Shown here in pieces: positions 1 through 54,739 of a stretch of 54,739 nucleotides of DNA (the first letter of the stretch is position 1; each line of letters starts with the position of its first letter). Origin of the DNA: Geobacteraceae bacterium (GTDB taxonomy: Bacteria; Desulfobacterota; Desulfuromonadia; Geobacterales; Geobacteraceae); contig WSYB01000027.1 of the NCBI GenBank assembly GCA_009773645.1, forward strand, positions 1-54,739. The letters run 5' to 3'. The translations under genes and the position numbers were made by a program. Under the pieces are notes generated by a model. It was not told where the DNA came from and ran no database searches. It was given only the letters and a program-made list of their open reading frames with translations.

Positions 1-87
1 AATTTACTAATTGTGTGGACCCACAATCTTCTCGTCTACTATTTAGTTTTCAAAGACCAATCTGCCGTTTCTCGCGGCAGACTTGAG

Positions 88-116
88 AATATATCCGAAT
101 CGGTTTTCTCTGTCAA
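88..116 (-). promoter_or_regulatory. Sigma-70 promoter, probable rrn P2, reading left off the window
   Basis: On the minus strand a TTGACA hexamer (111-116) and a TATATT hexamer (88-93) are separated by exactly 17 bases. Transcription would start near 81 and run off the left edge. The first transcribed bases form a hairpin (61-67 pairing with 75-81, TCTGCCG/CGGCAGA). They are followed by CTTTGAAAACTAAATAG, a string typical of rRNA leaders. No rRNA gene is inside the window, so the rrn assignment is inference. Confidence 0.75.
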
Positions 117-179
117 TATTTTTTTTCAAAAACCAATTTTTTATTTTTTCTCCATCTGCCCCGTTCAAACAAGACGCTC

Positions 180-208
180 TTTATAACAAACCATTCAATC
201 CCGGTCAA
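180..208 (-). promoter_or_regulatory. Sigma-70 promoter, probable rrn P1, upstream tandem copy
   Basis: Minus-strand TTGACC (203-208) and TATAAA (180-185) are 17 bases apart. This site lies about 92 bp upstream of a second near-consensus promoter reading the same way. Tandem strong promoters are typical of rRNA operons. The AT-rich stretch 117-179 between them holds no ORF. Confidence 0.65.
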
Positions 209-246
209 CACTTTTTTGCATAAATTTACTAATCAGACAAAAACAT

Positions 247-274
247 AAAGACGGCCGCATTGCGGCCGTCTTTT
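247..274 (-). terminator. Rho-independent terminator after metY
   Basis: A GC-rich stem (AGACGGCCGC pairing with GCGGCCGTCT, three-base loop) lies 20 bp after the metY stop. On the minus strand it is followed by a T-rich run. It separates metY from the tandem promoters to the left. Confidence 0.85.
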
Positions 275-294
275 CCGTCGCTAATTCCTCTCAC

Positions 295-1596
<1,302 letters not shown>

Positions 1597-1650
1597 TCAT
1601 TGAAAGTCTCGGTAAATTTATAAAGTTAGTAAAGAAATACTGCCCCGAAT

Positions 1651-1678
1651 TTTATATAAGCTCTATCTATTCTGTCAA
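1651..1678 (-). promoter_or_regulatory. Sigma-70 promoter of metY
   Basis: Minus-strand TTGACA (1673-1678) and TATAAA (1651-1656), spacer 16 bases. The -35 box is only 5 bp past the malQ stop codon at 1684, so metY is probably transcribed separately from malQ. Confidence 0.7.
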
Positions 1679-1683
1679 CTATA

Positions 1684-3183
1684 TTATCCTGCGTTTATTC
1701 CTTGAGTTCTGCCATAGATATCCGTCAACTCACGCAGCCTCTTGGCGCACTTCGCCCCGAGATCGTCGGCTTTGAAGCGCCAGGACCAGTTCCCCATGGC
1801 AGTCCCCGGAATATTCATCCGCCCGGAGCTGTCAAGGGCCAGGATATCCTGTAAGGGGATTATGGCGGTATCGCCCACCGAGGCCAAAGAGGCCCGGATC
1901 AGGTCCCAGGAAATATCTCTGCCATCGGTATCCAAATAGGCAAAGATCGACTTTTTCTCTTTAGCCGGGAGCTTCGCAAACCAACCCATTGTGGTATCGT
2001 TGTCATGGGTTCCGGTGTAGACCACCGAGTCCCTGACGTGATTGTGGGGGAGATAGGGGTTGTCGGGTCCGGAACCGAAGGCAAACTGGAGGATCTTCAT
2101 TCCCGGGAACCCGAACCTGTCCCGCAGGGCCTCCACATCCGGAGTGATCACCCCAAGGTCCTCGGCAATAATGGGGAGCGGCCCCAAGGCGTCGAGCAGG
2201 GCATGGAAGAGGGCTTCGCCGGGGCCTTTAACCCACCGGCCGTTGACGGCGGTTTTTTCCATGGCCGGCACCTCCCAGTACGCCTCAAAGCCACGAAAAT
2301 GGTCAACCCTCACTATATCGTACAGCAGGAGGGCGCTCCGCATTCGTTCGACCCACCAGCCAAAGCCGTGATAGGCAACGGTTTCCCAATTGTAGAGAGG
2401 GTTCCCCCACAGCTGGCCGGTCTTGCTGAAATAATCGGGGGGGACCCCCGACACCACGGTCGCCCTTCCCCTTTCGTCCAGATGAAAGAGGTGGGGATTA
2501 CCCCATACATCGGCGGAATCAAAGGCAACAAAGATCGGGATATCGCCGACAACCTCAATCCCCTTTCCGTTAGCATAGCCTTTCACCCCCCGCCATTGCC
2601 GGAAAAATTGCCATTGCATGTACTTCACTTCGCCAATGGTGACCCCCAGCTTCTGCGAATACTCTTCCAGCGCATCCGGACGGCGTCGGGCGATTTCTTC
2701 AGGCCAGTCGCACCAGCTTTTGCCATGGTGGGCATCCTTGAGCGCCATGAACAGGGCAAAATCGTGCAGCCAGCCGGCGGCATCACAAAATTGCCGGAAA
2801 TCGCTATTTCGTCCTTCATCGGCGCCGCCAAAGAAGTTTGCCGCCGCACGCCGCAGCACCCCCATCTTGTACGTTTCCACCTTCTGGTAATCGACCCGGT
2901 CGTTGGTAAAGCCGCTCTGCAGGTCGAAAGCCGCAACATCCCCTTCTTCAACCAGAGTCGGAAGGTCGATTATAAGGGGGTTGCCGGCAAAAGCTGAATA
3001 GCAGGAATAGGGAGAGTTGCCGTAGGCTGCCGGCCCCAGAGGAAGAACCTGCCAAAGGGATTGTCCGGCGCTGTGAAGGAAATCTACGAACCGGCAGGCT
3101 TCACTTCCCAGAGAGCCGATTCCGCCCTCGCCGGGAAGGGAGGTGGGATGAAGCAGAACTCCGCTTTTTCTTCTGTGATGCAT
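1684..3183 (-). CDS. malQ: 4-alpha-glucanotransferase (amylomaltase)
   Basis: GH77 disproportionating enzyme that transfers 1,4-alpha-glucan chains between maltodextrins or glycogen. It is a roughly 499-residue amylomaltase of the compact bacterial type. Expected catalytic residues are visible: nucleophile D294 in VRVDHFRGFEAYWEVP, acid/base E341 in IIAEDLG, and the stabilising D394 in GTHDND. The N-terminal SGVLLHPTSLPG motif is diagnostic. I start at MHHRRKSG because GAGAGG lies 5 bases upstream; the open frame extends to 3258 without such a site. A hairpin (3231-3238 with 3250-3257) lies in the leader. Likely role is storage glycogen metabolism; no other gly/mal gene is adjacent. Confidence 0.95.
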   Translation of the reverse strand: MHHRRKSGVLLHPTSLPGEGGIGSLGSEACRFVDFLHSAGQSLWQVLPLGPAAYGNSPYSCYSAFAGNPLIIDLPTLVEEGDVAAFDLQSGFTNDRVDYQKVETYKMGVLRRAAANFFGGADEGRNSDFRQFCDAAGWLHDFALFMALKDAHHGKSWCDWPEEIARRRPDALEEYSQKLGVTIGEVKYMQWQFFRQWRGVKGYANGKGIEVVGDIPIFVAFDSADVWGNPHLFHLDERGRATVVSGVPPDYFSKTGQLWGNPLYNWETVAYHGFGWWVERMRSALLLYDIVRVDHFRGFEAYWEVPAMEKTAVNGRWVKGPGEALFHALLDALGPLPIIAEDLGVITPDVEALRDRFGFPGMKILQFAFGSGPDNPYLPHNHVRDSVVYTGTHDNDTTMGWFAKLPAKEKKSIFAYLDTDGRDISWDLIRASLASVGDTAIIPLQDILALDSSGRMNIPGTAMGNWSWRFKADDLGAKCAKRLRELTDIYGRTQGINAG

Positions 3184-3396
3184 GGGGGCCTCTCTGGTTT
3201 CTTCAAATTGCCGACACGGGGAAAAAGTTCTGGCTGCTAAGCTAAAGTCAGCAGCCATCCGGCTTTTAGACTATGCCACAAAGTCATGAAATTGCAAGGC
3301 AAAAGGAGTTGAACGGGGCGTCAACCTCTCCCGCTTTACGAAAAGCGCCAAAAATGATATATGATGACAAATTTGCATGCAAAGGGAGCGTGGGCA

Positions 3397-3561
3397 ATGG
3401 AAACCATCAAAACCGCCATGTTTGAAACCCTGATCGAGAGCGCCACCCCCGACGGGGATGGTGGCTTCACCTTTACCCTGGAGGGTAAAACCTATAAGAT
3501 AAAGGACACCCTGGAAATATCCAAAATCGCCCAGGATCACGGTTACATCATCATCTACTGA
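3397..3561 (+). CDS. Small hypothetical protein (54 aa)
   Basis: An acidic 54-residue ORF starting METIKTAMFE and ending HGYIIIY, preceded by an AGGGAG ribosome-binding site. The frame is open from 3361, but the internal ATG at 3397 has the better site. Its 3' end overlaps the convergent sbcC stop by 11 bp, a compact arrangement that suggests a real gene. The sequence alternates short polar and hydrophobic stretches (FTFTLEGKTYKIKDTLEIS), like a small beta-rich fold. I do not recognise a family. A weak promoter (TTTACG-17-TATATG) may lie just upstream. Confidence 0.6.
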   Translation: METIKTAMFETLIESATPDGDGGFTFTLEGKTYKIKDTLEISKIAQDHGYIIIY

Positions 3562-6500
3562 CCCTCTCCACGGAGATAATCCGCTTGCATCCCGGTCCAC
3601 TCAGGCTGCTGCGACCAGCACTGCCGGCCTCTACCTGAATCTGGGTGCCGATGCGCTCTTTGAGCGCAGGGACATGAGAGATAATGCCGATCAGCTTGCC
3701 GTCCTGCTGCAGGCCTGAGAGAGTTTCAAGGGCCGTTTCAAGGGCGTCTTCATCGAGAGTGCCGAACCCTTCGTCGAGAAACAGGGAATCGACGCGCACG
3801 TTGCGGCTGGCCATGCTGGACAGGCCGAGGGAAAGGGCAAGGCTGGCGATGAAACTCTCACCGCCGGACAGGTTCTTGGTGGATCGGATCTCCCCTGCCT
3901 GGTAGTTGTCGATGACGTTCAGTTCTAGCGGGTCAGCGCTGTCGCGCACCAGGATATAGCGGTCGCTCATCTTTTGCAGCTGGCGGTTGGCGTGGGCAAC
4001 CATCAACTCGAAGGTGAGCCCCTGGGCAAAATTGCGGAACCGCTTGCCGTCACCGGAACCGATAAGCGCATGCAGTCGCTCCCACCGGTCGCACTCCTGC
4101 CTCTGTATCTCAATCGCCTGGAGCCGGCTCTGATGACGCTGCTGCTGTTCGGCGTGCTGCTGGAGTTTCTGATGAAGCGCCCCCAGTCCCTTCTGCAGCT
4201 CACTCAACTGCCCCGTAACAGCGGCGTTCTCCTCCCGGATCAGATCGAGCGGCTTATCGGTCAGATTTTTATTCAGCTCACCCTCCAAAGCCTCCTTGCG
4301 ATCCTGCTGACGGGTCTGAATTGCAGTCTCATCCTTGCGCAGGGTGTCGGCCCATTGCGTGAGTTCATCGAAGCGCTCCTGCGGCAGGCACGCCTGCAAA
4401 AAGGCTGCTTCATCTGCAAAACCGGTATCAATCAGACGCAGACAGAAGGCCGCTTCCAGTTCGGAAAGCTGCTCACCTCTCCGGGCAATGGACACCGTCA
4501 GTCGTTCAATCTGCCGGTTCAGTCCGTCAAGCTCGGCCTGAAGGCGGTTCTGCTCCTGCAGCGCCGCTTCGCGCCGCTCGCCGGCCTGTCGCAGCGCATC
4601 TGCCAGCCGTTTTTCCTCTACATCCGGGTTGCGCTCTCCATACCGTTCCAGACGCTGCTCGACCAGTGCATCCCGCTGTGCGGTTCTCTCCCGCAACTGC
4701 TGTTCCTTATTCGCGAGCGTCTTTTCCGATTCTGCCAACAGAGCCCGCTGCTTCTCCCTTTCAGCAGCAAGGTCGGCACGCCCTTTTTCCAAACGCTCCC
4801 GGGCCTGCACCCGCTGAACATACGCGCTGCGGCGGGCGGTCAAAGCAGCCAGCAGCTCATCGGCCTTGTCCGGAACGATCTCTGTGCTGCCATACGCTGC
4901 AACCGCACTCTCGACTTCGGCCAGCACCCGGTCAAGATCATCGTGAAGGACCGCGGATTCACCCTCCAGACGCTTACATTCCGACAGCGCCGATTCTTGC
5001 CCCAACCGGGCGGCCAGTCGCGCCTTATCATGCTCTGCGAGCTCGTCCTTGAGCTTGTTAAGCGCTCCCTGAGCGCTGCGTTCTTCCTGTTCTTTCTGTT
5101 CGGCCTCCTGGATGATGCCACGCCGGTTGACCAACTCCCCCCGGCATGTATCAGTCTCGTGCCGGATGAGCTCCGACCACGCCCCCGCGTCGGCACTCAC
5201 GCCCAGTTCGACGAAACCACTTGCGCAGAAGGCCTCATCGCGCAGCTGCCGCTCCTGAAGCTCGGCCTGATCCTGTCCGACCTGTTGCAGATCTTTGCCA
5301 ACAGCAACCTGCTCCAGCTTGATCTGGGAAAGCTGCTCCCGCACCCTTTTCGCCTCGGCGAGAGCCAGCTCCAGCTCCTTCTGTGCCTCATCCATCTGTG
5401 GAATGTTACCGGCGGCGTAGGGGTGTTCGCTGGCGCCGCAGAGGGGGCAAGGCACGCCGTCCACGAGCTGCTTTCGATCATCTTCCAGGCTGCGCACCAG
5501 GTTGAGTAATACGACGTTATCCTGCAACTGGCGGGCAACCCGCTCTCGCAATTCAGATTCGGCCGCCAGCGTTTCCTCCCGATGTGCATGCGCCTGCCGC
5601 TTCTGCTCAAGCTCTTCCCCCCGCAGCTTCAGCTCCGCCAGCTTCGGCTTGACCTCTTCTATCCGTGCCAGGGTTTCCTGCATCGCTCCCAGGCGACTCT
5701 GTCGGTTTGCAAGCGTTTCCGCTTCATCGCGCCACGCGGAAAGATCACGTCCCTGCAACAGGGCTTCGCGTGCCGCCCGTACCCCCGCCAGCCGATTTTC
5801 GGCCGCTGTGACGGCTTGCAGCGCCCCCTGCCACACGGTCTCTGCCCGGCTAAGCGTGAGCGTGGCGGTCTCGACGAGTGCGGCATGCCGCCCCAGCTTT
5901 GCCTGCGTATCGCGGCACTGTTTATCAAGGGTTTTGAGGGCCTTCAACTGCTGTTCGATCCCGGTCAGGGCCTCGGCCAATCCGGCATCGGCCTGATGTT
6001 CAGCCAGAAAGGCCGCGACCCCTTGCAACTCCTCCCCGGTCTCGTTCATGCGTTGACCGCATTGTTCCATCGCCAGACGATAGTCGCCGTTCTGGCGATG
6101 CGTTTTTTCGATGTCGGCCTTTAAGCCCTTTAGCTGGGTTTGGGCCTCGCCGAGCTTGACGTCAAGCGCACGCGTCATGCGGATCAGCTCTGCCTCTCGT
6201 GTCTGCTCGACCCGGGCGCTTTCAAGCCCGATCTCAGCCAGTTCCAACGCATCAAAAGCCGCCTGCCAGCCAAGCTGAAGCTGGGGGAGTCGTTCTGCGG
6301 CGGCCGCCAGTTCGCCCTGTTCCCCCGCCTGCTGCGTTCGCATCGAAAGGATACGGGAATGGTCGCCGCCAAGTTTCAGGGCGCGACCAGCCAGCGCCAG
6401 TCGTTCCAGCTCCGGCGCAGCCGCAGCTTTGCGCGTCTCGAAGGCAAGCCGGTCCTGATCCAGTTGCAGGAGTTCACCCTCAAGAGCCGCTATCCGCTCC

Positions 6501-7246
6501 CGCCAGGACTGGGCTTCGCGGATAATCCGGGCATCGGCGGTCAGGGTGCTTTCCGCCTGTTGCAGTTCGGATTTTTCGCGGAGCAGGGCCTCCTCTTCCG
6601 CAGGCGACAGCAGCTGGATGCCATCGAGCTCGGCACGCATCTCCCCTAACCGCTTGCGCTCTTCCGAGGTGCGCTCGTGAACCTTGATGGAAATCCGGCT
6701 GTAGATCGCGGTGCCGGTGATCTGCTCCAGAATCGGGGCGCGCTCGTCGGGACGGGCCTGCAAAAAGGCGGCGAAGCCCCCCTGCGCCAGCAACATCGAA
6801 CGGGTGAAGCGATCGAAGTCCATGCCGGTGACATCCTCAACCTTGCTCGCCACGGCTTTCACCTTTGATTCGAGGATCATCCCGCTTTCGGCCTCGGCGA
6901 TTTCATGCCGTGGCGACTGCAATTGGCCGTCAGCCTGCTTGCGCGAGCGGTGTTGGCTCCAGTGGCAGCGGAAGCGCCCCTTGGCTGTTTCGAATTCAAC
7001 CTCGGCAAAACATTCGCCGGTCTGCCGCGACATGATTTCGTTCTCGCCCTGGGTGATCCTGTTGAGACGGGGGGTCTGGCCGTAAAGGGCCAGGCAGATA
7101 GCGTCGAGGATGGTTGTCTTGCCCGCGCCGGTCGGCCCGGTGATGGCAAAGATACCGCTGGAGACATAGTCGGGGTGCGTGAAATCGATATCCCAAACAC
7201 CGGCCAGGGAGTTCAGATTTTTGAAACTCAGACTGAGGATTTTCAT
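3551..7246 (-). CDS. sbcC: Nuclease SbcCD subunit C (Rad50-like ATPase)
   Basis: Large SMC/Rad50-type ATPase that partners SbcD to cleave DNA hairpins and protein-blocked ends, resolving palindromes and replication intermediates. The 1231 residues show Walker A GPTGAGKT (37-44), long coiled coils, a zinc-hook CPLC near residue 600, the ABC signature LSGGES near 1127 and Walker B LFLDEGFGTLD near 1157. It overlaps the sbcD stop by 4 bp (ATGA), so the two are translationally coupled. Its stop codon overlaps the small ORF on the other strand. This activity is relevant to the perfect palindrome at 34078-34119, since SbcCD normally attacks such structures. Confidence 0.96.
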   Translation of the reverse strand: MKILSLSFKNLNSLAGVWDIDFTHPDYVSSGIFAITGPTGAGKTTILDAICLALYGQTPRLNRITQGENEIMSRQTGECFAEVEFETAKGRFRCHWSQHRSRKQADGQLQSPRHEIAEAESGMILESKVKAVASKVEDVTGMDFDRFTRSMLLAQGGFAAFLQARPDERAPILEQITGTAIYSRISIKVHERTSEERKRLGEMRAELDGIQLLSPAEEEALLREKSELQQAESTLTADARIIREAQSWRERIAALEGELLQLDQDRLAFETRKAAAAPELERLALAGRALKLGGDHSRILSMRTQQAGEQGELAAAAERLPQLQLGWQAAFDALELAEIGLESARVEQTREAELIRMTRALDVKLGEAQTQLKGLKADIEKTHRQNGDYRLAMEQCGQRMNETGEELQGVAAFLAEHQADAGLAEALTGIEQQLKALKTLDKQCRDTQAKLGRHAALVETATLTLSRAETVWQGALQAVTAAENRLAGVRAAREALLQGRDLSAWRDEAETLANRQSRLGAMQETLARIEEVKPKLAELKLRGEELEQKRQAHAHREETLAAESELRERVARQLQDNVVLLNLVRSLEDDRKQLVDGVPCPLCGASEHPYAAGNIPQMDEAQKELELALAEAKRVREQLSQIKLEQVAVGKDLQQVGQDQAELQERQLRDEAFCASGFVELGVSADAGAWSELIRHETDTCRGELVNRRGIIQEAEQKEQEERSAQGALNKLKDELAEHDKARLAARLGQESALSECKRLEGESAVLHDDLDRVLAEVESAVAAYGSTEIVPDKADELLAALTARRSAYVQRVQARERLEKGRADLAAEREKQRALLAESEKTLANKEQQLRERTAQRDALVEQRLERYGERNPDVEEKRLADALRQAGERREAALQEQNRLQAELDGLNRQIERLTVSIARRGEQLSELEAAFCLRLIDTGFADEAAFLQACLPQERFDELTQWADTLRKDETAIQTRQQDRKEALEGELNKNLTDKPLDLIREENAAVTGQLSELQKGLGALHQKLQQHAEQQQRHQSRLQAIEIQRQECDRWERLHALIGSGDGKRFRNFAQGLTFELMVAHANRQLQKMSDRYILVRDSADPLELNVIDNYQAGEIRSTKNLSGGESFIASLALSLGLSSMASRNVRVDSLFLDEGFGTLDEDALETALETLSGLQQDGKLIGIISHVPALKERIGTQIQVEAGSAGRSSLSGPGCKRIISVERVSR

Positions 7247-8475
7247 AGTTCCCCCAGGGTGGCTTCTTCGTGCAATGCGGCAACGGTCTCACGAAAAGCC
7301 GCGACCAGTTCAGCCTGCTGTTCCTGCGGCACCGCATGGGCAGCGAGGCAACGGGCAAAAACATCGTCAACGGTGAGATCATCCAGGGTCTCTTCCGTCG
7401 CCATCCGGCTCAAGGTCCGCTCCACCAGGCGCATGTTCTTTGCCCGCAGGATTTCCAGGGCACTCCCGTCGATCAGCTCGCGCAAGCGCTCCTGCAGATC
7501 ACCTATGACCTCGTCCCCTTCGTAGATCACCTCCAGCCATATCGAAGCGGACTCCTTTTTCAGGGCGGCTATACGCTCGCTGACACGCTTCCAGTCGCCG
7601 CGCACCGTTGCCAGCGACTGAAAACCCGGAACTGGTATTTCCTGGACCGTCACTCCTTCGGCGCCTACATTAACCGCCACCACGATCTTTCGTTGCCCGG
7701 CCTCGCCGAAGCTCATCGGGATGGGCGCCCCCGAATAGCGGCGGACATCCGAGCCGCTCACCCGCTGCGCCACATGCAGATGCCCGAGGGCCAGATAGTC
7801 GAAGCAATCGGGAAAGACATCGGCACGCACTTGCCCAAGGTTTCCGACATACAGCTCCCGCACCCCATCGCCTTCCACGGTCCGGCCGCCGCTTGTGAAA
7901 AGGTGCCCCATGGCGATAATGGGGAGCTCCTCCCCAAGCTCGGAGCGCTTGGCAACGGCCGCTTCGCCCACCTGCCGGTAATGGTCGCGGATCCCCTCCA
8001 CCAGTTTGCGCCCCTTGTCCTCAAAGGTTTCACCGGCCTCGGCCCGGCGGATATCCCGGTCGCGCAGATAGGGGACGGCGCAGACGATCAGCTCCGGCTT
8101 AGCGTCGGCATCGTTCAGCACCACCAGCTCGTCTTCCACCGCCTCGGCCATGCAGCCGACAACGTGCACGTTGAGATAACGCAACACCTCGCGGGGGGCA
8201 TTGAGGAAAGACGGGGAATCGTGGTTGCCCGCCGTAACCACGACATGACGGCACCCAGTGCCGGCCACCCGGCACAAAAAGCGGTAATAGAGCTCCAGCG
8301 CCCGATTGCTCGGTGTGCCGTTGTCAAAAACGTCACCAGCAACGAGCAGTGCCTTGACCCCTTCGGCTGCAATGCAGCCGATCAGCCAGTCGAGAAAGCG
8401 CTCAAACTCTTCGTAGCGTTTGCGGCCGTAGAGCGCCCGCCCTATGTGCCAGTCAGATGTATGCAGGATTTTCAT
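7243..8475 (-). CDS. sbcD: Nuclease SbcCD subunit D (Mre11-like phosphoesterase)
   Basis: Mn-dependent calcineurin-type phosphoesterase, the nuclease half of SbcCD. Metal-binding motifs are in the expected order: DWHIGR (D8, H10), GDVFDNG (D48), GNHD (N84, H85), then GHLFTSGG and GHLHVAQ. The 410-residue length is normal. It is the first gene of the sbcDC operon and overlaps sbcC by 4 bp. The 54 bp before it separate it from the ATPase gene upstream on the same strand, so co-transcription with that gene is possible. Confidence 0.96.
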   Translation of the reverse strand: MKILHTSDWHIGRALYGRKRYEEFERFLDWLIGCIAAEGVKALLVAGDVFDNGTPSNRALELYYRFLCRVAGTGCRHVVVTAGNHDSPSFLNAPREVLRYLNVHVVGCMAEAVEDELVVLNDADAKPELIVCAVPYLRDRDIRRAEAGETFEDKGRKLVEGIRDHYRQVGEAAVAKRSELGEELPIIAMGHLFTSGGRTVEGDGVRELYVGNLGQVRADVFPDCFDYLALGHLHVAQRVSGSDVRRYSGAPIPMSFGEAGQRKIVVAVNVGAEGVTVQEIPVPGFQSLATVRGDWKRVSERIAALKKESASIWLEVIYEGDEVIGDLQERLRELIDGSALEILRAKNMRLVERTLSRMATEETLDDLTVDDVFARCLAAHAVPQEQQAELVAAFRETVAALHEEATLGEL

Positions 8476-8529
8476 GTAAAGCTATTCCTTATGTTTCCGT
8501 CTGTTCCTCAGATCGTTCTCTATCCCCCA

Positions 8530-9765
8530 TCAATAAAGATAGCCAAACAGCCAGAGTGGAATTCGGTTGCCGTGACCGATCTCGATACCATCAAGCGCCA
8601 GCCAGGCGTTCGCAACGTTCCTGATCTGCCTGCCATCCTTGTTCTTGCCACCGACCTCGAAGGTAATGGTGTCATCCACCAGAAAATCTCCCTGGCCGGG
8701 TACGGAGACACTGTGGCCGGTGCGCAGCATGTTCAGGAGGAACGTCTCCCGCATCGCGCCGGTATCCGGCGCTCTCCCTTCCGCCATCGCATAATAGAGA
8801 TTCGGATTGTTCAGGTAGATCTTCTCCGGCTTCTCCAACTCCCTTAAGCCCTTCCCGCTTTTCGATACGGTCAGGATCACCCCTGCGTCCTCAAGGTATT
8901 TCAGGTAGGTCTTCAGAGTCCGCTCGTCGCCGATCCCAAGCAAGTTCTTCAGGTGCTTCAGGTCTGGGGTGAAGGGAACCAACGACGAGATGATCGACAG
9001 GAGTTTTTCGATCTTCTGGATGCTCGACCCATTCAGGGACTGGTGGATGGCGAGAAGGTCACTCTCCAGGGTGGTATGGACATTCTGCTCAAGGGTCATG
9101 TAAAACTGGGTCTTGTCCTCATATTCCCGGAAATAGGGGTAATAGCCGCATTCCAGATACTCCTTGAAGAGGGCCAGCACCTTCAGTCCCTTCTTCTCCA
9201 GTTCTCCAACTACCGCATCGGCCGCCTGCTGGTGGCCGCTGAGAATGCTGTCGAGCGGCATGCTGTCGAAATAGATGCCGCAGTCCATGCCGACATATTC
9301 ACGGAACGACATGCCGTACATCCGGTAGACAATGGCGCGTCTGCTCAGGTCGTGGCTCCCTTTGGCGATCTCCAGGGCTGAGCTCCCTGAGGCCAGAATT
9401 TTCAGGTTGGGAAAGGTGTCGCAGATGCTCTTCAGTTCCATTGACCAGTCGGGATACTTATGGATTTCATCGAAGCAGATGAACTCGCCGCCGAGCTTGT
9501 AGAATTCGTCGGCGATCTCATAGAGCGAGGAGCGGGCCACGAGAAAATGGTCGGCCTGGAGGTAGAGCGCCTTGCGGCTGTAACGGTCGCCTTCATACCT
9601 CTCCAGCAAATGCTGTATCATGGCGGTCGTCTTGCCGATCCCCCGCTGGCCGACAATGATGGAAAAACGGTTGGTAAGGGAATGATCTCGGAGGAAGTAA
9701 CGTTTGAATTCGCGGTTGCGGATGCGGAGGAAGGTCTGGCTGAGGGTAATAAGATCATTGAGCAT
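8530..9765 (-). CDS. AAA ATPase with C-terminal DUF4143-type domain (first of three)
   Basis: A 411-residue protein of the AAA_14 plus DUF4143 architecture common in bacteria and archaea; its molecular role is unknown. Walker A is GQRGIGKTT, Walker B is ICFDEIHKYPDW, and sensor-like SGSSALEI follows. The C-terminal half has a winged-helix-like stretch and a nuclease-fold-like end (DFLVDDTITFEVGGKNKDG). Start chosen at MLNDLITLS with GGAG six bases upstream; the frame extends to 9963 but that segment contains the promoter. These genes are often found in mobile or variable regions. It is not closely similar to the neighbouring ATPase at 9920. Confidence 0.85.
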   Translation of the reverse strand: MLNDLITLSQTFLRIRNREFKRYFLRDHSLTNRFSIIVGQRGIGKTTAMIQHLLERYEGDRYSRKALYLQADHFLVARSSLYEIADEFYKLGGEFICFDEIHKYPDWSMELKSICDTFPNLKILASGSSALEIAKGSHDLSRRAIVYRMYGMSFREYVGMDCGIYFDSMPLDSILSGHQQAADAVVGELEKKGLKVLALFKEYLECGYYPYFREYEDKTQFYMTLEQNVHTTLESDLLAIHQSLNGSSIQKIEKLLSIISSLVPFTPDLKHLKNLLGIGDERTLKTYLKYLEDAGVILTVSKSGKGLRELEKPEKIYLNNPNLYYAMAEGRAPDTGAMRETFLLNMLRTGHSVSVPGQGDFLVDDTITFEVGGKNKDGRQIRNVANAWLALDGIEIGHGNRIPLWLFGYLY

Positions 9766-9800
9766 GGTTAGCTCCAAAATAGAAATAGTAACGTAATCCA

Positions 9801-9829
9801 ATTGTAGAGTAACATCTTTAGTAATGCAA
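9801..9829 (-). promoter_or_regulatory. Sigma-70-like promoter of the 8530-9765 ATPase gene
   Basis: Minus-strand TTGCAT (9824-9829) and TACAAT (9801-9806), spacer 17 bases, 36 bp before the chosen ATG. Its position supports the shorter start for the downstream ATPase. Confidence 0.6.
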
Positions 9830-9919
9830 TACGCTTTATAGGTTGCAGGTGAATTCAAGTAAATTGTCCCCCGAATTCCCAGCGAATTCCATCCGGAGAA
9901 ACGTTTTTTCTGCCGATGA

Positions 9920-11143
9920 TTACGTCGGCAGACGAGCACACCACTGGCCGGCCGGAGCGACAAGGACGGGGAGGTCGCCGTTACGGTAAGTGCGGTAGCC
10001 CGGCGCGCTCCGTACCAATTGGACCGCCGGCACCTGCAATGCCCGCTGTATCACAAGGAGCGCCTTGGACGGCTGGTCGGCGGCGAGTTTGCATTCGATC
10101 AGCAGGAGCGGTTTCCGCTCCTTGGCGATGAGGAAATCCACCTCCTGCTGTTCCTTGTTCCGGATAAAGTGGAGGGTAAAATCGCCGGCCCCCATGGCGT
10201 TCCAGCATGTTACAGCCCGCCAGAGCTCGATGGCCACCATGTTTTCAAAACGGGCCGCGGGATCTGTGATCCGGGGGGTATCGAAGAGGTAGACCTTGCG
10301 CTCCTTATGGATCGCCCGGGCAATTCGCTCGGTCCAGGTCGGCAGACTGAAGGTCAGGAAGAAACGCTCGAACAGTGCCAGCCAGTTCTGCACCGTGTTG
10401 TATGTCACCTTGAGGTCGTTGGCCAGCGACGGCACTGAAAGTGGGCTCCCCACCTTTGCGGGGAGGAGATAATAGAGCGTCTCCATGTTGGTCACCGAGC
10501 GGATTTCGGTCAGATCCCTGACATCCTCCCGAATCAATCGCTGGCTGTAGCCAGTCGACCACCGGCGATATGTGGCTGCACGACCGCTCAGAAAGGGTTC
10601 GGGAAAGCCGCTCAATGTTTCCAGCCCTTGCCAGGTTGCGGACAGGGACTCAGCCTGATCCATGGAAATGGCGAGCGGATCGCGGAAAAAATCTTGCAGC
10701 GACCGATTGCCGCCTCCCAGCTCGCCGGCGGTGAACGGCCAGAGATGAAAGAGGAGATAGCGTCCGGCGAGGGAGTCGCCTCCCTTCTGATAGAGGTCGA
10801 GCCGACCACTCCCGGTTATCAGAAATTGGTACTCCTCGCTGAATTGATCGTACACCCCTTTGAGGTAGTTTTTCCAGTCGCGGTATTTATGGATTTCATC
10901 GAAGATGATAAAGGGACGGGAACTGTCGCGGCGGGGGAGAGAGGTAAAGAACGCGGGATTTTCCAGCAGGCGGGTGCGATGCTCGGGAATATCCCAGTTG
11001 CAGTAAAGGCTGTTGCTGAAGCCTTCGGCAATGATCTTCGCCAGGGTGGTCTTGCCCACCTGACGCGGCCCGGCAAGAAACACCATGCTCTTTTCGGCGG
11101 CGAGGGTTTCCCATATTTTGAGATATGCGGGACGGTTTTCCAT
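9920..11143 (-). CDS. AAA ATPase with C-terminal DUF4143-type domain (second of three)
   Basis: A 407-residue P-loop ATPase. Walker A is GPRQVGKTT, Walker B is FIIFDEIHKYRDW, and ITGSGRLDLY is in the sensor position. The C-terminal part ends in a restriction-fold-like core (VDFLIAKERKPLLLIECKL) typical of DUF4143 proteins. Function is unknown. The ATG at 11143 has no clear ribosome-binding site, and a TATAAA box sits only 8 bases upstream, so a leaderless mRNA or a different start is possible. It lies about 150 bp upstream of the other ATPase on the same strand. That gap has its own promoter and one TGTCCCCCGAATT repeat-like string (9868). Confidence 0.85.
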   Translation of the reverse strand: MENRPAYLKIWETLAAEKSMVFLAGPRQVGKTTLAKIIAEGFSNSLYCNWDIPEHRTRLLENPAFFTSLPRRDSSRPFIIFDEIHKYRDWKNYLKGVYDQFSEEYQFLITGSGRLDLYQKGGDSLAGRYLLFHLWPFTAGELGGGNRSLQDFFRDPLAISMDQAESLSATWQGLETLSGFPEPFLSGRAATYRRWSTGYSQRLIREDVRDLTEIRSVTNMETLYYLLPAKVGSPLSVPSLANDLKVTYNTVQNWLALFERFFLTFSLPTWTERIARAIHKERKVYLFDTPRITDPAARFENMVAIELWRAVTCWNAMGAGDFTLHFIRNKEQQEVDFLIAKERKPLLLIECKLAADQPSKALLVIQRALQVPAVQLVRSAPGYRTYRNGDLPVLVAPAGQWCARLPT

Positions 11144-11526
11144 CTGGCTATTTTATAGCATATTGCAATTTGGTCAAGACCATTTTTCAGTGCTATATAA
11201 ATTAGTCAGCACATTGTTCTCTTTCACTCCTGCCCCCGATGCGAACTTTCTGCGGGTCAAGGGGAGTCTGTTTTTCACTTCTTGGCAAGTGGGAGTATTG
11301 CAATATTTTTTACATGTGAAAAACTTCTTTTTGACCGTACCTGGCCGATTTTAAAGAGATTACGGGATGTGAAAACAGCGGCGCAGAAAAAAATCTGCAC
11401 CCTTGAGCATGTACATGCATCCATTGAAGTGCCTGCATGATCGCGAATAGCAGTATCTTTGCATTTGGCATGGTATATGTAGTATAATTGTAATTAGTTT
11501 GATACGAATCAGTATGGAGAATGCCG
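11144..11526. other. Intergenic region between divergent genes
   Basis: About 380 bp, AT-rich, between the ATPase gene (minus) and the DUF4382 lipoprotein gene (plus). I see the lipoprotein promoter at 11459-11488 and a short stem-loop around 11383-11398 (GCAGA/TCTGC). There is no supported ORF or RNA gene. Confidence 0.5.
11459..11488 (+). promoter_or_regulatory. Sigma-70-like promoter of the DUF4382 lipoprotein gene
   Basis: TTGCAT (11459-11464) and perfect TATAAT (11483-11488), spacer 18 bases. It lies 38 bp before the chosen ATG. Confidence 0.6.
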
Positions 11527-13149
11527 ATGAAAGGAACAGGAAAGTTTTTACGCCTCGCAGCGGTCATATTTCCCCTGGCGTTGTTGACGGCCGGCTGCAT
11601 GGGGACGGGCAAGACCCCGCTAGTCGCCACTGTTGATGTGGACGTGACCGATACGGCGGACCTGGAGTATCAGCACGTCTACGTCACCATCAACAAGATC
11701 GAGTTCCATTCGAGCCCCGATGCCGACAGCGACAGCGCCGGCTGGCAGACAGTGGACATATCCGCGAACCCGGTTACCGTTGACCTGGCCCAACTGGCCA
11801 ACGGCAAGATGTACGCGGATACTTCCACCAACAAGAAGGCGCTCTTCAGCGGGATCGCCCTGCCGGCCGACACGTACCGGCAGGTCAGGCTCTACCTGGC
11901 CCCCACGGAGGATGCGGCACTTGCCCCGTCCGCCATTGCCTTGGGCCTGCGATACAACAACCAGGCGACCTTGGATTACGGGACAATCGCCCCCATCCGC
12001 ATCCCTAACTCCGGCGACGGGATCAAGGTCGTTCCCGAATCGCCGCTGGTGGTGACCGCCGGGAAGAACGCCAGGCTGGTCCTCGACTTCAACTTGATGG
12101 ACGACATGATCGATGTCTACCCCAACGGCGAGGTCGAGTGCATCCTGAAGCCGCGGCTCGGCTACTTTGACATGGACGCCGTCGGAGCGATCAAAGGGAG
12201 GGTCGCCTTTGGCAACCTCCACGAATCCTACATGGTCATCAAGGCGGAGCAGGTGGATTCCGGGAAGAGCTTCCGGGTCGTGCGCCGGACAACCATCGTG
12301 GACGAGACCACCGGCGCCTTCAACCTCTATCCGTTGCCGGTCTTCGGCAACGCCACCACCGCCACCTACGATATTCTCCTGCGTGGCAGGAACGCCCAGA
12401 CCGTCATCGTGAAGAACGTGACGGTGCACAAGGGAACCAGCCTGACCGCAGGCGCGGCGGACCTGGGCACCATCGCCATGAACCATGGGAGCGAGTTCGA
12501 AGCACAGATCCTCGACCCATTTCATCCTTCCGGCGCCTGGGTGGGCTTCCACCAGACCCTGACCACGGACCCGGTTCCCTTTGAGGTCCGCACCTACCAC
12601 CTGAACCCCTACACCGGCAAGTTCACCAACCCGGTACAGCTCTCCAGCGAGGCGATCCAGGTGTATGACTTCTCCACCGGGAGCATGAGCGGACCGATCA
12701 GCGACACCACCACCACTCCGGCAAGCTTTTTCGCCGTAACCGAAGCGCCCCTGTACGGCCGCTCTGCCGGCGTAAACGTGGCCGGGGTAACCGGGACAAC
12801 GGTAACCTTTACCCCGAACCCCCTGACGGCACTCCCGAGCGCCAACAAAATCGACATCGCCATTTCCATGCCGGGATCGATGATCGGGACCCTGACCAAG
12901 GGGTACCTCTTCATCACCTACGGCGGCCTGATCATCGACTGCTATCAACTGGATGCGCTCATGGCGGCCGGCGGCGGTTCGCACACCGTCTTGAACCTCC
13001 CCGGCGGCACGGCGGCAACCCCCCTCCCCGGCGCCTTTTACGGGGTGAGCGTCTTCGGCTGGGGGGTGGGCACGTTCGCCTCTGGGGGCCAGCTCCAGGT
13101 AGACCTGACCAGCAGAAACGGAGCCGCCGTCATCACCATGAAGCAGTGA
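11527..13149 (+). CDS. Outer-surface lipoprotein with DUF4382 domain
   Basis: A 540-residue predicted lipoprotein of unknown function. A lipobox (LLTAGC, C24) follows a basic start and a hydrophobic stretch. Residues about 32-190 look like a DUF4382 domain (EYQHVYVTINKIEFHS; later DTYRQVRLYLAP). The rest is rich in Thr, Gly and Pro with beta-type repeats, consistent with an exported beta-sandwich protein. The second ATG is used because GGAGA lies 8 bases before it but only 2 bases before the ATG at 11521. It has its own promoter and shares a bidirectional terminator with the convergent outer-membrane gene. Confidence 0.8.
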   Translation: MKGTGKFLRLAAVIFPLALLTAGCMGTGKTPLVATVDVDVTDTADLEYQHVYVTINKIEFHSSPDADSDSAGWQTVDISANPVTVDLAQLANGKMYADTSTNKKALFSGIALPADTYRQVRLYLAPTEDAALAPSAIALGLRYNNQATLDYGTIAPIRIPNSGDGIKVVPESPLVVTAGKNARLVLDFNLMDDMIDVYPNGEVECILKPRLGYFDMDAVGAIKGRVAFGNLHESYMVIKAEQVDSGKSFRVVRRTTIVDETTGAFNLYPLPVFGNATTATYDILLRGRNAQTVIVKNVTVHKGTSLTAGAADLGTIAMNHGSEFEAQILDPFHPSGAWVGFHQTLTTDPVPFEVRTYHLNPYTGKFTNPVQLSSEAIQVYDFSTGSMSGPISDTTTTPASFFAVTEAPLYGRSAGVNVAGVTGTTVTFTPNPLTALPSANKIDIAISMPGSMIGTLTKGYLFITYGGLIIDCYQLDALMAAGGGSHTVLNLPGGTAATPLPGAFYGVSVFGWGVGTFASGGQLQVDLTSRNGAAVITMKQ

Positions 13150-13163
13150 GCGGCAGGAACCCA

Positions 13164-13194
13164 AAAAGCCCCGCGTCGCCAGCGCGGGGCTTTT
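13164..13194. terminator. Bidirectional Rho-independent terminator
   Basis: A 12-bp perfect stem (AAAAGCCCCGCG/CGCGGGGCTTTT) with a 7-base loop, flanked by A-rich and T-rich tracts. It serves both the lipoprotein gene on its left and the convergent outer-membrane gene on its right. Confidence 0.9.
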
Positions 13195-13215
13195 GTTTTG
13201 GTAGGGCCGCCGGGC

Positions 13216-14535
13216 TCAGAACCCCTTCGCCCAGATGATGGTAATGTTGCTTCCTGCCTTACCGTTGCGCAGGACGCTGCTATCGTAGGAGTATTCCAGG
13301 GAGAGCACCGATTCCCAGAGAAAGCCGCTGGTAATGGCGGCGGTGAATGCCTCGCCGCTGTTCTCCAGGGTTTTCAGGCGCCGGGTGGTGAAGATTTCCC
13401 GATTCACCCAGGCAAAGGTGCTGCGCAGGTGGAAGTAGAGGAAGAAGAGGAGTTCGCGCCGGTACTCGGCGGAACCGATCAGGTATTCGGAGGCGGGAAA
13501 CTGGTTGAACATGGCGCCGGGGTAGACCTGCCGGAAGAGGTCATCGGTCTCGGAAGGCAACGGCCCGCCGCCGATGCGGAAGGAGGAGAAGCGGTCGAGA
13601 GTGTCGTAGGGGGCAGAGCCGCCGTAGAAGCTGAAGATAAGACGGTTTCTCTCGGAGAGGCCGGGGATGCCGGTTGCCGCGATGAGGTAGCCGGAGAGCT
13701 TGAGGTAGTCACGCGTCTCGTCACGGGTGAAGGTGGCGCCACCGTAGTTGGCGTCGGACCATGAGTCGCGCCGCGCAAACTCGACGTCCATGCCGGCGGC
13801 CACCCCCCGGTGGGGAAGTTCCATCAGGTTTCTGCGCAGGCCGTCGTAACGGACCCTGAGGAGCGGCCCGTGCACCAGGGTGTCGGGGGGGAGAAACACG
13901 TTCGGTCCGGTATCCTCAACCCTGTCTGAGTAGAGGTACCCCCCCTGGTAGAAAAGCTGGACCCTCAGGTCGTTGTCCGCCTGGAAGGGGGCCACCGGCA
14001 GCCGCAGCCCGGCCCCCAACCGGCCGTTCACCGTTCCGAAGATGATGGAGGTCCGCAATATCGTCTGACCACCGGCGATCTCCGGCTGGGCGAAGGGGAC
14101 GGTGTTGTTGTCCAGGTGCCCCAGCAGCTGCCACTTGCCGAAGGTCTCGGAGATGTCCGCCTCGTTGACCATGATGCTGAAGATTCCTCGAAAGCGGGTA
14201 TCATCCCAGCGGTGCTTCCAGTAGAAGGCGCCGAAGGGAAGGAATTGCGCTTCCGCCAACGGCGGGGTGAAGATGGTGGCCCCCATCACCAGGGCGGCGG
14301 CGTTGTCCCGGTTGCGCCCCAGGATATCGATGGTCCGGCCGAACACCTCCGGCTTGCTGGGCTCTCCCGCAAGAGGGGTGTGGTATTCGGACTCCGCGGG
14401 GGGGTTCTTTTGCGACTTCTGCGCGATGCCGGTTGTCTCTTCGGCAGAGGCCGTATCCCAAGGCGATCCAGCCAGCGCAATGCAGAAAAGGAACACGGTC
14501 AAGGAAATCGTAACGCTATCAAATGCATTTTTCAT
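13216..14535 (-). CDS. Predicted outer-membrane beta-barrel protein
   Basis: A 439-residue protein with an N-terminal signal sequence (cleavage likely after TASA). Many alternating amphipathic strands follow, ending in a terminal Phe (ITIIWAKGF), the usual C-terminal signature of BAM-assembled barrels. Several features (RGVAAGMDVEF; strands with aromatic girdles; no POTRA domains) resemble the surface-antigen barrel part of the BamA/Omp85 family, but that assignment is tentative. It follows the 136-aa membrane protein by 37 bp and is probably co-transcribed with it. No strong ribosome-binding site is visible, and substrate or role is unknown. Confidence 0.7.
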   Translation of the reverse strand: MKNAFDSVTISLTVFLFCIALAGSPWDTASAEETTGIAQKSQKNPPAESEYHTPLAGEPSKPEVFGRTIDILGRNRDNAAALVMGATIFTPPLAEAQFLPFGAFYWKHRWDDTRFRGIFSIMVNEADISETFGKWQLLGHLDNNTVPFAQPEIAGGQTILRTSIIFGTVNGRLGAGLRLPVAPFQADNDLRVQLFYQGGYLYSDRVEDTGPNVFLPPDTLVHGPLLRVRYDGLRRNLMELPHRGVAAGMDVEFARRDSWSDANYGGATFTRDETRDYLKLSGYLIAATGIPGLSERNRLIFSFYGGSAPYDTLDRFSSFRIGGGPLPSETDDLFRQVYPGAMFNQFPASEYLIGSAEYRRELLFFLYFHLRSTFAWVNREIFTTRRLKTLENSGEAFTAAITSGFLWESVLSLEYSYDSSVLRNGKAGSNITIIWAKGF

Positions 14536-14572
14536 GTTAATACCCGTTTAATCTACGAACCAACCAATCAGG

Positions 14573-14983
14573 TCACAGAAATATACCCAGGCCGAGGAGA
14601 ACCTGCACCGGGTAGAGCAGGAGAATGACGATGCCGAGAACGAAATGGACCGTTCGCCACGGCGGCGCCGGTCCCTTCAGTCTGCGCGAGACGAGGAAAG
14701 AAGCGCTGATGAAGAACACCAGTGTTGTCCCCGTAAGAAAATGCGCGGGATAGTGGAATATCCGGCCGTGGTCGATCAGCGCCAGGGTCATTCCGACGAA
14801 GAAGCCGCAGATGCCCAGGGCCGCAGCGATCGGGCCTGCCTGGCGGTGCTTTTTGATAGCCGGGACGAGCGGCGTCCCGGCCAGGCGGTGCTTGCGTATC
14901 TGCAACCCGAGCCATCCCTGGCGGATGAAGAAGAGCATGACGAGGAAATTGAATGTGCCGTGCGCTAATTTTAGGTATTCCAT
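14573..14983 (-). CDS. Four-helix membrane protein, DUF4079-like
   Basis: 136 residues with four predicted transmembrane segments (about 9-27, 52-70, 82-98 and 112-135). Histidines at 8, 72, 77, 81 and 113 lie near the helix ends, an arrangement like the di-heme b561-type fold, so b-heme binding is possible but unproven. The LIDHGRIFHYPAHFLTGTT segment and length suit the DUF4079 family. The start has GAGAG seven bases upstream. It is the first gene of a likely two-gene operon with the outer-membrane barrel protein. Confidence 0.65.
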   Translation of the reverse strand: MEYLKLAHGTFNFLVMLFFIRQGWLGLQIRKHRLAGTPLVPAIKKHRQAGPIAAALGICGFFVGMTLALIDHGRIFHYPAHFLTGTTLVFFISASFLVSRRLKGPAPPWRTVHFVLGIVILLLYPVQVLLGLGIFL

Positions 14984-15183
14984 GGCCTCGCTCTCAGTGT
15001 ACTGATTTACATGAGTTTAACCGACCATGCTGTGTTGGCAAGGTGCCAAACAGCATCAAGCGAGATCGATTAATAAATTATTCTGCATCAAGATAATATC
15101 ATTACACTTTTCAAGAACCGTCCCAAAACGCCTTTGTTATGGTCGAGGTGAAGACCTGACATTGGCTGTTTGCATTCGGATAC

Positions 15184-15206
15184 AAAAAAACCTGCAATCG
15201 CAGGTT
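15184..15206 (-). terminator. Rho-independent terminator of the mntA-hepT operon
   Basis: Minus-strand stem AACCTGC/GCAGGTT with a 4-base loop, followed by seven T. It begins 2 bp after the hepT stop codon. Confidence 0.85.
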
Positions 15207-15207
15207 T

Positions 15208-15558
15208 TCATGTGCTGGATAGTTCCCCTGTTAACCACTCTATTTGCTGCAACAATTCCGGCATCTTGACCGATACGACGTCCCAGATAATATCCTCATC
15301 GATACCAAAATAATCGTGTACGACGATATCACGCAATCCGGCCATTTTCTTCCATTCCACAGCCGGATATCGTCTGCGGATATCTGCCGGCACTTTCTTG
15401 GCCGCCTCACCGATAATAGCCAAATTTCGAATAACCGCGTCAACGGTTTTGGAATCGCCTAGAAACTCTTCGCGGGACATGGAACCGGCATATTCCAGCA
15501 CCCGTGATGCGCTCTCGCGGATATCCAGCAGAAAAAGGCGCCAGTTCCTCTCAGACAT
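15208..15558 (-). CDS. hepT: HepT-like HEPN (DUF86) toxin
   Basis: HEPN-domain ribonuclease toxin of type VII (HepT/MntA) toxin-antitoxin systems. The catalytic R-x4-H-x-Y motif is exact in RDIVVHDY. In characterised members the antitoxin adds AMP groups to that Tyr to silence the toxin. Length (116 aa from MSERNWRL) is normal. The frame is open to 15618, but MSERNWRL has a GTGAGG site, and its ATG overlaps the mntA stop by 8 bp, indicating translational coupling. A terminator follows at once. The module borders the first cassette-like region. Confidence 0.88.
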   Translation of the reverse strand: MSERNWRLFLLDIRESASRVLEYAGSMSREEFLGDSKTVDAVIRNLAIIGEAAKKVPADIRRRYPAVEWKKMAGLRDIVVHDYFGIDEDIIWDVVSVKMPELLQQIEWLTGELSST

Positions 15559-15856
15559 GAACCGCCTCACGTAAAATCCTGGCCTTGAGTTCTTCCCTGA
15601 CGGAGTCCTTAAGGACAAGGTCCACCTTTCCCCCTATGGCGCGACCCAGGAAAAACTTCAGCTCCATGTAGTTGTCAAATGTCTTGTGGGCCTTGTCAAG
15701 CTCCACGAGAATGTCGATGTCGCTTCGCCGCTTCTGCTGCCCCTTCGCATAGGAGCCGAACACGGCCAGATCAACCACGCCGAACCGTTCGGCCAGCCCT
15801 TCCCTGCAAGCCTTCAACACCGAAAGCAGTTCATCCCTTGTCCGCACCTTTTTCAT
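15551..15856 (-). CDS. mntA: MntA-like nucleotidyltransferase antitoxin
   Basis: A 101-residue minimal nucleotidyltransferase with the exact GS-x10-D-x-D motif (GSYAKGQQKRRSDID). MntA proteins neutralise HepT by polyadenylylating or AMPylating its active-site Tyr. It is the first gene of the operon. GGAG lies 7 bases before the ATG, and a well-spaced promoter is 31 bp upstream. Antitoxin first and toxin second, with overlapping reading frames, is the usual order. Confidence 0.88.
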   Translation of the reverse strand: MKKVRTRDELLSVLKACREGLAERFGVVDLAVFGSYAKGQQKRRSDIDILVELDKAHKTFDNYMELKFFLGRAIGGKVDLVLKDSVREELKARILREAVHV

Positions 15857-15886
15857 ACGTCATCTCCGCATTCACGAATGCTAAGG

Positions 15887-15915
15887 AGTATAATCAGTTT
15901 TGTCGGCATGTGCAA
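15887..15915 (-). promoter_or_regulatory. Sigma-70 promoter of mntA-hepT
   Basis: Minus-strand TTGCAC (15910-15915) and TATACT (15887-15892), spacer 17 bases. Confidence 0.65.
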
Positions 15916-15942
15916 TCATGAATAAACATGGTGTTTTTGTGA

Positions 15943-15997
15943 ATTTAGTATGATGTCCCCCGAATTGGAATGTTGATTTAGTATGATGTCCCCCGAA
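15943..15997. repeat. Two direct copies of a 22-bp TGATGTCCCCCGAA repeat
   Basis: Two identical 22-bp copies (15943-15964 and 15976-15997) each contain TTAGTATGATGTCCCCCGAA and are offset by 33 bp. A related TGTCCCCCGAATT string occurs at 9868 and a TTCGGGGAC string at 17946. Such strings are scattered in Geobacter-type genomes and are probably repeat-element debris. The surrounding 15857-16073 interval holds no supported gene apart from a possible broken cassette tail at its right end. Confidence 0.7.
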
Positions 15998-16073
15998 CTC
16001 CCCCCTTCAACAATTTGGTTCGGGTGTCGCTTTGACAAATTCCTTTAATTCAATGATTTGTTCCTTTCTGTTC

Positions 16074-16139
16074 TCATAACGCCGGGGTGAGCGGCGGCGC
16101 AGTCTTATCGGGCCGCCCGTCACTGCCCGTTGGTTGAAA
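16074..16139 (-). other. attC-like recombination site 1 (array 1)
   Basis: Read on the minus strand, an R''-like TTTCAAC and an R'-like GTTATGA bracket a 66-bp imperfect hairpin. Its L''/L' arms are GTGACGGGCGGC and GCCGCCGCTCAC (10 of 12 positions pair) with a GC-poor loop. It sits about 50 bp after the stop of the minus-strand lipoprotein gene, as expected for an integron cassette. No integrase is in the window. Confidence 0.6.
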
Positions 16140-16190
16140 AGTCTGTAGTTAGCCACACTTAACTTGATGAAATGGTTTGTCCATCTCTTT

Positions 16191-16712
16191 TTACCAACAG
16201 TATGTCTGTATCTGTCCATTAATCATTCTTGTCTTACAGTGTGTCTGATCAAATTGCTGTTGCTGTAGTGGCTGTGTCTGTTGCTGTATTTGCTGTTGTA
16301 TAATTTGTAGCTGTTCTTGATTGAATTGCATCTGTCGATCTATCGTACCCATATCATATTGCATCAGTAATAGTTCCGCCTTGAGATCTAACTCTTGCCC
16401 AGGAGCGTTAACAGGACGAATAAACGTATATTTCTGTGATGTGCCGTTTTTGGCATATAAAGTTCGTGGACCATCTGCAGTGGCCCCACTTACCCAACGT
16501 GCTGTAGTTGGTGCTAAGGTAACGTTGCCACTCTTTATGGCATCATCTGTTGGGGTGTAGTAGAGTGTTAAAGGCATAAGCCCCAATTTCTGCCCCCTTC
16601 CGTCGTAAAGCGTTGCCCCATAGGGGTCAGATTTGAATGTAACTGCAAATCTTTGAGTACAACCTAAACAAAGGGAAATCACAAAACATATCAATGCAAT
16701 TGTCTTTAACAT
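16191..16712 (-). CDS. Cassette-borne small lipoprotein, Gln-rich C-terminus
   Basis: A 173-residue predicted lipoprotein; lipobox LCLGC follows a hydrophobic start, with modified Cys at about residue 18. The N-terminal half (AVTFKSDPYGATLYDGRG; LGLMPLTLYYTPT) resembles the PEGA-like sandwich seen in many surface lipoproteins. The C-terminal third is very Gln-rich (QQQIQQQTQPLQQQQ), possibly coiled or disordered. I do not recognise the family. It is bracketed by attC-like sites on both sides and appears to be an integron cassette gene. A TTGACT -35-like box and a 6-bp inverted repeat lie upstream. Confidence 0.75.
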   Translation of the reverse strand: MLKTIALICFVISLCLGCTQRFAVTFKSDPYGATLYDGRGQKLGLMPLTLYYTPTDDAIKSGNVTLAPTTARWVSGATADGPRTLYAKNGTSQKYTFIRPVNAPGQELDLKAELLLMQYDMGTIDRQMQFNQEQLQIIQQQIQQQTQPLQQQQFDQTHCKTRMINGQIQTYCW

Positions 16713-16818
16713 TTACTACCACCTACGAAGTGTTCGCTTGATTTTTGATATACACAATAAATTTCATCATGTTGTTTAAGTCAATTGCTGCAATTTCAGC
16801 AATGGGGGTCTACGCAAT

Positions 16819-16888
16819 TGACAACGGTTTCGCCAGTAACCGGCGCGGCGGCTTTATTGCCGCGTCCGAGTGCACTGCCTAGTTGGAC
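16819..16888 (-). other. attC-like recombination site 2 (array 1)
   Basis: On the minus strand, R''-like GTCCAAC and R'-like GTTGTCA enclose a 70-bp imperfect hairpin whose apex is GCGGC-AATAAA-GCCGC with outer CAGT/ACTG pairing. Its R' heptamer is identical to that of the neighbouring site at 16964. No ORF lies between the two sites. Confidence 0.6.
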
Positions 16889-16963
16889 CGTACCCCCTTG
16901 GAAGATCTCGGGAACATGGCATGCTTGAAGTTTCGGGCAGTTAGAGAGCTAGAGTCGACAAAA

Positions 16964-17024
16964 TGACAACGTCACCGGAAGGTTCCCGTGCGATTTTCAA
17001 AATCGTCTACACCTGCCGTTATCT
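16964..17024 (-). other. attC-like recombination site 3 (array 1)
   Basis: On the minus strand an AGATAAC box overlaps the stop codon of the 17019-17339 gene, and GTTGTCA closes the site 61 bp on. Between them is a 15-bp inverted repeat (CGATTTTCAAAATCG, 16991-17005) flanked by GTG/CAC. Less symmetrical than the other sites. The interval 16889-16963 to its left would be a cassette without a gene. Confidence 0.45.
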
Positions 17025-17339
17025 GTTATTTAATCGTATTTCAGTTATGCGTCCCATTTTTTCAATTTCAACCACAAGTACTTGACCAACAGAAAGACGA
17101 CTTAAAGGATCATTTTCTTTACCCTCAACTTTTATTTGGTAGTAAGGGCCGTAACCTGCTTTCGAGTAAATTATACAACCGGCCATTCTCTCACCGTTCG
17201 GACAAATAACTCTGATATCGTCCGAATGCAGTTGCTGGGCCTCTATGTCCTTGTAGTTAACTTGGCTTTTAGGGATCGTAATTGGCCTGTGTAAATAGTT
17301 TAGAAATGCATTGCCCACTCTGAATCTGAAGCTGATCAT
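17019..17339 (-). CDS. Cassette-borne hypothetical protein (106 aa)
   Basis: Unrecognised 106-residue basic protein beginning MISFRFRVGNAFLNYL. It has a short beta-rich C-terminal half (GCIIYSKAGYGPYYQIKVEG). No signal peptide or membrane segment. The start was chosen because GGAGGG lies 6 bases before this ATG; the longer frame (to 17459) runs back through a group II intron-like structure. An attC-like site overlaps its stop codon, consistent with a cassette gene. Confidence 0.6.
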   Translation of the reverse strand: MISFRFRVGNAFLNYLHRPITIPKSQVNYKDIEAQQLHSDDIRVICPNGERMAGCIIYSKAGYGPYYQIKVEGKENDPLSRLSVGQVLVVEIEKMGRITEIRLNNR

Positions 17340-17370
17340 ATGCATCCCTCCATTGAATTTTTGCCACCCA

Positions 17371-17520
17371 GCATTTCTGCGGTAGAAATGCCGGTTACCC
17401 GGCACCCCCCGCACAGTCCCGGACGTGCAGTTTTCCCGCATCCGTTTCCTCGGTTGCACTCGCTTCCGCGCTAGACGTAGCTTTCAAGGATATCTCCGTC
17501 GGCTGACTTCGGTTATCCGC
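17371..17520 (-). mobile_element. Group II intron-like remnant (RNA part only)
   Basis: Minus-strand sequence from GGATAACCGAAGTCAGCCGA through GGATGCGGGAAAACTGCACG to GGGTGCCGGGTAACCGGC resembles the structured RNA found just before the reverse-transcriptase ORF of bacterial group II introns. Several short hairpins are visible (17371-17378 with 17384-17391; 17391-17402). No reverse-transcriptase ORF follows, so only a fragment remains. Identification is from memory of the motif. No gene is seen in 17521-17645. Confidence 0.5.
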
Positions 17521-17645
17521 GGCCACGCTATCTTTACCCGATCAAGAACTTGGTCGTCCCCAGTTGAAACTTTTCCGCTTGCCACCTCTCCGATGAAAAC
17601 CACGGGGTCTGACTTTCTGACATTCCATCCGGTCTTGAAAGTCAA

Positions 17646-17713
17646 GGGCTCGGGGGTCAAATCTTCAAGGGCTCGGGGGAAGGGCTCGGGGGTCAAAGGG
17701 CTCGGGGGTCAAA
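17646..17713 (+). repeat. Short tandem repeat of a GGGCTCGGGGGTCAAA unit
   Basis: Three full copies (17646-17661, 17682-17697, 17698-17713) and one truncated copy (17669-17680) of a 16-bp G-rich unit. The repeats are embedded in a gene-free stretch (17340-17973). Nothing else is recognised in 17714-17973. Confidence 0.75.
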
Positions 17714-17973
17714 TCTTTGATGTTGACAAACCCCTTCGGCTCCGATATCAGAAACGATCTTCTCCGCCAACTCTAGCTTACTCTCCCCTTCCCCACCAAA
17801 CAAAAAAGCCGCCCAAGCTTTTTATTCGGCTCGTAGCGGCTTTCGGCATTATGCTGAAAATCCCTCCATCTCAATTCCCCCGCATAACATTAAGACAGCC
17901 CCAATGTACCTGAAACGGGAGCTTCGGTCAAATTTTCTAATAATTCGGGGACTGGAGAAAATGTGGGCATCTC

Positions 17974-18285
17974 CTACGCCGCCTTATCCTCCGGCTCGAC
18001 CGTCAGCTTGAGCCCCAGCGAGTGGAGCAGCGCGGTGACACTCCTAAATTCCGGATTGCCGCGCGGCGAAAGCGTCTTGTACAGTGACGTGCGGCTTACC
18101 TTGGCCTGTTCCGCAACGGCAGTCATTCCGCCACGGGCTTTGGCCACGTCGCGCAAGGCCAGAAGGAAAACTTCCCGGTCTCCGTCCTCGATGGCGGCAT
18201 TGATGTATTCGGCTGCATGGGCGGAGTCTTGCAGCCATTCCATAAGGTCGTTTTCATAGGGCACGGATTTGCGGGCCATGATCAT
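17974..18285 (-). CDS. Addiction-module antidote, HTH type (HI1420-like)
   Basis: A 103-residue Xre-type DNA-binding antitoxin of the HI1420 family. The HTH is in the second half (GGMTAVAEQAKVSRTSLYKTL). It neutralises the RelE-fold toxin encoded just upstream and probably represses the operon. The start ATG overlaps the toxin stop (ATGA); AGGA lies six bases before it. An alternative ATG two codons in is also possible. Toxin-first order is usual for this HigBA-like subfamily. Confidence 0.88.
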   Translation of the reverse strand: MIMARKSVPYENDLMEWLQDSAHAAEYINAAIEDGDREVFLLALRDVAKARGGMTAVAEQAKVSRTSLYKTLSPRGNPEFRSVTALLHSLGLKLTVEPEDKAA

Positions 18286-18614
18286 CCCCCTTCCTGATAC
18301 TCTTTCCAGTAACGCTTTGCCGTGGCAACGTCCCTGCGCTGGGTTGACTTGTCGCCGCCTACTAGCAACAACACGACCGTTTTCCCGGACATGGCATAGT
18401 ACACGCGGTATCCGGGGCCAAGGTCTATCTTCAGTTCGCTAACCCCGTCACCCAAGGCCCGGATAACGCCGAAGTTGCCCAGGCGCACGCGGTTGAGTCT
18501 GATGCGGATACGGGCAGCGGCCGCGACGTCGCGGAGTTCGTCCAGCCAATCCCTGAAAGGTACCTTACCGTCGGAACCCTGGTAATATTCGATCCGGCAC
18601 TCTGGTTGCACCAT
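18282..18614 (-). CDS. Addiction-module killer, RelE/HigB fold (HI1419-like)
   Basis: A 110-residue toxin of the phage-Gp49/HI1419 family (RelE superfamily), predicted to cleave mRNA on the ribosome. Family motifs are VPFRDWLDEL, LGNFGVIRALGDGVSELKID and GYRVYYAMSGKTVVLLLVGGDKSTQ. First gene of the pair, 4-bp overlap with the antidote gene. A TTGCCT-17-TACAGT promoter ends four bases before the ATG, so the mRNA leader may be very short. Confidence 0.88.
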   Translation of the reverse strand: MVQPECRIEYYQGSDGKVPFRDWLDELRDVAAAARIRIRLNRVRLGNFGVIRALGDGVSELKIDLGPGYRVYYAMSGKTVVLLLVGGDKSTQRRDVATAKRYWKEYQEGG

Positions 18615-18692
18615 ATTTACTGTATCCTATGGACTACATAAAGGCAAGATAAAAATCCGCTGCTGTTCCATTACAGCCTGGGAACGTACAAG

Positions 18693-18718
18693 GGTGTCAG
18701 GTCTCAACCTGTGACAAT
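18693..18718 (+). repeat. Flanking repeat, left copy
   Basis: A 26-bp string containing GTCAGGTCTCAAC and TGACAAT. It matches the copy at 19241-19266 at 20 of 26 positions in the same orientation. The pair brackets the SET-domain gene. Confidence 0.65.
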
Positions 18719-18748
18719 GTCTAAGTGGAGACACCTCTCGATTACCCG

Positions 18749-19210
18749 TCAAAATCTTTCCAAATATTTTTTCCAATATTTGTTACCATACCTGCAGAAT
18801 ATTTCTTCACCGACCAATATATTTCTATTTGCTACAATACAAACATTACCATTTTCGTCTAACGTTATTTTTGAATTGTTTTTATACTTTGCTTTCACAA
18901 AACCCAAAGCATCATTTGCATATTTAGCAAAACACTTCACTTTCATTGAATCCAATATTGTTCCATCTGGCATGTTTATAAAATATCCATCTTCACCATT
19001 TGTTGCTCTGTATTGTGCTTCTTTATCTGATAAAATCTTTCCTTTGAAAATTGAAATTACTTCATCTTTATAAATCGGAATTGCTGTAAATAAACCCTTA
19101 CCTGAAGCAGGCATTTGAGATTCCTTGATATACAAATAGTCTGGCTCTTTAGCTTCGATTTTATATGTTGTTGAATTAGCATATTGTTTAAAACAGGAAT
19201 TGTTTTTCAT
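18749..19210 (-). CDS. SET-domain protein (putative protein-lysine methyltransferase)
   Basis: A 153-residue small SET-domain protein. The fold markers are GKGLFTAIPIYKDEVISIFKG (N-SET beta strands), KYANDALGF in place of the usual NHS motif, and GEEIFCRYGNKYW as the C-terminal GEE-Y-Y element. These enzymes use S-adenosylmethionine to methylate lysines; the substrate here is unknown. Start set at MKNNSCFKQY with AGAGG upstream. The coding sequence is markedly AT-rich compared with its neighbours and is bracketed by related 26-bp repeats, suggesting horizontal acquisition. A viral or eukaryotic-like origin is possible but not shown. Confidence 0.75.
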   Translation of the reverse strand: MKNNSCFKQYANSTTYKIEAKEPDYLYIKESQMPASGKGLFTAIPIYKDEVISIFKGKILSDKEAQYRATNGEDGYFINMPDGTILDSMKVKCFAKYANDALGFVKAKYKNNSKITLDENGNVCIVANRNILVGEEIFCRYGNKYWKKYLERF

Positions 19211-19240
19211 ATAAAAGTGCCTCTTGAGCAGGGGCAAATA

Positions 19241-19266
19241 GGGGTCGCGTCTCAACTCTTGACAAT
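19241..19266 (+). repeat. Flanking repeat, right copy
   Basis: A 26-bp string with GCGTCTCAACTCTTGACAAT, the counterpart of 18693-18718. It ends 3 bp before the stop codon of the oxidoreductase gene. Confidence 0.65.
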
Positions 19267-19269
19267 TTT

Positions 19270-20214
19270 TCAAAAAATCCTCACAACAACCTTCCCCTTC
19301 GCCTTCCCCGCCTCGCTGTAGGCAAGGGCTTCCCGTATCTGTTCCAGTGGATACTCCCTGTCGATGACAATCCTGATCCTGCCGGCTTCGATCCGACCCT
19401 TCATCCATTCCATGTCCCTCGCATTCGGCCTATCCATTACGATCCGTGCTTTCTGCGACGTCAGATACCCGGTAAGATACCGATTCAGGAGGACCGCGAA
19501 GGTGGGGAGGGTGGTGACATAAATTCCCTTCGGCGCCAGGACCCTTTTGCATGCGGCAAAAGAAGCCTTTGCCACGGCGTCGAAGATGAGGTCGTAACGT
19601 TCACTCCCTTTGGTGAACTCCTCCCGTGTGTGATCGATAACCCGGTCGGCCCCGAGTCCCTTCACCAGTTCCGAGTTCGCGCCGCTGCACACCGCCGTGA
19701 CCTTCGCGGCAAATACTTTGGCGATCTGGACTGCAAAGGTCCCGACACCGCCGGAAGCGCCGTTTATCAGCACGTGCTGACCTGCGGCCAGCCGGCCGCG
19801 ATCACGGAGCGCCTGCAGGGCGGTGATGCCGGCAATGGGAATGGTAGCGGCCTGGGCGAACGTGACGTTCACCGGCTTGGGAAACGTGGTCCGCTCCGGT
19901 GCGCAGACGTACTCCGCAAAGGCGGCCAGCCGCTTTATCCCCGGAAAACCGATCACCCGGTCCCCTTGTGCGAAGCCCTGCACGCTGCTGCCGGTTGCGA
20001 CGACCTCGCCCGCGCATTCGCTGCCGAGGATCTTGGGGAAGGTGTGCCCGGTGAATATCTTCACCATGCCGTTGCGGATCTTCCAGTCGAGGGGATTGAT
20101 CGCCGCCGCGTAAACACGGATGAGCACGTCATCCGGTCCCGGCTGTGGCTGCGGCACATCCCTGACTTCCACCACCTCGTTCCCGCCGTATCTATCGATG
20201 AGCGCCGCTTTCAT
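19270..20214 (-). CDS. Zinc-independent MDR-family NADPH:quinone reductase
   Basis: A 314-residue medium-chain dehydrogenase/reductase resembling quinone oxidoreductases. The N-terminal GroES-like domain (DVLIRVYAAAINPLDWKIRNG) is followed by a Rossmann fold with an NADPH loop (INGASGGVGTFAVQIAK). The zinc-ligand cysteines of alcohol dehydrogenases are absent, supporting a quinone or enone reductase. Start at MKAALIDRYG has AGAGG six bases upstream. It lies 45 bp after an unknown gene and downstream of ftsH on the same strand. The right flanking repeat of the SET gene abuts its 3' end, but the C-terminus (GKAKGKVVVRIF) appears intact. Confidence 0.88.
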   Translation of the reverse strand: MKAALIDRYGGNEVVEVRDVPQPQPGPDDVLIRVYAAAINPLDWKIRNGMVKIFTGHTFPKILGSECAGEVVATGSSVQGFAQGDRVIGFPGIKRLAAFAEYVCAPERTTFPKPVNVTFAQAATIPIAGITALQALRDRGRLAAGQHVLINGASGGVGTFAVQIAKVFAAKVTAVCSGANSELVKGLGADRVIDHTREEFTKGSERYDLIFDAVAKASFAACKRVLAPKGIYVTTLPTFAVLLNRYLTGYLTSQKARIVMDRPNARDMEWMKGRIEAGRIRIVIDREYPLEQIREALAYSEAGKAKGKVVVRIF

Positions 20215-20259
20215 GGATGACCTCTCCGAGAGAATGCCGGTGGCAAATCCCTTCACCAT

Positions 20260-20604
20260 TCACACCTCGATCTCCGACAAGATCGCCTCTTTCTCCGGCA
20301 ACGGCACCGCGACCGAATCCCCATAGATCAGCGCGAAAAGGCTCCCCTTGTCGTGGACCCGCGCCAGAACCTCATTGATCCCCAAGCCGCAAGCATCGGC
20401 ATATTCTTCCGGGGTTACCAGGCTGTTCCCCTCGTTCCCCAGCTCGCTCGTCACCGTCGCCCAGGCAACGTACGACTCCGGCACGAGAATGTTCCCCGCC
20501 GTGCCCTGCAGATCGTAACCACCAAGCCCGAGCCGGATGATGACGCAGACGGCGTCACGCCGCAACCGCTCCAAATCCACTCGCTCAACCATCCGCTCCG
20601 CCAC
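20260..20604 (-). CDS. Hypothetical protein (114 aa)
   Basis: A 114-residue acidic protein I cannot assign. It begins with a GTG codon and has a heptad-like basic/acidic N-terminus (ERMVERVDLERLRRD). A mixed alpha/beta body follows (LVTPEEYADACGLGINEVLARVHDKG). No signal peptide, membrane segment or Cys motif. An AGGG site lies about nine bases upstream. It sits between ftsH (34 bp away) and the oxidoreductase on the same strand, so co-transcription is likely. Confidence 0.6.
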   Translation of the reverse strand: MAERMVERVDLERLRRDAVCVIIRLGLGGYDLQGTAGNILVPESYVAWATVTSELGNEGNSLVTPEEYADACGLGINEVLARVHDKGSLFALIYGDSVAVPLPEKEAILSEIEV

Positions 20605-20638
20605 TTATGCCACCCTCCCCGTAATCCCTCGCCATGCC

Positions 20639-22522
20639 TCACGCCGCAGGCGCAGGGGGCGGCACCCCCTTCTCCACCGCCGCCAGAATCTCGTCCACCC
20701 GCTTTCCGTCCAGCGTCTCCTCTTCCAGCAGGGCGTCGGCCAAGGCATCGAGCTTTATCCTGTTGGCGGCGACCAGTTCTTCCGCCCCCTTCTCCGCGTC
20801 CCTGATGATTGCGGCAATCTCCTGATCAATGAGCCACGCCATCTCCTCGGAGAAGGTCTTTTCTTCCGCCAGCTTGCGTCCCAGAAAGGGGTGCTCCTGG
20901 CCGCGGCTGAAGGTCATCGCCCCGATCTTGTCACTCATTCCCCATTGGCATACCATCTTCTCGGCCAGATCGGTCACCGTTTTCAGGTCGCTCTGGGCGC
21001 CGGTGGAGAGGTCGTTGAACACCAGCCGCTCCGCTACTCTCCCCCCCAGCGCGACACGGAGGCGGTTTACCAGGTACGCCTTGGGATAATGGTATCGGTC
21101 GTCTTCCGGCAATTGCTGGGTTACCCCAAGGGCCATGCCGTGGGGGATTATGGTCACCTTGTGGACCGGGTCGGTACCGGGAATGAGCTTTGCCACCAAG
21201 GCATGGCCGGCCTCGTGATAGGCCGTGATCCGCTTTTCCTCCCCGGTGATGAACATCTTGCGTTCCCCTCCCATCAGGATCTTGTCCTTGGCATTTTCCA
21301 AATGGCTCATGTTCACGGCCGGCGCGTTGCCCCGGGCCGCCAGGATGGCCGCCTCGTTCACCAGGCTCTCCAAGTCTGCGCCGGTCATCCCCGGCGTCCC
21401 CCTGGCAATCACCGCCAGATCCACGTCCTTATCCAGATTTATTTTACGGGTATGGACCTTAAGTATCTGTTCCCGGTCCCGCCAGTCGGGACGTTCGATC
21501 ACCACGTGGCGGTCAAAGCGGCCCGGGCGCAAAAGGGCAGGATCGAGGACGTCCGGTCGGTTGGTCGCTGCCAGGACGATGACCTCTTCATGGGGGTCAA
21601 ACCCATCCATTTCCGAGAGGAGCTGGTTCAAGGTCTGCTCCCGCTCATCATGGCCGCCGCCGAACCCTGCCCCGCGGCTTCGGCCTACGGCATCCAGCTC
21701 ATCAATGAAGATGATGCTGGGCGCCGCTTTTTTGGCGTTGGTAAAGAGGTCGCGCACGCGGCTGGCGCCGACCCCCACAAACATCTCGATGAACTGGGAG
21801 GCGGAGATGCTGAAAAAGGCGACCCCGGCTTCACCCGCCACTGCCCTGGCCAATAGCGTTTTGCCGGTTCCCGGGGGACCGACCAGCAGCACTCCCTTGG
21901 GAACCTTCCCACCGAGGCGCTGGAATTTTTTCGGTTCCTTCAGAAATTCGACTACCTCTCTCAGCTCCAGCTTGGGGTTTTCCATCCCTGCCACATCGTC
22001 GAAGGTAACATTTACCTTTTCGGTGGTTGTGTACATCTTCGCCCCGGACTTGGCGAACCCCCCCAGCATGGCGCCCGGCCCCTGTCCTTTCATCCCCCGC
22101 ATCGCCACCCACCATATGCCGATGATGAGAAGCCAGGGGAGGAGATAGATAAGGGCCGTGGCAAAGGGGGAACTCTCGGTCGAAACCGCAGTCACTTCCA
22201 CCTTTTTCGCCGCCAGATCGGCCATGAGCCCGGGGTCCTGTATGACCGGCAGCACGGTGGTGAAACTGGTCACCTCCCGTGCCGCTTCCTTCCCTTCAAC
22301 GACTGCCGTAATCCGCGTTTTGGCCCGGAATTCACCCTTGATGCTTGACCCCTTGATGGTGATTTTTTTTATGTTGTCCGCGCCAAGCTCCTCCCTGAAG
22401 CGGCTGTAACTCACCTCGGCCCCCTGCACCGCTGCCTGCTTCATGACCACATTGTAAAGCAGGTCGAAGACAAGGACTACAATCAACATCAATATCAACG
22501 GCCTCCAGACTGACTGACCCAT
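20639..22522 (-). CDS. ftsH: ATP-dependent zinc metalloprotease FtsH
   Basis: Membrane-anchored AAA protease that degrades misassembled membrane proteins and regulatory proteins. In the 627 residues, two membrane segments (about 8-26 and 122-140) flank a periplasmic loop. The AAA module has Walker A GPPGTGKT (215-222), pore motif FVG (248-250), Walker [12 protein letters not shown] and [21 protein letters not shown]. The zinc site is HEAGH (436-440). AAAGGAG lies five bases before the ATG. Unlike many ftsH genes it has no tilS, hpt or folP neighbour here, so it may be one of several ftsH copies. Confidence 0.96.
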
Positions 22523-22603
22523 GTCGGCTCCTTTACCTGCCGGTGTTTACAAGAAAAGTTTACCCGCAAGCGCCATTTTTACAAGGTATATATACTTATA
22601 CCC

Positions 22604-23509
22604 TCATCTACTGTCAATCCGGTAACTGCCCAGACCGAAGGGAGCACCTTTCCCCACATGGAAATGCTCTCCAAGGAGTATGAAGGGAAGAAAATCCGCC
22701 ACATCCCCGCTGAAGGTAACGGTCCCCATCACTCCGCACAGCCCCGGCTTCCATTCCACCCATCGCAACTTTGAGCTAACGGTCTCGATCCCGCTGCTGC
22801 GATCGGCAAGCCATTTATAATCAAAATCCATCTCAACTCCGCCGTAGTAATACGCCATGGAGGAAATACGCCTGAACAGGGCGCGGACAAAAGGTGAAAA
22901 GGAAATATCCCGCAAGGGCCTCCCCTCCTGCATAATGCGCATGGGGGTAATAATGGACAAGGTAAGCGGACCGGGAGTAACAACGTTGGTGTTCTGCAGT
23001 CCCGCTAGGGAAAGGAAAACAAGCCGGTCTAACGCCACCCCGTCCTGATCGAAAATGGTATGGCGGCTTCCGCTGTAATCGACAGACTCCACCCTGACCA
23101 GAAAGGCGTTAAGCCTCCTGCCGGTTCCGGCCGGTTGAAACATGATCCTGAGTGCAGCAAGATAATCGGCAATGAAATTGACCGCAGACCCCACCAGTGT
23201 AAGGCCGCATTCCAGAAAGCCGCCCCGGTTGGGCGCCGGAAGCACGAGGGGAAACTCAAAGACAAACGGGAACGGTGGCTTCTGAAAGCGTTTTACCGCC
23301 GCCGGATCGCTGCTTATGGTCTGGGAAAAGGTTTGGCAGTAAGGGCATTCAAAGGAGCGCGGACAGCTTTCACACCTGCTGCAGCGGCAGTTGGCCGCCT
23401 GCCGGAAGGCGTCCATAAATCTCTCTTTTGAACCAAAGAGGACAAAAGGATTGGCTTCGTCCCCTGCCACCCTGAGTGTAAAAATAATTCGCACAAAATT
23501 CAAATCCAC
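22604..23509 (-). CDS. Orphan Cas6-like RAMP-fold protein
   Basis: A 301-residue protein resembling the Cas6 endoribonuclease family (PF10040-type), chiefly from its C-terminal glycine-rich loop (HVGKGAPFGLGSYRI) and the preceding VTFSGDVADFLPFILLGEH segment. Cas6 cuts CRISPR precursor RNA, but I see no CRISPR array or other cas gene in the window. An unusual Cys cluster near the N-terminus (C41, C43, C46, C49, C55, C58) could bind zinc or a cluster. The start is set at GTG 23509, with GGAG six bases upstream. The frame extends to 23557, but that segment is the terminator of the frd operon. Function outside CRISPR is unknown. Confidence 0.7.
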   Translation of the reverse strand: MDLNFVRIIFTLRVAGDEANPFVLFGSKERFMDAFRQAANCRCSRCESCPRSFECPYCQTFSQTISSDPAAVKRFQKPPFPFVFEFPLVLPAPNRGGFLECGLTLVGSAVNFIADYLAALRIMFQPAGTGRRLNAFLVRVESVDYSGSRHTIFDQDGVALDRLVFLSLAGLQNTNVVTPGPLTLSIITPMRIMQEGRPLRDISFSPFVRALFRRISSMAYYYGGVEMDFDYKWLADRSSGIETVSSKLRWVEWKPGLCGVMGTVTFSGDVADFLPFILLGEHFHVGKGAPFGLGSYRIDSR

Positions 23510-23519
23510 TTCTGACTCC

Positions 23520-23552
23520 AAAAAAAAAGGGCAGAGATAATAACCTCTGCCC
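23520..23552 (-). terminator. Rho-independent terminator of frdCAB
   Basis: Minus-strand stem GGGCAGAG/CTCTGCCC with an 8-base loop followed by nine T. It lies 24 bp after the frdB stop and overlaps the open frame preceding the Cas6-like gene, which argues for that gene's downstream GTG start. Confidence 0.9.
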
Positions 23553-23575
23553 TCCAATTCACATCACTTCAAGCC

Positions 23576-24316
23576 TTATTCAAAAAGAGATTTCTGAAAC
23601 TCCCGATTGAGTTTGGCGATGAACTTCACGTTGATCCCTTTGGGACAGGCCGCCTGGCACTCGTAGTGGTTGGTACAGTTACCGAAACCGTTTTCCTTCA
23701 TGGACTCGGTCATGGCGCAGACGCGCTGGGCCGCTTCAGCCTTACCCTGCGGGAGTGCCGCAAGCTGCGCCACCTTGGCGCTGGTGAAGAGCATTGCCGA
23801 ACCGTTGGGGCAGCCCGCCACACAGGCACCGCAGCCGATACACTCGGCGGCGTCCATGGCGTACTCCGCATCCGGCTTGGGAATCAGGATGGCATTGCCG
23901 TCTGCAACCCCGCCGGTGTGGCAGGAGGTATAGCCGCCGGACTCGATGATCCGGTCGAGGGCGGTACGGTCCACCACGAGGTCCCTGAGCAGCGGGAATG
24001 CCCGCGCCCTCCACGGCTCAATGAAGATGCTGTCTCCATCTTTGAACGTGCGCATGTGGAGCTGGCAGACAGTGGTTCTATCCTGTCCCCCGTGGGGAAC
24101 GCCGTTGATCACCTGGGAACACATGCCGCAGATTCCTTCCCGGCAGTCGTGGTCAAAGGATATCGGATCCTTGCCGCCCTTGATCAGCTCTTCGTTGACC
24201 TCGTCGAGCATCTCCAGAAAGGATTGATCGGGGCTGACATGCTTCGCTTCATAAACTTCCAGTTTGCCTGGTTGATTTGGGCCAGCTTGGCGCCATACAT
24301 GTAGTGTCAGGTTCAT
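23576..24316 (-). CDS. frdB: Fumarate reductase/succinate dehydrogenase iron-sulfur subunit
   Basis: Electron-transfer subunit carrying [2Fe-2S], [4Fe-4S] and [3Fe-4S] centres between FrdA and membrane FrdC. The 2Fe-2S ligands are in [12 protein letters not shown] with the distant C of [20 protein letters not shown] holds the 4Fe-4S site, and [16 protein letters not shown] completes the clusters. In Geobacter the single FrdCAB complex works in both directions, as fumarate reductase and in the citric acid cycle. Its start overlaps the last base of the frdA stop. Length 246 aa is normal for the B-type enzyme. Confidence 0.95.
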
Positions 24317-26229
24317 TATTTATAACTCCTTACCGCCAGATGGACGTTTTCAAATACCAACGGCTCCTTGTGCAGTTCGGGCTCTTTGCCCACACCCTTG
24401 AATTCCCATGCCGCAGCATAGCAGAAATTCTCGTCGTCACGCTTGGCCTCACCGTCCGGCATCTGATGCTCGACGCGGAAGTGGCCGCCACACGACTCGT
24501 CGCGGTGCAGCGCGTCCTTGGCCAAAAGCTCCCCAAACTCCAGGAAGTCTGCCACCCGCCAGGCGTTCTCCAACTGCTGGTTGAGCTCCGGACCTGAACC
24601 GGTCACCTTGACGTTCTGCCAGAATTCCTCGCGCAGAACCGGAATCTGCTTGATGGCTTCCTTCAGACTCTGCTCGCTTCTCGCCATGCCAACGTTGTTC
24701 CACATGATCTTGCCCAGTGCACGGTGGAATTCGCTGACCGTCTTCTTACCATTGATGGAGAGGAGCTTTTTCATCTCGGTGTTCACATTCTCCAGCGATT
24801 TTTTACATTCGGGATTGTCGGCCTTCACCTTGCCCGGCGCGGTCTTCACCAGATAGTTGGCGATGGTGTAAGGAATGACAAAGTAGCCGTCAGCCAGACC
24901 CTGCATGAGAGCACTGGCGCCCAGGCGGTTAGCCCCGTGAACGGAGAAGTTGGCCTCACCCAGGACAAACAGACCGGGGACGTTGCTTTCACAGTTGTAA
25001 TCGACCCACAGACCGCCCATGGCGTAGTGGGGGGCCGGGTAGATACGCATAGGCACTTTGTAGCCGTTCTCGTCGGTGATTTTTTCGTACATCTCGAACA
25101 GGTTGCCGTAACGCTCGCGGATGGTGTCTTCGCCGAGGCGCTTGATGGAAGCGGCAAAATCAAGGTAGACGCCGCGGCCGCCGGGGCCGACGCCGCGATT
25201 ATCGTCGCACTGCTCCTTGGCGGCGCGGGAGGCGATATCACGAGGTGCCAGGTTGCCGAAGGAGGGGTACTTGCGCTCCAGATAGTAATCGCGCTCCTCT
25301 TCGGGGATCTCGTTGGGCGGACGGTTGTCGCCCTGCTTTTTGGGTGCCCAGCAGCGGCCGTCGTTCCTGAGCGACTCGGACATGAGGGTCAGTTTGGACT
25401 GGTGCTCGCCGGTCTGCGGAATGCAGGTCGGATGGATCTGGGTATAGCAGGGGTTAGCAAAATAGGCCCCCTTCTTATGCGCCCGCCAGTTGGCAGTAAC
25501 GCTGCACCCCATGGCGTTGGTGGAAAGGTAGAACACGTTGACATAGCCGCCGGTGCAGAGCACCACGGCATCGCCGACATGGGTGCGGATTTCACCGGTA
25601 ACCAGGTCGCGGACCGTTATCCCCTTGGCCTCGCCGTCCACCACTACCAGGTCAAGCATTTCGGTGCGTGCAAACAGCTTCACGGTACCGGCCTTGATCT
25701 GGCGCGAAATGGCGGAATATGCGCCGAGAAGAAGCTGCTGACCGGTCTGCCCCCGGGCAAAGAAGGTACGGGAAACCTGGGCGCCGCCGAAGGAGCGGTT
25801 GTCGAGATAACCGGCGTAATCGCGGGCAAAGGGAACTCCCTGGGCCACGCACTGGTCGATGATATTGTTCGACACCTGGGCGAGACGCCAAACGTCCGCC
25901 TCGCGGGCGCGGAAGTCCCCGCCCTTGATAGTGTCGTAGAAGAGGCGGAAAATACTGTCGCCGTCGTTGGGATAGGCCTTGGCAGCGTTGATCCCGCCCT
26001 GTGCCGCAATACTATGGGCGCGGCGGGCGCTGTCCTGGTAGCAGAAGGCCTCGACATTGTAGCCGAGCTCTCCGAGTGTTGCAGCAGCAGCCCCCCCTGC
26101 CAATCCCGTCCCGACGACAAGAATCTTGTATTTCCGCTTATTCGAGGGATTTACCAGTTTCATGTCGAAGCGGTGCTTATCCCACGATTGTTCAATTGGT
26201 CCTTTCGGACATTTTCCGTCGAGTATCAC
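24316..26229 (-). CDS. frdA: Fumarate reductase/succinate dehydrogenase flavoprotein subunit
   Basis: Catalytic FAD subunit, 637 residues. The dinucleotide fold [19 protein letters not shown] is followed by the covalent-FAD His segment [15 protein letters not shown]. The active-site IHPTCIP and late motifs GGLWVDYN and [11 protein letters not shown] are all present. It starts at GTG with six G about six bases upstream. Ten bases separate it from frdC and one base overlaps frdB, so all three subunits are made from one message. The large size and order C-A-B match the Wolinella/Bacillus type-B enzymes. Confidence 0.96.
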
Positions 26230-26239
26230 TATGAACCCC

Positions 26240-26899
26240 CTATTTATTCAGTATGCCGGTAACGATGAAAAGCGGTATGGAGCTGTATCCGAGAAGGAAG
26301 ATAACGGCGAGAACCATGGCGATCTTGCTGAAAACCGGAAGACTCTTGGCGTTGTTCCATCCCATTGTCTGGAAGAAGCTCTGAATGCCATGGGAAAGAT
26401 GGAGGAACAGGGTAACCATGGCGGCCACGTAGATGACGGCTATAATGCCGTGCTGGAAGCTGGATACCACCATGGTAAACACGTCGAACCGCCCTAATGC
26501 GTCAACTCCCTTAACAATATCAGGGGTGACGCGCGCCGTGAAGTGGAGAACATGGTAGACGATGAACGCCAGCAGCAGGAGACCGGTCCAGATCATGTTC
26601 TCGGAAGCAAACGTAGCCTTGAGCTTGTTGTTCACCGCGTATCCCTGCGGATTTGCGGCACTGTTTTCCAGCGTAAGCTGAATCCCGAAAAGAATGTGGA
26701 TACCGACCAGTGCGAGCATCACGATACGGAAAATCCACACCACCGGCGGCATGGCATGGAGGTGTTCCGCATAGGCGTTGACCCAGCCGATAAAGATTGT
26801 AGAGTTCCCCAACAGATGGACGATAACGAACAAGACCATCAATTGGCCGGTAATCGCCATCAAAATCTTTCTGCCCACTGAGCTTGTTAATAGTTGCAT
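26240..26899 (-). CDS. frdC: Fumarate reductase cytochrome b subunit
   Basis: Di-heme membrane anchor of the type-B complex; 219 residues with five predicted transmembrane helices and helix-borne His residues ([37 protein letters not shown]). It exchanges electrons with menaquinone. First structural gene of the operon. A 45-codon ORF with a strong ribosome-binding site precedes it by 43 bp and could couple its translation. Confidence 0.95.
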
Positions 26900-26942
26900 A
26901 ATTTATTATCCCTTTGAATTTTATTTCACCAGTTGCTGAAGG

Positions 26943-27080
26943 TTAATTTACTCTACTCGCCATAATAGTGAACGTTAATCTCTTCGCTGCATGTCGGAGC
27001 GAGTAAGTTCCGGACAAACATTCATAGGCAAATCCAACGCCAAGAACGGGGGGCGCACGCCATCTGGTGAATGTTTGCAT
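26943..27080 (-). CDS. Possible 45-aa leader ORF upstream of frdC
   Basis: A short ORF beginning MQTFTRWRAPPVLGVGF and ending MASRVN, preceded by a near-perfect GAGGAGGGA ribosome-binding site two to four bases before the ATG. It lies 43 bp upstream of frdC on the same strand, inside what must be the operon leader. The product is basic with one Cys and no clear signal peptide. It could be a regulatory leader peptide or a small membrane-associated protein; I know of no family. Confidence 0.45.
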   Translation of the reverse strand: MQTFTRWRAPPVLGVGFAYECLSGTYSLRHAAKRLTFTIMASRVN

Positions 27081-27161
27081 TGTCCCTCCTCTTTATAAAA
27101 GATTTGCGTAATTACCGACAACGAATATGGAATTACACTCGCATTAAACTTTATTCATCGA

Positions 27162-27180
27162 ATACTGTATACTGCATACT
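27162..27180. promoter_or_regulatory. Triple ATACT repeat, candidate operator
   Basis: Three ATACT pentamers spaced 7 bp apart (27162, 27169, 27176) contain a GTATAC palindrome. The site lies in the 297-bp gap between the frd leader ORF and the divergent tgt gene and may bind a regulator of either. No clear sigma-70 promoter was found around it. Nearer tgt, GGAGG/CCTCC (27302-27315) could form a leader hairpin. Confidence 0.35.
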
Positions 27181-27377
27181 AAACGTCGTTTTAAGAAAAT
27201 GCAACAAAAATTAACGAAAATTGACTATTAACCCACAAAAAGCGCGGTTGCTTTTTCACAGCCATTCTGGTAGAAATTCGATGTTGCGCAGAAACATGCG
27301 CGGAGGGTCACCTCCCCATCCTCAGCAGGCGGCCTCGGTCATCAGGACTACTAAATCAATTTTTCAAAAAAGGCAAC

Positions 27378-28484
27378 ATGAATTTTAAACTCAATAAAAA
27401 GGACAAAAACACCGCAGCGCGGCGCGGCACACTGACAACGTCTCACGGCACAATAGAGACCCCCATCTTCATGCCGGTAGGCACCCACGCCGCCATGAAG
27501 GCCATGACGCCGCAGCAGGTAAAAGAATGCGGCGCTCAGATCATCCTCAGCAACACCTATCATCTCCATCTCCGTCCCGGCGAGTCCCTGGTGGAAAAGG
27601 CCGGCGGGCTCCACAAATTCATGGCCTGGCACGGCCCTATCCTGACCGATTCCGGCGGCTTCCAGGTTTTTTCTCTCCCGAACAAACGGATCACCGAGGA
27701 TGGCGCTTATTTCAAGCATGAGATAACCGGAGAAGAGGTTTTCCTCGACCCGGCCCGCGCCATGGCCATCCAGGAAGCGCTCGGCGCAGATATCATCATG
27801 ACTTTTGACGAGTGCATTCCCTATCCGTGCGACAAGCAGTACGCCGCCCTGTCCACCCGCAAGACCATCCGCTGGGCTGAGGCCTGCAAGAAGGCCCATA
27901 CGAGGAAGGATCAGGCACTGTTCGGCATTGTTCAGGGGAGCGTATTTGAAGACTTGCGTGCCATGTGCGCCAAGGAACTGGTGCAGATGGACTTCCCCGG
28001 CTACGCCATCGGCGGAGTATCCGTCGGCGAGGGGCTTGAACTCCTGAAAAAGGTGGTCGCCATGACCGCCCCGTTCCTACCCGAGGACAAGCCCCGCTAT
28101 CTCATGGGGGTGGGACTTCCTGAGGACATCCTGGAGAGCGTGGAGCGCGGCATGGACATGTTCGACTGCGTCATCCCGACCCGCTACGCCCGGAGCGCCA
28201 CTCTCTTCACCAACCGCGGCCGGATCAGGCTCACCAATAAGAACTACCGGCGCGATTTCTATCCCATCGACCCCAACTGCGGCTGCTACGCCTGCCAGAA
28301 CTTCACCCGCGCCTACCTCCACCACCTTTTCAACGCCAACGAGGTGCTGTCGGCGATCCTCGCCAGCATCCACAATGTCCATTTCTATCTGCACATGATG
28401 GCGGATATCCGCCGAGCCATAGAAGAGGATCGCTTCGCTGAGTATAAGAGGGGATTCCTGGAGGGGTACCTGAAGGGGAAGTAA
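27378..28484 (+). CDS. tgt: tRNA-guanine transglycosylase (queuine/preQ1)
   Basis: Exchanges the wobble guanine of GUN-anticodon tRNAs for preQ1, the key step of queuosine synthesis. The 368 residues include substrate-site D91 (LTDSGGFQVFSL), nucleophile D263 (FDCVIPTRYARSA), the GGVSVGE loop, and a zinc site formed by C301, C303, C306 and H332. Start AAAGG lies four bases upstream. It is one of the few plus-strand genes, divergent from the frd operon. No queuosine-synthesis gene is adjacent. Confidence 0.96.
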   Translation: MNFKLNKKDKNTAARRGTLTTSHGTIETPIFMPVGTHAAMKAMTPQQVKECGAQIILSNTYHLHLRPGESLVEKAGGLHKFMAWHGPILTDSGGFQVFSLPNKRITEDGAYFKHEITGEEVFLDPARAMAIQEALGADIIMTFDECIPYPCDKQYAALSTRKTIRWAEACKKAHTRKDQALFGIVQGSVFEDLRAMCAKELVQMDFPGYAIGGVSVGEGLELLKKVVAMTAPFLPEDKPRYLMGVGLPEDILESVERGMDMFDCVIPTRYARSATLFTNRGRIRLTNKNYRRDFYPIDPNCGCYACQNFTRAYLHHLFNANEVLSAILASIHNVHFYLHMMADIRRAIEEDRFAEYKRGFLEGYLKGK

Positions 28485-28580
28485 CGGAAGAGCTCGGTCT
28501 CGAAAAACCGTTAGTGAGCCATCCCCTGCGCGGCGCGGATTCCATCGAGCCGCATGGGGAGATTGAGGGCTGTTTCCTCA

Positions 28581-29567
28581 TCAATGTGTCAGCTCCCAGG
28601 CCTTGACCAGTTCCGACAGAGTGCGAGGCTGCATACCAATGGCAGCTTTGCCCCTTTTTTCCCATTGCGAAATGCTGGCGGCGGTTATCCCGATGCGGGA
28701 AGCAAATACAGTCTGTGTCTCACCGAGAGATGACCTCCAGGCGTATATGGCATCACCGGTGAGCGGATCGGGGAAAGGAGCCACAGCGGTCGACTTCTTG
28801 CGACCTCTTGATTTGACCGGGGCGGTTTTTGTGCGCGGCTGCCGTGCGGGGGGCAGTGTTTCAGCCATATCGATACCGAACACATCGGCAATACCGGCCG
28901 CAGCAATCCGCCGGCGGGACGTTCCCGCTTTGGCCGCATCCGTAATCGCTGCGGAGACATCAACCAGCTCTTCGTGATTCACCCCGCGCAGTTGGAACAG
29001 CATCTCCGGGGAGTGGTCGAGTCGGGCGCCCACACCGTAGAGCACTGCCGCCACATGCTTGCACATGCCGGCCCAGTCCGGACAGTTGCAGTCGAATTTC
29101 ATCTCGCCGGGGAGCGGGAAAAGACCTTCCCTGCGATGCGCAACAACCTCCATGACCCCACGGTCCAGCCTTCCGCGCAACAGATCGATCAGCGACCCGA
29201 TCCTTCCGCTGCAGGCCGACCTGACGGCATCCCATTTCTTTTTCACAAGCGGGGTGATGGTGATGGAAACGTTGTACAGCGACGATCCGCTGACAATGGC
29301 CTTGATATGGCCGCTCTGGATCTCCAGATGACAGACCGAGCCGTTTCTGACATAGCTGCGGCCGCGGGGGAGGCGATTGGCGTAATCGCTGAACGACTCC
29401 ATATGGTCGCACCACCCCTTGCCCCAGAAGGAAGCGGCGATCTTGCGGCCGGACAAAAGCACCGGCTGCACCTTGAGCCCCTTCTTTTTCATCTTTTCAA
29501 GCTGCTTCAGTGCCTTTGCCCGTCGCTCGGCAACCGGTACATACGGCGCCCATCCGTAGAAGCTCAT
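28581..29567 (-). CDS. SWIM zinc-finger protein with C-terminal Xre-type HTH
   Basis: A 328-residue protein. Residues about 157-172 form a SWIM zinc finger (FDCNCPDWAGMCKHV; C-x-C-x6-C-x-H). N-terminal WGKGWCDHMESFSDYANRLPRGR is the usual signature of SWIM proteins that partner SNF2-family helicases. The last 60 residues are a helix-turn-helix (AWRSSLGETQTVFASRIGI, ASISQWEKRGKAA). They join via a basic Ala/Pro/Lys-rich linker, making a DNA-binding fusion. A SNF2 helicase is encoded 6 kb away rather than next door. GAGGAGG lies about ten bases before the ATG. Confidence 0.8.
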   Translation of the reverse strand: MSFYGWAPYVPVAERRAKALKQLEKMKKKGLKVQPVLLSGRKIAASFWGKGWCDHMESFSDYANRLPRGRSYVRNGSVCHLEIQSGHIKAIVSGSSLYNVSITITPLVKKKWDAVRSACSGRIGSLIDLLRGRLDRGVMEVVAHRREGLFPLPGEMKFDCNCPDWAGMCKHVAAVLYGVGARLDHSPEMLFQLRGVNHEELVDVSAAITDAAKAGTSRRRIAAAGIADVFGIDMAETLPPARQPRTKTAPVKSRGRKKSTAVAPFPDPLTGDAIYAWRSSLGETQTVFASRIGITAASISQWEKRGKAAIGMQPRTLSELVKAWELTH

Positions 29568-29700
29568 TGGATATGTGTCCTCCTCATTATGGTGTAAACG
29601 CTGCTGATACTGTTAACCGGTCCAACTTCCTTGTTGGAACTTCGCTTACCGCATCTTTCGTTCTTTCAGACCCGTCCGCCTCTTTTCAAAAATGACACCG

Positions 29701-30048
29701 CTATTGGCCCCCCTCCGGAAGGCGCTCCATGCTGAGAGGGTAAAAATACTGGCCGTGTGTCATGATGGAATCCTTCAGTTTTTGCTGACCAAGTTTGTCC
29801 CAATGCAGCACATCCAGTTTGAATACCAGTTCCAGTGCGTCCAGTTCATTCCAGAGCCGGGAGAATTCCTGATCGTCCATGTTCGGAGCGACCACGGCCA
29901 GATCGATGTCCGAATACGGTTTGTCCGTCCCCTTGGCGCGGGAGCCGAAGATCAGCACCTTCTCGATGTTCGGATAGCGCCTGAACACACGCACTATATC
30001 GCGATAATGACGTTCTGCCAGGCCGAATATCAGTTTGTCGTTTTCCAT
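29701..30048 (-). CDS. Nucleotidyltransferase antitoxin (HI0073-like)
   Basis: A 115-residue minimal nucleotidyltransferase with an exact GS-x10-D-x-D motif (GSRAKGTDKPYSDID). Proteins of this family act with a HEPN partner as a toxin-antitoxin-like pair. Its start overlaps the HEPN partner's stop by 19 bp. A short hairpin (29631-29650) follows about 50 bp after the stop, but it lacks a T-run. Confidence 0.85.
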   Translation of the reverse strand: MENDKLIFGLAERHYRDIVRVFRRYPNIEKVLIFGSRAKGTDKPYSDIDLAVVAPNMDDQEFSRLWNELDALELVFKLDVLHWDKLGQQKLKDSIMTHGQYFYPLSMERLPEGGQ

Positions 30049-30428
30049 TGCACGGCCTTTTGCGCGAGTTGTTGGAACAGTTGCACGCCCTGCTCGACGA
30101 CAAAGGTATAGACTTGATCGGCCAGGTCTTCATTGTAGGTGTGGCTGGTGAGATTGCGCATCTTCTGCAGATCGCTCCAGGCATTGCCATCCTCGATCAA
30201 CCCCGCCTGCAAGGCGGCCTGCATGGTTTCACGCGGCGTCTTCACAAAAATGTCTTCCTCCTCCAGCCGGAGTTTCAGCATCTTCCAGGCCAGCTCGTGT
30301 GTGAATTCAAAGCGCTGTATGACAGAATCGCGAATGTATTCGTCCTTGGGTTGTTGGGCGGCTTTTTCAAGCTGGACAAGGGCCTTGAGATAATCAGCAA
30401 TGCGCTCTTCCATGCGTTCGGTATCCAT
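30030..30428 (-). CDS. HEPN-domain partner of the nucleotidyltransferase (HI0074-like)
   Basis: A 132-residue all-alpha protein of the nucleotidyltransferase substrate-binding (HI0074) family, with the HEPN R-x4-H-x-Y motif intact (RNLTSHTY). It is a likely RNase toxin silenced by the adjacent nucleotidyltransferase. Start set at MDTERMEERI, with AGGAGG seven bases upstream; the frame is open to 30503 but that part overlaps the previous gene. Gene order (HEPN first) is reversed relative to the mntA-hepT module at 15 kb. Confidence 0.85.
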   Translation of the reverse strand: MDTERMEERIADYLKALVQLEKAAQQPKDEYIRDSVIQRFEFTHELAWKMLKLRLEEEDIFVKTPRETMQAALQAGLIEDGNAWSDLQKMRNLTSHTYNEDLADQVYTFVVEQGVQLFQQLAQKAVQWKTTN

Positions 30429-30873
30429 CGTAACCTCCTGTTGTTTTCTGCGAATTGCAGTATGGCTCGTCGATGACCAGTCCATTTTCTTCGCACCATT
30501 CAAGCAGCGCTACTCTGGTTCGTGCATTTTCAAAAGCATACCATTTATCGAGCAAATCTTTCTCTGACAGCAGTTCCTTATAGTTGCCGTATGCGCCGCG
30601 TCGCGAGAATATGGCAATCACACGGTTTGTCAGTTCAGGGCAGTGACTCCGGACAAACTCCATAACCAGAGGTTTCCCCAGTTCAAGATCATTTCTGTGC
30701 GGGATAGCGATATAATCATCGTTATCCTCCACATCATCGGGAAACTCACTATCGCCTGTGTATGCCGAAGCGAAAAAAGTCTCGCCCGTGATCCGATGAA
30801 CAACCGCGCTATGCTCGAATGGAGCGGCGCTGCTTACGAATAAAAAAGCGTCTTCTATATTTGAATAGGTCAT
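30394..30873 (-). CDS. UPF0158 family protein
   Basis: A 159-residue acidic protein of the UPF0158 family, recognised from the N-terminal layout (NIEDAFLFV...HRITGETFF), the central DDYIAIPHRNDLELGKPLVMEFV and the late ARTRVALLEWCEENGL. The family's function is unknown. The last 20 or so residues are not family-like and overlap the next gene's start by 35 bp. They may be an extension created by loss of an earlier stop. It is the gene nearest the attC-like site at 30979. Confidence 0.75.
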   Translation of the reverse strand: MTYSNIEDAFLFVSSAAPFEHSAVVHRITGETFFASAYTGDSEFPDDVEDNDDYIAIPHRNDLELGKPLVMEFVRSHCPELTNRVIAIFSRRGAYGNYKELLSEKDLLDKWYAFENARTRVALLEWCEENGLVIDEPYCNSQKTTGGYDGYRTHGRAHC

Positions 30874-30978
30874 CTGTCAATCCTCTGCGTCGTCAGCATA
30901 TACTGGATGCTGTTGTCGCAAAAGTCGCTTTAGCTATCACCTGATATGGATGGATAAAGTATTGCTGCCATTGTGTCC

Positions 30979-31036
30979 TCGGAACGCCATAAGGCTGACC
31001 GGCCGTTTTTGGAGCCGGTCCTGCCGCTGGTTGAAA
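30979..31036 (-). other. attC-like recombination site 4 (array 2)
   Basis: On the minus strand, TTTCAAC and GTTCCGA bracket a 58-bp hairpin whose arms are GACCGGC and GCCGGTC around a 10-base loop. It lies about 70 bp past the stop of the 31105 membrane-protein gene. The R''-like TTTCAAC matches that of site 1 in array 1. No real gene is seen in 30874-31104; the ORF there is the site read through. Confidence 0.55.
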
Positions 31037-31104
31037 CTTCGTATTTTGCAGTGGAGGCATTATCTTATGTCGGGGTATAAACCCCTTTGGTTTGTTGTTG
31101 TAAG

Positions 31105-31830
31105 TCAAAAAGATGAATTACCTCGAATCTGACGCTTTTTCTCTTCTGGCATCTGTCTTCTCAGTTCCTCTGCTGCTTCAAGCTTTTTCTTAATGAGTAT
31201 AAGTTCTTCATCGGCCACTTTCTTTAAATATTCGTATCTTTCCTTGTCCGGATTCTCAGTGATTTTTGCTGCTAAGGCTTTTAATTCGCTGTCGCTACTC
31301 TTAACCGCTGAAAGTATCTCGGCATTACTTATGCCTAGCATTGTTAACGGATTTGGACCGACCTTCTCTTGAAAATCAGCAAGCATAACAGCACAGGTTG
31401 TCATGGCCCCTACCATCTGGTCATCATTTTCCAGCACTATCTCCAGTGTGATTGCATCAAGTATCTCTTCCTTTGTATAGGGCAATTCAGAAACATCTCG
31501 AATTTCTCCAGTCGGCGGGTGATTTTTGATGTACTCTCCATATTCCGAAATGATTTGTTCTCGTATTTTTGCCTTCTTTCTGTTTTTATCCGATATCACA
31601 GTCTTGGCCTTGTTTTGTAATTTTTCGGAAAGCATCAGCAAGCCAATTCCGGGAGCCAGCGTAATTATCGTCACGATATAGTTCGCCACGTTAAACGGGC
31701 TCAGGAGGTTTTGAACTCCGGAAAATCCCTCCTTCATCCAGACCCCGACGATGCCTACCAAGATCAGGAGGCAAGCCAACACCAGCCAGATATACCCGAG
31801 TACTTTGCAGGTCATTGCCCAGAACTTCAT
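31105..31830 (-). CDS. Cassette-borne membrane protein with coiled-coil tail
   Basis: Unrecognised 241-residue protein. Two membrane helices at the N-terminus (about 9-30 and 45-68) are followed by a charged, largely helical cytoplasmic domain. The last 50 residues (DEELILIKKKLEAAEELRRQ) form a coiled coil. Start chosen at MKFWAM because AGGGGG lies six bases upstream; the frame is open to 31902. AT content is higher than in the core genes. It lies between a putative attC site on its 3' side and another membrane-protein gene on its 5' side, perhaps in one two-gene cassette. Confidence 0.65.
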   Translation of the reverse strand: MKFWAMTCKVLGYIWLVLACLLILVGIVGVWMKEGFSGVQNLLSPFNVANYIVTIITLAPGIGLLMLSEKLQNKAKTVISDKNRKKAKIREQIISEYGEYIKNHPPTGEIRDVSELPYTKEEILDAITLEIVLENDDQMVGAMTTCAVMLADFQEKVGPNPLTMLGISNAEILSAVKSSDSELKALAAKITENPDKERYEYLKKVADEELILIKKKLEAAEELRRQMPEEKKRQIRGNSSF

Positions 31831-31950
31831 TTCGACCCCCTTAGCCATATCAACGGTTTCGGGGTTCACCAGCGCGGCATTTCGCCTAGTGTAACCCCTC
31901 ATTATACTGCTGTTTCGAGTTGACTAATCGGGTCCCAATATACCGGTTGG

Positions 31951-32328
31951 TCAAAACTGCTCTTCGAGCCCTCTAGATTTGTTGACGACACCAATGACTT
32001 TGTTACGGAACCATCCATTATAATAGTAGAGGTATATAAGCGCAGCTAAGTCAGCCGTTATCAATGCAACCTTCCAACCCTTGAACGCTTCGCTGGCTGA
32101 AATAACTTGCACCGCAAGAATTGAAGAAATCCCATATGCTAGATGGAGAGTGTCCCAACTTCCTTGTCCTCTCTTCACCGACGCTGTCACACCACCACGC
32201 CCAGTAATTGTTTTTCTTCCTCCTTGCCATTGTCGAAATGCAGCATAGATCAAGAAAAGGGCCAGAACAGCCTGGATGCCCAATAAAAAGATAAAATCAG
32301 ACAAGAGTAGTTGTGTTAAATCTGTCAT
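31951..32328 (-). CDS. Cassette-borne small membrane protein
   Basis: Unrecognised 125-residue protein with three predicted membrane helices (about 11-31, 65-82 and 87-105) and a basic loop (RQWQGGRKTITGRGG). Start at MTDLTQLLL has GAGG six bases upstream and lies only 28 bp from the attC-like site at 32356-32406, where a cassette start would be. No attC-like site is evident between it and the next gene. Confidence 0.65.
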   Translation of the reverse strand: MTDLTQLLLSDFIFLLGIQAVLALFLIYAAFRQWQGGRKTITGRGGVTASVKRGQGSWDTLHLAYGISSILAVQVISASEAFKGWKVALITADLAALIYLYYYNGWFRNKVIGVVNKSRGLEEQF

Positions 32329-32355
32329 TTGTAACCTCGGAGCAGGGGGGGTACG

Positions 32356-32406
32356 GTATAACGGCTGAGAGCACAGCGGGTTCACCGCTGTTGCGCTTGG
32401 TTGAAC
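32356..32406 (-). other. attC-like recombination site 5 (array 2)
   Basis: On the minus strand a perfect RYYYAAC box (GTTCAAC) and GTTATAC enclose a short hairpin with arms ACAGCGG and CCGCTGT. At 51 bp it is shorter than most attC sites. It lies 66 bp after the stop of the secreted-protein gene and just before the next gene's start. Confidence 0.55.
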
Positions 32407-32471
32407 ATTTTGTTTTCTATAACTTATTACATTTTCAGATGCGTGGGTCAATCATCGAAGGGCCTTACATC

Positions 32472-32927
32472 TTATTTGTTAATCTCAACAAGCACGTTCT
32501 TGACTATTTCATTAGTTACTTCATCTATTAAGTCAAATTGATCGAAATTTCTACCATTACTTTTTTGCCGTAGTAGTTCTTTTTTTTCTGTATTTAGTAA
32601 TTTATATTTGTAATCAATAATATAAGACACACCAAATTGAAATGGCAGAAACTTATGCTTCATCGATTCTATATCCACTTTAAGCAAGTAATCAAATTTA
32701 TCATTATCAATTCTGAGGCTTTTATCATCCAATTTTGCTAAAAGTACTTTGTTTAATTTCGAAGTAAATTGCTTTATATCAAATTCACTAGGCGTCCCAT
32801 CTAATAATATATCATCAGACGACACCGATACTGATATAGCCTTACTCTTGTTTTGCTCAGCTGAAACGTAAGTAGCAAATAGTCCCATAACCATTATGCC
32901 CACCAACAGAAAAACTCGGCATTTCAT
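32472..32927 (-). CDS. Cassette-borne secreted protein
   Basis: Unrecognised 151-residue protein with a signal peptide (VFLLVGIMVMGLFATYVSA, cleavage after SA). The mature part is rich in Lys, Asp and Asn and looks mixed alpha/beta (FDYLLKVDIESMKHKFLPF). The second ATG is used because GGAGG is eight bases before it. Base composition is strongly AT-rich compared with the core genes, as is common for integron cassettes. attC-like sites lie on both sides. Confidence 0.65.
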   Translation of the reverse strand: MKCRVFLLVGIMVMGLFATYVSAEQNKSKAISVSVSSDDILLDGTPSEFDIKQFTSKLNKVLLAKLDDKSLRIDNDKFDYLLKVDIESMKHKFLPFQFGVSYIIDYKYKLLNTEKKELLRQKSNGRNFDQFDLIDEVTNEIVKNVLVEINK

Positions 32928-32949
32928 TTGCATTTCCTCCCTTAGTTTA

Positions 32950-33023
32950 ATTCAACGGGGTGCCCCCATGACCCGCCTGCCCGGTTTTTTCGGGCGGTCG
33001 GCGTCCATGGGGCTTGTTGGAAC
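32950..33023 (-). other. attC-like recombination site 6 (array 2)
   Basis: The most convincing site. On the minus strand GTTCCAAC and a perfect GTTRRRY box (GTTGAAT) enclose a 74-bp hairpin with outer arms GCCCCATG/CATGGGGGC and inner arms GACCGCCCG/CGGGCAGGCGGGTC around an A-rich loop. It lies 54 bp after the stop of the HNH nuclease gene. Confidence 0.65.
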
Positions 33024-33076
33024 GTCTCTCATTTTTCCATATTCAAGGGCTGAATTGATGTAGCCAGATGCTATAG

Positions 33077-34009
33077 TTATCGTTTCCCAGGCATATAGAT
33101 TTCACGGTTGTGGTATTCGATAAACCTCGGCTCCAGATCGTGCCCATCGGCAGGATGAAGAGATGATAGGGACAATTCGCTTACACCCAGGTCGCATTCT
33201 GCGTGATGGTTTGGACAAAGGCAAATAATGTTACCCATAATATCAGGGCCGTCATGGGGGCTACCGAGCGGCCTTATATGATGCGCCTCGGCGTACCGAG
33301 AACCGTCACCAAGCACAATGGCATAGCCACAAATCTGACATTCAAAATTGTGCATGACTTTCACGCGGCGCGCCAACTCTGTGTCGCGTAGTATACGATA
33401 AGCCGTTGTGAGTACCTTCCCCGGCCCGACGTCATTGAAATCTCTTGCTTTCGCAGTTTCTGGTATTGAATTGTCGCCAAACAACTGGTCGAGTTGATCC
33501 AGGATTTCTGAATCGTCGGGGTATGCAATCAGATAGGCTTGCTTAATAGCGTCGACTTTCGTCTCATCGAGAGGGTGGAGTGTGCGCTGGACGAAGAAGC
33601 GCGTGCCGGGGACATCTGCCGGTCTCCTAATAATCCATTTTATGAGGCGGACGTGATGACGGTGCGTATGCATGTCATCCCGCATTGGATTCTCGTGAGC
33701 CGTCGGAGGTATGTATTCGCTTTCGACAATACCAATGCCCACCATCCTATTGTAACCATCGTTTGCAATGACGATGTGGGTTGGTTTGATTCCATCAACA
33801 AATCTCCAGATTATTTCCGCAGCACCTTTGCCACAACCTTTCGTCCCCTCTCCATACTCCAGCTGAAGTGCCTCTAGGACAGCACCTTCATTCTTGAATT
33901 CTCGATAATCTCTTCGCTCCAGCCAGCCAATACCAATACAGCCATGTTCAGAGAACACCTGCCAATCTTCAGCACGATTGCCGGGAGCGATTTTCCATAC
34001 TTGGGCCAT
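33077..34009 (-). CDS. HNH endonuclease with N-terminal EVE/PUA-like domain
   Basis: A 310-residue nuclease. The C-terminal HNH site has CQIC, EAHHIRPLG (about residues 239-247) and GNIICLCPNHHAECD. The N-terminal 130 residues (VWKIAPGNRAEDWQVFSEHG, GIGWLERRDYREF, MVGIGIVESEYI) look like an EVE/PUA-type modified-base reader. This layout matches known EVE-HNH modification-dependent restriction enzymes, which cut DNA carrying modified cytosine. No cognate methylase is nearby, as expected for such an enzyme. AAGGAG lies six bases before the ATG. An attC-like site follows it, so this defence gene seems to be cassette-borne. Confidence 0.75.
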   Translation of the reverse strand: MAQVWKIAPGNRAEDWQVFSEHGCIGIGWLERRDYREFKNEGAVLEALQLEYGEGTKGCGKGAAEIIWRFVDGIKPTHIVIANDGYNRMVGIGIVESEYIPPTAHENPMRDDMHTHRHHVRLIKWIIRRPADVPGTRFFVQRTLHPLDETKVDAIKQAYLIAYPDDSEILDQLDQLFGDNSIPETAKARDFNDVGPGKVLTTAYRILRDTELARRVKVMHNFECQICGYAIVLGDGSRYAEAHHIRPLGSPHDGPDIMGNIICLCPNHHAECDLGVSELSLSSLHPADGHDLEPRFIEYHNREIYMPGKR

Positions 34010-34077
34010 GTCAGTCTCCTTCGGGATCGTGTGGTGCGGCGGTATGGGAATCCCGGTATAATTGTTGCGTTCAACTC

Positions 34078-34119
34078 GTAGATCACCGGTTCACGCGCGC
34101 GCGTGAACCGGTGATCTAC
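34078..34119. repeat. 42-bp perfect palindrome without spacer
   Basis: Positions 34078-34098 are the exact reverse complement of 34099-34119 (GTAGATCACCGGTTCACGCG at the left end, an alternating CG core at the centre). On the minus strand a perfect GTTRRRY box (GTTGAAC) lies just to its left, and a GTTCCAT string lies on its right. It could therefore be the stem of a degenerate attC/attI-type site at the 5' boundary of the HNH cassette. No T-run, so not a standard terminator. Confidence 0.85.
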
Positions 34120-34241
34120 CCAAATGGAACATTTAGTCCGTGAACATGAAAAAAACTGCCGTGTCAGGCTTTGCTTTTTGGGATTTGCCGTAAAAGGTCT
34201 TCCAATGGAACTGTCAAGTCTCCAAGCAACTCCTGCCTACC

Positions 34242-35426
34242 CTACACCAGCCATGTCTTAATATCCCTGGTGAAAAACTCCTCCAGCGGAATGCCATGTG
34301 CTCCAACCAGAAGAACCCTGGCATCCGGATAACGCGCCCGGAATCGGCTCAAGCCGGTTGTTTTGCCGCTTCGGCCGCTTTTTACTTCAATTGCCCAGAC
34401 GTCGCGTCCCTGCGTGATCACATAATCAACTTCATAGTCACCATCTCGCCAGTAAGTAACGGAATATTCCACAGAATTAAGGCTGTTGCAGAGATAGGCG
34501 CCGACAGCATTTTCCACAAGTCGCCCCCACCAAATCGTATCTTCGATTGAATCGCTGAAAGAACGTGTTGAAAGGGCATTCACCAGGGCGTTGTTCCAGA
34601 GCACCAGCTTGGGACTGCTTCCCCGTTTGCGCTGAACACCGTGCGAAAAAAGCTCCAACCCGCTGGCCAGGAATGCCGATTCCAGAAGTTTCAGGTAATG
34701 AGCCAAGGTGGTGGTGTTGCCGGCATCATGCAACTGGCCGAGCATTTTGGTATAAGAAACACACTGGGCCGGCAATGTGGCAGCAAGGGCAAACAGATGC
34801 CGGAGAAGTACCGGCTTTGCAACCTTGCTCATCTGGAGTACGTCGCGGGCAAGTACAGTTTCTATCAAGGAATCAGTGATATAGCGCTTCCATGAGCTCT
34901 CGTCATTAATAAATTCGGCTGCTCCCGGATACCCGCCAAAATAAAGCCACTGTTCCAGACTCCAGCCGAATGCGTCATGGCATTCCGGAAACCCCCAGTG
35001 GGTGCAGCGGTGCAGAAAGAAACGCCCGGCAAGGCTTTCGGTCAACCCCTCCTGCATCATAAGAGCCGAAGAACCGAGAATCAGCACACGAATCTCCGGG
35101 GCGGCGGGACGGTTGTCCCACAGAAGCTTCAGTGTTTCGCTCCATCCCTTCACTTTCTGCAATTCATCGAAAATCAGAAGTACCGGCATACCGGTTGTTG
35201 TTCCCTCGGAGGCCGCCCGCCTCCAGTGGGTCTCGATCCATGCTGAATCCAGCGGCACAGGGCTGTCGGCCGTAGCATAGATGGTCGGGAAACCGATGGT
35301 CTGCTCAATCTGGCGAGCAATAGTTGTCTTGCCCACTTGACGGGGACCGATCAGTACATTGATGACCCGTGTCGGGCGGGAAAGCGTGGATAAAAGGGCT
35401 GTTTGTAATGGTCGTTGGTAGCTCAT
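34242..35426 (-). CDS. AAA ATPase with C-terminal DUF4143-type domain (third of three)
   Basis: A 394-residue P-loop ATPase: Walker A GPRQVGKTT, Walker B VLLIFDELQKVKGW, then LILGSSALMMQ. The C-terminal core DYVITQGRDVWAIEVKSGR is the nuclease-fold-like end of DUF4143 proteins. Function unknown. It shares architecture with the ATPases at 8530 and 9920. The start has only a weak AGG site. A 33-bp inverted repeat lies 35 bp upstream. Confidence 0.87.
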   Translation of the reverse strand: MSYQRPLQTALLSTLSRPTRVINVLIGPRQVGKTTIARQIEQTIGFPTIYATADSPVPLDSAWIETHWRRAASEGTTTGMPVLLIFDELQKVKGWSETLKLLWDNRPAAPEIRVLILGSSALMMQEGLTESLAGRFFLHRCTHWGFPECHDAFGWSLEQWLYFGGYPGAAEFINDESSWKRYITDSLIETVLARDVLQMSKVAKPVLLRHLFALAATLPAQCVSYTKMLGQLHDAGNTTTLAHYLKLLESAFLASGLELFSHGVQRKRGSSPKLVLWNNALVNALSTRSFSDSIEDTIWWGRLVENAVGAYLCNSLNSVEYSVTYWRDGDYEVDYVITQGRDVWAIEVKSGRSGKTTGLSRFRARYPDARVLLVGAHGIPLEEFFTRDIKTWLV

Positions 35427-35460
35427 AACCTGCTTGTATCATAGTATAATTTGGCACACA

Positions 35461-35493
35461 AGCAAATTTACTCAATGGATGAGTAAATTTGCT
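35461..35493. promoter_or_regulatory. 33-bp AT-rich inverted repeat, candidate operator
   Basis: A 14-bp perfect arm (AGCAAATTTACTCA/TGAGTAAATTTGCT) with a 5-base spacer lies between the SNF2 helicase stop and the ATPase start, both on the minus strand. The AT-rich symmetrical form and promoter-proximal position suggest a regulator site; a hairpin terminator is less likely because no T-run follows. Confidence 0.5.
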
Positions 35494-35509
35494 CAATGAA
35501 CACTGAAAA

Positions 35510-38287
35510 TCATATCCCCGCCTTTTCCAGATCGAGCGCCACCAGCTTCAACAAGGCCTCGTCATCCATCTCGGTCAGCAGGGTCTCTCCCCCTTCCAGG
35601 AGCTCCGTCGCCAGTCCGGCCTTGGCGGCGATCAAGGCATCGATCTTCTCTTCCACCGTCCCCTTGCAGACGAACTTGTGCACCATGACGTTCTTTTTCT
35701 GACCGATGCGGAAGGCGCGGTCGGTGGCCTGATTCTCCACTGCCGGGTTCCACCAGCGGTCAAAATGGATGACATGGCTGGCGGCGGTCAGATTGAGGCC
35801 GGAGCCGCCGGCCTTGAGCGAGAGGACGAAGAAAGGCGGTCCGTCCTCATGCTGGAAGCGGTCTACCAGTTTTTTCCGCTCCGCCACAGGTGTGCCGCCA
35901 TGCAGCACCAGGCCGGGACGGCCGAACAGCGTGGCAAGGAAGGCGGCCAGCGGCGCGGTCATCTCCCGGAACTGGGTAAAGATCAGCACCTTTTCCTGGC
36001 GCGAGGCGATCTCTTCGGCCAGTTCCCGCAGGCGCACAAACTTGCCGCTCCGCTCCTCGGCGTAGTCGCCGTCACCCAGGGCCTGACCGGGATGGTTGCA
36101 GATCTGCTTGAACCGCATCAGCGCTGAAAGGATCAGCCCCCTCCGTTTCATCCCCTCCTGCTGCTCCCCGAGCGCCTCGGCAAGGTTCTTGACCGCCTGG
36201 CCGTAAAGCCGGGCCTGCGCCTTGCTGAGGCCGCACCAGGCAGCCATCTCGACCTTGTCGGGAAGATCGCTGATGACGCTCCGGTCGGTTTTGAGGCGGC
36301 GCAGGATATAGGGCTGTACCAGTGTGCGTAACGGGGCATACGATGGCGGCTCGCGGTTTTCGAGCGAGGTGACGAATTGCTTGAACCGGGGTGCGGAGCC
36401 GAGCAGACCCGGACAGATGAAATCGAACAGCGACCAGAGATCGGACAGCCGGTTTTCCAACGGCGTGCCGGTCATGGCGATGCGCGCCCTTCCTTTAAGG
36501 GTCTTGGCCGCTTTGGCCTGCTGCGTGCCGGGGTTTTTTATGGCCTGGGCCTCATCAAGCACGATCAGGTTCCAGGATAGCTTTCCGAGCCACTCCTGGC
36601 GCTGAAGCATGCCGTAGGTGATCAGCACCGCATCGACGGAGGCCAGACAGCCTTCGGGATCAGCGGCAATGCGCTCCCGTTCTGACCGTTCCAGCTCCGA
36701 CGGATGCAGACAGACGACCGTGAGCGACGGCGCAAATCGATCCAGCTCGCTCTTCCAGTTGGACAAAAGGGAAGCCGGCAGCACCAGCAGGCTGGGGGCG
36801 GTTTTCCCGCCAGCACGCCCCTTTTGCGCCAGCAGCAGGGAGATAACCTGGATGGTCTTTCCCAGCCCCATGTCGTCGGCCAGGCAGGCGCCCAGCCCCA
36901 GTTCCGACAGAAACCAGAGCCAGTTGAGGCCGGTCTGCTGGTAGGGGCGCAGTGTCGCCTGCAACCGGTCACCAGCCTGCACGGCCGCCAGCCTGGCCGG
37001 CTCCCGCAGCCCGGCCAGCATCTCCCGCAGCCGGCCGCCAGCCTCCACAAAGGCCCAGCCGGTTTCATCCAGCGTGGGATCATTTCCGGACAGGTCACGT
37101 CGGGCACCGGCCAGAAGACGCATCCCTTCCATGAACGAAAGGCCGTCCTCCCTGGCCTCGGCTTCGACCCGTTGCCACTGCTCCAGCGCCTGGCGGAGTT
37201 TTTCGCCATCCACCTCGACCCACTCCCCCCGCAAGAGCGCAAGCCCCTCCCCGGTCGCCGTCAGCACCGCAACTTCCGCCGGTGTAAGGTCTGCACCGTC
37301 CAGGGTAAGCTGCACCCTGAAATCGAGCAGGGCCTGGGCCGAAAGGGTTTCTCCGACGTTCGAGCCGATGGCGACCTGCACACGGGGGCGGGGGCGTTTT
37401 TTCCACCAATCCGGCAGACGCACCACCAGGCCGCTCTCCTCCAGGGCAGGCACATCCTTGAGAAACGGGTAGGCCTCCTCCGGCGTCCAGGCCAGCGGGT
37501 GATAGATGTCGTTGCTCTCCAGCAGTTCCCGTACCCACTCGCAGCGGGTGCTGGCCTCGTGAACCGGCTCCAGAAGGCGCAGGAGCGCTTCACGGTTGTT
37601 GGCGCCGGCGTACTCGCGGAGCGCCTGGCTTAAGGGGAGATGCTGGGCGCGGGCGTTTTTACCCAGGCGGGGTATGTAGGTCGCCATGAAGGCGAAGGGG
37701 AATTCGGGATCCTGTTTGTTTTCGGCCAGGTGGAAACAGACCCGCCCCACCTGGCGCCAGAGCGGCGCATACTGGTGCAGAAAGCCGGCCAGTCCTTCCG
37801 CATGCCGGGCAATCGAATCCAACGCCCAGCCGTCGAGATCGGTCCAGATGGAAGCAAGAACATCGGGGGTACAGTATTCGGCACCCGGCATGGGAGGGAT
37901 GCTCAGGGTCAGAGAGGCAAGGGTTGCAGCATCGAGGGGCGGCAACGGTTCCAGCCGCTCGGCGGTTGGCTGGCTTTGACAGAGAAGGAGAAGATAGCGT
38001 GCGCCAAAATCTCGCCAGAACATCCAGGAGAGCGGCCAGTCAGGAGCGGATTTACCGCCGACCAGAGCCATAATTCCCGCGGATTGCGAATCCGCGAAAG
38101 CCCGCGCTATTTTTTCGGCTCTGAAGTGCCTGTTTTCGGGCTCATCTGCCGCTTCGCAAGCAGATGAGCCGATCATCAGCAGATGACCGGCTGGAGTGAG
38201 GGTGAGGTTCACGGCACCTATACCTGTTTGTGGATTGATCGGAATGAATGGGAAGAAATTAGTTTTACCGCAGCCGTAGAATATCAT
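35510..38287 (-). CDS. SNF2-family DEAD/DEAH-like helicase
   Basis: A 925-residue Swi2/Snf2 ATPase. The N-terminal 440 residues are a bacterial SNF2-associated region (LADDMGLGKT follows at about 472). Motif II is VLDEAQ near 580, then MTGTPLENRLSDLW. The second RecA lobe has VLIFTQFREM, LSLKAGGSGLNLTAA and ATDRAFRIGQ. Such proteins remodel nucleoprotein; the bacterial role is not well defined. No C-terminal SWIM domain is fused, and the partner-like SWIM gene is at 28581. The N-terminus is uncertain: a GTG at 38212 (VNLTLTPAGHLL) is a plausible alternative start. Confidence 0.9.
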   Translation of the reverse strand: MIFYGCGKTNFFPFIPINPQTGIGAVNLTLTPAGHLLMIGSSACEAADEPENRHFRAEKIARAFADSQSAGIMALVGGKSAPDWPLSWMFWRDFGARYLLLLCQSQPTAERLEPLPPLDAATLASLTLSIPPMPGAEYCTPDVLASIWTDLDGWALDSIARHAEGLAGFLHQYAPLWRQVGRVCFHLAENKQDPEFPFAFMATYIPRLGKNARAQHLPLSQALREYAGANNREALLRLLEPVHEASTRCEWVRELLESNDIYHPLAWTPEEAYPFLKDVPALEESGLVVRLPDWWKKRPRPRVQVAIGSNVGETLSAQALLDFRVQLTLDGADLTPAEVAVLTATGEGLALLRGEWVEVDGEKLRQALEQWQRVEAEAREDGLSFMEGMRLLAGARRDLSGNDPTLDETGWAFVEAGGRLREMLAGLREPARLAAVQAGDRLQATLRPYQQTGLNWLWFLSELGLGACLADDMGLGKTIQVISLLLAQKGRAGGKTAPSLLVLPASLLSNWKSELDRFAPSLTVVCLHPSELERSERERIAADPEGCLASVDAVLITYGMLQRQEWLGKLSWNLIVLDEAQAIKNPGTQQAKAAKTLKGRARIAMTGTPLENRLSDLWSLFDFICPGLLGSAPRFKQFVTSLENREPPSYAPLRTLVQPYILRRLKTDRSVISDLPDKVEMAAWCGLSKAQARLYGQAVKNLAEALGEQQEGMKRRGLILSALMRFKQICNHPGQALGDGDYAEERSGKFVRLRELAEEIASRQEKVLIFTQFREMTAPLAAFLATLFGRPGLVLHGGTPVAERKKLVDRFQHEDGPPFFVLSLKAGGSGLNLTAASHVIHFDRWWNPAVENQATDRAFRIGQKKNVMVHKFVCKGTVEEKIDALIAAKAGLATELLEGGETLLTEMDDEALLKLVALDLEKAGI

Positions 38288-38393
38288 CCGGCATAAGCGA
38301 TAGTCAATGCAAACCGCCTTGCGGGAACTATCACCCCCATGTTATTGTTGCAGCAAAAACCGCATGTGCGGAACCCGGATAACGGAGAGAACT

Positions 38394-39188
38394 ATGACCG
38401 AACAAAAGAAAGGCTTCGACCGCCTCGTGGAGATCATGCGCCGGCTGCGCGCCCCGGGGGGGTGCCCGTGGGACGCGGAGCAGAGCCACGAATCCCTCAA
38501 GCGCTACCTCATCGAGGAGGCCTACGAAGTGATCGAGGCGATCGACAGGAACGACCCGGACCACCTCAAGGAAGAGCTGGGGGACCTGATGCTCCAGCCG
38601 GTATTCCACGCGGCCATCGCCGAGGAGAAGGGTGAGTTCACCATGGACGACGTGCTGGAGGCGATCAACGACAAACTGGTCCGCCGCCACCCCCACGTCT
38701 TCGGAGAACAGCGGGTAAAGACCGCCGCAGAGCAGGTGGAGAACTGGGAGCGGATCAAAAAGGGTGAAAAGGGAGAGGGGCGGGAATCAGCCCTGTCCGG
38801 AGTGCCGCCGCAGCTTCCCGCCCTGATGAAAGCCCAGAAAATTTCGGAAAAGGCAGCCAGAGTCGGATTTGACTGGTCCGATGTGGATCAGGTATTTGCC
38901 AAGGTGCTCGAAGAACTCCACGAATTTGAGGAAACCATGGTAGATGGGGATCAGGAAAGAATGGAAGCGGAACTCGGCGATCTGCTGTTCGCCATCGTCA
39001 ATCTGGGACGATTTCTTCGCCTTAATCCCGAAGAGGCGCTGCGCAAAACCATAGAGCGTTTCGTCCGGCGCTTCTCCCATATTGAAGAATCCCTGCGTGC
39101 CAAGGGAGTGCATATGAAAGAAGCAACACTGGAAGAGATGGAGGGACTGTGGAAGGAGGCGAAAGGTCTGGAGAAGGAAGCTTTCTAG
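38394..39188 (+). CDS. mazG: Nucleoside triphosphate pyrophosphohydrolase MazG
   Basis: Hydrolyses canonical and abnormal NTPs to NMPs and can lower ppGpp. The 264 residues contain two MazG-type helical domains with metal-binding EExYE/ExxD motifs (LIEEAYEVIEAID; KEELGDLMLQ; EAELGDLLFAIVNLGRFL). Start at MTEQKKGFDR has GGAGAG four bases upstream; the longer frame lacks a site. It is divergent from the SNF2 helicase and convergent with the ribosomal block. Confidence 0.95.
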   Translation: MTEQKKGFDRLVEIMRRLRAPGGCPWDAEQSHESLKRYLIEEAYEVIEAIDRNDPDHLKEELGDLMLQPVFHAAIAEEKGEFTMDDVLEAINDKLVRRHPHVFGEQRVKTAAEQVENWERIKKGEKGEGRESALSGVPPQLPALMKAQKISEKAARVGFDWSDVDQVFAKVLEELHEFEETMVDGDQERMEAELGDLLFAIVNLGRFLRLNPEEALRKTIERFVRRFSHIEESLRAKGVHMKEATLEEMEGLWKEAKGLEKEAF

Positions 39189-39229
39189 CAACTATTTCGC
39201 CTGTTTGAGCCCGTCAACAGCGCAAACGA

Positions 39230-39452
39230 TTATCCACAAGATTTGTGCATAAACTGTGTATAACGTTGTGGGCAATTCAATAAAACGATACGTACTAAAG
39301 AGGTTTTTACTTTCTGCCTACATTTTGCCCACTCCACAAATGTCAATCATTACAACATGTTGAATTATTTATAACTATTTTAACGGGTTAGAGTCATGCA
39401 AATTCTAATCTAAACAAACCAACGCACAATTCTCAGTCAAAACTGTGCATAA
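39230..39452. other. Cluster of four exact DnaA-box matches
   Basis: Four perfect matches to TTATNCACA occur in the 402-bp gene-free, AT-rich interval: TTATCCACA at 39230-39238 (plus) and reverse-strand copies at 39244-39252, 39255-39263 and 39444-39452. A near match (two changes) lies at 39267-39275. The first three exact boxes fall within 34 bp. An AT-rich run fills 39280-39420. This could be an origin-like element or a DnaA titration/regulatory site. Confidence 0.6.
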
Positions 39453-39469
39453 ATCCTTCAAAGCTCTGA

Positions 39470-39509
39470 AAAAAATAAAAGCCGCTGACTTTACACAGTC
39501 AGCGGCTTT
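39470..39509 (-). terminator. Rho-independent terminator of the alpha operon
   Basis: A 13-bp stem (AAAGCCGCTGACT/AGTCAGCGGCTTT) with a 6-base loop, followed on the minus strand by a T-rich run. It lies about 80 bp after the rplQ stop and ends the ribosomal-protein block. Confidence 0.92.
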
Positions 39510-39590
39510 CACCTTATGGATATTCTTCAGGTCGTCGACACCGGTGCGACCGGTTGAAGGAAACAATTCCCTTACGTCATACAACAAAAC

Positions 39591-40178
39591 CTAATCGGCC
39601 TTGGCCTCGCATTCTTCCCCTTCCTTAACGACCGTCTTCGGGGGTTCGGCCACTTCCACCGCTTCTTCGGCAGGGGTCGCTTTCACCGCTTCCGCCACTT
39701 CGCCTCCGGGCTCCTCAACGGCTTTTGTCACATCAGCCTCGGGCGTCTTCACCACTTCTGCGGCCTTCACAGGCGTTGCAGCCTTTTTGGGAGCGGGTTT
39801 CTTCGCGGGTTTCTTCGTCACCTGCTCCTCGACCAGCTCGATGATGGAGAGAGGAGCGTTATCGCCCGGCCGTATTCCGAGCTTCACGATGCGGGTATAT
39901 CCGCCGGCCCGCTCCTTGTATCGCGGAGCTATGGTTGTGAAGAGCTTAGTCACGACTTTTTTGTCCCGGATAAAGGAAGCAGCCTGACGCATGGCGTGAA
40001 GATCCCCCTTTTTACCAAGAGTGATCATCTTTTCCGCAATTGAACGGAGTTCCTTCGCCTTGGAATCGGTGGTCGTTATTTTCTCATAGTTAAGGAAGGA
40101 TGTCACCATGTTCCTGAACATCGCAATCCTGTGACTAGTGGTTCTGCCCAATCGTCTTCCTGCTTTATTGTGACGCAT
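39591..40178 (-). CDS. rplQ: 50S ribosomal protein L17, with long C-terminal tail
   Basis: Large-subunit protein near the exit tunnel. Residues 1-120 are a normal L17 core ([20 protein letters not shown] start). Residues 121-195 are an added low-complexity tail first rich in Lys, Pro and Ala ([16 protein letters not shown]), then in Glu, Val and Ala, so it changes from basic to acidic. Most L17 proteins end near residue 115-130. Last gene of the alpha operon, 36 bp after rpoA. Confidence 0.95.
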
Positions 40179-40214
40179 GACTACTGGTTCCTTTCTCTAT
40201 TGAAGCCTTGCCAA

Positions 40215-41237
40215 TTACTCTTCTTCCTTGCGCTCACCGCGAAGTCTGCGCATAATCTCGGGATCAGGAAAGCTTTCAAGCTTCATCCCCAAAGAGAGGC
40301 CCATATCTCCAAGTATGTCTTTAATTTCATTTAAGGATTTGCGGCCGAAATTCTGGGTTTTAAGCATCTCTGCTTCGCTGCGTGACACCAGCTCGCCGAT
40401 AAGCTTAATCCCAGCGTTTTTAAGACAGTTGGCTGAACGGACTGAAAGCTCCAGTTCATCCACTGAACGATACAGGTTTTCGTTGAACTTTTCGCGCTCT
40501 TCTGCCGGCTCAGCCTCTTCGACAATTTCGACATCCTCGTCGAAATTTATGAAAATGGTGAGTTGTTCCTTTAAAATCTTGGCAGAATACGCCACGGCAT
40601 CTTCAGGCTTGACACTGCCGTCAGTCCATATCTCGAGGGTCAGCTTGTCGTAATCGGTAATCTGCCCTACACGCGCGTTTGTCACGGTGAAATTTACCTT
40701 GTTGATGGGAGAAAAAATAGAATCGATCGGAATAGTCCCCACCGACGCCTTCTCATCACGATTACGGTCGGCAGGCACATACCCTTTCCCCATTTTGGCC
40801 ACCATCTCCACCTCGAGGTTTGCATCTTTGGAGCAGGTGGCAATATGATGGTCAGGATTGAGTATCTCAACATTGGGATCTGAAAGTATGTCGCCTGCCT
40901 TTACTACTCCTTCTCCCTTGTGGACAATCCTGATGAAACGCGGCTCATTACCGTGCATCTTCAACTGTACGCCCTTGAGGTTCAGGATGATATCGGTCAC
41001 ATCCTCCGTTACGCCGGGTATGGAGGAAAACTCATGGAGAACGCCTTTGATTTTGACCGAAATAATTGCGGCGCCCTGCAAAGAGGAAAGGAGCACCCTC
41101 CGCAATGAGTTGCCAAGGGTAGTACCAAAACCGCGCTCAAAAGGTTCAGCATAAAACTTGCCATACGTATTTGTTAACGATTCCGTCTCAGCCTGAAGCT
41201 TTTTAGGCCTGATCAGGTCGCGCCAGTTTTTATACAT
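40215..41237 (-). CDS. rpoA: RNA polymerase alpha subunit
   Basis: Scaffold for RNA polymerase assembly. The 340 residues comprise the N-terminal dimerisation domain ([30 protein letters not shown]) and, after a Glu-rich linker, the C-terminal DNA/activator-binding domain ([31 protein letters not shown]-type segment). It lies between rpsD and rplQ as in most bacteria. Confidence 0.97.
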
Positions 41238-41270
41238 TTATTTCCTCCCTGTAGCGGGTATGATTAGCCT

Positions 41271-41897
41271 TTACTTGGAGTAGAGTTCTACAATCAGCTG
41301 TTCCTGAATCGGCACAGTGATGTCTTCTCTGACGGGAACCGCCTTTATCACACCCCGGTACGCATCCTTTTCCAGTTCCAGCCATTGCGGGACACCCCGC
41401 CGTACAACCCCTTCCAAGGAATCGTTGATGGTGAGCACCTTGCGGCTCTTTTCACGCAGCTCCAACACGTCACCCGGTTTTACCAATATAGACGGGATGT
41501 TGGCTTTTTTGCCGTTGAGGGTGAAATGACTATGCTTAACGAGTTGCCGTGCCTCCGTACGTGAAGATGCGAAACCGAGGCGATAAACTATATTGTCAAG
41601 CCTTCTCTCCAGAAGAGAGAGGAGATTCTCACCGGTAACCCCTTTCATCCGGTCGGCTTTGGCAAAGTAACCACGGAACTGGTTCTCCAAAATGCCGTAT
41701 ATACGCCGTACCTTCTGTTTTTCGCGGAGCTGCAAGCCGTAATCGCTAACCTTTGCCCTTCCCTGGCCATGCTGCCCCGGCGGGTAGTTTCTTCTCTTGA
41801 TGGCGCATTTGTCGGTATAACAACGCTCACCTTTGAGAAACAACTCCATATTTTGCCTCCTGCACAACCTGCACGAGGGTCCAGTATATCTAGCCAA
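41271..41897 (-). CDS. rpsD: 30S ribosomal protein S4
   Basis: 16S rRNA-binding assembly protein and often a translational repressor of its operon. The 208 residues have an N-terminal zinc-type Cys set (C9, C12, C26, C31) and an S4 RNA-binding domain ([20 protein letters not shown]). The Cys residues put it in the zinc-binding class. Confidence 0.97.
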
Positions 41898-41929
41898 TGA
41901 AGACCTCCTTACCTATATTTCCTCTGGGA

Positions 41930-42325
41930 TTAGACTCTTCTTCTCTTTGGGGGGCGACATCCGTTGTGAGGTATGGGAGTTACGTCCCTGATAAAACTTA
42001 CGTTAAACCCCGCTGCCTGTAGCGCCCTGAGCGCTGACTCGCGACCGGAACCGGGGCCCTTCACATAAACCTCGATACTCCGCATGCCGTGTTCCTGTGC
42101 TTTTTTGGCACAATCCTCAGCTGCTATCTGGGCGGCAAAGGGGGTGCTCTTTCTGGACCCTTTGAATCCCTTGCAACCGGACGAAGACCAGGCAACAACA
42201 TTTCCTACCGGATCGGTTATGGTGATCATGGTATTGTTAAAAGTGGCTTGTATGTGCGCCACGCCGTTAGGTATATTTTTGCGTTCCTTTTTTTTCTTAA
42301 CAACCTTTTTCGCCGGACTAGCCAT
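41930..42325 (-). CDS. rpsK: 30S ribosomal protein S11
   Basis: Platform protein contacting the mRNA exit region. 131 residues with the conserved [16 protein letters not shown] start region and the C-terminal [19 protein letters not shown]. The N-terminus is Lys-rich. It sits 22 bp after rpsM. Confidence 0.97.
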
Positions 42326-42347
42326 TGTTCCTCCAGATCCTTATAAA

Positions 42348-42716
42348 CTATTTCTTCTTACCTGCCACTGTCCTGGCCGGGCCTTTTCTGGTCCTGGCAT
42401 TAGTCTTGGTTCTCTGCCCGCGAACCGGCAAGCCCTTTCTATGCCGCAAGCCCCTGTAGCAGCCGAGATCCATTAATCGCTTGATATTCATGGATATATC
42501 TCTGCGAAGATCACCCTCGACCTTGAGGTTTTTATCAATGCTCTCCCTGATTTTGGCAACCTCAGACTCGGTCAGGTTGTCTGTCCGTGTGTTAAAATCA
42601 ACTCCGGTTTCAGAAAGAATCTTCTGCGCAGTAGATCTCCCTATGCCGTAAATATAGGTCAATGCGATTTCGATCCTTTTGTTCCTTGGTAGGTCTATAC
42701 CAGCGATACGTGCCAA
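42348..42716 (-). CDS. rpsM: 30S ribosomal protein S13
   Basis: Head protein forming intersubunit bridges. 122 residues: [20 protein letters not shown] start, then [19 protein letters not shown] near the C-terminus. First of the rpsM-rpsK-rpsD-rpoA-rplQ group, 27 bp after rpmJ. Confidence 0.97.
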
Positions 42717-42742
42717 TGCCCGTTCCTCCTAGTTAATTGCTG

Positions 42743-42856
42743 TTAACCTTGTCTCTGGGAATGTTTCGGGATGTCGCAAATCACCCGGACAACACCCTTG
42801 CGCTTTACTATTTTACACTTGTCACAGATCTTTTTTACAGACGCTCGAACCTTCAT
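42743..42856 (-). CDS. rpmJ: 50S ribosomal protein L36
   Basis: A 37-residue zinc ribbon protein, [14 protein letters not shown] at the N-terminus and PKHSQRQG at the end. All four zinc ligands are present (C11, C14, C27, H32), so this is the zinc-binding type. It lies between map and rpsM; infA, often found here, is absent. Confidence 0.95.
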
Positions 42857-42894
42857 CCCTTATGTCCTTTCAAATCGTTATAAAAACGAAAACT

Positions 42895-43641
42895 TTACTG
42901 GATCGTCAGTATTTCCGGGCCGTGCTCCGTGATCGCCACGGTATGTTCAAAATGAGCCGATAACCCTTTATCACAAGTAACCGCAGTCCATCCGTCCGCC
43001 AGCACCTTCACCTCCGGCCCCTTCTCATTGATCATCGGCTCAATGGCAAGGACCATCCCCGGTTTAAGTCTTACACCTCTGCCAGGGGGACCGAAATTCG
43101 GAATCTGCGGGCTCTCATGGAGGCTTTTCCCGATACCATGCCCGACGAAATCCCGAACGACCGAGAAGCCACGCGCTTCAACATAACTCTGGACCGCATG
43201 AGAGATATCGAAAAGTCTGTTTGTCGGCTGCGCTGCATCTATCGCTACATAAAGGGATTCTTCCGTCACCCTTATGAGTCTTTCTGCCGCTTTGGATACT
43301 GGGCCAACCGGGAGCGTCAATGCGGCATCACCGTAAAAACCGTCACGAATAACGCCAAAATCCAGACTGAGTATGTCACCCTCTATCAACTCTCGACCGT
43401 TGGGCATCCCATGAACCACCTGATCATTTAGGGAACAGCAAAGGGCGTACGGATAACCGTTATATCCCTTGAAGGCGGGCTTTGCGCCGCGCTTCGCTGC
43501 ATGCCTTTCAGCGAATTCATCCAGTACGAGAGTCGTAACACCAGGTTTTACTTCGGACTTTAGCAATTCAAGGATTTCAGCAACTATCCTGCAGGGGACC
43601 TTCATCCTTTCAATCTCCTGCGGAGATTTTAGGATGATCAC
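42895..43641 (-). CDS. map: Methionine aminopeptidase, type I
   Basis: Removes the initiator Met from nascent proteins. The 248 residues have the conserved metal-binding set: D (LSLDFGVIRDGFYGDAALT), H (FVGHGIGKSLHE), E (LAIEPMINEKG) and a late E near HFEHTVAI. No N-terminal zinc domain. Its start overlaps the adk stop by 4 bp. Placement between adk and rpmJ is common. Confidence 0.96.
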   Translation of the reverse strand: MIILKSPQEIERMKVPCRIVAEILELLKSEVKPGVTTLVLDEFAERHAAKRGAKPAFKGYNGYPYALCCSLNDQVVHGMPNGRELIEGDILSLDFGVIRDGFYGDAALTLPVGPVSKAAERLIRVTEESLYVAIDAAQPTNRLFDISHAVQSYVEARGFSVVRDFVGHGIGKSLHESPQIPNFGPPGRGVRLKPGMVLAIEPMINEKGPEVKVLADGWTAVTCDKGLSAHFEHTVAITEHGPEILTIQ

Positions 43642-44291
43642 CCTTTCCCACCCTTTATAATTACCAAAATCTTCTGCTGAATATCTTCTATGGACCCGGT
43701 TCCCTGTATACTGCGCAGAACAGACTCGTCAGCATAGTAGGAAATAAGTGGAGCGGTCTGCTGCTCATACACATCAAGCCGCTTGCGCATCGTCTCTTCA
43801 CTGTCATCTTCACGCAGATAAAGCTCGCCACCGCATCCGTCGCACGTGCCCTGCACGTGTGGCGGATCGAATACTATATGATAGCCCCTGCCGCAACCGC
43901 GACAGGTACGACGTCCGGTTATCCTCTCCAGCAACTCTTCTTTATCTACATCTATGGAGACCACATGTTCTATGGATTTACCGAGCCCGGCCAGCATCTT
44001 CTTCAACGCATCGGCCTGCCCCACCGTGCGCGGGAAACCGTCAAGAATAAAACCTTTTCCACAATCAGGCTTGGCAAGCCGCTCCTCAACTATACCAACC
44101 ACAACTTCGTCCGGCACCAAAGCGCCTTCATCCATATATCCCTTGGCCCTGATTCCCATCGGAGTTTGATCTTTAACGGCGGCACGCAGAATATCACCAG
44201 TCGACACCTGGGGAATATCAAACTTTTTGACAAGTATCTTTGCCTGTGTACCCTTGCCTGCACCGGGAGGGCCGAGGAGAATGAGATTCAT
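43638..44291 (-). CDS. adk: Adenylate kinase
   Basis: Interconverts ATP, ADP and AMP. The 217 residues start with P-loop GPPGAGKGTQA. The LID domain carries a four-Cys zinc site (CRGCGRGYHIVF...CDGCGG), the long, zinc-binding form. FPRTVGQADAL is also diagnostic. It is four bases after secY and overlaps map, so translational coupling is likely. Confidence 0.97.
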   Translation of the reverse strand: MNLILLGPPGAGKGTQAKILVKKFDIPQVSTGDILRAAVKDQTPMGIRAKGYMDEGALVPDEVVVGIVEERLAKPDCGKGFILDGFPRTVGQADALKKMLAGLGKSIEHVVSIDVDKEELLERITGRRTCRGCGRGYHIVFDPPHVQGTCDGCGGELYLREDDSEETMRKRLDVYEQQTAPLISYYADESVLRSIQGTGSIEDIQQKILVIIKGGKG

Positions 44292-44295
44292 AACG

Positions 44296-45603
44296 CTATT
44301 TTCTTCCCTTAATTTTTACACCCTTCATAAAACCCTCATAGCTGCGGGTTATAAGGTGCGACTCGATCTGTGCCACCGTATCCATACCTACCCCCACGGC
44401 TATAAGGAGTGCAGTGCCGCCAAAATAGAAAGGAAGATTGAATTTACCGATTAGAATTGAGGGGAGAACACAGACGACGGAAATGTATATGGCGCCGGCA
44501 AAGGTCAGCTTTGTCAGCACTCTGTCAAGAAAATCCGACGTCTCCTTCCCGGGACGTATGCCTGGTATATACCCACCGTGCTTTTTGACGTTTTCAGCCA
44601 CATCAACGGGGTTAAAAGTCACAGCCGTATAGAAGTAACAGAAAAAAACGATAAAAGCAACATAAAAAAGCTCGTACATCCAGTTACCGGGAGTCAGGCT
44701 TTTCGCCGCCTTCTGCACCCAGGGAACGTTGATAAAATTTCCGATTGTTGCCGGAAACATGATAATTGAAGAGGCGAATATCGGCGGTATGACTCCGGCC
44801 ATGTTCACCTTGAGCGGAAGATGCGACGTCTGCGCGCCATAGGTCTTGAGACCAACGACCCGCTTTGCATAGTGAATTGGAAGTCTGCGCTGGCCACGCT
44901 CCACATAGACTATCCCGGCGATAACGAGGAACATGAGCGCCAAGACCAGGAGGATAACGAACAGTGAAAGCTGGCCGGCGGACAACAACCTGTAACTGTT
45001 GCCGATAGCTGTAGGAATGCGCGCAACGATTCCGGCAAAGATGATCAGCGAAATGCCGTTACCGATCCCCTTTTCCGACATCTGCTCTCCGAGCCACATT
45101 ATGAATGCGGTACCCGCGGTGAGAGTTATCACCGTCATGATCCTGAAGCCCCAGCCGGGGTTCGGCACGACCAGCTCGCCAGCAGGGCCGCGCATACTCT
45201 CAAGGCCGATGCTGATCCCCAATCCCTGCACGACACTGAGGACAATGGTGCCGTAGCGGGTATATTGAATGATCTTTTTCCTGCCGCTCTCGCCCTCTTT
45301 GGAAAGTTTTTCGATGGCTGGCACAACAACGGTAAGGAGCTGAAAGATAATCGACGAAGAAATATAAGGCATTATTCCGAGCGCAAATACCGTAAGCTTC
45401 TCCAGTGCCCCCCCCGAAAACATGTCAAAAAGACCGAGCAGAGTCCCTTGCGCCTGCTTGAAGAAATGCGCCAGCGCCTGGCTGTCGATTCCCGGAGTCG
45501 GGATATGACAACCGACCCGATAAACTGCAAGCATCGCCAGGGAAAACAACACCCTCTTTTTCAGCTCCGGGATCTTGACTATGTTCTGGAAGGCCTCAAA
45601 CAA
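44296..45603 (-). CDS. secY: Preprotein translocase subunit SecY
   Basis: Channel-forming subunit of the Sec translocon in the inner membrane. 435 residues with ten hydrophobic helices. Start [20 protein letters not shown], plug-region and cytoplasmic-loop motifs present ([34 protein letters not shown]-like). It begins 1 bp after rplO, the usual spc-operon position. Confidence 0.97.
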
Positions 45604-45604
45604 A

Positions 45605-46051
45605 CTAGATCTCCTCGACAGATCCGCCGACCGCGATGATCTTTTCCTTGGCGGCTGAACTGAATTTGTGTGCCTTCACGGTAATGGCCTTGGTTAATTC
45701 CCCTTTCGCCAAAACCTTGACTCCATCACGTGCCTTGCTGACCAGACCGCACTTTAGCAGCGCATCAACATCAACACAACTTCCACTCTCAAAGACATCC
45801 AGTTGTCCTAAATTCACAACAGCGTAGTCTTTCCGCGTCAAGGGGTTAAATCCCCTCTTGGGAAGCCGCCTCTGCATCGGCATCTGGCCGCCTTCGAAGC
45901 CTGCTTTAATGCTGCCGCCGCTTCTGGCTTTTTGCCCTTTGTGCCCCTTGGTAGCGGTTTTACCGTGTCCTGAGCCCGTCCCTCTGCCGATACGCTTTCT
46001 GTTTTTTGTAGAGCCTATAGCAGGCTTTAAGCTATTCAGTTCCATTTTCAC
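45605..46051 (-). CDS. rplO: 50S ribosomal protein L15
   Basis: Late-assembly protein bound to 23S rRNA domain II. 148 residues with the Gly-rich RNA-binding segment [20 protein letters not shown] and [17 protein letters not shown]. Precedes secY by 1 bp. Confidence 0.97.
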
Positions 46052-46064
46052 ACCTCATGGGGGA

Positions 46065-46244
46065 TTACTCTTCAACTTTCAACAGATGAGAGACCTTCCT
46101 GATCATTCCTCTGATTTCCGGGGTGTCTCTCAAGATCACGGTCTTGTTCCGTTTGGTCAGCCCCATGCCAGCCAGTACAGCTCTTTGCTTGGACGGTTTC
46201 CCTATATAGCTCCGAACCAGGGTTACTTTAAATTCCGCAGACAT
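46065..46244 (-). CDS. rpmD: 50S ribosomal protein L30
   Basis: 59-residue small protein starting MSAEFKVTLVRSYIGKPSKQ, containing GMGLTKRNKTVILRD. The frame is open to 46358, but this ATG has GGAG upstream and gives the usual length. Sits between rpsE and rplO. Confidence 0.95.
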   Translation of the reverse strand: MSAEFKVTLVRSYIGKPSKQRAVLAGMGLTKRNKTVILRDTPEIRGMIRKVSHLLKVEE

Positions 46245-46275
46245 TTCCACTACTCCTTGGAAGATTACCGGCTGT

Positions 46276-46764
46276 CTAGTCAGCCATACCTCTTCTTGCC
46301 ATGATTTCTTCCGGACTCTTGAGGGATTTGAGGCCGGCAAAAGCCGCTTTAACAACATTATGCGGGTTATTGGAACCGAGGCATTTCGCCAGTATATTAT
46401 TCACCCCCGCCGATTCGAAGACTGCCCTGGCTGCGCCGCCGGCAATAACACCCGTACCGGCAGATGCTGGCATCATAAGAACTCTGCCGGCACCGAAGTG
46501 CCCTTCGATTTCGTAAGGGATCGTTTGACCCACGACTATCGGCACCTTGATGAGGTTCTTCTTCGCTTGTTCCACGCCTTTACGGATGGCTTCCGGAACC
46601 TCATTGGCCTTTCCCAGGCCATACCCGACAAATCCGTTGCCGTCACCCACCACCACCAAAGCGGAAAAGCTGAAACGACGCCCACCTTTTACAACCTTGG
46701 CGACACGGTTTATATGGACCACTCTGTCCGTAAGATTTAATTCACTGGGATTGATCTTAAGCAA
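46276..46764 (-). CDS. rpsE: 30S ribosomal protein S5
   Basis: Decoding-fidelity protein near the mRNA entry site. 162 residues with the double-stranded-RNA-type N-terminal domain ([35 protein letters not shown]) and the [15 protein letters not shown] loop of the C-terminal domain. Confidence 0.97.
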
Positions 46765-46786
46765 TTATCGCCTCCTTTTATATCCT

Positions 46787-47155
46787 TTAGAAGGACAGTC
46801 CGTTCTCACGCGCGGCCTCTGCAAGCGCTTTGACTCTGCCGTGATAAAGAAAGCCGTTCCTGTCGAAAACCACGGCTGAAATGTTCTTTTCCAGCGCCTT
46901 CTTTGCCACAGCCGCGCCGACCTTTTGGGCGGCCTCGATATTGCCGGTGTATTTCAATCCGGAAGTGACCTCGTCAACCAGAGTAGATGCGGCAACCAAT
47001 GTTGCGCCGGTGGTATCGTCAATCACTTGGGCATAAATATGCCTGGCGCTTTTGAAAACATTCAGGCGGGGACGCTCCGTTGTCCCTCTGATCTTCCTTC
47101 TCACCCTGGCCTGACGTTTAATACGGGCTGATCTTTTTTGTGCTAGAGAACTCAA
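46787..47155 (-). CDS. rplR: 50S ribosomal protein L18
   Basis: 5S rRNA-binding protein, 122 residues ([40 protein letters not shown]). Start assigned to TTG 47155 because AAGGAG lies seven bases before it. The ATG at 47173 would place that site inside the coding sequence. A TTG start may lower translation and is worth noting. Confidence 0.93.
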
Positions 47156-47176
47156 TTTACTTCTCCTTGGCATTAA

Positions 47177-47716
47177 CTATTTTTTACCGGTCTTGCCGGC
47201 TTTACGCAGAATGGTTTCACTGGCATACTTGATACCCTTGCCCTTATAGGGTTCCGGACTACGAAAAGCCCTGATCTTGGCGGCGGTTTGCCCGACCAGT
47301 TCCTTGTCAATCCCCTTTACCAAAAGCTTGGTCATCTTTTCAACTTCTACAGTGATTCCCTTGGGAAGCTGGAAGTTAATCGGGTGAGAGTACCCAAGAC
47401 TCAGGTTCAGAACATCTCCCTTTGCCTCAGCCCGGTAGCCGACACCATTAATCTCGAGGGCAGTTTCAAATCCCTTGGTTACCCCGATCAGCATGTTGCT
47501 GAGCAGCGTCCTTGTCAAACCGTGCGCAGACCGCGCCTTTAACCCGTCATCGGCTCTTTCTACCACAACACTTGTGTCGGACAGCTTAAGGGAAACTCCT
47601 TCCATAACCTTGCGGGAAAGAGAACCTTTGGGCCCTTCCACTTTGAAGAAGGAGTCCGTGTACGATATTTTAACCCCCTTGGGGATTTCGATGGGACGTT
47701 TGCCTATCCTGGACAT
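47177..47716 (-). CDS. rplF: 50S ribosomal protein L6
   Basis: Two-lobed protein near the GTPase centre. 179 residues with [15 protein letters not shown] at the start and [19 protein letters not shown] near the end, which is the diagnostic L6 signature. Confidence 0.97.
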
Positions 47717-47743
47717 GCTTAGTGCTCCTTGATCCCTGATAAA

Positions 47744-48142
47744 TTACCAGACGGTACAGATTATTTCGCCGCCTATTCCGGCTTCACGGGCGGACTTGTC
47801 AGCAAGGATACCCTTAGAAGTAGACAGTACGGCTATACCCATGCCGTTTTTTACACTGGGTATCTCGTCACACTTCACGTACCGGCGACTGCCGGGCTTG
47901 CTGATTCTCTTGATCTCATTGACTACGGAGTCTTTTTCATCGATATATTTAAGGTAAACCCGCAGCACACCCTGCTTTTGATCGGCTATGACCTTGTAAT
48001 TCTTTATAAAACCTTCCGTCTTGAGGACATTGGCCAGGCTTACCTTCATGTTTGACGAGGGGATATCCACCTTCTGCATTTTTGCCATTATGCCATTCCT
48101 GATTCTGGTAAGCATATCGGCAATGGGATCTGTCATCGACAT
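47744..48142 (-). CDS. rpsH: 30S ribosomal protein S8
   Basis: Central-domain 16S rRNA binder; in many bacteria it represses the spc operon. 132 residues starting [20 protein letters not shown] and ending [11 protein letters not shown]. Follows rpsZ by 34 bp. Confidence 0.97.
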
Positions 48143-48176
48143 CGATTGTACTCCTCTATACTTTTTACGTATTTTG

Positions 48177-48362
48177 TTACCAGCTGGATTTTATAACGCC
48201 GGGGATTTGACCGCTGGAGGCCAGCTTTCTCAGGCAAATTCTACACATGTCGAATTTTCTGTAATAGGCCCGTGGCCTGCCGCACAAGGGACAGCGATTG
48301 TATTCACGAACCTTGAACTTGTTCCCTCGTTGTGCCTTGATGATCATCGATAATTTTGCCAC
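48177..48362 (-). CDS. rpsZ: 30S ribosomal protein S14, type Z (zinc)
   Basis: 61-residue zinc form of S14. Ligands C24, C27, C40 and C43 (CPLC...CRIC). GTG start 48362 chosen because GGAGG lies five bases upstream and gives the standard length. A longer frame to 48374 lacks a site. It follows the damaged rplE region by 19 bp. Confidence 0.94.
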
Positions 48363-48381
48363 TATTTCCTCCAAAACTGTT

Positions 48382-48767
48382 TTAATTCCTGAAGGGCATC
48401 CCCAGAAGCTTGAGTAGCGCCCTTCCTTCCTCGTCGGTCCGTGCGGATGTCACTATGGATATATTCATACCCTTGATCTTGTCTATTTTATCGTAATTGA
48501 TTTCAGGGAAAAAATAGGCATCCCCTGGCGCAGCTTGAAGCTCGCAATCGACCGTTTCGCCTTGGTAATGACGGCCTTCTGTCCTGCAATGACAGCCATC
48601 TCTTCAACGGCTGAATCAAGAATCTTGACGTTCTGGACCGCCTCGCCCAGGCCCATATTGATCACGATTTTCTCCAGTTTCGGGACTTCCATGATGCTCT
48701 TATAAGCAAAGTCCTTCATCAACTGGGGAACCATCTCTTTATTGTAAAGCTCTTTAAGCCTAGCCAT
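48382..48767 (-). pseudogene. rplE: 50S ribosomal protein L5, disrupted (internal loss and frameshift)
   Basis: L5 binds 5S rRNA and is normally about 179 residues. Here residues 1-84 are intact ([20 protein letters not shown] ... FKLRQGMP), then the frame runs into a stop at 48483. The normal C-terminal 42 residues ([14 protein letters not shown] to GMPFRN) continue in another frame from about 48515 to the stop at 48382. About 386 bp are present against an expected 540, a net loss of 154 bp, so residues about 85-137 are missing. The junction lies near 48508-48517, at a run of six T. Neighbouring genes are intact. Either an assembly or sequencing artefact or a real lesion. Confidence 0.85.
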
Positions 48768-48780
48768 TTACCCCTCCGTG

Positions 48781-49107
48781 CTATTTATCAAACGACTCGC
48801 CGCACTTAACGCAGACACGGGCCTTTTTGCCGTCCTCCAGAACATTGATTCTGGTTCTGACCGGTTTACGGCATTTACCGCAATATAACATGACGTTGGA
48901 TATGTGAATAGGAGCTTCCTTCTCCAGAATACCCCCCGGTTCATTCCCCTTTGCGCGCGTGTGCCTCTTTATTACATTGAGTCCCTCGACCAGCACGCCT
49001 TCCTTTTTAAGGAGGATCTGGAGGATCTTACCGGTTTTACTCTTATCCTTACCCGTAACGACCATTACAGTGTCGCCTTTTTTTACATGCAGATTCTTCC
49101 CAAGCAT
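48781..49107 (-). CDS. rplX: 50S ribosomal protein L24
   Basis: Early-assembly protein of the large subunit. 108 residues with a KOW motif ([20 protein letters not shown]) and a C-terminal pair of CxxC motifs (YCGKC, CVKC) that can bind zinc. It precedes the broken rplE by 13 bp. Confidence 0.96.
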
Positions 49108-49128
49108 CGTCTATCTCCCCATCAATAA

Positions 49129-49497
49129 TTAAAGTACTTCAGGCGCAAGGGATATGATCTTCATAAACTTCTTCGCCCTGAGTTCCCTGGCGACCGGTCC
49201 GAATATACGGGTTCCAATCGGCTCTTTCTGGTTGTTGATAACGACACCGGAGTTGTCATCAAAACGGATATAGGAACCGTCCGGACGGCCTATCTCCTTG
49301 GCGGTCCTCACCACTACGACCTTGACCACATCCCCTTTCTTAACCTTCGAATTGGGAATGGCCTCTCTTACCGACGCCACGATTATATCGCCTATACTGG
49401 CGTATTTTCTTTTGGAACCGCCAAGCACTTTAATGCAAAAGAGCTTTTTGGCCCCGGAATTATCCGCCACATCAAGTATTGTCTGCATCTGTATCAT
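49129..49497 (-). CDS. rplN: 50S ribosomal protein L14
   Basis: Intersubunit-bridge protein. 122 residues: [20 protein letters not shown] at the start and the [13 protein letters not shown] signature near the end. Standard position between rpsQ and rplX. Confidence 0.97.
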
Positions 49498-49523
49498 GGG
49501 TAACTCCTACCTTAAGCGGTCCT

Positions 49524-49769
49524 CTAAATGATCTGCCTGACCTTCCAACATTTATCCTTACTGAGCGGACGGGACTCTACAATCAGCACGCGATCCCCTA
49601 TTTTGCACCGGTTATCGCCATCATGGGCCTTGTACTTGGCCGTCCTTTTAATGTACTTATTGTAAACGGGGTGCTTGACTAGGCGGTCAACCTTCACCAC
49701 GACGGTCTTGTCCATCTTGTCGCTTACCACAACCCCTATCTGGGTCTTTCTATTGCCACGCTCACTCAT
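49524..49769 (-). CDS. rpsQ: 30S ribosomal protein S17
   Basis: Primary 16S rRNA binder with an OB fold. 81 residues, with [20 protein letters not shown] and [19 protein letters not shown]-type segments. Follows rpmC by 12 bp. Confidence 0.97.
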
Positions 49770-49781
49770 ATCTACCTCTCT

Positions 49782-49970
49782 TTAACCCCGCATTTCTTGG
49801 AGTATGGTCTTAACCCGCGCAATGTCCTTCTTTAACGAAGAGAGCTTGGCGGTGTTCTCCAGGCGTCCCGTATGGAGCTGGAACCTGAGGTTAAAAAGCT
49901 CCTGGATCAGATCCTTGTCCTTTTTCTGGAGCTCATCTACACTCATATTTCTCAGATCGCTAACCTTCAT
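49782..49970 (-). CDS. rpmC: 50S ribosomal protein L29
   Basis: Exit-tunnel rim protein; two-helix hairpin. 62 residues with [20 protein letters not shown] and [11 protein letters not shown]. Its start overlaps the rplP stop by 11 bp, indicating coupling. Confidence 0.96.
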
Positions 49971-50382
49971 GGCTCTCCTTCCTTGCTACGAATTTGGTGG
50001 CGACAGGAAGTTTGTGAGCCGCCAGACGGAACGCCTCGCGAGCTATCTCTTCGGTTACGCCTTCCATTTCGTAGAGCATTCTCCCCGGCTTTATGACACA
50101 CACCCAAGAATCAGGTGAACCTTTTCCCTTACCCATACGCGTCTCGGCAGGCTTTGCCGTCAAAGGCTTGTCCGGAAAAATACGAATCCATATCTTTCCG
50201 CCCCTCTTGATATAACGTGTCATGGCGATACGCGCCGCTTCAATCTGGCGGGAATCAAGCCAGCAGCACTCCGTTGCCTGCAGACCGTACTCACCGAAGG
50301 CAAGTTTGACCCCGCGCTCCGGCGTGCCTCCCATTCTTCCCTTCATTTGCTTTCTATGTTTAACTCTTTTGGGCATTAACAT
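49960..50382 (-). CDS. rplP: 50S ribosomal protein L16
   Basis: Central-protuberance protein near the A-site tRNA. 140 residues starting [39 protein letters not shown] is conserved. ATG 50382 has AGGAG upstream and gives the usual length. A TTG at 50391 opens the frame slightly earlier. Confidence 0.96.
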
Positions 50383-50400
50383 CGCAGACAACTCCTGTAT

Positions 50401-51036
50401 CTATTTTTGACCGGGCAGCACTTCACCTTTATATATCAGCACCTTGACGCCGATGATACCATAAGTGGTCTTTGCTTCAGCAAAACCGTAGTCAATGTCC
50501 GCCCGCAAGGTATGGAGCGGGACCTGTCCTTCTCTGTACCATTCGGTTCTGGACATCTCAGCTCCACCCAAACGGCCGGAACAAGTGATCCTGATCCCCT
50601 TTGCACCGAATTTAAGTGCAGAAGTCACGCTTTTCTTCATGGCGCGGCGGAACGCTATGCGTCTTTCCAACTGGAGGGCAATATTCTCTGCAACCAGTTG
50701 GGCATCCAGCTCGGGCTTCCTGACTTCTTGAATATTCAGATAAATTTCTTTATCAGTGAGTTTGGCCAGATCCTTTTTGAGGGTTTCCACCTCGGAGCCC
50801 TTTTTGCCGATAATCAGGCCGGGCCGTGCGGTATAAATATTGATCTTAGCCTTGCTGGCAGCACGTTCGATCTCAATTTTGGACACGCCAGAGTGATAAA
50901 GCCTTTTTTTGAGGAATTTCCTGAGTTTCAGGTCCTCATGAAGCAGTTTCGCATAATCCGCTTTGGCATACCACTTGGAATCCCATGTTTTTATGACCCC
51001 AAGCCTGAAGCTTATAGGATTTACTTTCTGACCCAA
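50401..51036 (-). CDS. rpsC: 30S ribosomal protein S3
   Basis: mRNA-entry helicase component. 211 residues with the KH domain ([20 protein letters not shown]) and the C-terminal [20 protein letters not shown] signature. 18 bp before rplP. Confidence 0.97.
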
Positions 51037-51057
51037 ACTGCACCTCCACCCTTTATC

Positions 51058-51393
51058 TTATTTCTTCTCAGCCAGAACCACAGATATGTGACTGGTCGGT
51101 TTTCTGATTTTACTGGCCCGGCCCATGGCACGAGGCAAAAAGCGTTTCAGCACTGCGCCGCCATCGACATAAATAGTCTTGACATAAAGACGGTCCACAT
51201 CCGAGACCCCCTTCTGTTCTGCATTTGCTACGGCCGAGCTGAGCAGTTTAGAAATCAGCTTGGCCGAAGGCTGCGGGGAGAAACGAAGTATATTAAGTGC
51301 GGCCTGTATCTCCTTACCCCTTACCATGTCCACAACGAGACGGGTTTTCCTGGGGGAAAGACGGGCAAAAGACAATTTAGCGCTGGATTCCAT
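51058..51393 (-). CDS. rplV: 50S ribosomal protein L22
   Basis: Lines the exit tunnel through its beta-hairpin. 111 residues; SPRKTRLVVDMVRGKEIQAA and RAMGRASKIRKPTSHISVVL are characteristic. Confidence 0.97.
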   Translation of the reverse strand: MESSAKLSFARLSPRKTRLVVDMVRGKEIQAALNILRFSPQPSAKLISKLLSSAVANAEQKGVSDVDRLYVKTIYVDGGAVLKRFLPRAMGRASKIRKPTSHISVVLAEKK

Positions 51394-51413
51394 ACGAAAA
51401 CTCCTTTAGAGGA

Positions 51414-51695
51414 TCACTTCTTCTTCAGCTTGCTTTTCTTGTCGGCCCCGTGACCATAAAAGGTCCTGGTGGGGGCAAATTCACCAAGCTTGTGCCCGAC
51501 CATGTTTTCCGTGACAAACACCGGAATGAATTTCCTGCCGTTATGAACAGCAAAGGAAAGCCCGATAAAGTCCGGGGTTACCGTGGAACGGCGCGACCAT
51601 GTCTTGATAATCTTTTTTGAAGCAGCGCCTTCCGCTTTCACTTTGTCGGCCAGATGGGCGTCAACAAACGCCCCCTTCTTTATTGATCTTGCCAT
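51414..51695 (-). CDS. rpsS: 30S ribosomal protein S19
   Basis: Head protein binding 16S rRNA with S13. 93 residues, [19 protein letters not shown] start, and [20 protein letters not shown] signature. Confidence 0.97.
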
Positions 51696-51723
51696 CTTCT
51701 TGCCCTCTGTAAGCTAATAGTCT

Positions 51724-52548
51724 TTATTTAGTGCGCTTCTTAACAATGAAGCGGGACGAAGTCTTGTTGGTCCGGGTTTTGTACCCCTTGGTCGGAATTC
51801 CCCATGGTGTTACCGGATGACGTCCGCCGGAGGTTCTTCCTTCACCGCCGCCATGGGGGTGATCAACCGGGTTCATGGCCACGCCGCGCACCTTTGGACG
51901 CTTACCGAGCCAACGAGACCGGCCTGCCTTACCTATGGAGACGTTTTCATGGTCAAGATTGCCGACCTGACCTATCGTTGCGGTACAGTCCTGCAAAACC
52001 ATACGCACTTCACCGGAAGGAAGCTTCACCTGCGCGTATTTACCTTCTTTAGCCATAAGCTGGGCAAAGGTACCGGCGCTGCGGGCCAGTTGTGCGCCTT
52101 TTCCAATCTTCAATTCTATATTATGAATAATGGTACCAAGTGGTATCGCCTTGAGCGGCAGAGCATTGCCCGGTTTAATATCCGCCTCGGCGCTGGCTAT
52201 GATCGTGTCGCCGACCTTAAGATCCAGAGGGGCAAGAATATAACGCTTTTCCCCATCCGCATAGTTAAGGAGGGCAATCCGGGCACTTCGGTTCGGGTCG
52301 TACTCGATGGTGGCCACTTTTGCAGGGATACCGCGCTTGTCACGGCGAAAATCAATGATGCGGTACTTCTGCTTATGCCCTCCGCCGATGTGACGAGAGG
52401 TAATCCGGCCTAAGCCGTTCCTGCCGCCGCTCTTTTTCAACGTGACCAATAAGGATTTTTCCGGAGTCGTGCAGGTAATCTCTTCAAAGGTCGAACAGGT
52501 CTGGTGCCTGCGACCTGCCGATGTCGGTTTGTAACTCTTGATAGCCAT
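51724..52548 (-). CDS. rplB: 50S ribosomal protein L2
   Basis: Needed for subunit association and peptidyl transfer. 274 residues; [20 protein letters not shown] start and [20 protein letters not shown] signature with the conserved His. Follows rplW by 23 bp. Confidence 0.97.
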
Positions 52549-52571
52549 TAAATCAACTCCACGGTAATGGT

Positions 52572-52856
52572 TTAGACTTCAAAAAAGTCAACGCTGCTTC
52601 CCTCTTTAAGGGTAACGTAGGCCTTTTTCCAGTTGGAACGTTTGCCAATGTGTTTACCGGCCCGCTTCACCTTACCGGCAACATTGACCGTCCTGACAGC
52701 GGTTACTTCGACCTTGAAAAGCTTTTCCGCCGCCTCTTTGATCTCTATCTTGTTGGCATCCCCGCTCACCACAAATGCGATGATATTTTTAGCATCCTTC
52801 TCTATGGTGGTTTTCTCGGTAACCAGGGGCTTTTTTATCACGTCATAGATGTTCAT
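52572..52856 (-). CDS. rplW: 50S ribosomal protein L23
   Basis: Docking site at the exit tunnel for trigger factor and SRP. 94 residues ([20 protein letters not shown]). Its start overlaps the rplD stop by 4 bp, indicating translational coupling. Confidence 0.97.
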
Positions 52857-53476
52857 GGCTGTAAAGCTCCTTCAACTTTCCGCACCGCATCCTGGGTGAA
52901 GACGATGTTCTGGTACTTCATGATATCGAATACATTCAGCGCTTCTGACTTGAGAACCTTCACATCCTTCACATTGCGGGCAGACAGCTCCAGATTATGA
53001 TTTGCTCCATCAATAACCAGCAGCGTCTTATTGATATCAAACGTATCGAGCACACCAACAAAGCCTTTGGTGGAGATCGATTCCAGGTTAAAGCTGTTCA
53101 TCACCGTCAGCTTGCTATCTTTAAACATGAGAGACAGGGCAGACCGTATCGCCGCCCTTCTGGCCTTCTTGTTCATGGACAGGTTATAGACCTTGGGCCG
53201 GGGTCCGAAGGCAACTCCGCCACCCGGATAATGCGGTGCCCTGATGGTCCCCTGACGGGCCTGGCCGGTCCCTTTTTGGCGGTACGGTTTTTTACCCCCC
53301 CCGGACACGGCTGCGCGATTTTTGACCGATGCGGTCCCTGCGCGGCGGTTTGCCAGCTGAATCTTTACCGCCTCGTGGATCAGATACTCCTTAACATCAC
53401 TGTTAAATACAGTGTCGCTGAGCTCTATCTCTCCAACTTTGTTTTTCTTGATATCATAAACATCTATAGTAGCCAT
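52853..53476 (-). CDS. rplD: 50S ribosomal protein L4
   Basis: Tunnel-constriction protein and, in E. coli, autoregulator of the S10 operon. 207 residues with [20 protein letters not shown]. Start ATG 53476 has GGAG six bases upstream; the frame is open to 53488. No S10-leader-type structure is visible upstream of rpsJ here. Confidence 0.96.
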
Positions 53477-53500
53477 AACTATCTCCACAACCCTCTGATA

Positions 53501-54133
53501 TTACTTGGCCTTGATACTGTCTTTAATAAGGACAAGACCGTTGGTGGAACCGGGGATCGCACCTTTTATAAGAAGAAGATTATCCGCCGCATCCACCCTT
53601 ACAACCTGAAGTCTCTGCACCGTAACCCTTTCATTACCGAGCTGGCCGGGCATTTTCTTATTTTTGAAAACACGTGAAGGGTATGCGGAACAACCGATCG
53701 AACCCGGAGCCCTGTGAAAGTTCGATCCGTGAGATGAACGGCCGCCCCTGAATCCCCATCGCTTGATAACGCCCTGATATCCCTTACCGACACTGGTTCC
53801 CGTAACATCAACGGTATCTCCGGCCGCAAAGACATCCGCCGAAATTACATCGCCGACATTAATGCTGTCGACGTCGTCAAGACGCAATTCTCGGAGGTGG
53901 CTGAATGCCCCTTTACCTGCGGCCTTGCAGTGGCCTAGCAGGGGGCGGGTAGCTCTGGCGGCGTCCTTGGCGGCAAAACCGACCTGAATCGCATTGTAGC
54001 CATCCTTAGCCATCGTCTTCTTCTGGACAACCACACATGGTCCAGCCTCAACCACCGTCACCGGAATTCTACGCCCGTCTTCGACGAATATCTGGGTCAT
54101 CCCCAATTTTTTACCAATCAATCCCTTCTTCAT
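53501..54133 (-). CDS. rplC: 50S ribosomal protein L3
   Basis: Early assembly protein near the peptidyl-transferase centre. 210 residues; [20 protein letters not shown] start and [20 protein letters not shown] signature. Confidence 0.97.
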
Positions 54134-54162
54134 GGTCGACTATCCTATCCTTAAATTCTCAT

Positions 54163-54471
54163 TTAAAGCTTGATTTCCACATCCACACCAGCCGAAAGGT
54201 CTAGCTTCATTAACGCATCAACCGTCTGCTGGGTAGGATCCAGAATATCTATCAGCCGCTTGTGGGTCCTGATCTCGAACTGTTCACGCGACTTCTTATC
54301 AACGTGAGGCCCGCGGAGTACGCAATACTTGTTGATTACCGTAGGCAAAGGAATGGGGCCGGCAACTCTGGCGCCTGTTCTTCTGGCGGTATCCACGATC
54401 TCCCCAACCGACTGGTCAAGCAACTTATGATCATAGGCTTTCAAACGGATTCGAATCTTCTGACTTGGCAT
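54163..54471 (-). CDS. rpsJ: 30S ribosomal protein S10
   Basis: Head protein, also the NusB partner in transcription antitermination. 102 residues with [20 protein letters not shown] and [20 protein letters not shown]. First ribosomal gene after tuf. The 99-bp gap between them holds a small 6-bp hairpin (54516-54532) and no evident terminator, so read-through from tuf is likely. Confidence 0.97.
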
Positions 54472-54570
54472 TTTTCCCTCGTCTGCAATTATTTCGTGCA
54501 GGGCGATTCATGGTATAAACGGCTTGACCGTTTAACGGTGACGGGTCACTAAATCGCCTCTACGGATATG

Positions 54571-54739
54571 TTATTCGATGATTGCGCTGACCACACCGGC
54601 GCCGACAGTGCGCCCGCCTTCGCGAATGGCGAAACGCAACCCTTCGTCCATGGCGATCGGGGTGATCAGGTTTACGGTGACTGCTACGTTGTCGCCGGGC
54701 ATCACCATCTCGGTCCCCGCCGGCAGGTCCACTATCCCG
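54571..54739 (-). CDS. tuf: Elongation factor Tu, C-terminal end (partial)
   Basis: The last 56 codons of EF-Tu before the window edge: [20 protein letters not shown], then [18 protein letters not shown] and IIE followed by TAA. This is domain III, which contacts tRNA. Its position immediately before rpsJ is the standard str/S10 junction. The rest of the gene lies to the right. Confidence 0.97.

Follow-up and report, generated by a model that had tools for sequence, protein, structure and literature searches.

Background

The window analysed here, the whole 54,739-nucleotide contig WSYB01000027.1 (assembly GCA_009773645.1) of a Geobacteraceae bacterium, raises the question of where an array of gene cassettes distant from any integrase begins, and how its cassettes could have come to lie there. 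Cassette arrays without an integrase are common, and off-target insertion can also produce them. They have further been proposed to represent decayed integrons (PMC9024848). For the present locus, an original prediction made from sequence alone had put forward an array of three attC-like sites separated by unrelated genes between positions 30979 and 33023.

Identification of attC sites

In an early scan by hand, RYYYAAC/GTTRRRY pairs were sought under fold filters, which recovered the second and third of the predicted sites. Because a looser version matched the wrong strand about as often in integrase-linked loci, hand scanning was replaced by covariance models. The model used here (R2) was derived from 76 attC of integrase-linked loci, with the window's own sites excluded, and supersedes an earlier attC covariance model (R1). 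It detects four sites in the array:

32950..33022, minus strand: attC A, end of cassette 1 (R2 64.4 bits, E 6.7e-13; R' GTTGAAT)
32356..32406, minus strand: attC B, end of cassette 2 (R2 24.2 bits, E 0.0017; R'' GTTCAAC, R' GTTATAC)
31848..31907, minus strand: attC C, degenerate, end of cassette 3 (R2 26.5 bits, E 0.00049; R'' GTATAAT, R' GTTGATA)
30979..31036, minus strand: attC D, closing cassette 4 and forming the right array border (R2 19.7 bits, E 0.019; R' GTTCCGA)

Six sites in the window exceed 19 bits with R2; since the best other match reaches only 11.7 bits (E 1.4), even the weakest site, attC D, counts as clear. Under R1, attC A, B and D scored 69.5, 17.1 and 8.9 bits, respectively, the last not being significant (E 4.4). 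The R'' and R' boxes contain AAC and GTT in sites A, B and D, and AAT and GTT in site C. As single-stranded DNA, attC D, B and A have modest fold z-scores (-1.77, -2.34 and -2.22, respectively; attC C has -3.20), and the case for attC therefore rests on sequence and covariation, not on hairpin strength. When 26 training sites are aligned with MAFFT, 91.7% of cells are paired, versus 72.1% in shuffles, and in the model-fitted alignment of 76 training sites the corresponding values are 88.9% and 68.2%, with 203 double-change cells versus 77.6 in shuffles; of the five measures of covariation, one, the count of pair types, is not above shuffles in the 76-site alignment. The paired arms of the training sets covary, and the window sites fit the model. 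By eye, attC A is near-identical to an attC (L042:3443-3515) in an integrase-linked array of genome G024, and attC B is close to one (L009:13834-13884) on the integrase contig of the same genome as the window. An Rfam search yielded nothing at gathering level, and sub-threshold matches within the array (HOXA11-AS1_6, GlsR5) were taken as chance.

Chance palindromes with coincidental boxes, and no integron system behind them, would be compatible with the modest fold z-scores of single sites, but six model matches with a clean score gap, together with the strain breakpoints at GTT and the shared cassettes described below, reduce the probability of this reading to almost nothing. The window sites are real attC. 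All three sites of the original prediction (30979-31036, 32356-32406 and 32950-33023, on the minus strand like the genes) are recovered by the attC model search it had called for, the third ending at 33022 in the model match, and the boxes it quoted are correct, GTTCAAC being R'' of the middle site and GTTGAAT R' of the third. Its count, however, fell short, having missed the degenerate attC C (31848-31907) and the hairpin element treated below as the head (34072-34137).

Structure and gene content of the array

On the minus strand, the array is composed of four units, each a single gene followed by its attC, as expected from the prediction that each site follows a minus-strand gene. The predicted extent (30979-33023) was correct for the sites and too short for the array, which reaches from 34074 to 30979 because the HNH gene belongs to the first cassette:

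33077..34009, minus strand: cassette 1 gene, HNH endonuclease, 310 aa (Pfam HNH_2, E 2.6e-6)
32472..32933, minus strand: cassette 2 gene, 153 aa, low GC (local GC about 0.40)
31951..32328, minus strand: cassette 3 gene, 125 aa (in-frame ATG at 32328)
31105..31830, minus strand: cassette 4 gene, 241 aa (in-frame ATG at 31830)

Residues 1-123 of the HNH protein resemble PADLOC family PDC-S02 (padloc, E 8.6e-14). In 48 genomes of the family its gene has, besides itself, three short partial matches, and of 30 matching plasmid records none covers 80% of the query; one distant relative is encoded by a Gemmataceae MAG, where no attC was detected next to it. For the cassette 2 gene, Pfam, NCBIfam and padloc return nothing at E 0.01, and the cassette 3 ORF (31951-32451) likewise matches nothing in these three collections. 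The cassette 4 ORF (31105-31902) has no family match above cut-off, its only NCBIfam match being far below threshold (E 0.0098), and neither padloc nor tblastn against plasmids returns a match.

Four attC fall within 2.0 kb (a CALIN requires at least two close together), and there is no TIGR02249 match on the 54.7-kb contig, the sole match over the cut-off lying on another contig (C22); the arrangement of a complete integron, with intI beside attI and array, is not present at this locus. The array 34074-30979 is hence a CALIN, made up of four integron gene cassettes and lacking an integrase, and it resembles known CALINs, as characterized in the available passages of PMC9024848, in having at least two attC, a single orientation, one gene per attC and no integrase nearby.

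A further array had been predicted elsewhere in the window, and R2 finds both of its sites, although the fold of the second is no better than shuffles (z -0.59):

16819..16888, minus strand: attC of the other array (R2 42.5 bits, E 8.6e-8)
16074..16139, minus strand: attC of the other array (R2 25.7 bits, E 0.00076)

Comparison of the locus in related genomes

The array is flanked by the following genes:

35510..38287, minus strand: SNF2 helicase, left anchor of the variable locus (Pfam SNF2-rel_dom, E 1.6e-65)
34242..35426, minus strand: AAA/DUF4143 ATPase, non-cassette gene on the left side of the head (Pfam DUF4143, E 7e-28; padloc PDC-S01, E 2.7e-154)
30394..30873, minus strand: UPF0158-family gene, right flank (Pfam UPF0158, E 6.9e-8)
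28581..29567, minus strand: SWIM/HTH-like gene, right anchor of the variable locus (Pfam SWIM, 19.3 bits versus a cut-off of 19.6)

The SNF2 helicase is 93-94% identical in three relatives (G034, G035 and G036). The UPF0158 gene is 90.5% identical over 484 nt to its counterpart in L104 and also adjoins the insert in G034, while the SWIM/HTH-like gene is collinear in L104, L105 and L107-L109 and adjoins SNF2 where the insert is absent, as in G002, G028 and G004, in which the flanking SNF2 and SWIM genes are adjacent. Between the same borders, G034 and G035 carry different inserts. Compared with the window, their identity stops on the left at G|TT (...ACGAGTTG, then divergence) and resumes on the right at the attC (...CGTTCYGAG), so that sequence comparison locates natural breakpoints at G|TT in three genomes at this locus. 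Two attC of the G034 insert are detected by R2 and a third was read by eye; in the G035 insert R2 detects none, and the attC there was read by eye. The original prediction had proposed a strain comparison with breakpoints expected inside the GTT boxes, and the other inserts of G034 and G035 do break at GTT boxes on both sides; the attC model and the turnover of the locus in relatives jointly support its cassette-array reading.

A hairpin head at the array start

The left end of the array is occupied by a conserved element:

34072..34137, minus strand: hairpin head, 66 nt, left end of the array (R3 84 bits, E 3.8e-18)

The head model (R3) was built from 29 other heads, excluding the window copy. 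The window head carries its GTT core at 34075-34073, as part of GTTGAAC (34075-34069), and the first cassette begins at this GTT. Its DNA fold z-score is -8.65, and its stem comprises 19 pairs, versus about 12 in heads generally. Across 40 held-out heads, a set that is not fully independent because one genome supplies several of them and an upstream flank is common to four or more pairs, conservation sets in abruptly near RATAAAT, the sequence before it having little in common, and drops off past the GTT. The GTT is invariant in 40/40, an invariance favoured by the construction of R3, whose full-length matches always finish at the GTT column. The head palindrome was also considered as a possible LexA box, but its arms lie at variable distances, 6 to 16 nt apart in the 35 of the 40 held-out heads that were parsed, and this reading was abandoned for that reason. 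Hairpins of the REP/RAYT and IS200/IS605 types, which would be mobilised by a transposase acting on the hairpin, were considered as further alternatives.

The hairpin might instead be a mere transcription terminator of the upstream gene, followed by cassettes through coincidence. The upstream ORF is indeed co-directional in 32 of 43 loci, some stop codons overlapping the head (under a crude choice of ORF), and a predicted terminator with inverted GTTRRRY boxes precedes a phage CALIN in the available text of PMC9892861. Nevertheless, a scan of window positions 33900-34400 found no terminator-like site (a G+C-rich stem followed by a T run) and no promoter-like site, conservation takes in the attI core (see below) and stops at GTT, and attC were found only downstream of heads, all of which makes a terminator highly improbable.

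Distribution of heads and association with attC

The head is a dispersed repeat, present in 24 of 48 genomes of the family, 100 of 277 genomes of the class and 28 of 82 genera, often in several copies per genome (up to 15 matches in G201, where a palindromic copy can count twice); blastn did not find it in plasmid and phage records. Heads stand at the upstream ends of arrays. Outside the family, 31 of 40 held-out heads have attC within 5 kb, and the 47 attC near held-out heads (E up to 0.1) all lie downstream on the same strand, with none upstream and none on the opposite strand; for the remaining nine heads no attC was detected within 5 kb downstream, loci L201 and L179 reaching contig ends. 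Three complete genomes contain 13 heads, 10 of which are followed by attC within 5 kb downstream (random placement yields a mean of 0.09 and a maximum of 2 in 20,000 trials), and the other three have none within that distance even at E 0.1. Only 11 of the 23 family genomes having heads at E 1e-5 contain an integrase (E 1e-50).

Heads are not needed for such arrays, since of the 29 attC clusters examined in the complete genomes G034, G009 and G023 nine bear a head and 20 do not, and five other complete genomes have attC and no head. The two arrays of the window are themselves separate clusters, and R3 finds a head on the 34074-30979 array and none on the array at 16 kb. Headless clusters of this kind favour off-target insertion, in which cassettes enter non-classical chromosomal GTT sites (attG) without a dedicated docking site, and the available passages of PMC12444791, citing Loot et al. 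2024, report that attG insertions in E. coli are scattered among numerous loci. The head-bearing array, on the other hand, starts at a 66-nt element shared by 100 of 277 class genomes and 28 of 82 genera, and three genomes use the identical GTT at the SNF2 locus. Off-target insertion is thus weakened for the head-bearing array, for which we regard it as very unlikely, and is the leading account for the headless one.

Relationship between heads and native attI sites

The last 17 nt of the head family have a consensus (CGGTCAATAACGAGTTG) identical to the attI core of integrase-bearing integrons from the same bacterial family; the window copy is itself a variant, its right arm (GGTGATCTACGAGTTG) departing from the family core. 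When a matrix compiled from held-out heads is applied to 20 integrase-linked loci, 10 of them contain a core that outscores every one of 100 shuffles, and in two of these it reaches the maximal score. In the other 10 the core is not above all shuffles, and as these include the genome's own L009, use of the head core by the host's own integrase is at most putative. Chromosomal attI sites (L037, L039, L043 and L045) resemble heads in having a core such as CGGTCAATAACGAGTTG and cassettes that begin at GTT, but native attI are neighbours of intI whose inverted arm is short or absent, whereas heads have a stem of about 12 pairs and no intI alongside.

Heads and integrase-linked arrays also hold the same cassettes. 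Head array L130 is 92% identical over 517 nt to integrase-linked L043 and 73% to L037, and head array L176 is 93.7% identical over 1047 nt to integrase-linked L042. In these two sets, in which cassette borders were examined among 96 cross-matches (60 listed), the match spans from GTT to the attC GTT. One cassette is found at a head in one genome and within integrase-linked arrays in two others, the switch occurring at GTT.

The attI core shared with native integrons would also be expected if the array were the remnant of a complete integron without its integrase, the head being the old attI. Decay of this type, however, accords poorly with the sharp start of conservation near RATAAAT in 40 held-out copies, before which little sequence is shared (though some head pairs do have a flank in common), and with the common occurrence of several copies per genome; moreover, the native attI sites looked at have no long left arm, and an integrase-like tblastn match is found in only 6 of 56 head-bearing loci, in all cases below 40% identity. 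We consider a decayed integron unlikely.

Proposed mechanism and comparison with known systems

On the sequence evidence, we consider it highly probable that the 34074-30979 array is docked at its head, a member of a family of detached attI-like sites, with an integrase acting in trans. Most likely, excised circular cassettes would be inserted at the G|TT of the head by an integron integrase acting in trans, for which contig C22 would be the source in this genome, and cassettes would be exchanged at attC sites. IntI is the presumed enzyme at the head, and its action in trans and the relevance of the hairpin are likewise presumptive. Were an integrase to insert and exchange cassettes in trans, one chromosome would hold several docking ports. 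More tentatively, heads may be dispersed docking ports in which an attI core within a hairpin has been copied chromosome-wide, often behind host genes, forming a many-port integron served by one trans-acting integrase; the cassettes could then borrow host transcription, and the hairpin might allow recognition of the port in folded form, as with an attC, and perhaps be the means by which the element spreads.

Unlike the CALINs described in the available passages of PMC9024848, the window array has at its start a conserved hairpin that bears a variant attI core and is repeated across an order. The nearest precedent found is Shewanella prophage M16-3, which, according to the available text of PMC9892861, carries a complete integron and a CALIN, each starting at its own attI, so that the CALIN has an attI-type site as the window array does. 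M16-3 is nonetheless one case in one prophage, with a Shewanella-type attI, while heads are of hairpin form, occur in 100 of 277 class genomes and are often several per genome. In the passages available from PMC12444791, attG insertion also places cassettes in the chromosome away from the integron, although over many loci and not at one conserved element, and Xanthomonas CALINs occupy recurrent positions at a distance from the integrase locus, as here, though those passages describe no docking element shared among them.

A conserved, multi-copy attI-like hairpin at the array start would constitute a third route to integrase-less arrays. As a port, the head is short, its breakpoint is resolved to the single base, and known integrases exist in relatives that have the same attI core. 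If the proposed mechanism is true, one integrase could serve several sites per chromosome, and accessory genes, one of them here encoding an HNH nuclease with partial resemblance to a candidate defence family, would be swapped at fixed ports.

Materials and methods

A first attC covariance model (R1) was built from 26 sites aligned in register; the sites came from relatives in the same family, from arrays that lie upstream of an integrase gene. With R1, 76 sites were found at E 0.05 in 15 integrase-linked loci, all 76 on the expected array strand going down the match table, and a second model (R2) was trained on these, including one site from L009, the integrase-linked locus of the genome studied here, and none from the window. 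Four of the five covariation measures support the R2 structure, the exception being the number of pair types; the alignment used was fitted to the structure, and an independent MAFFT alignment of the 26 sites gives the same covariation picture.

The 66-nt hairpin at the left border of array 2, the cassette array described below, and its homologous copies elsewhere are termed heads. A head model (R3) was built from 29 copies, leaving out that of the window. The held-out set comprises the first 40 heads by score outside the family among the R3 matches listed, and some of the 40 are related copies; heads starting less than 7 kb from the contig start were left out, and 5 kb per side was taken where the contig allowed.

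Results and discussion

attC arrays in the window and the genome

R2 detects six clear sites in the window, all on the minus strand (64.4, 42.5, 26.5, 25.7, 24.2 and 19.7 bits; the seventh best match scores 11.7). Four of these form array 2, bearing out the original prediction of a second attC-like array, and the remaining two constitute array 1. The relevant features are:

34074-30979, minus strand: array 2
34072-34137, minus strand: head at the left border of array 2
35510-38287: SNF2 helicase gene, left anchor of the variable locus
28581-29567: SWIM/HTH-like gene, right anchor of the variable locus
16819-16888 and 16074-16139, minus strand: attC sites of array 1, which has no head
17377-17446: weak, sub-threshold group II intron family match beside array 1 (22.9 bits, E 0.22; cut-off 40), possibly an intron remnant
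29701-30503 and 15208-15856: two nucleotidyltransferase/HEPN-like (MntA/HepT-like) gene pairs near the two arrays

The window is the complete contig C58 of a 4.74 Mb genome in 78 contigs. A single integron integrase exceeds the family cut-off (C22:8921-9856, 336.8 bits), on a different contig; the first gene after it encodes a SIR2-like/STAND protein, and two attC-like sites follow (L009:13834-13884, E 0.0064; L009:14657-14709, E 0.065). Genome-wide, the R2 matches at E up to 10 number 27, of which 18 are below 1e-4, and most are off the window's contig. Because attC sites (R2, E 0.01) occur in 45 of 48 family genomes and an integrase (E 1e-50) in just 18, scattered attC is the usual state in this bacterial family. 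PMC9024848 defines attC clusters without a nearby integrase (CALINs) and mentions a proposal that they are degraded integrons; those of Xanthomonas occupy recurrent loci and are set against attG insertion (PMC12444791); and truncated attI sites in mobile integrons are able to serve as cassette ends (PMC12901181).

Insert turnover at a conserved locus

The SNF2 helicase left of array 2 shows 93-94% identity in three relatives (G034, G035 and G036). In three others (G002, G028 and G004) it adjoins the SWIM gene, with matches about 20 to 70 nt apart; in the window, where the SWIM gene lies right of array 2, the gap is 6 kb, and in G034 and G035 it is filled by inserts other than the window's. Compared base by base, the window, G034 and G035 share a left border, a hairpin ending in ACGAGTTG, and part immediately beyond it; on the right, CGTTC[CT]GAG is common to all three and follows three differing attC sites. 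The G034 insert carries two attC sites by R2 and a third by eye, and that of G035 a single one, by eye only and without an R2 match; the G036 contig stops within the region and is uninformative here. The inserts thus differ between relatives, with breakpoints at the GTT boxes, which answers the strain check that the original prediction called for.

Distribution of the head

The head is a dispersed repeat, found in 24 of 48 family genomes (BLAST, E 0.01); the window's copy scores 84 bits with R3. Class-wide (R3, E 1e-5), it occurs in 100 of 277 genomes and 28 of 82 genera, with up to 15 matches per genome, and a phylum-wide draw gave 7 positives among 395 genomes, all seven within the same order. 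Our genome has four heads, with attC downstream of those on C58, C3 and C4; the fourth is on C8, which stops 0.5 kb beyond it. Heads and an integrase (E 1e-50) occur together in only 11 of 23 head-bearing family genomes. Among open-access papers, a scope outside which most subscription papers fall, no account of such a dispersed attI hairpin was seen.

DUF4143-like ATPase genes lie immediately left of several heads (L104, L185, L170 by eye, and the window at 34242-35426). The head flanks of L104 and L185 are 86% identical over 1.2 kb despite coming from genomes of different families.

Position and conservation of the head

All 47 attC sites (R2, E 0.1) around the 40 held-out heads lie downstream on the same strand, with none upstream and none on the other strand; at least one is present at 31 of 40 loci (median distance 812 nt). 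In three complete genomes (G034, G009 and G023), attC sites lie within 5 kb downstream of 10 of 13 heads, whereas random placement gave 0.09 on average and never more than 2. The same genomes hold 20 headless clusters among 29, one of the 20, in G034, being some 13 kb from that genome's integrase, and five other complete genomes have attC and no head.

Conservation in the held-out heads spans about RATAAAT to GTT. The GTT is invariant (40/40) and followed by G in 82% of copies, after which conservation drops; R3 matches end at GTT by construction, which favours such a sharp end, and the border comparison among the window, G034 and G035 is independent of it.

Relationship to native attI sites

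Integrase-linked arrays of the family start at sites such as TCTAACCGGTCAATAACGAGTTGG, located between intI and the first cassette, and heads carry this core at their right end. A matrix from held-out heads was applied to 20 integrase-linked loci; in 10 of them the core outscored every one of 100 shuffles, with the maximal score in two; in L040 the match exceeds the 95th percentile of shuffles, in L047 it was recognized by eye with one base inserted, and the core does not emerge in the remaining loci, including L009. R3 gives seven matches in integrase-linked loci, five of them attI sites and only that in L037 (E 0.0093) significant alone. The head is thus an attI-like core lengthened into a hairpin. 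Covariation backing for the stem is modest, because across 29 copies paired cells reach 96.2% (93.2% in shuffles) and two-sided changes affect three of 12 pairs; seven are invariant.

Just before the native attI in L037, L043 and L047, short direct repeats can be read by eye, TATAGGTAAC and ATGTAGATGCTTG among them. Between its intI and attI, L037 has a small ORF (MKTR-L-LKPGQ-GTK...; about 618-970), with similar ones by eye in L039, L040, L043 and L047; it has just a sub-threshold DUF5710 match and may be a conserved part of the lineage's integron platform. Two loci of G040, L054 (about 977) and L120, read by eye CACGCGACTGCGTCGCGTGAACGGCC after GTT, in one case following a native attI and in the other following the left-arm GTT of a head; the start of a single cassette may thus lie at two distinct GTTs.

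Shared cassettes and proposed mechanism

Heads and integrase-linked arrays have cassettes in common. In G008 (L130), the 517-nt cassette immediately next to a head shares 92% identity with one inside an integrase-linked array in G018 (L043) and 73% with one in G007 (L037). The similarity begins at GTTG, where one side shows the head and the other an attC, and it stops in the attC at CGTT. A 1047-nt cassette (93.7%) is shared, GTT to GTT, by a later position of a G023 head array and a G024 integrase-linked array. The cross-matches at least 150 nt long number 96, with 60 listed; these two sets are those whose borders were examined, many others being flanks or overlapping copies of one locus.

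Only weakly integrase-like sequence occurs near heads, and rarely: at 6 of 56 loci, with identity under 40% in every case. The upstream ORF chosen is co-directional at 32 of 43 loci, its stop codon sometimes overlapping the head; on this crude choice of ORF, one might guess that the arrangement would suit expression by read-through.

The head GTT is where arrays start and where inserts turn over, and some cassettes are found both at these ports and in integrons. The simplest account would have an integrase, resident or passing, acting in trans on orphan attI-like ports: IntI would bind the head core, would be able to act from another genome position, and the head hairpin may play some role.
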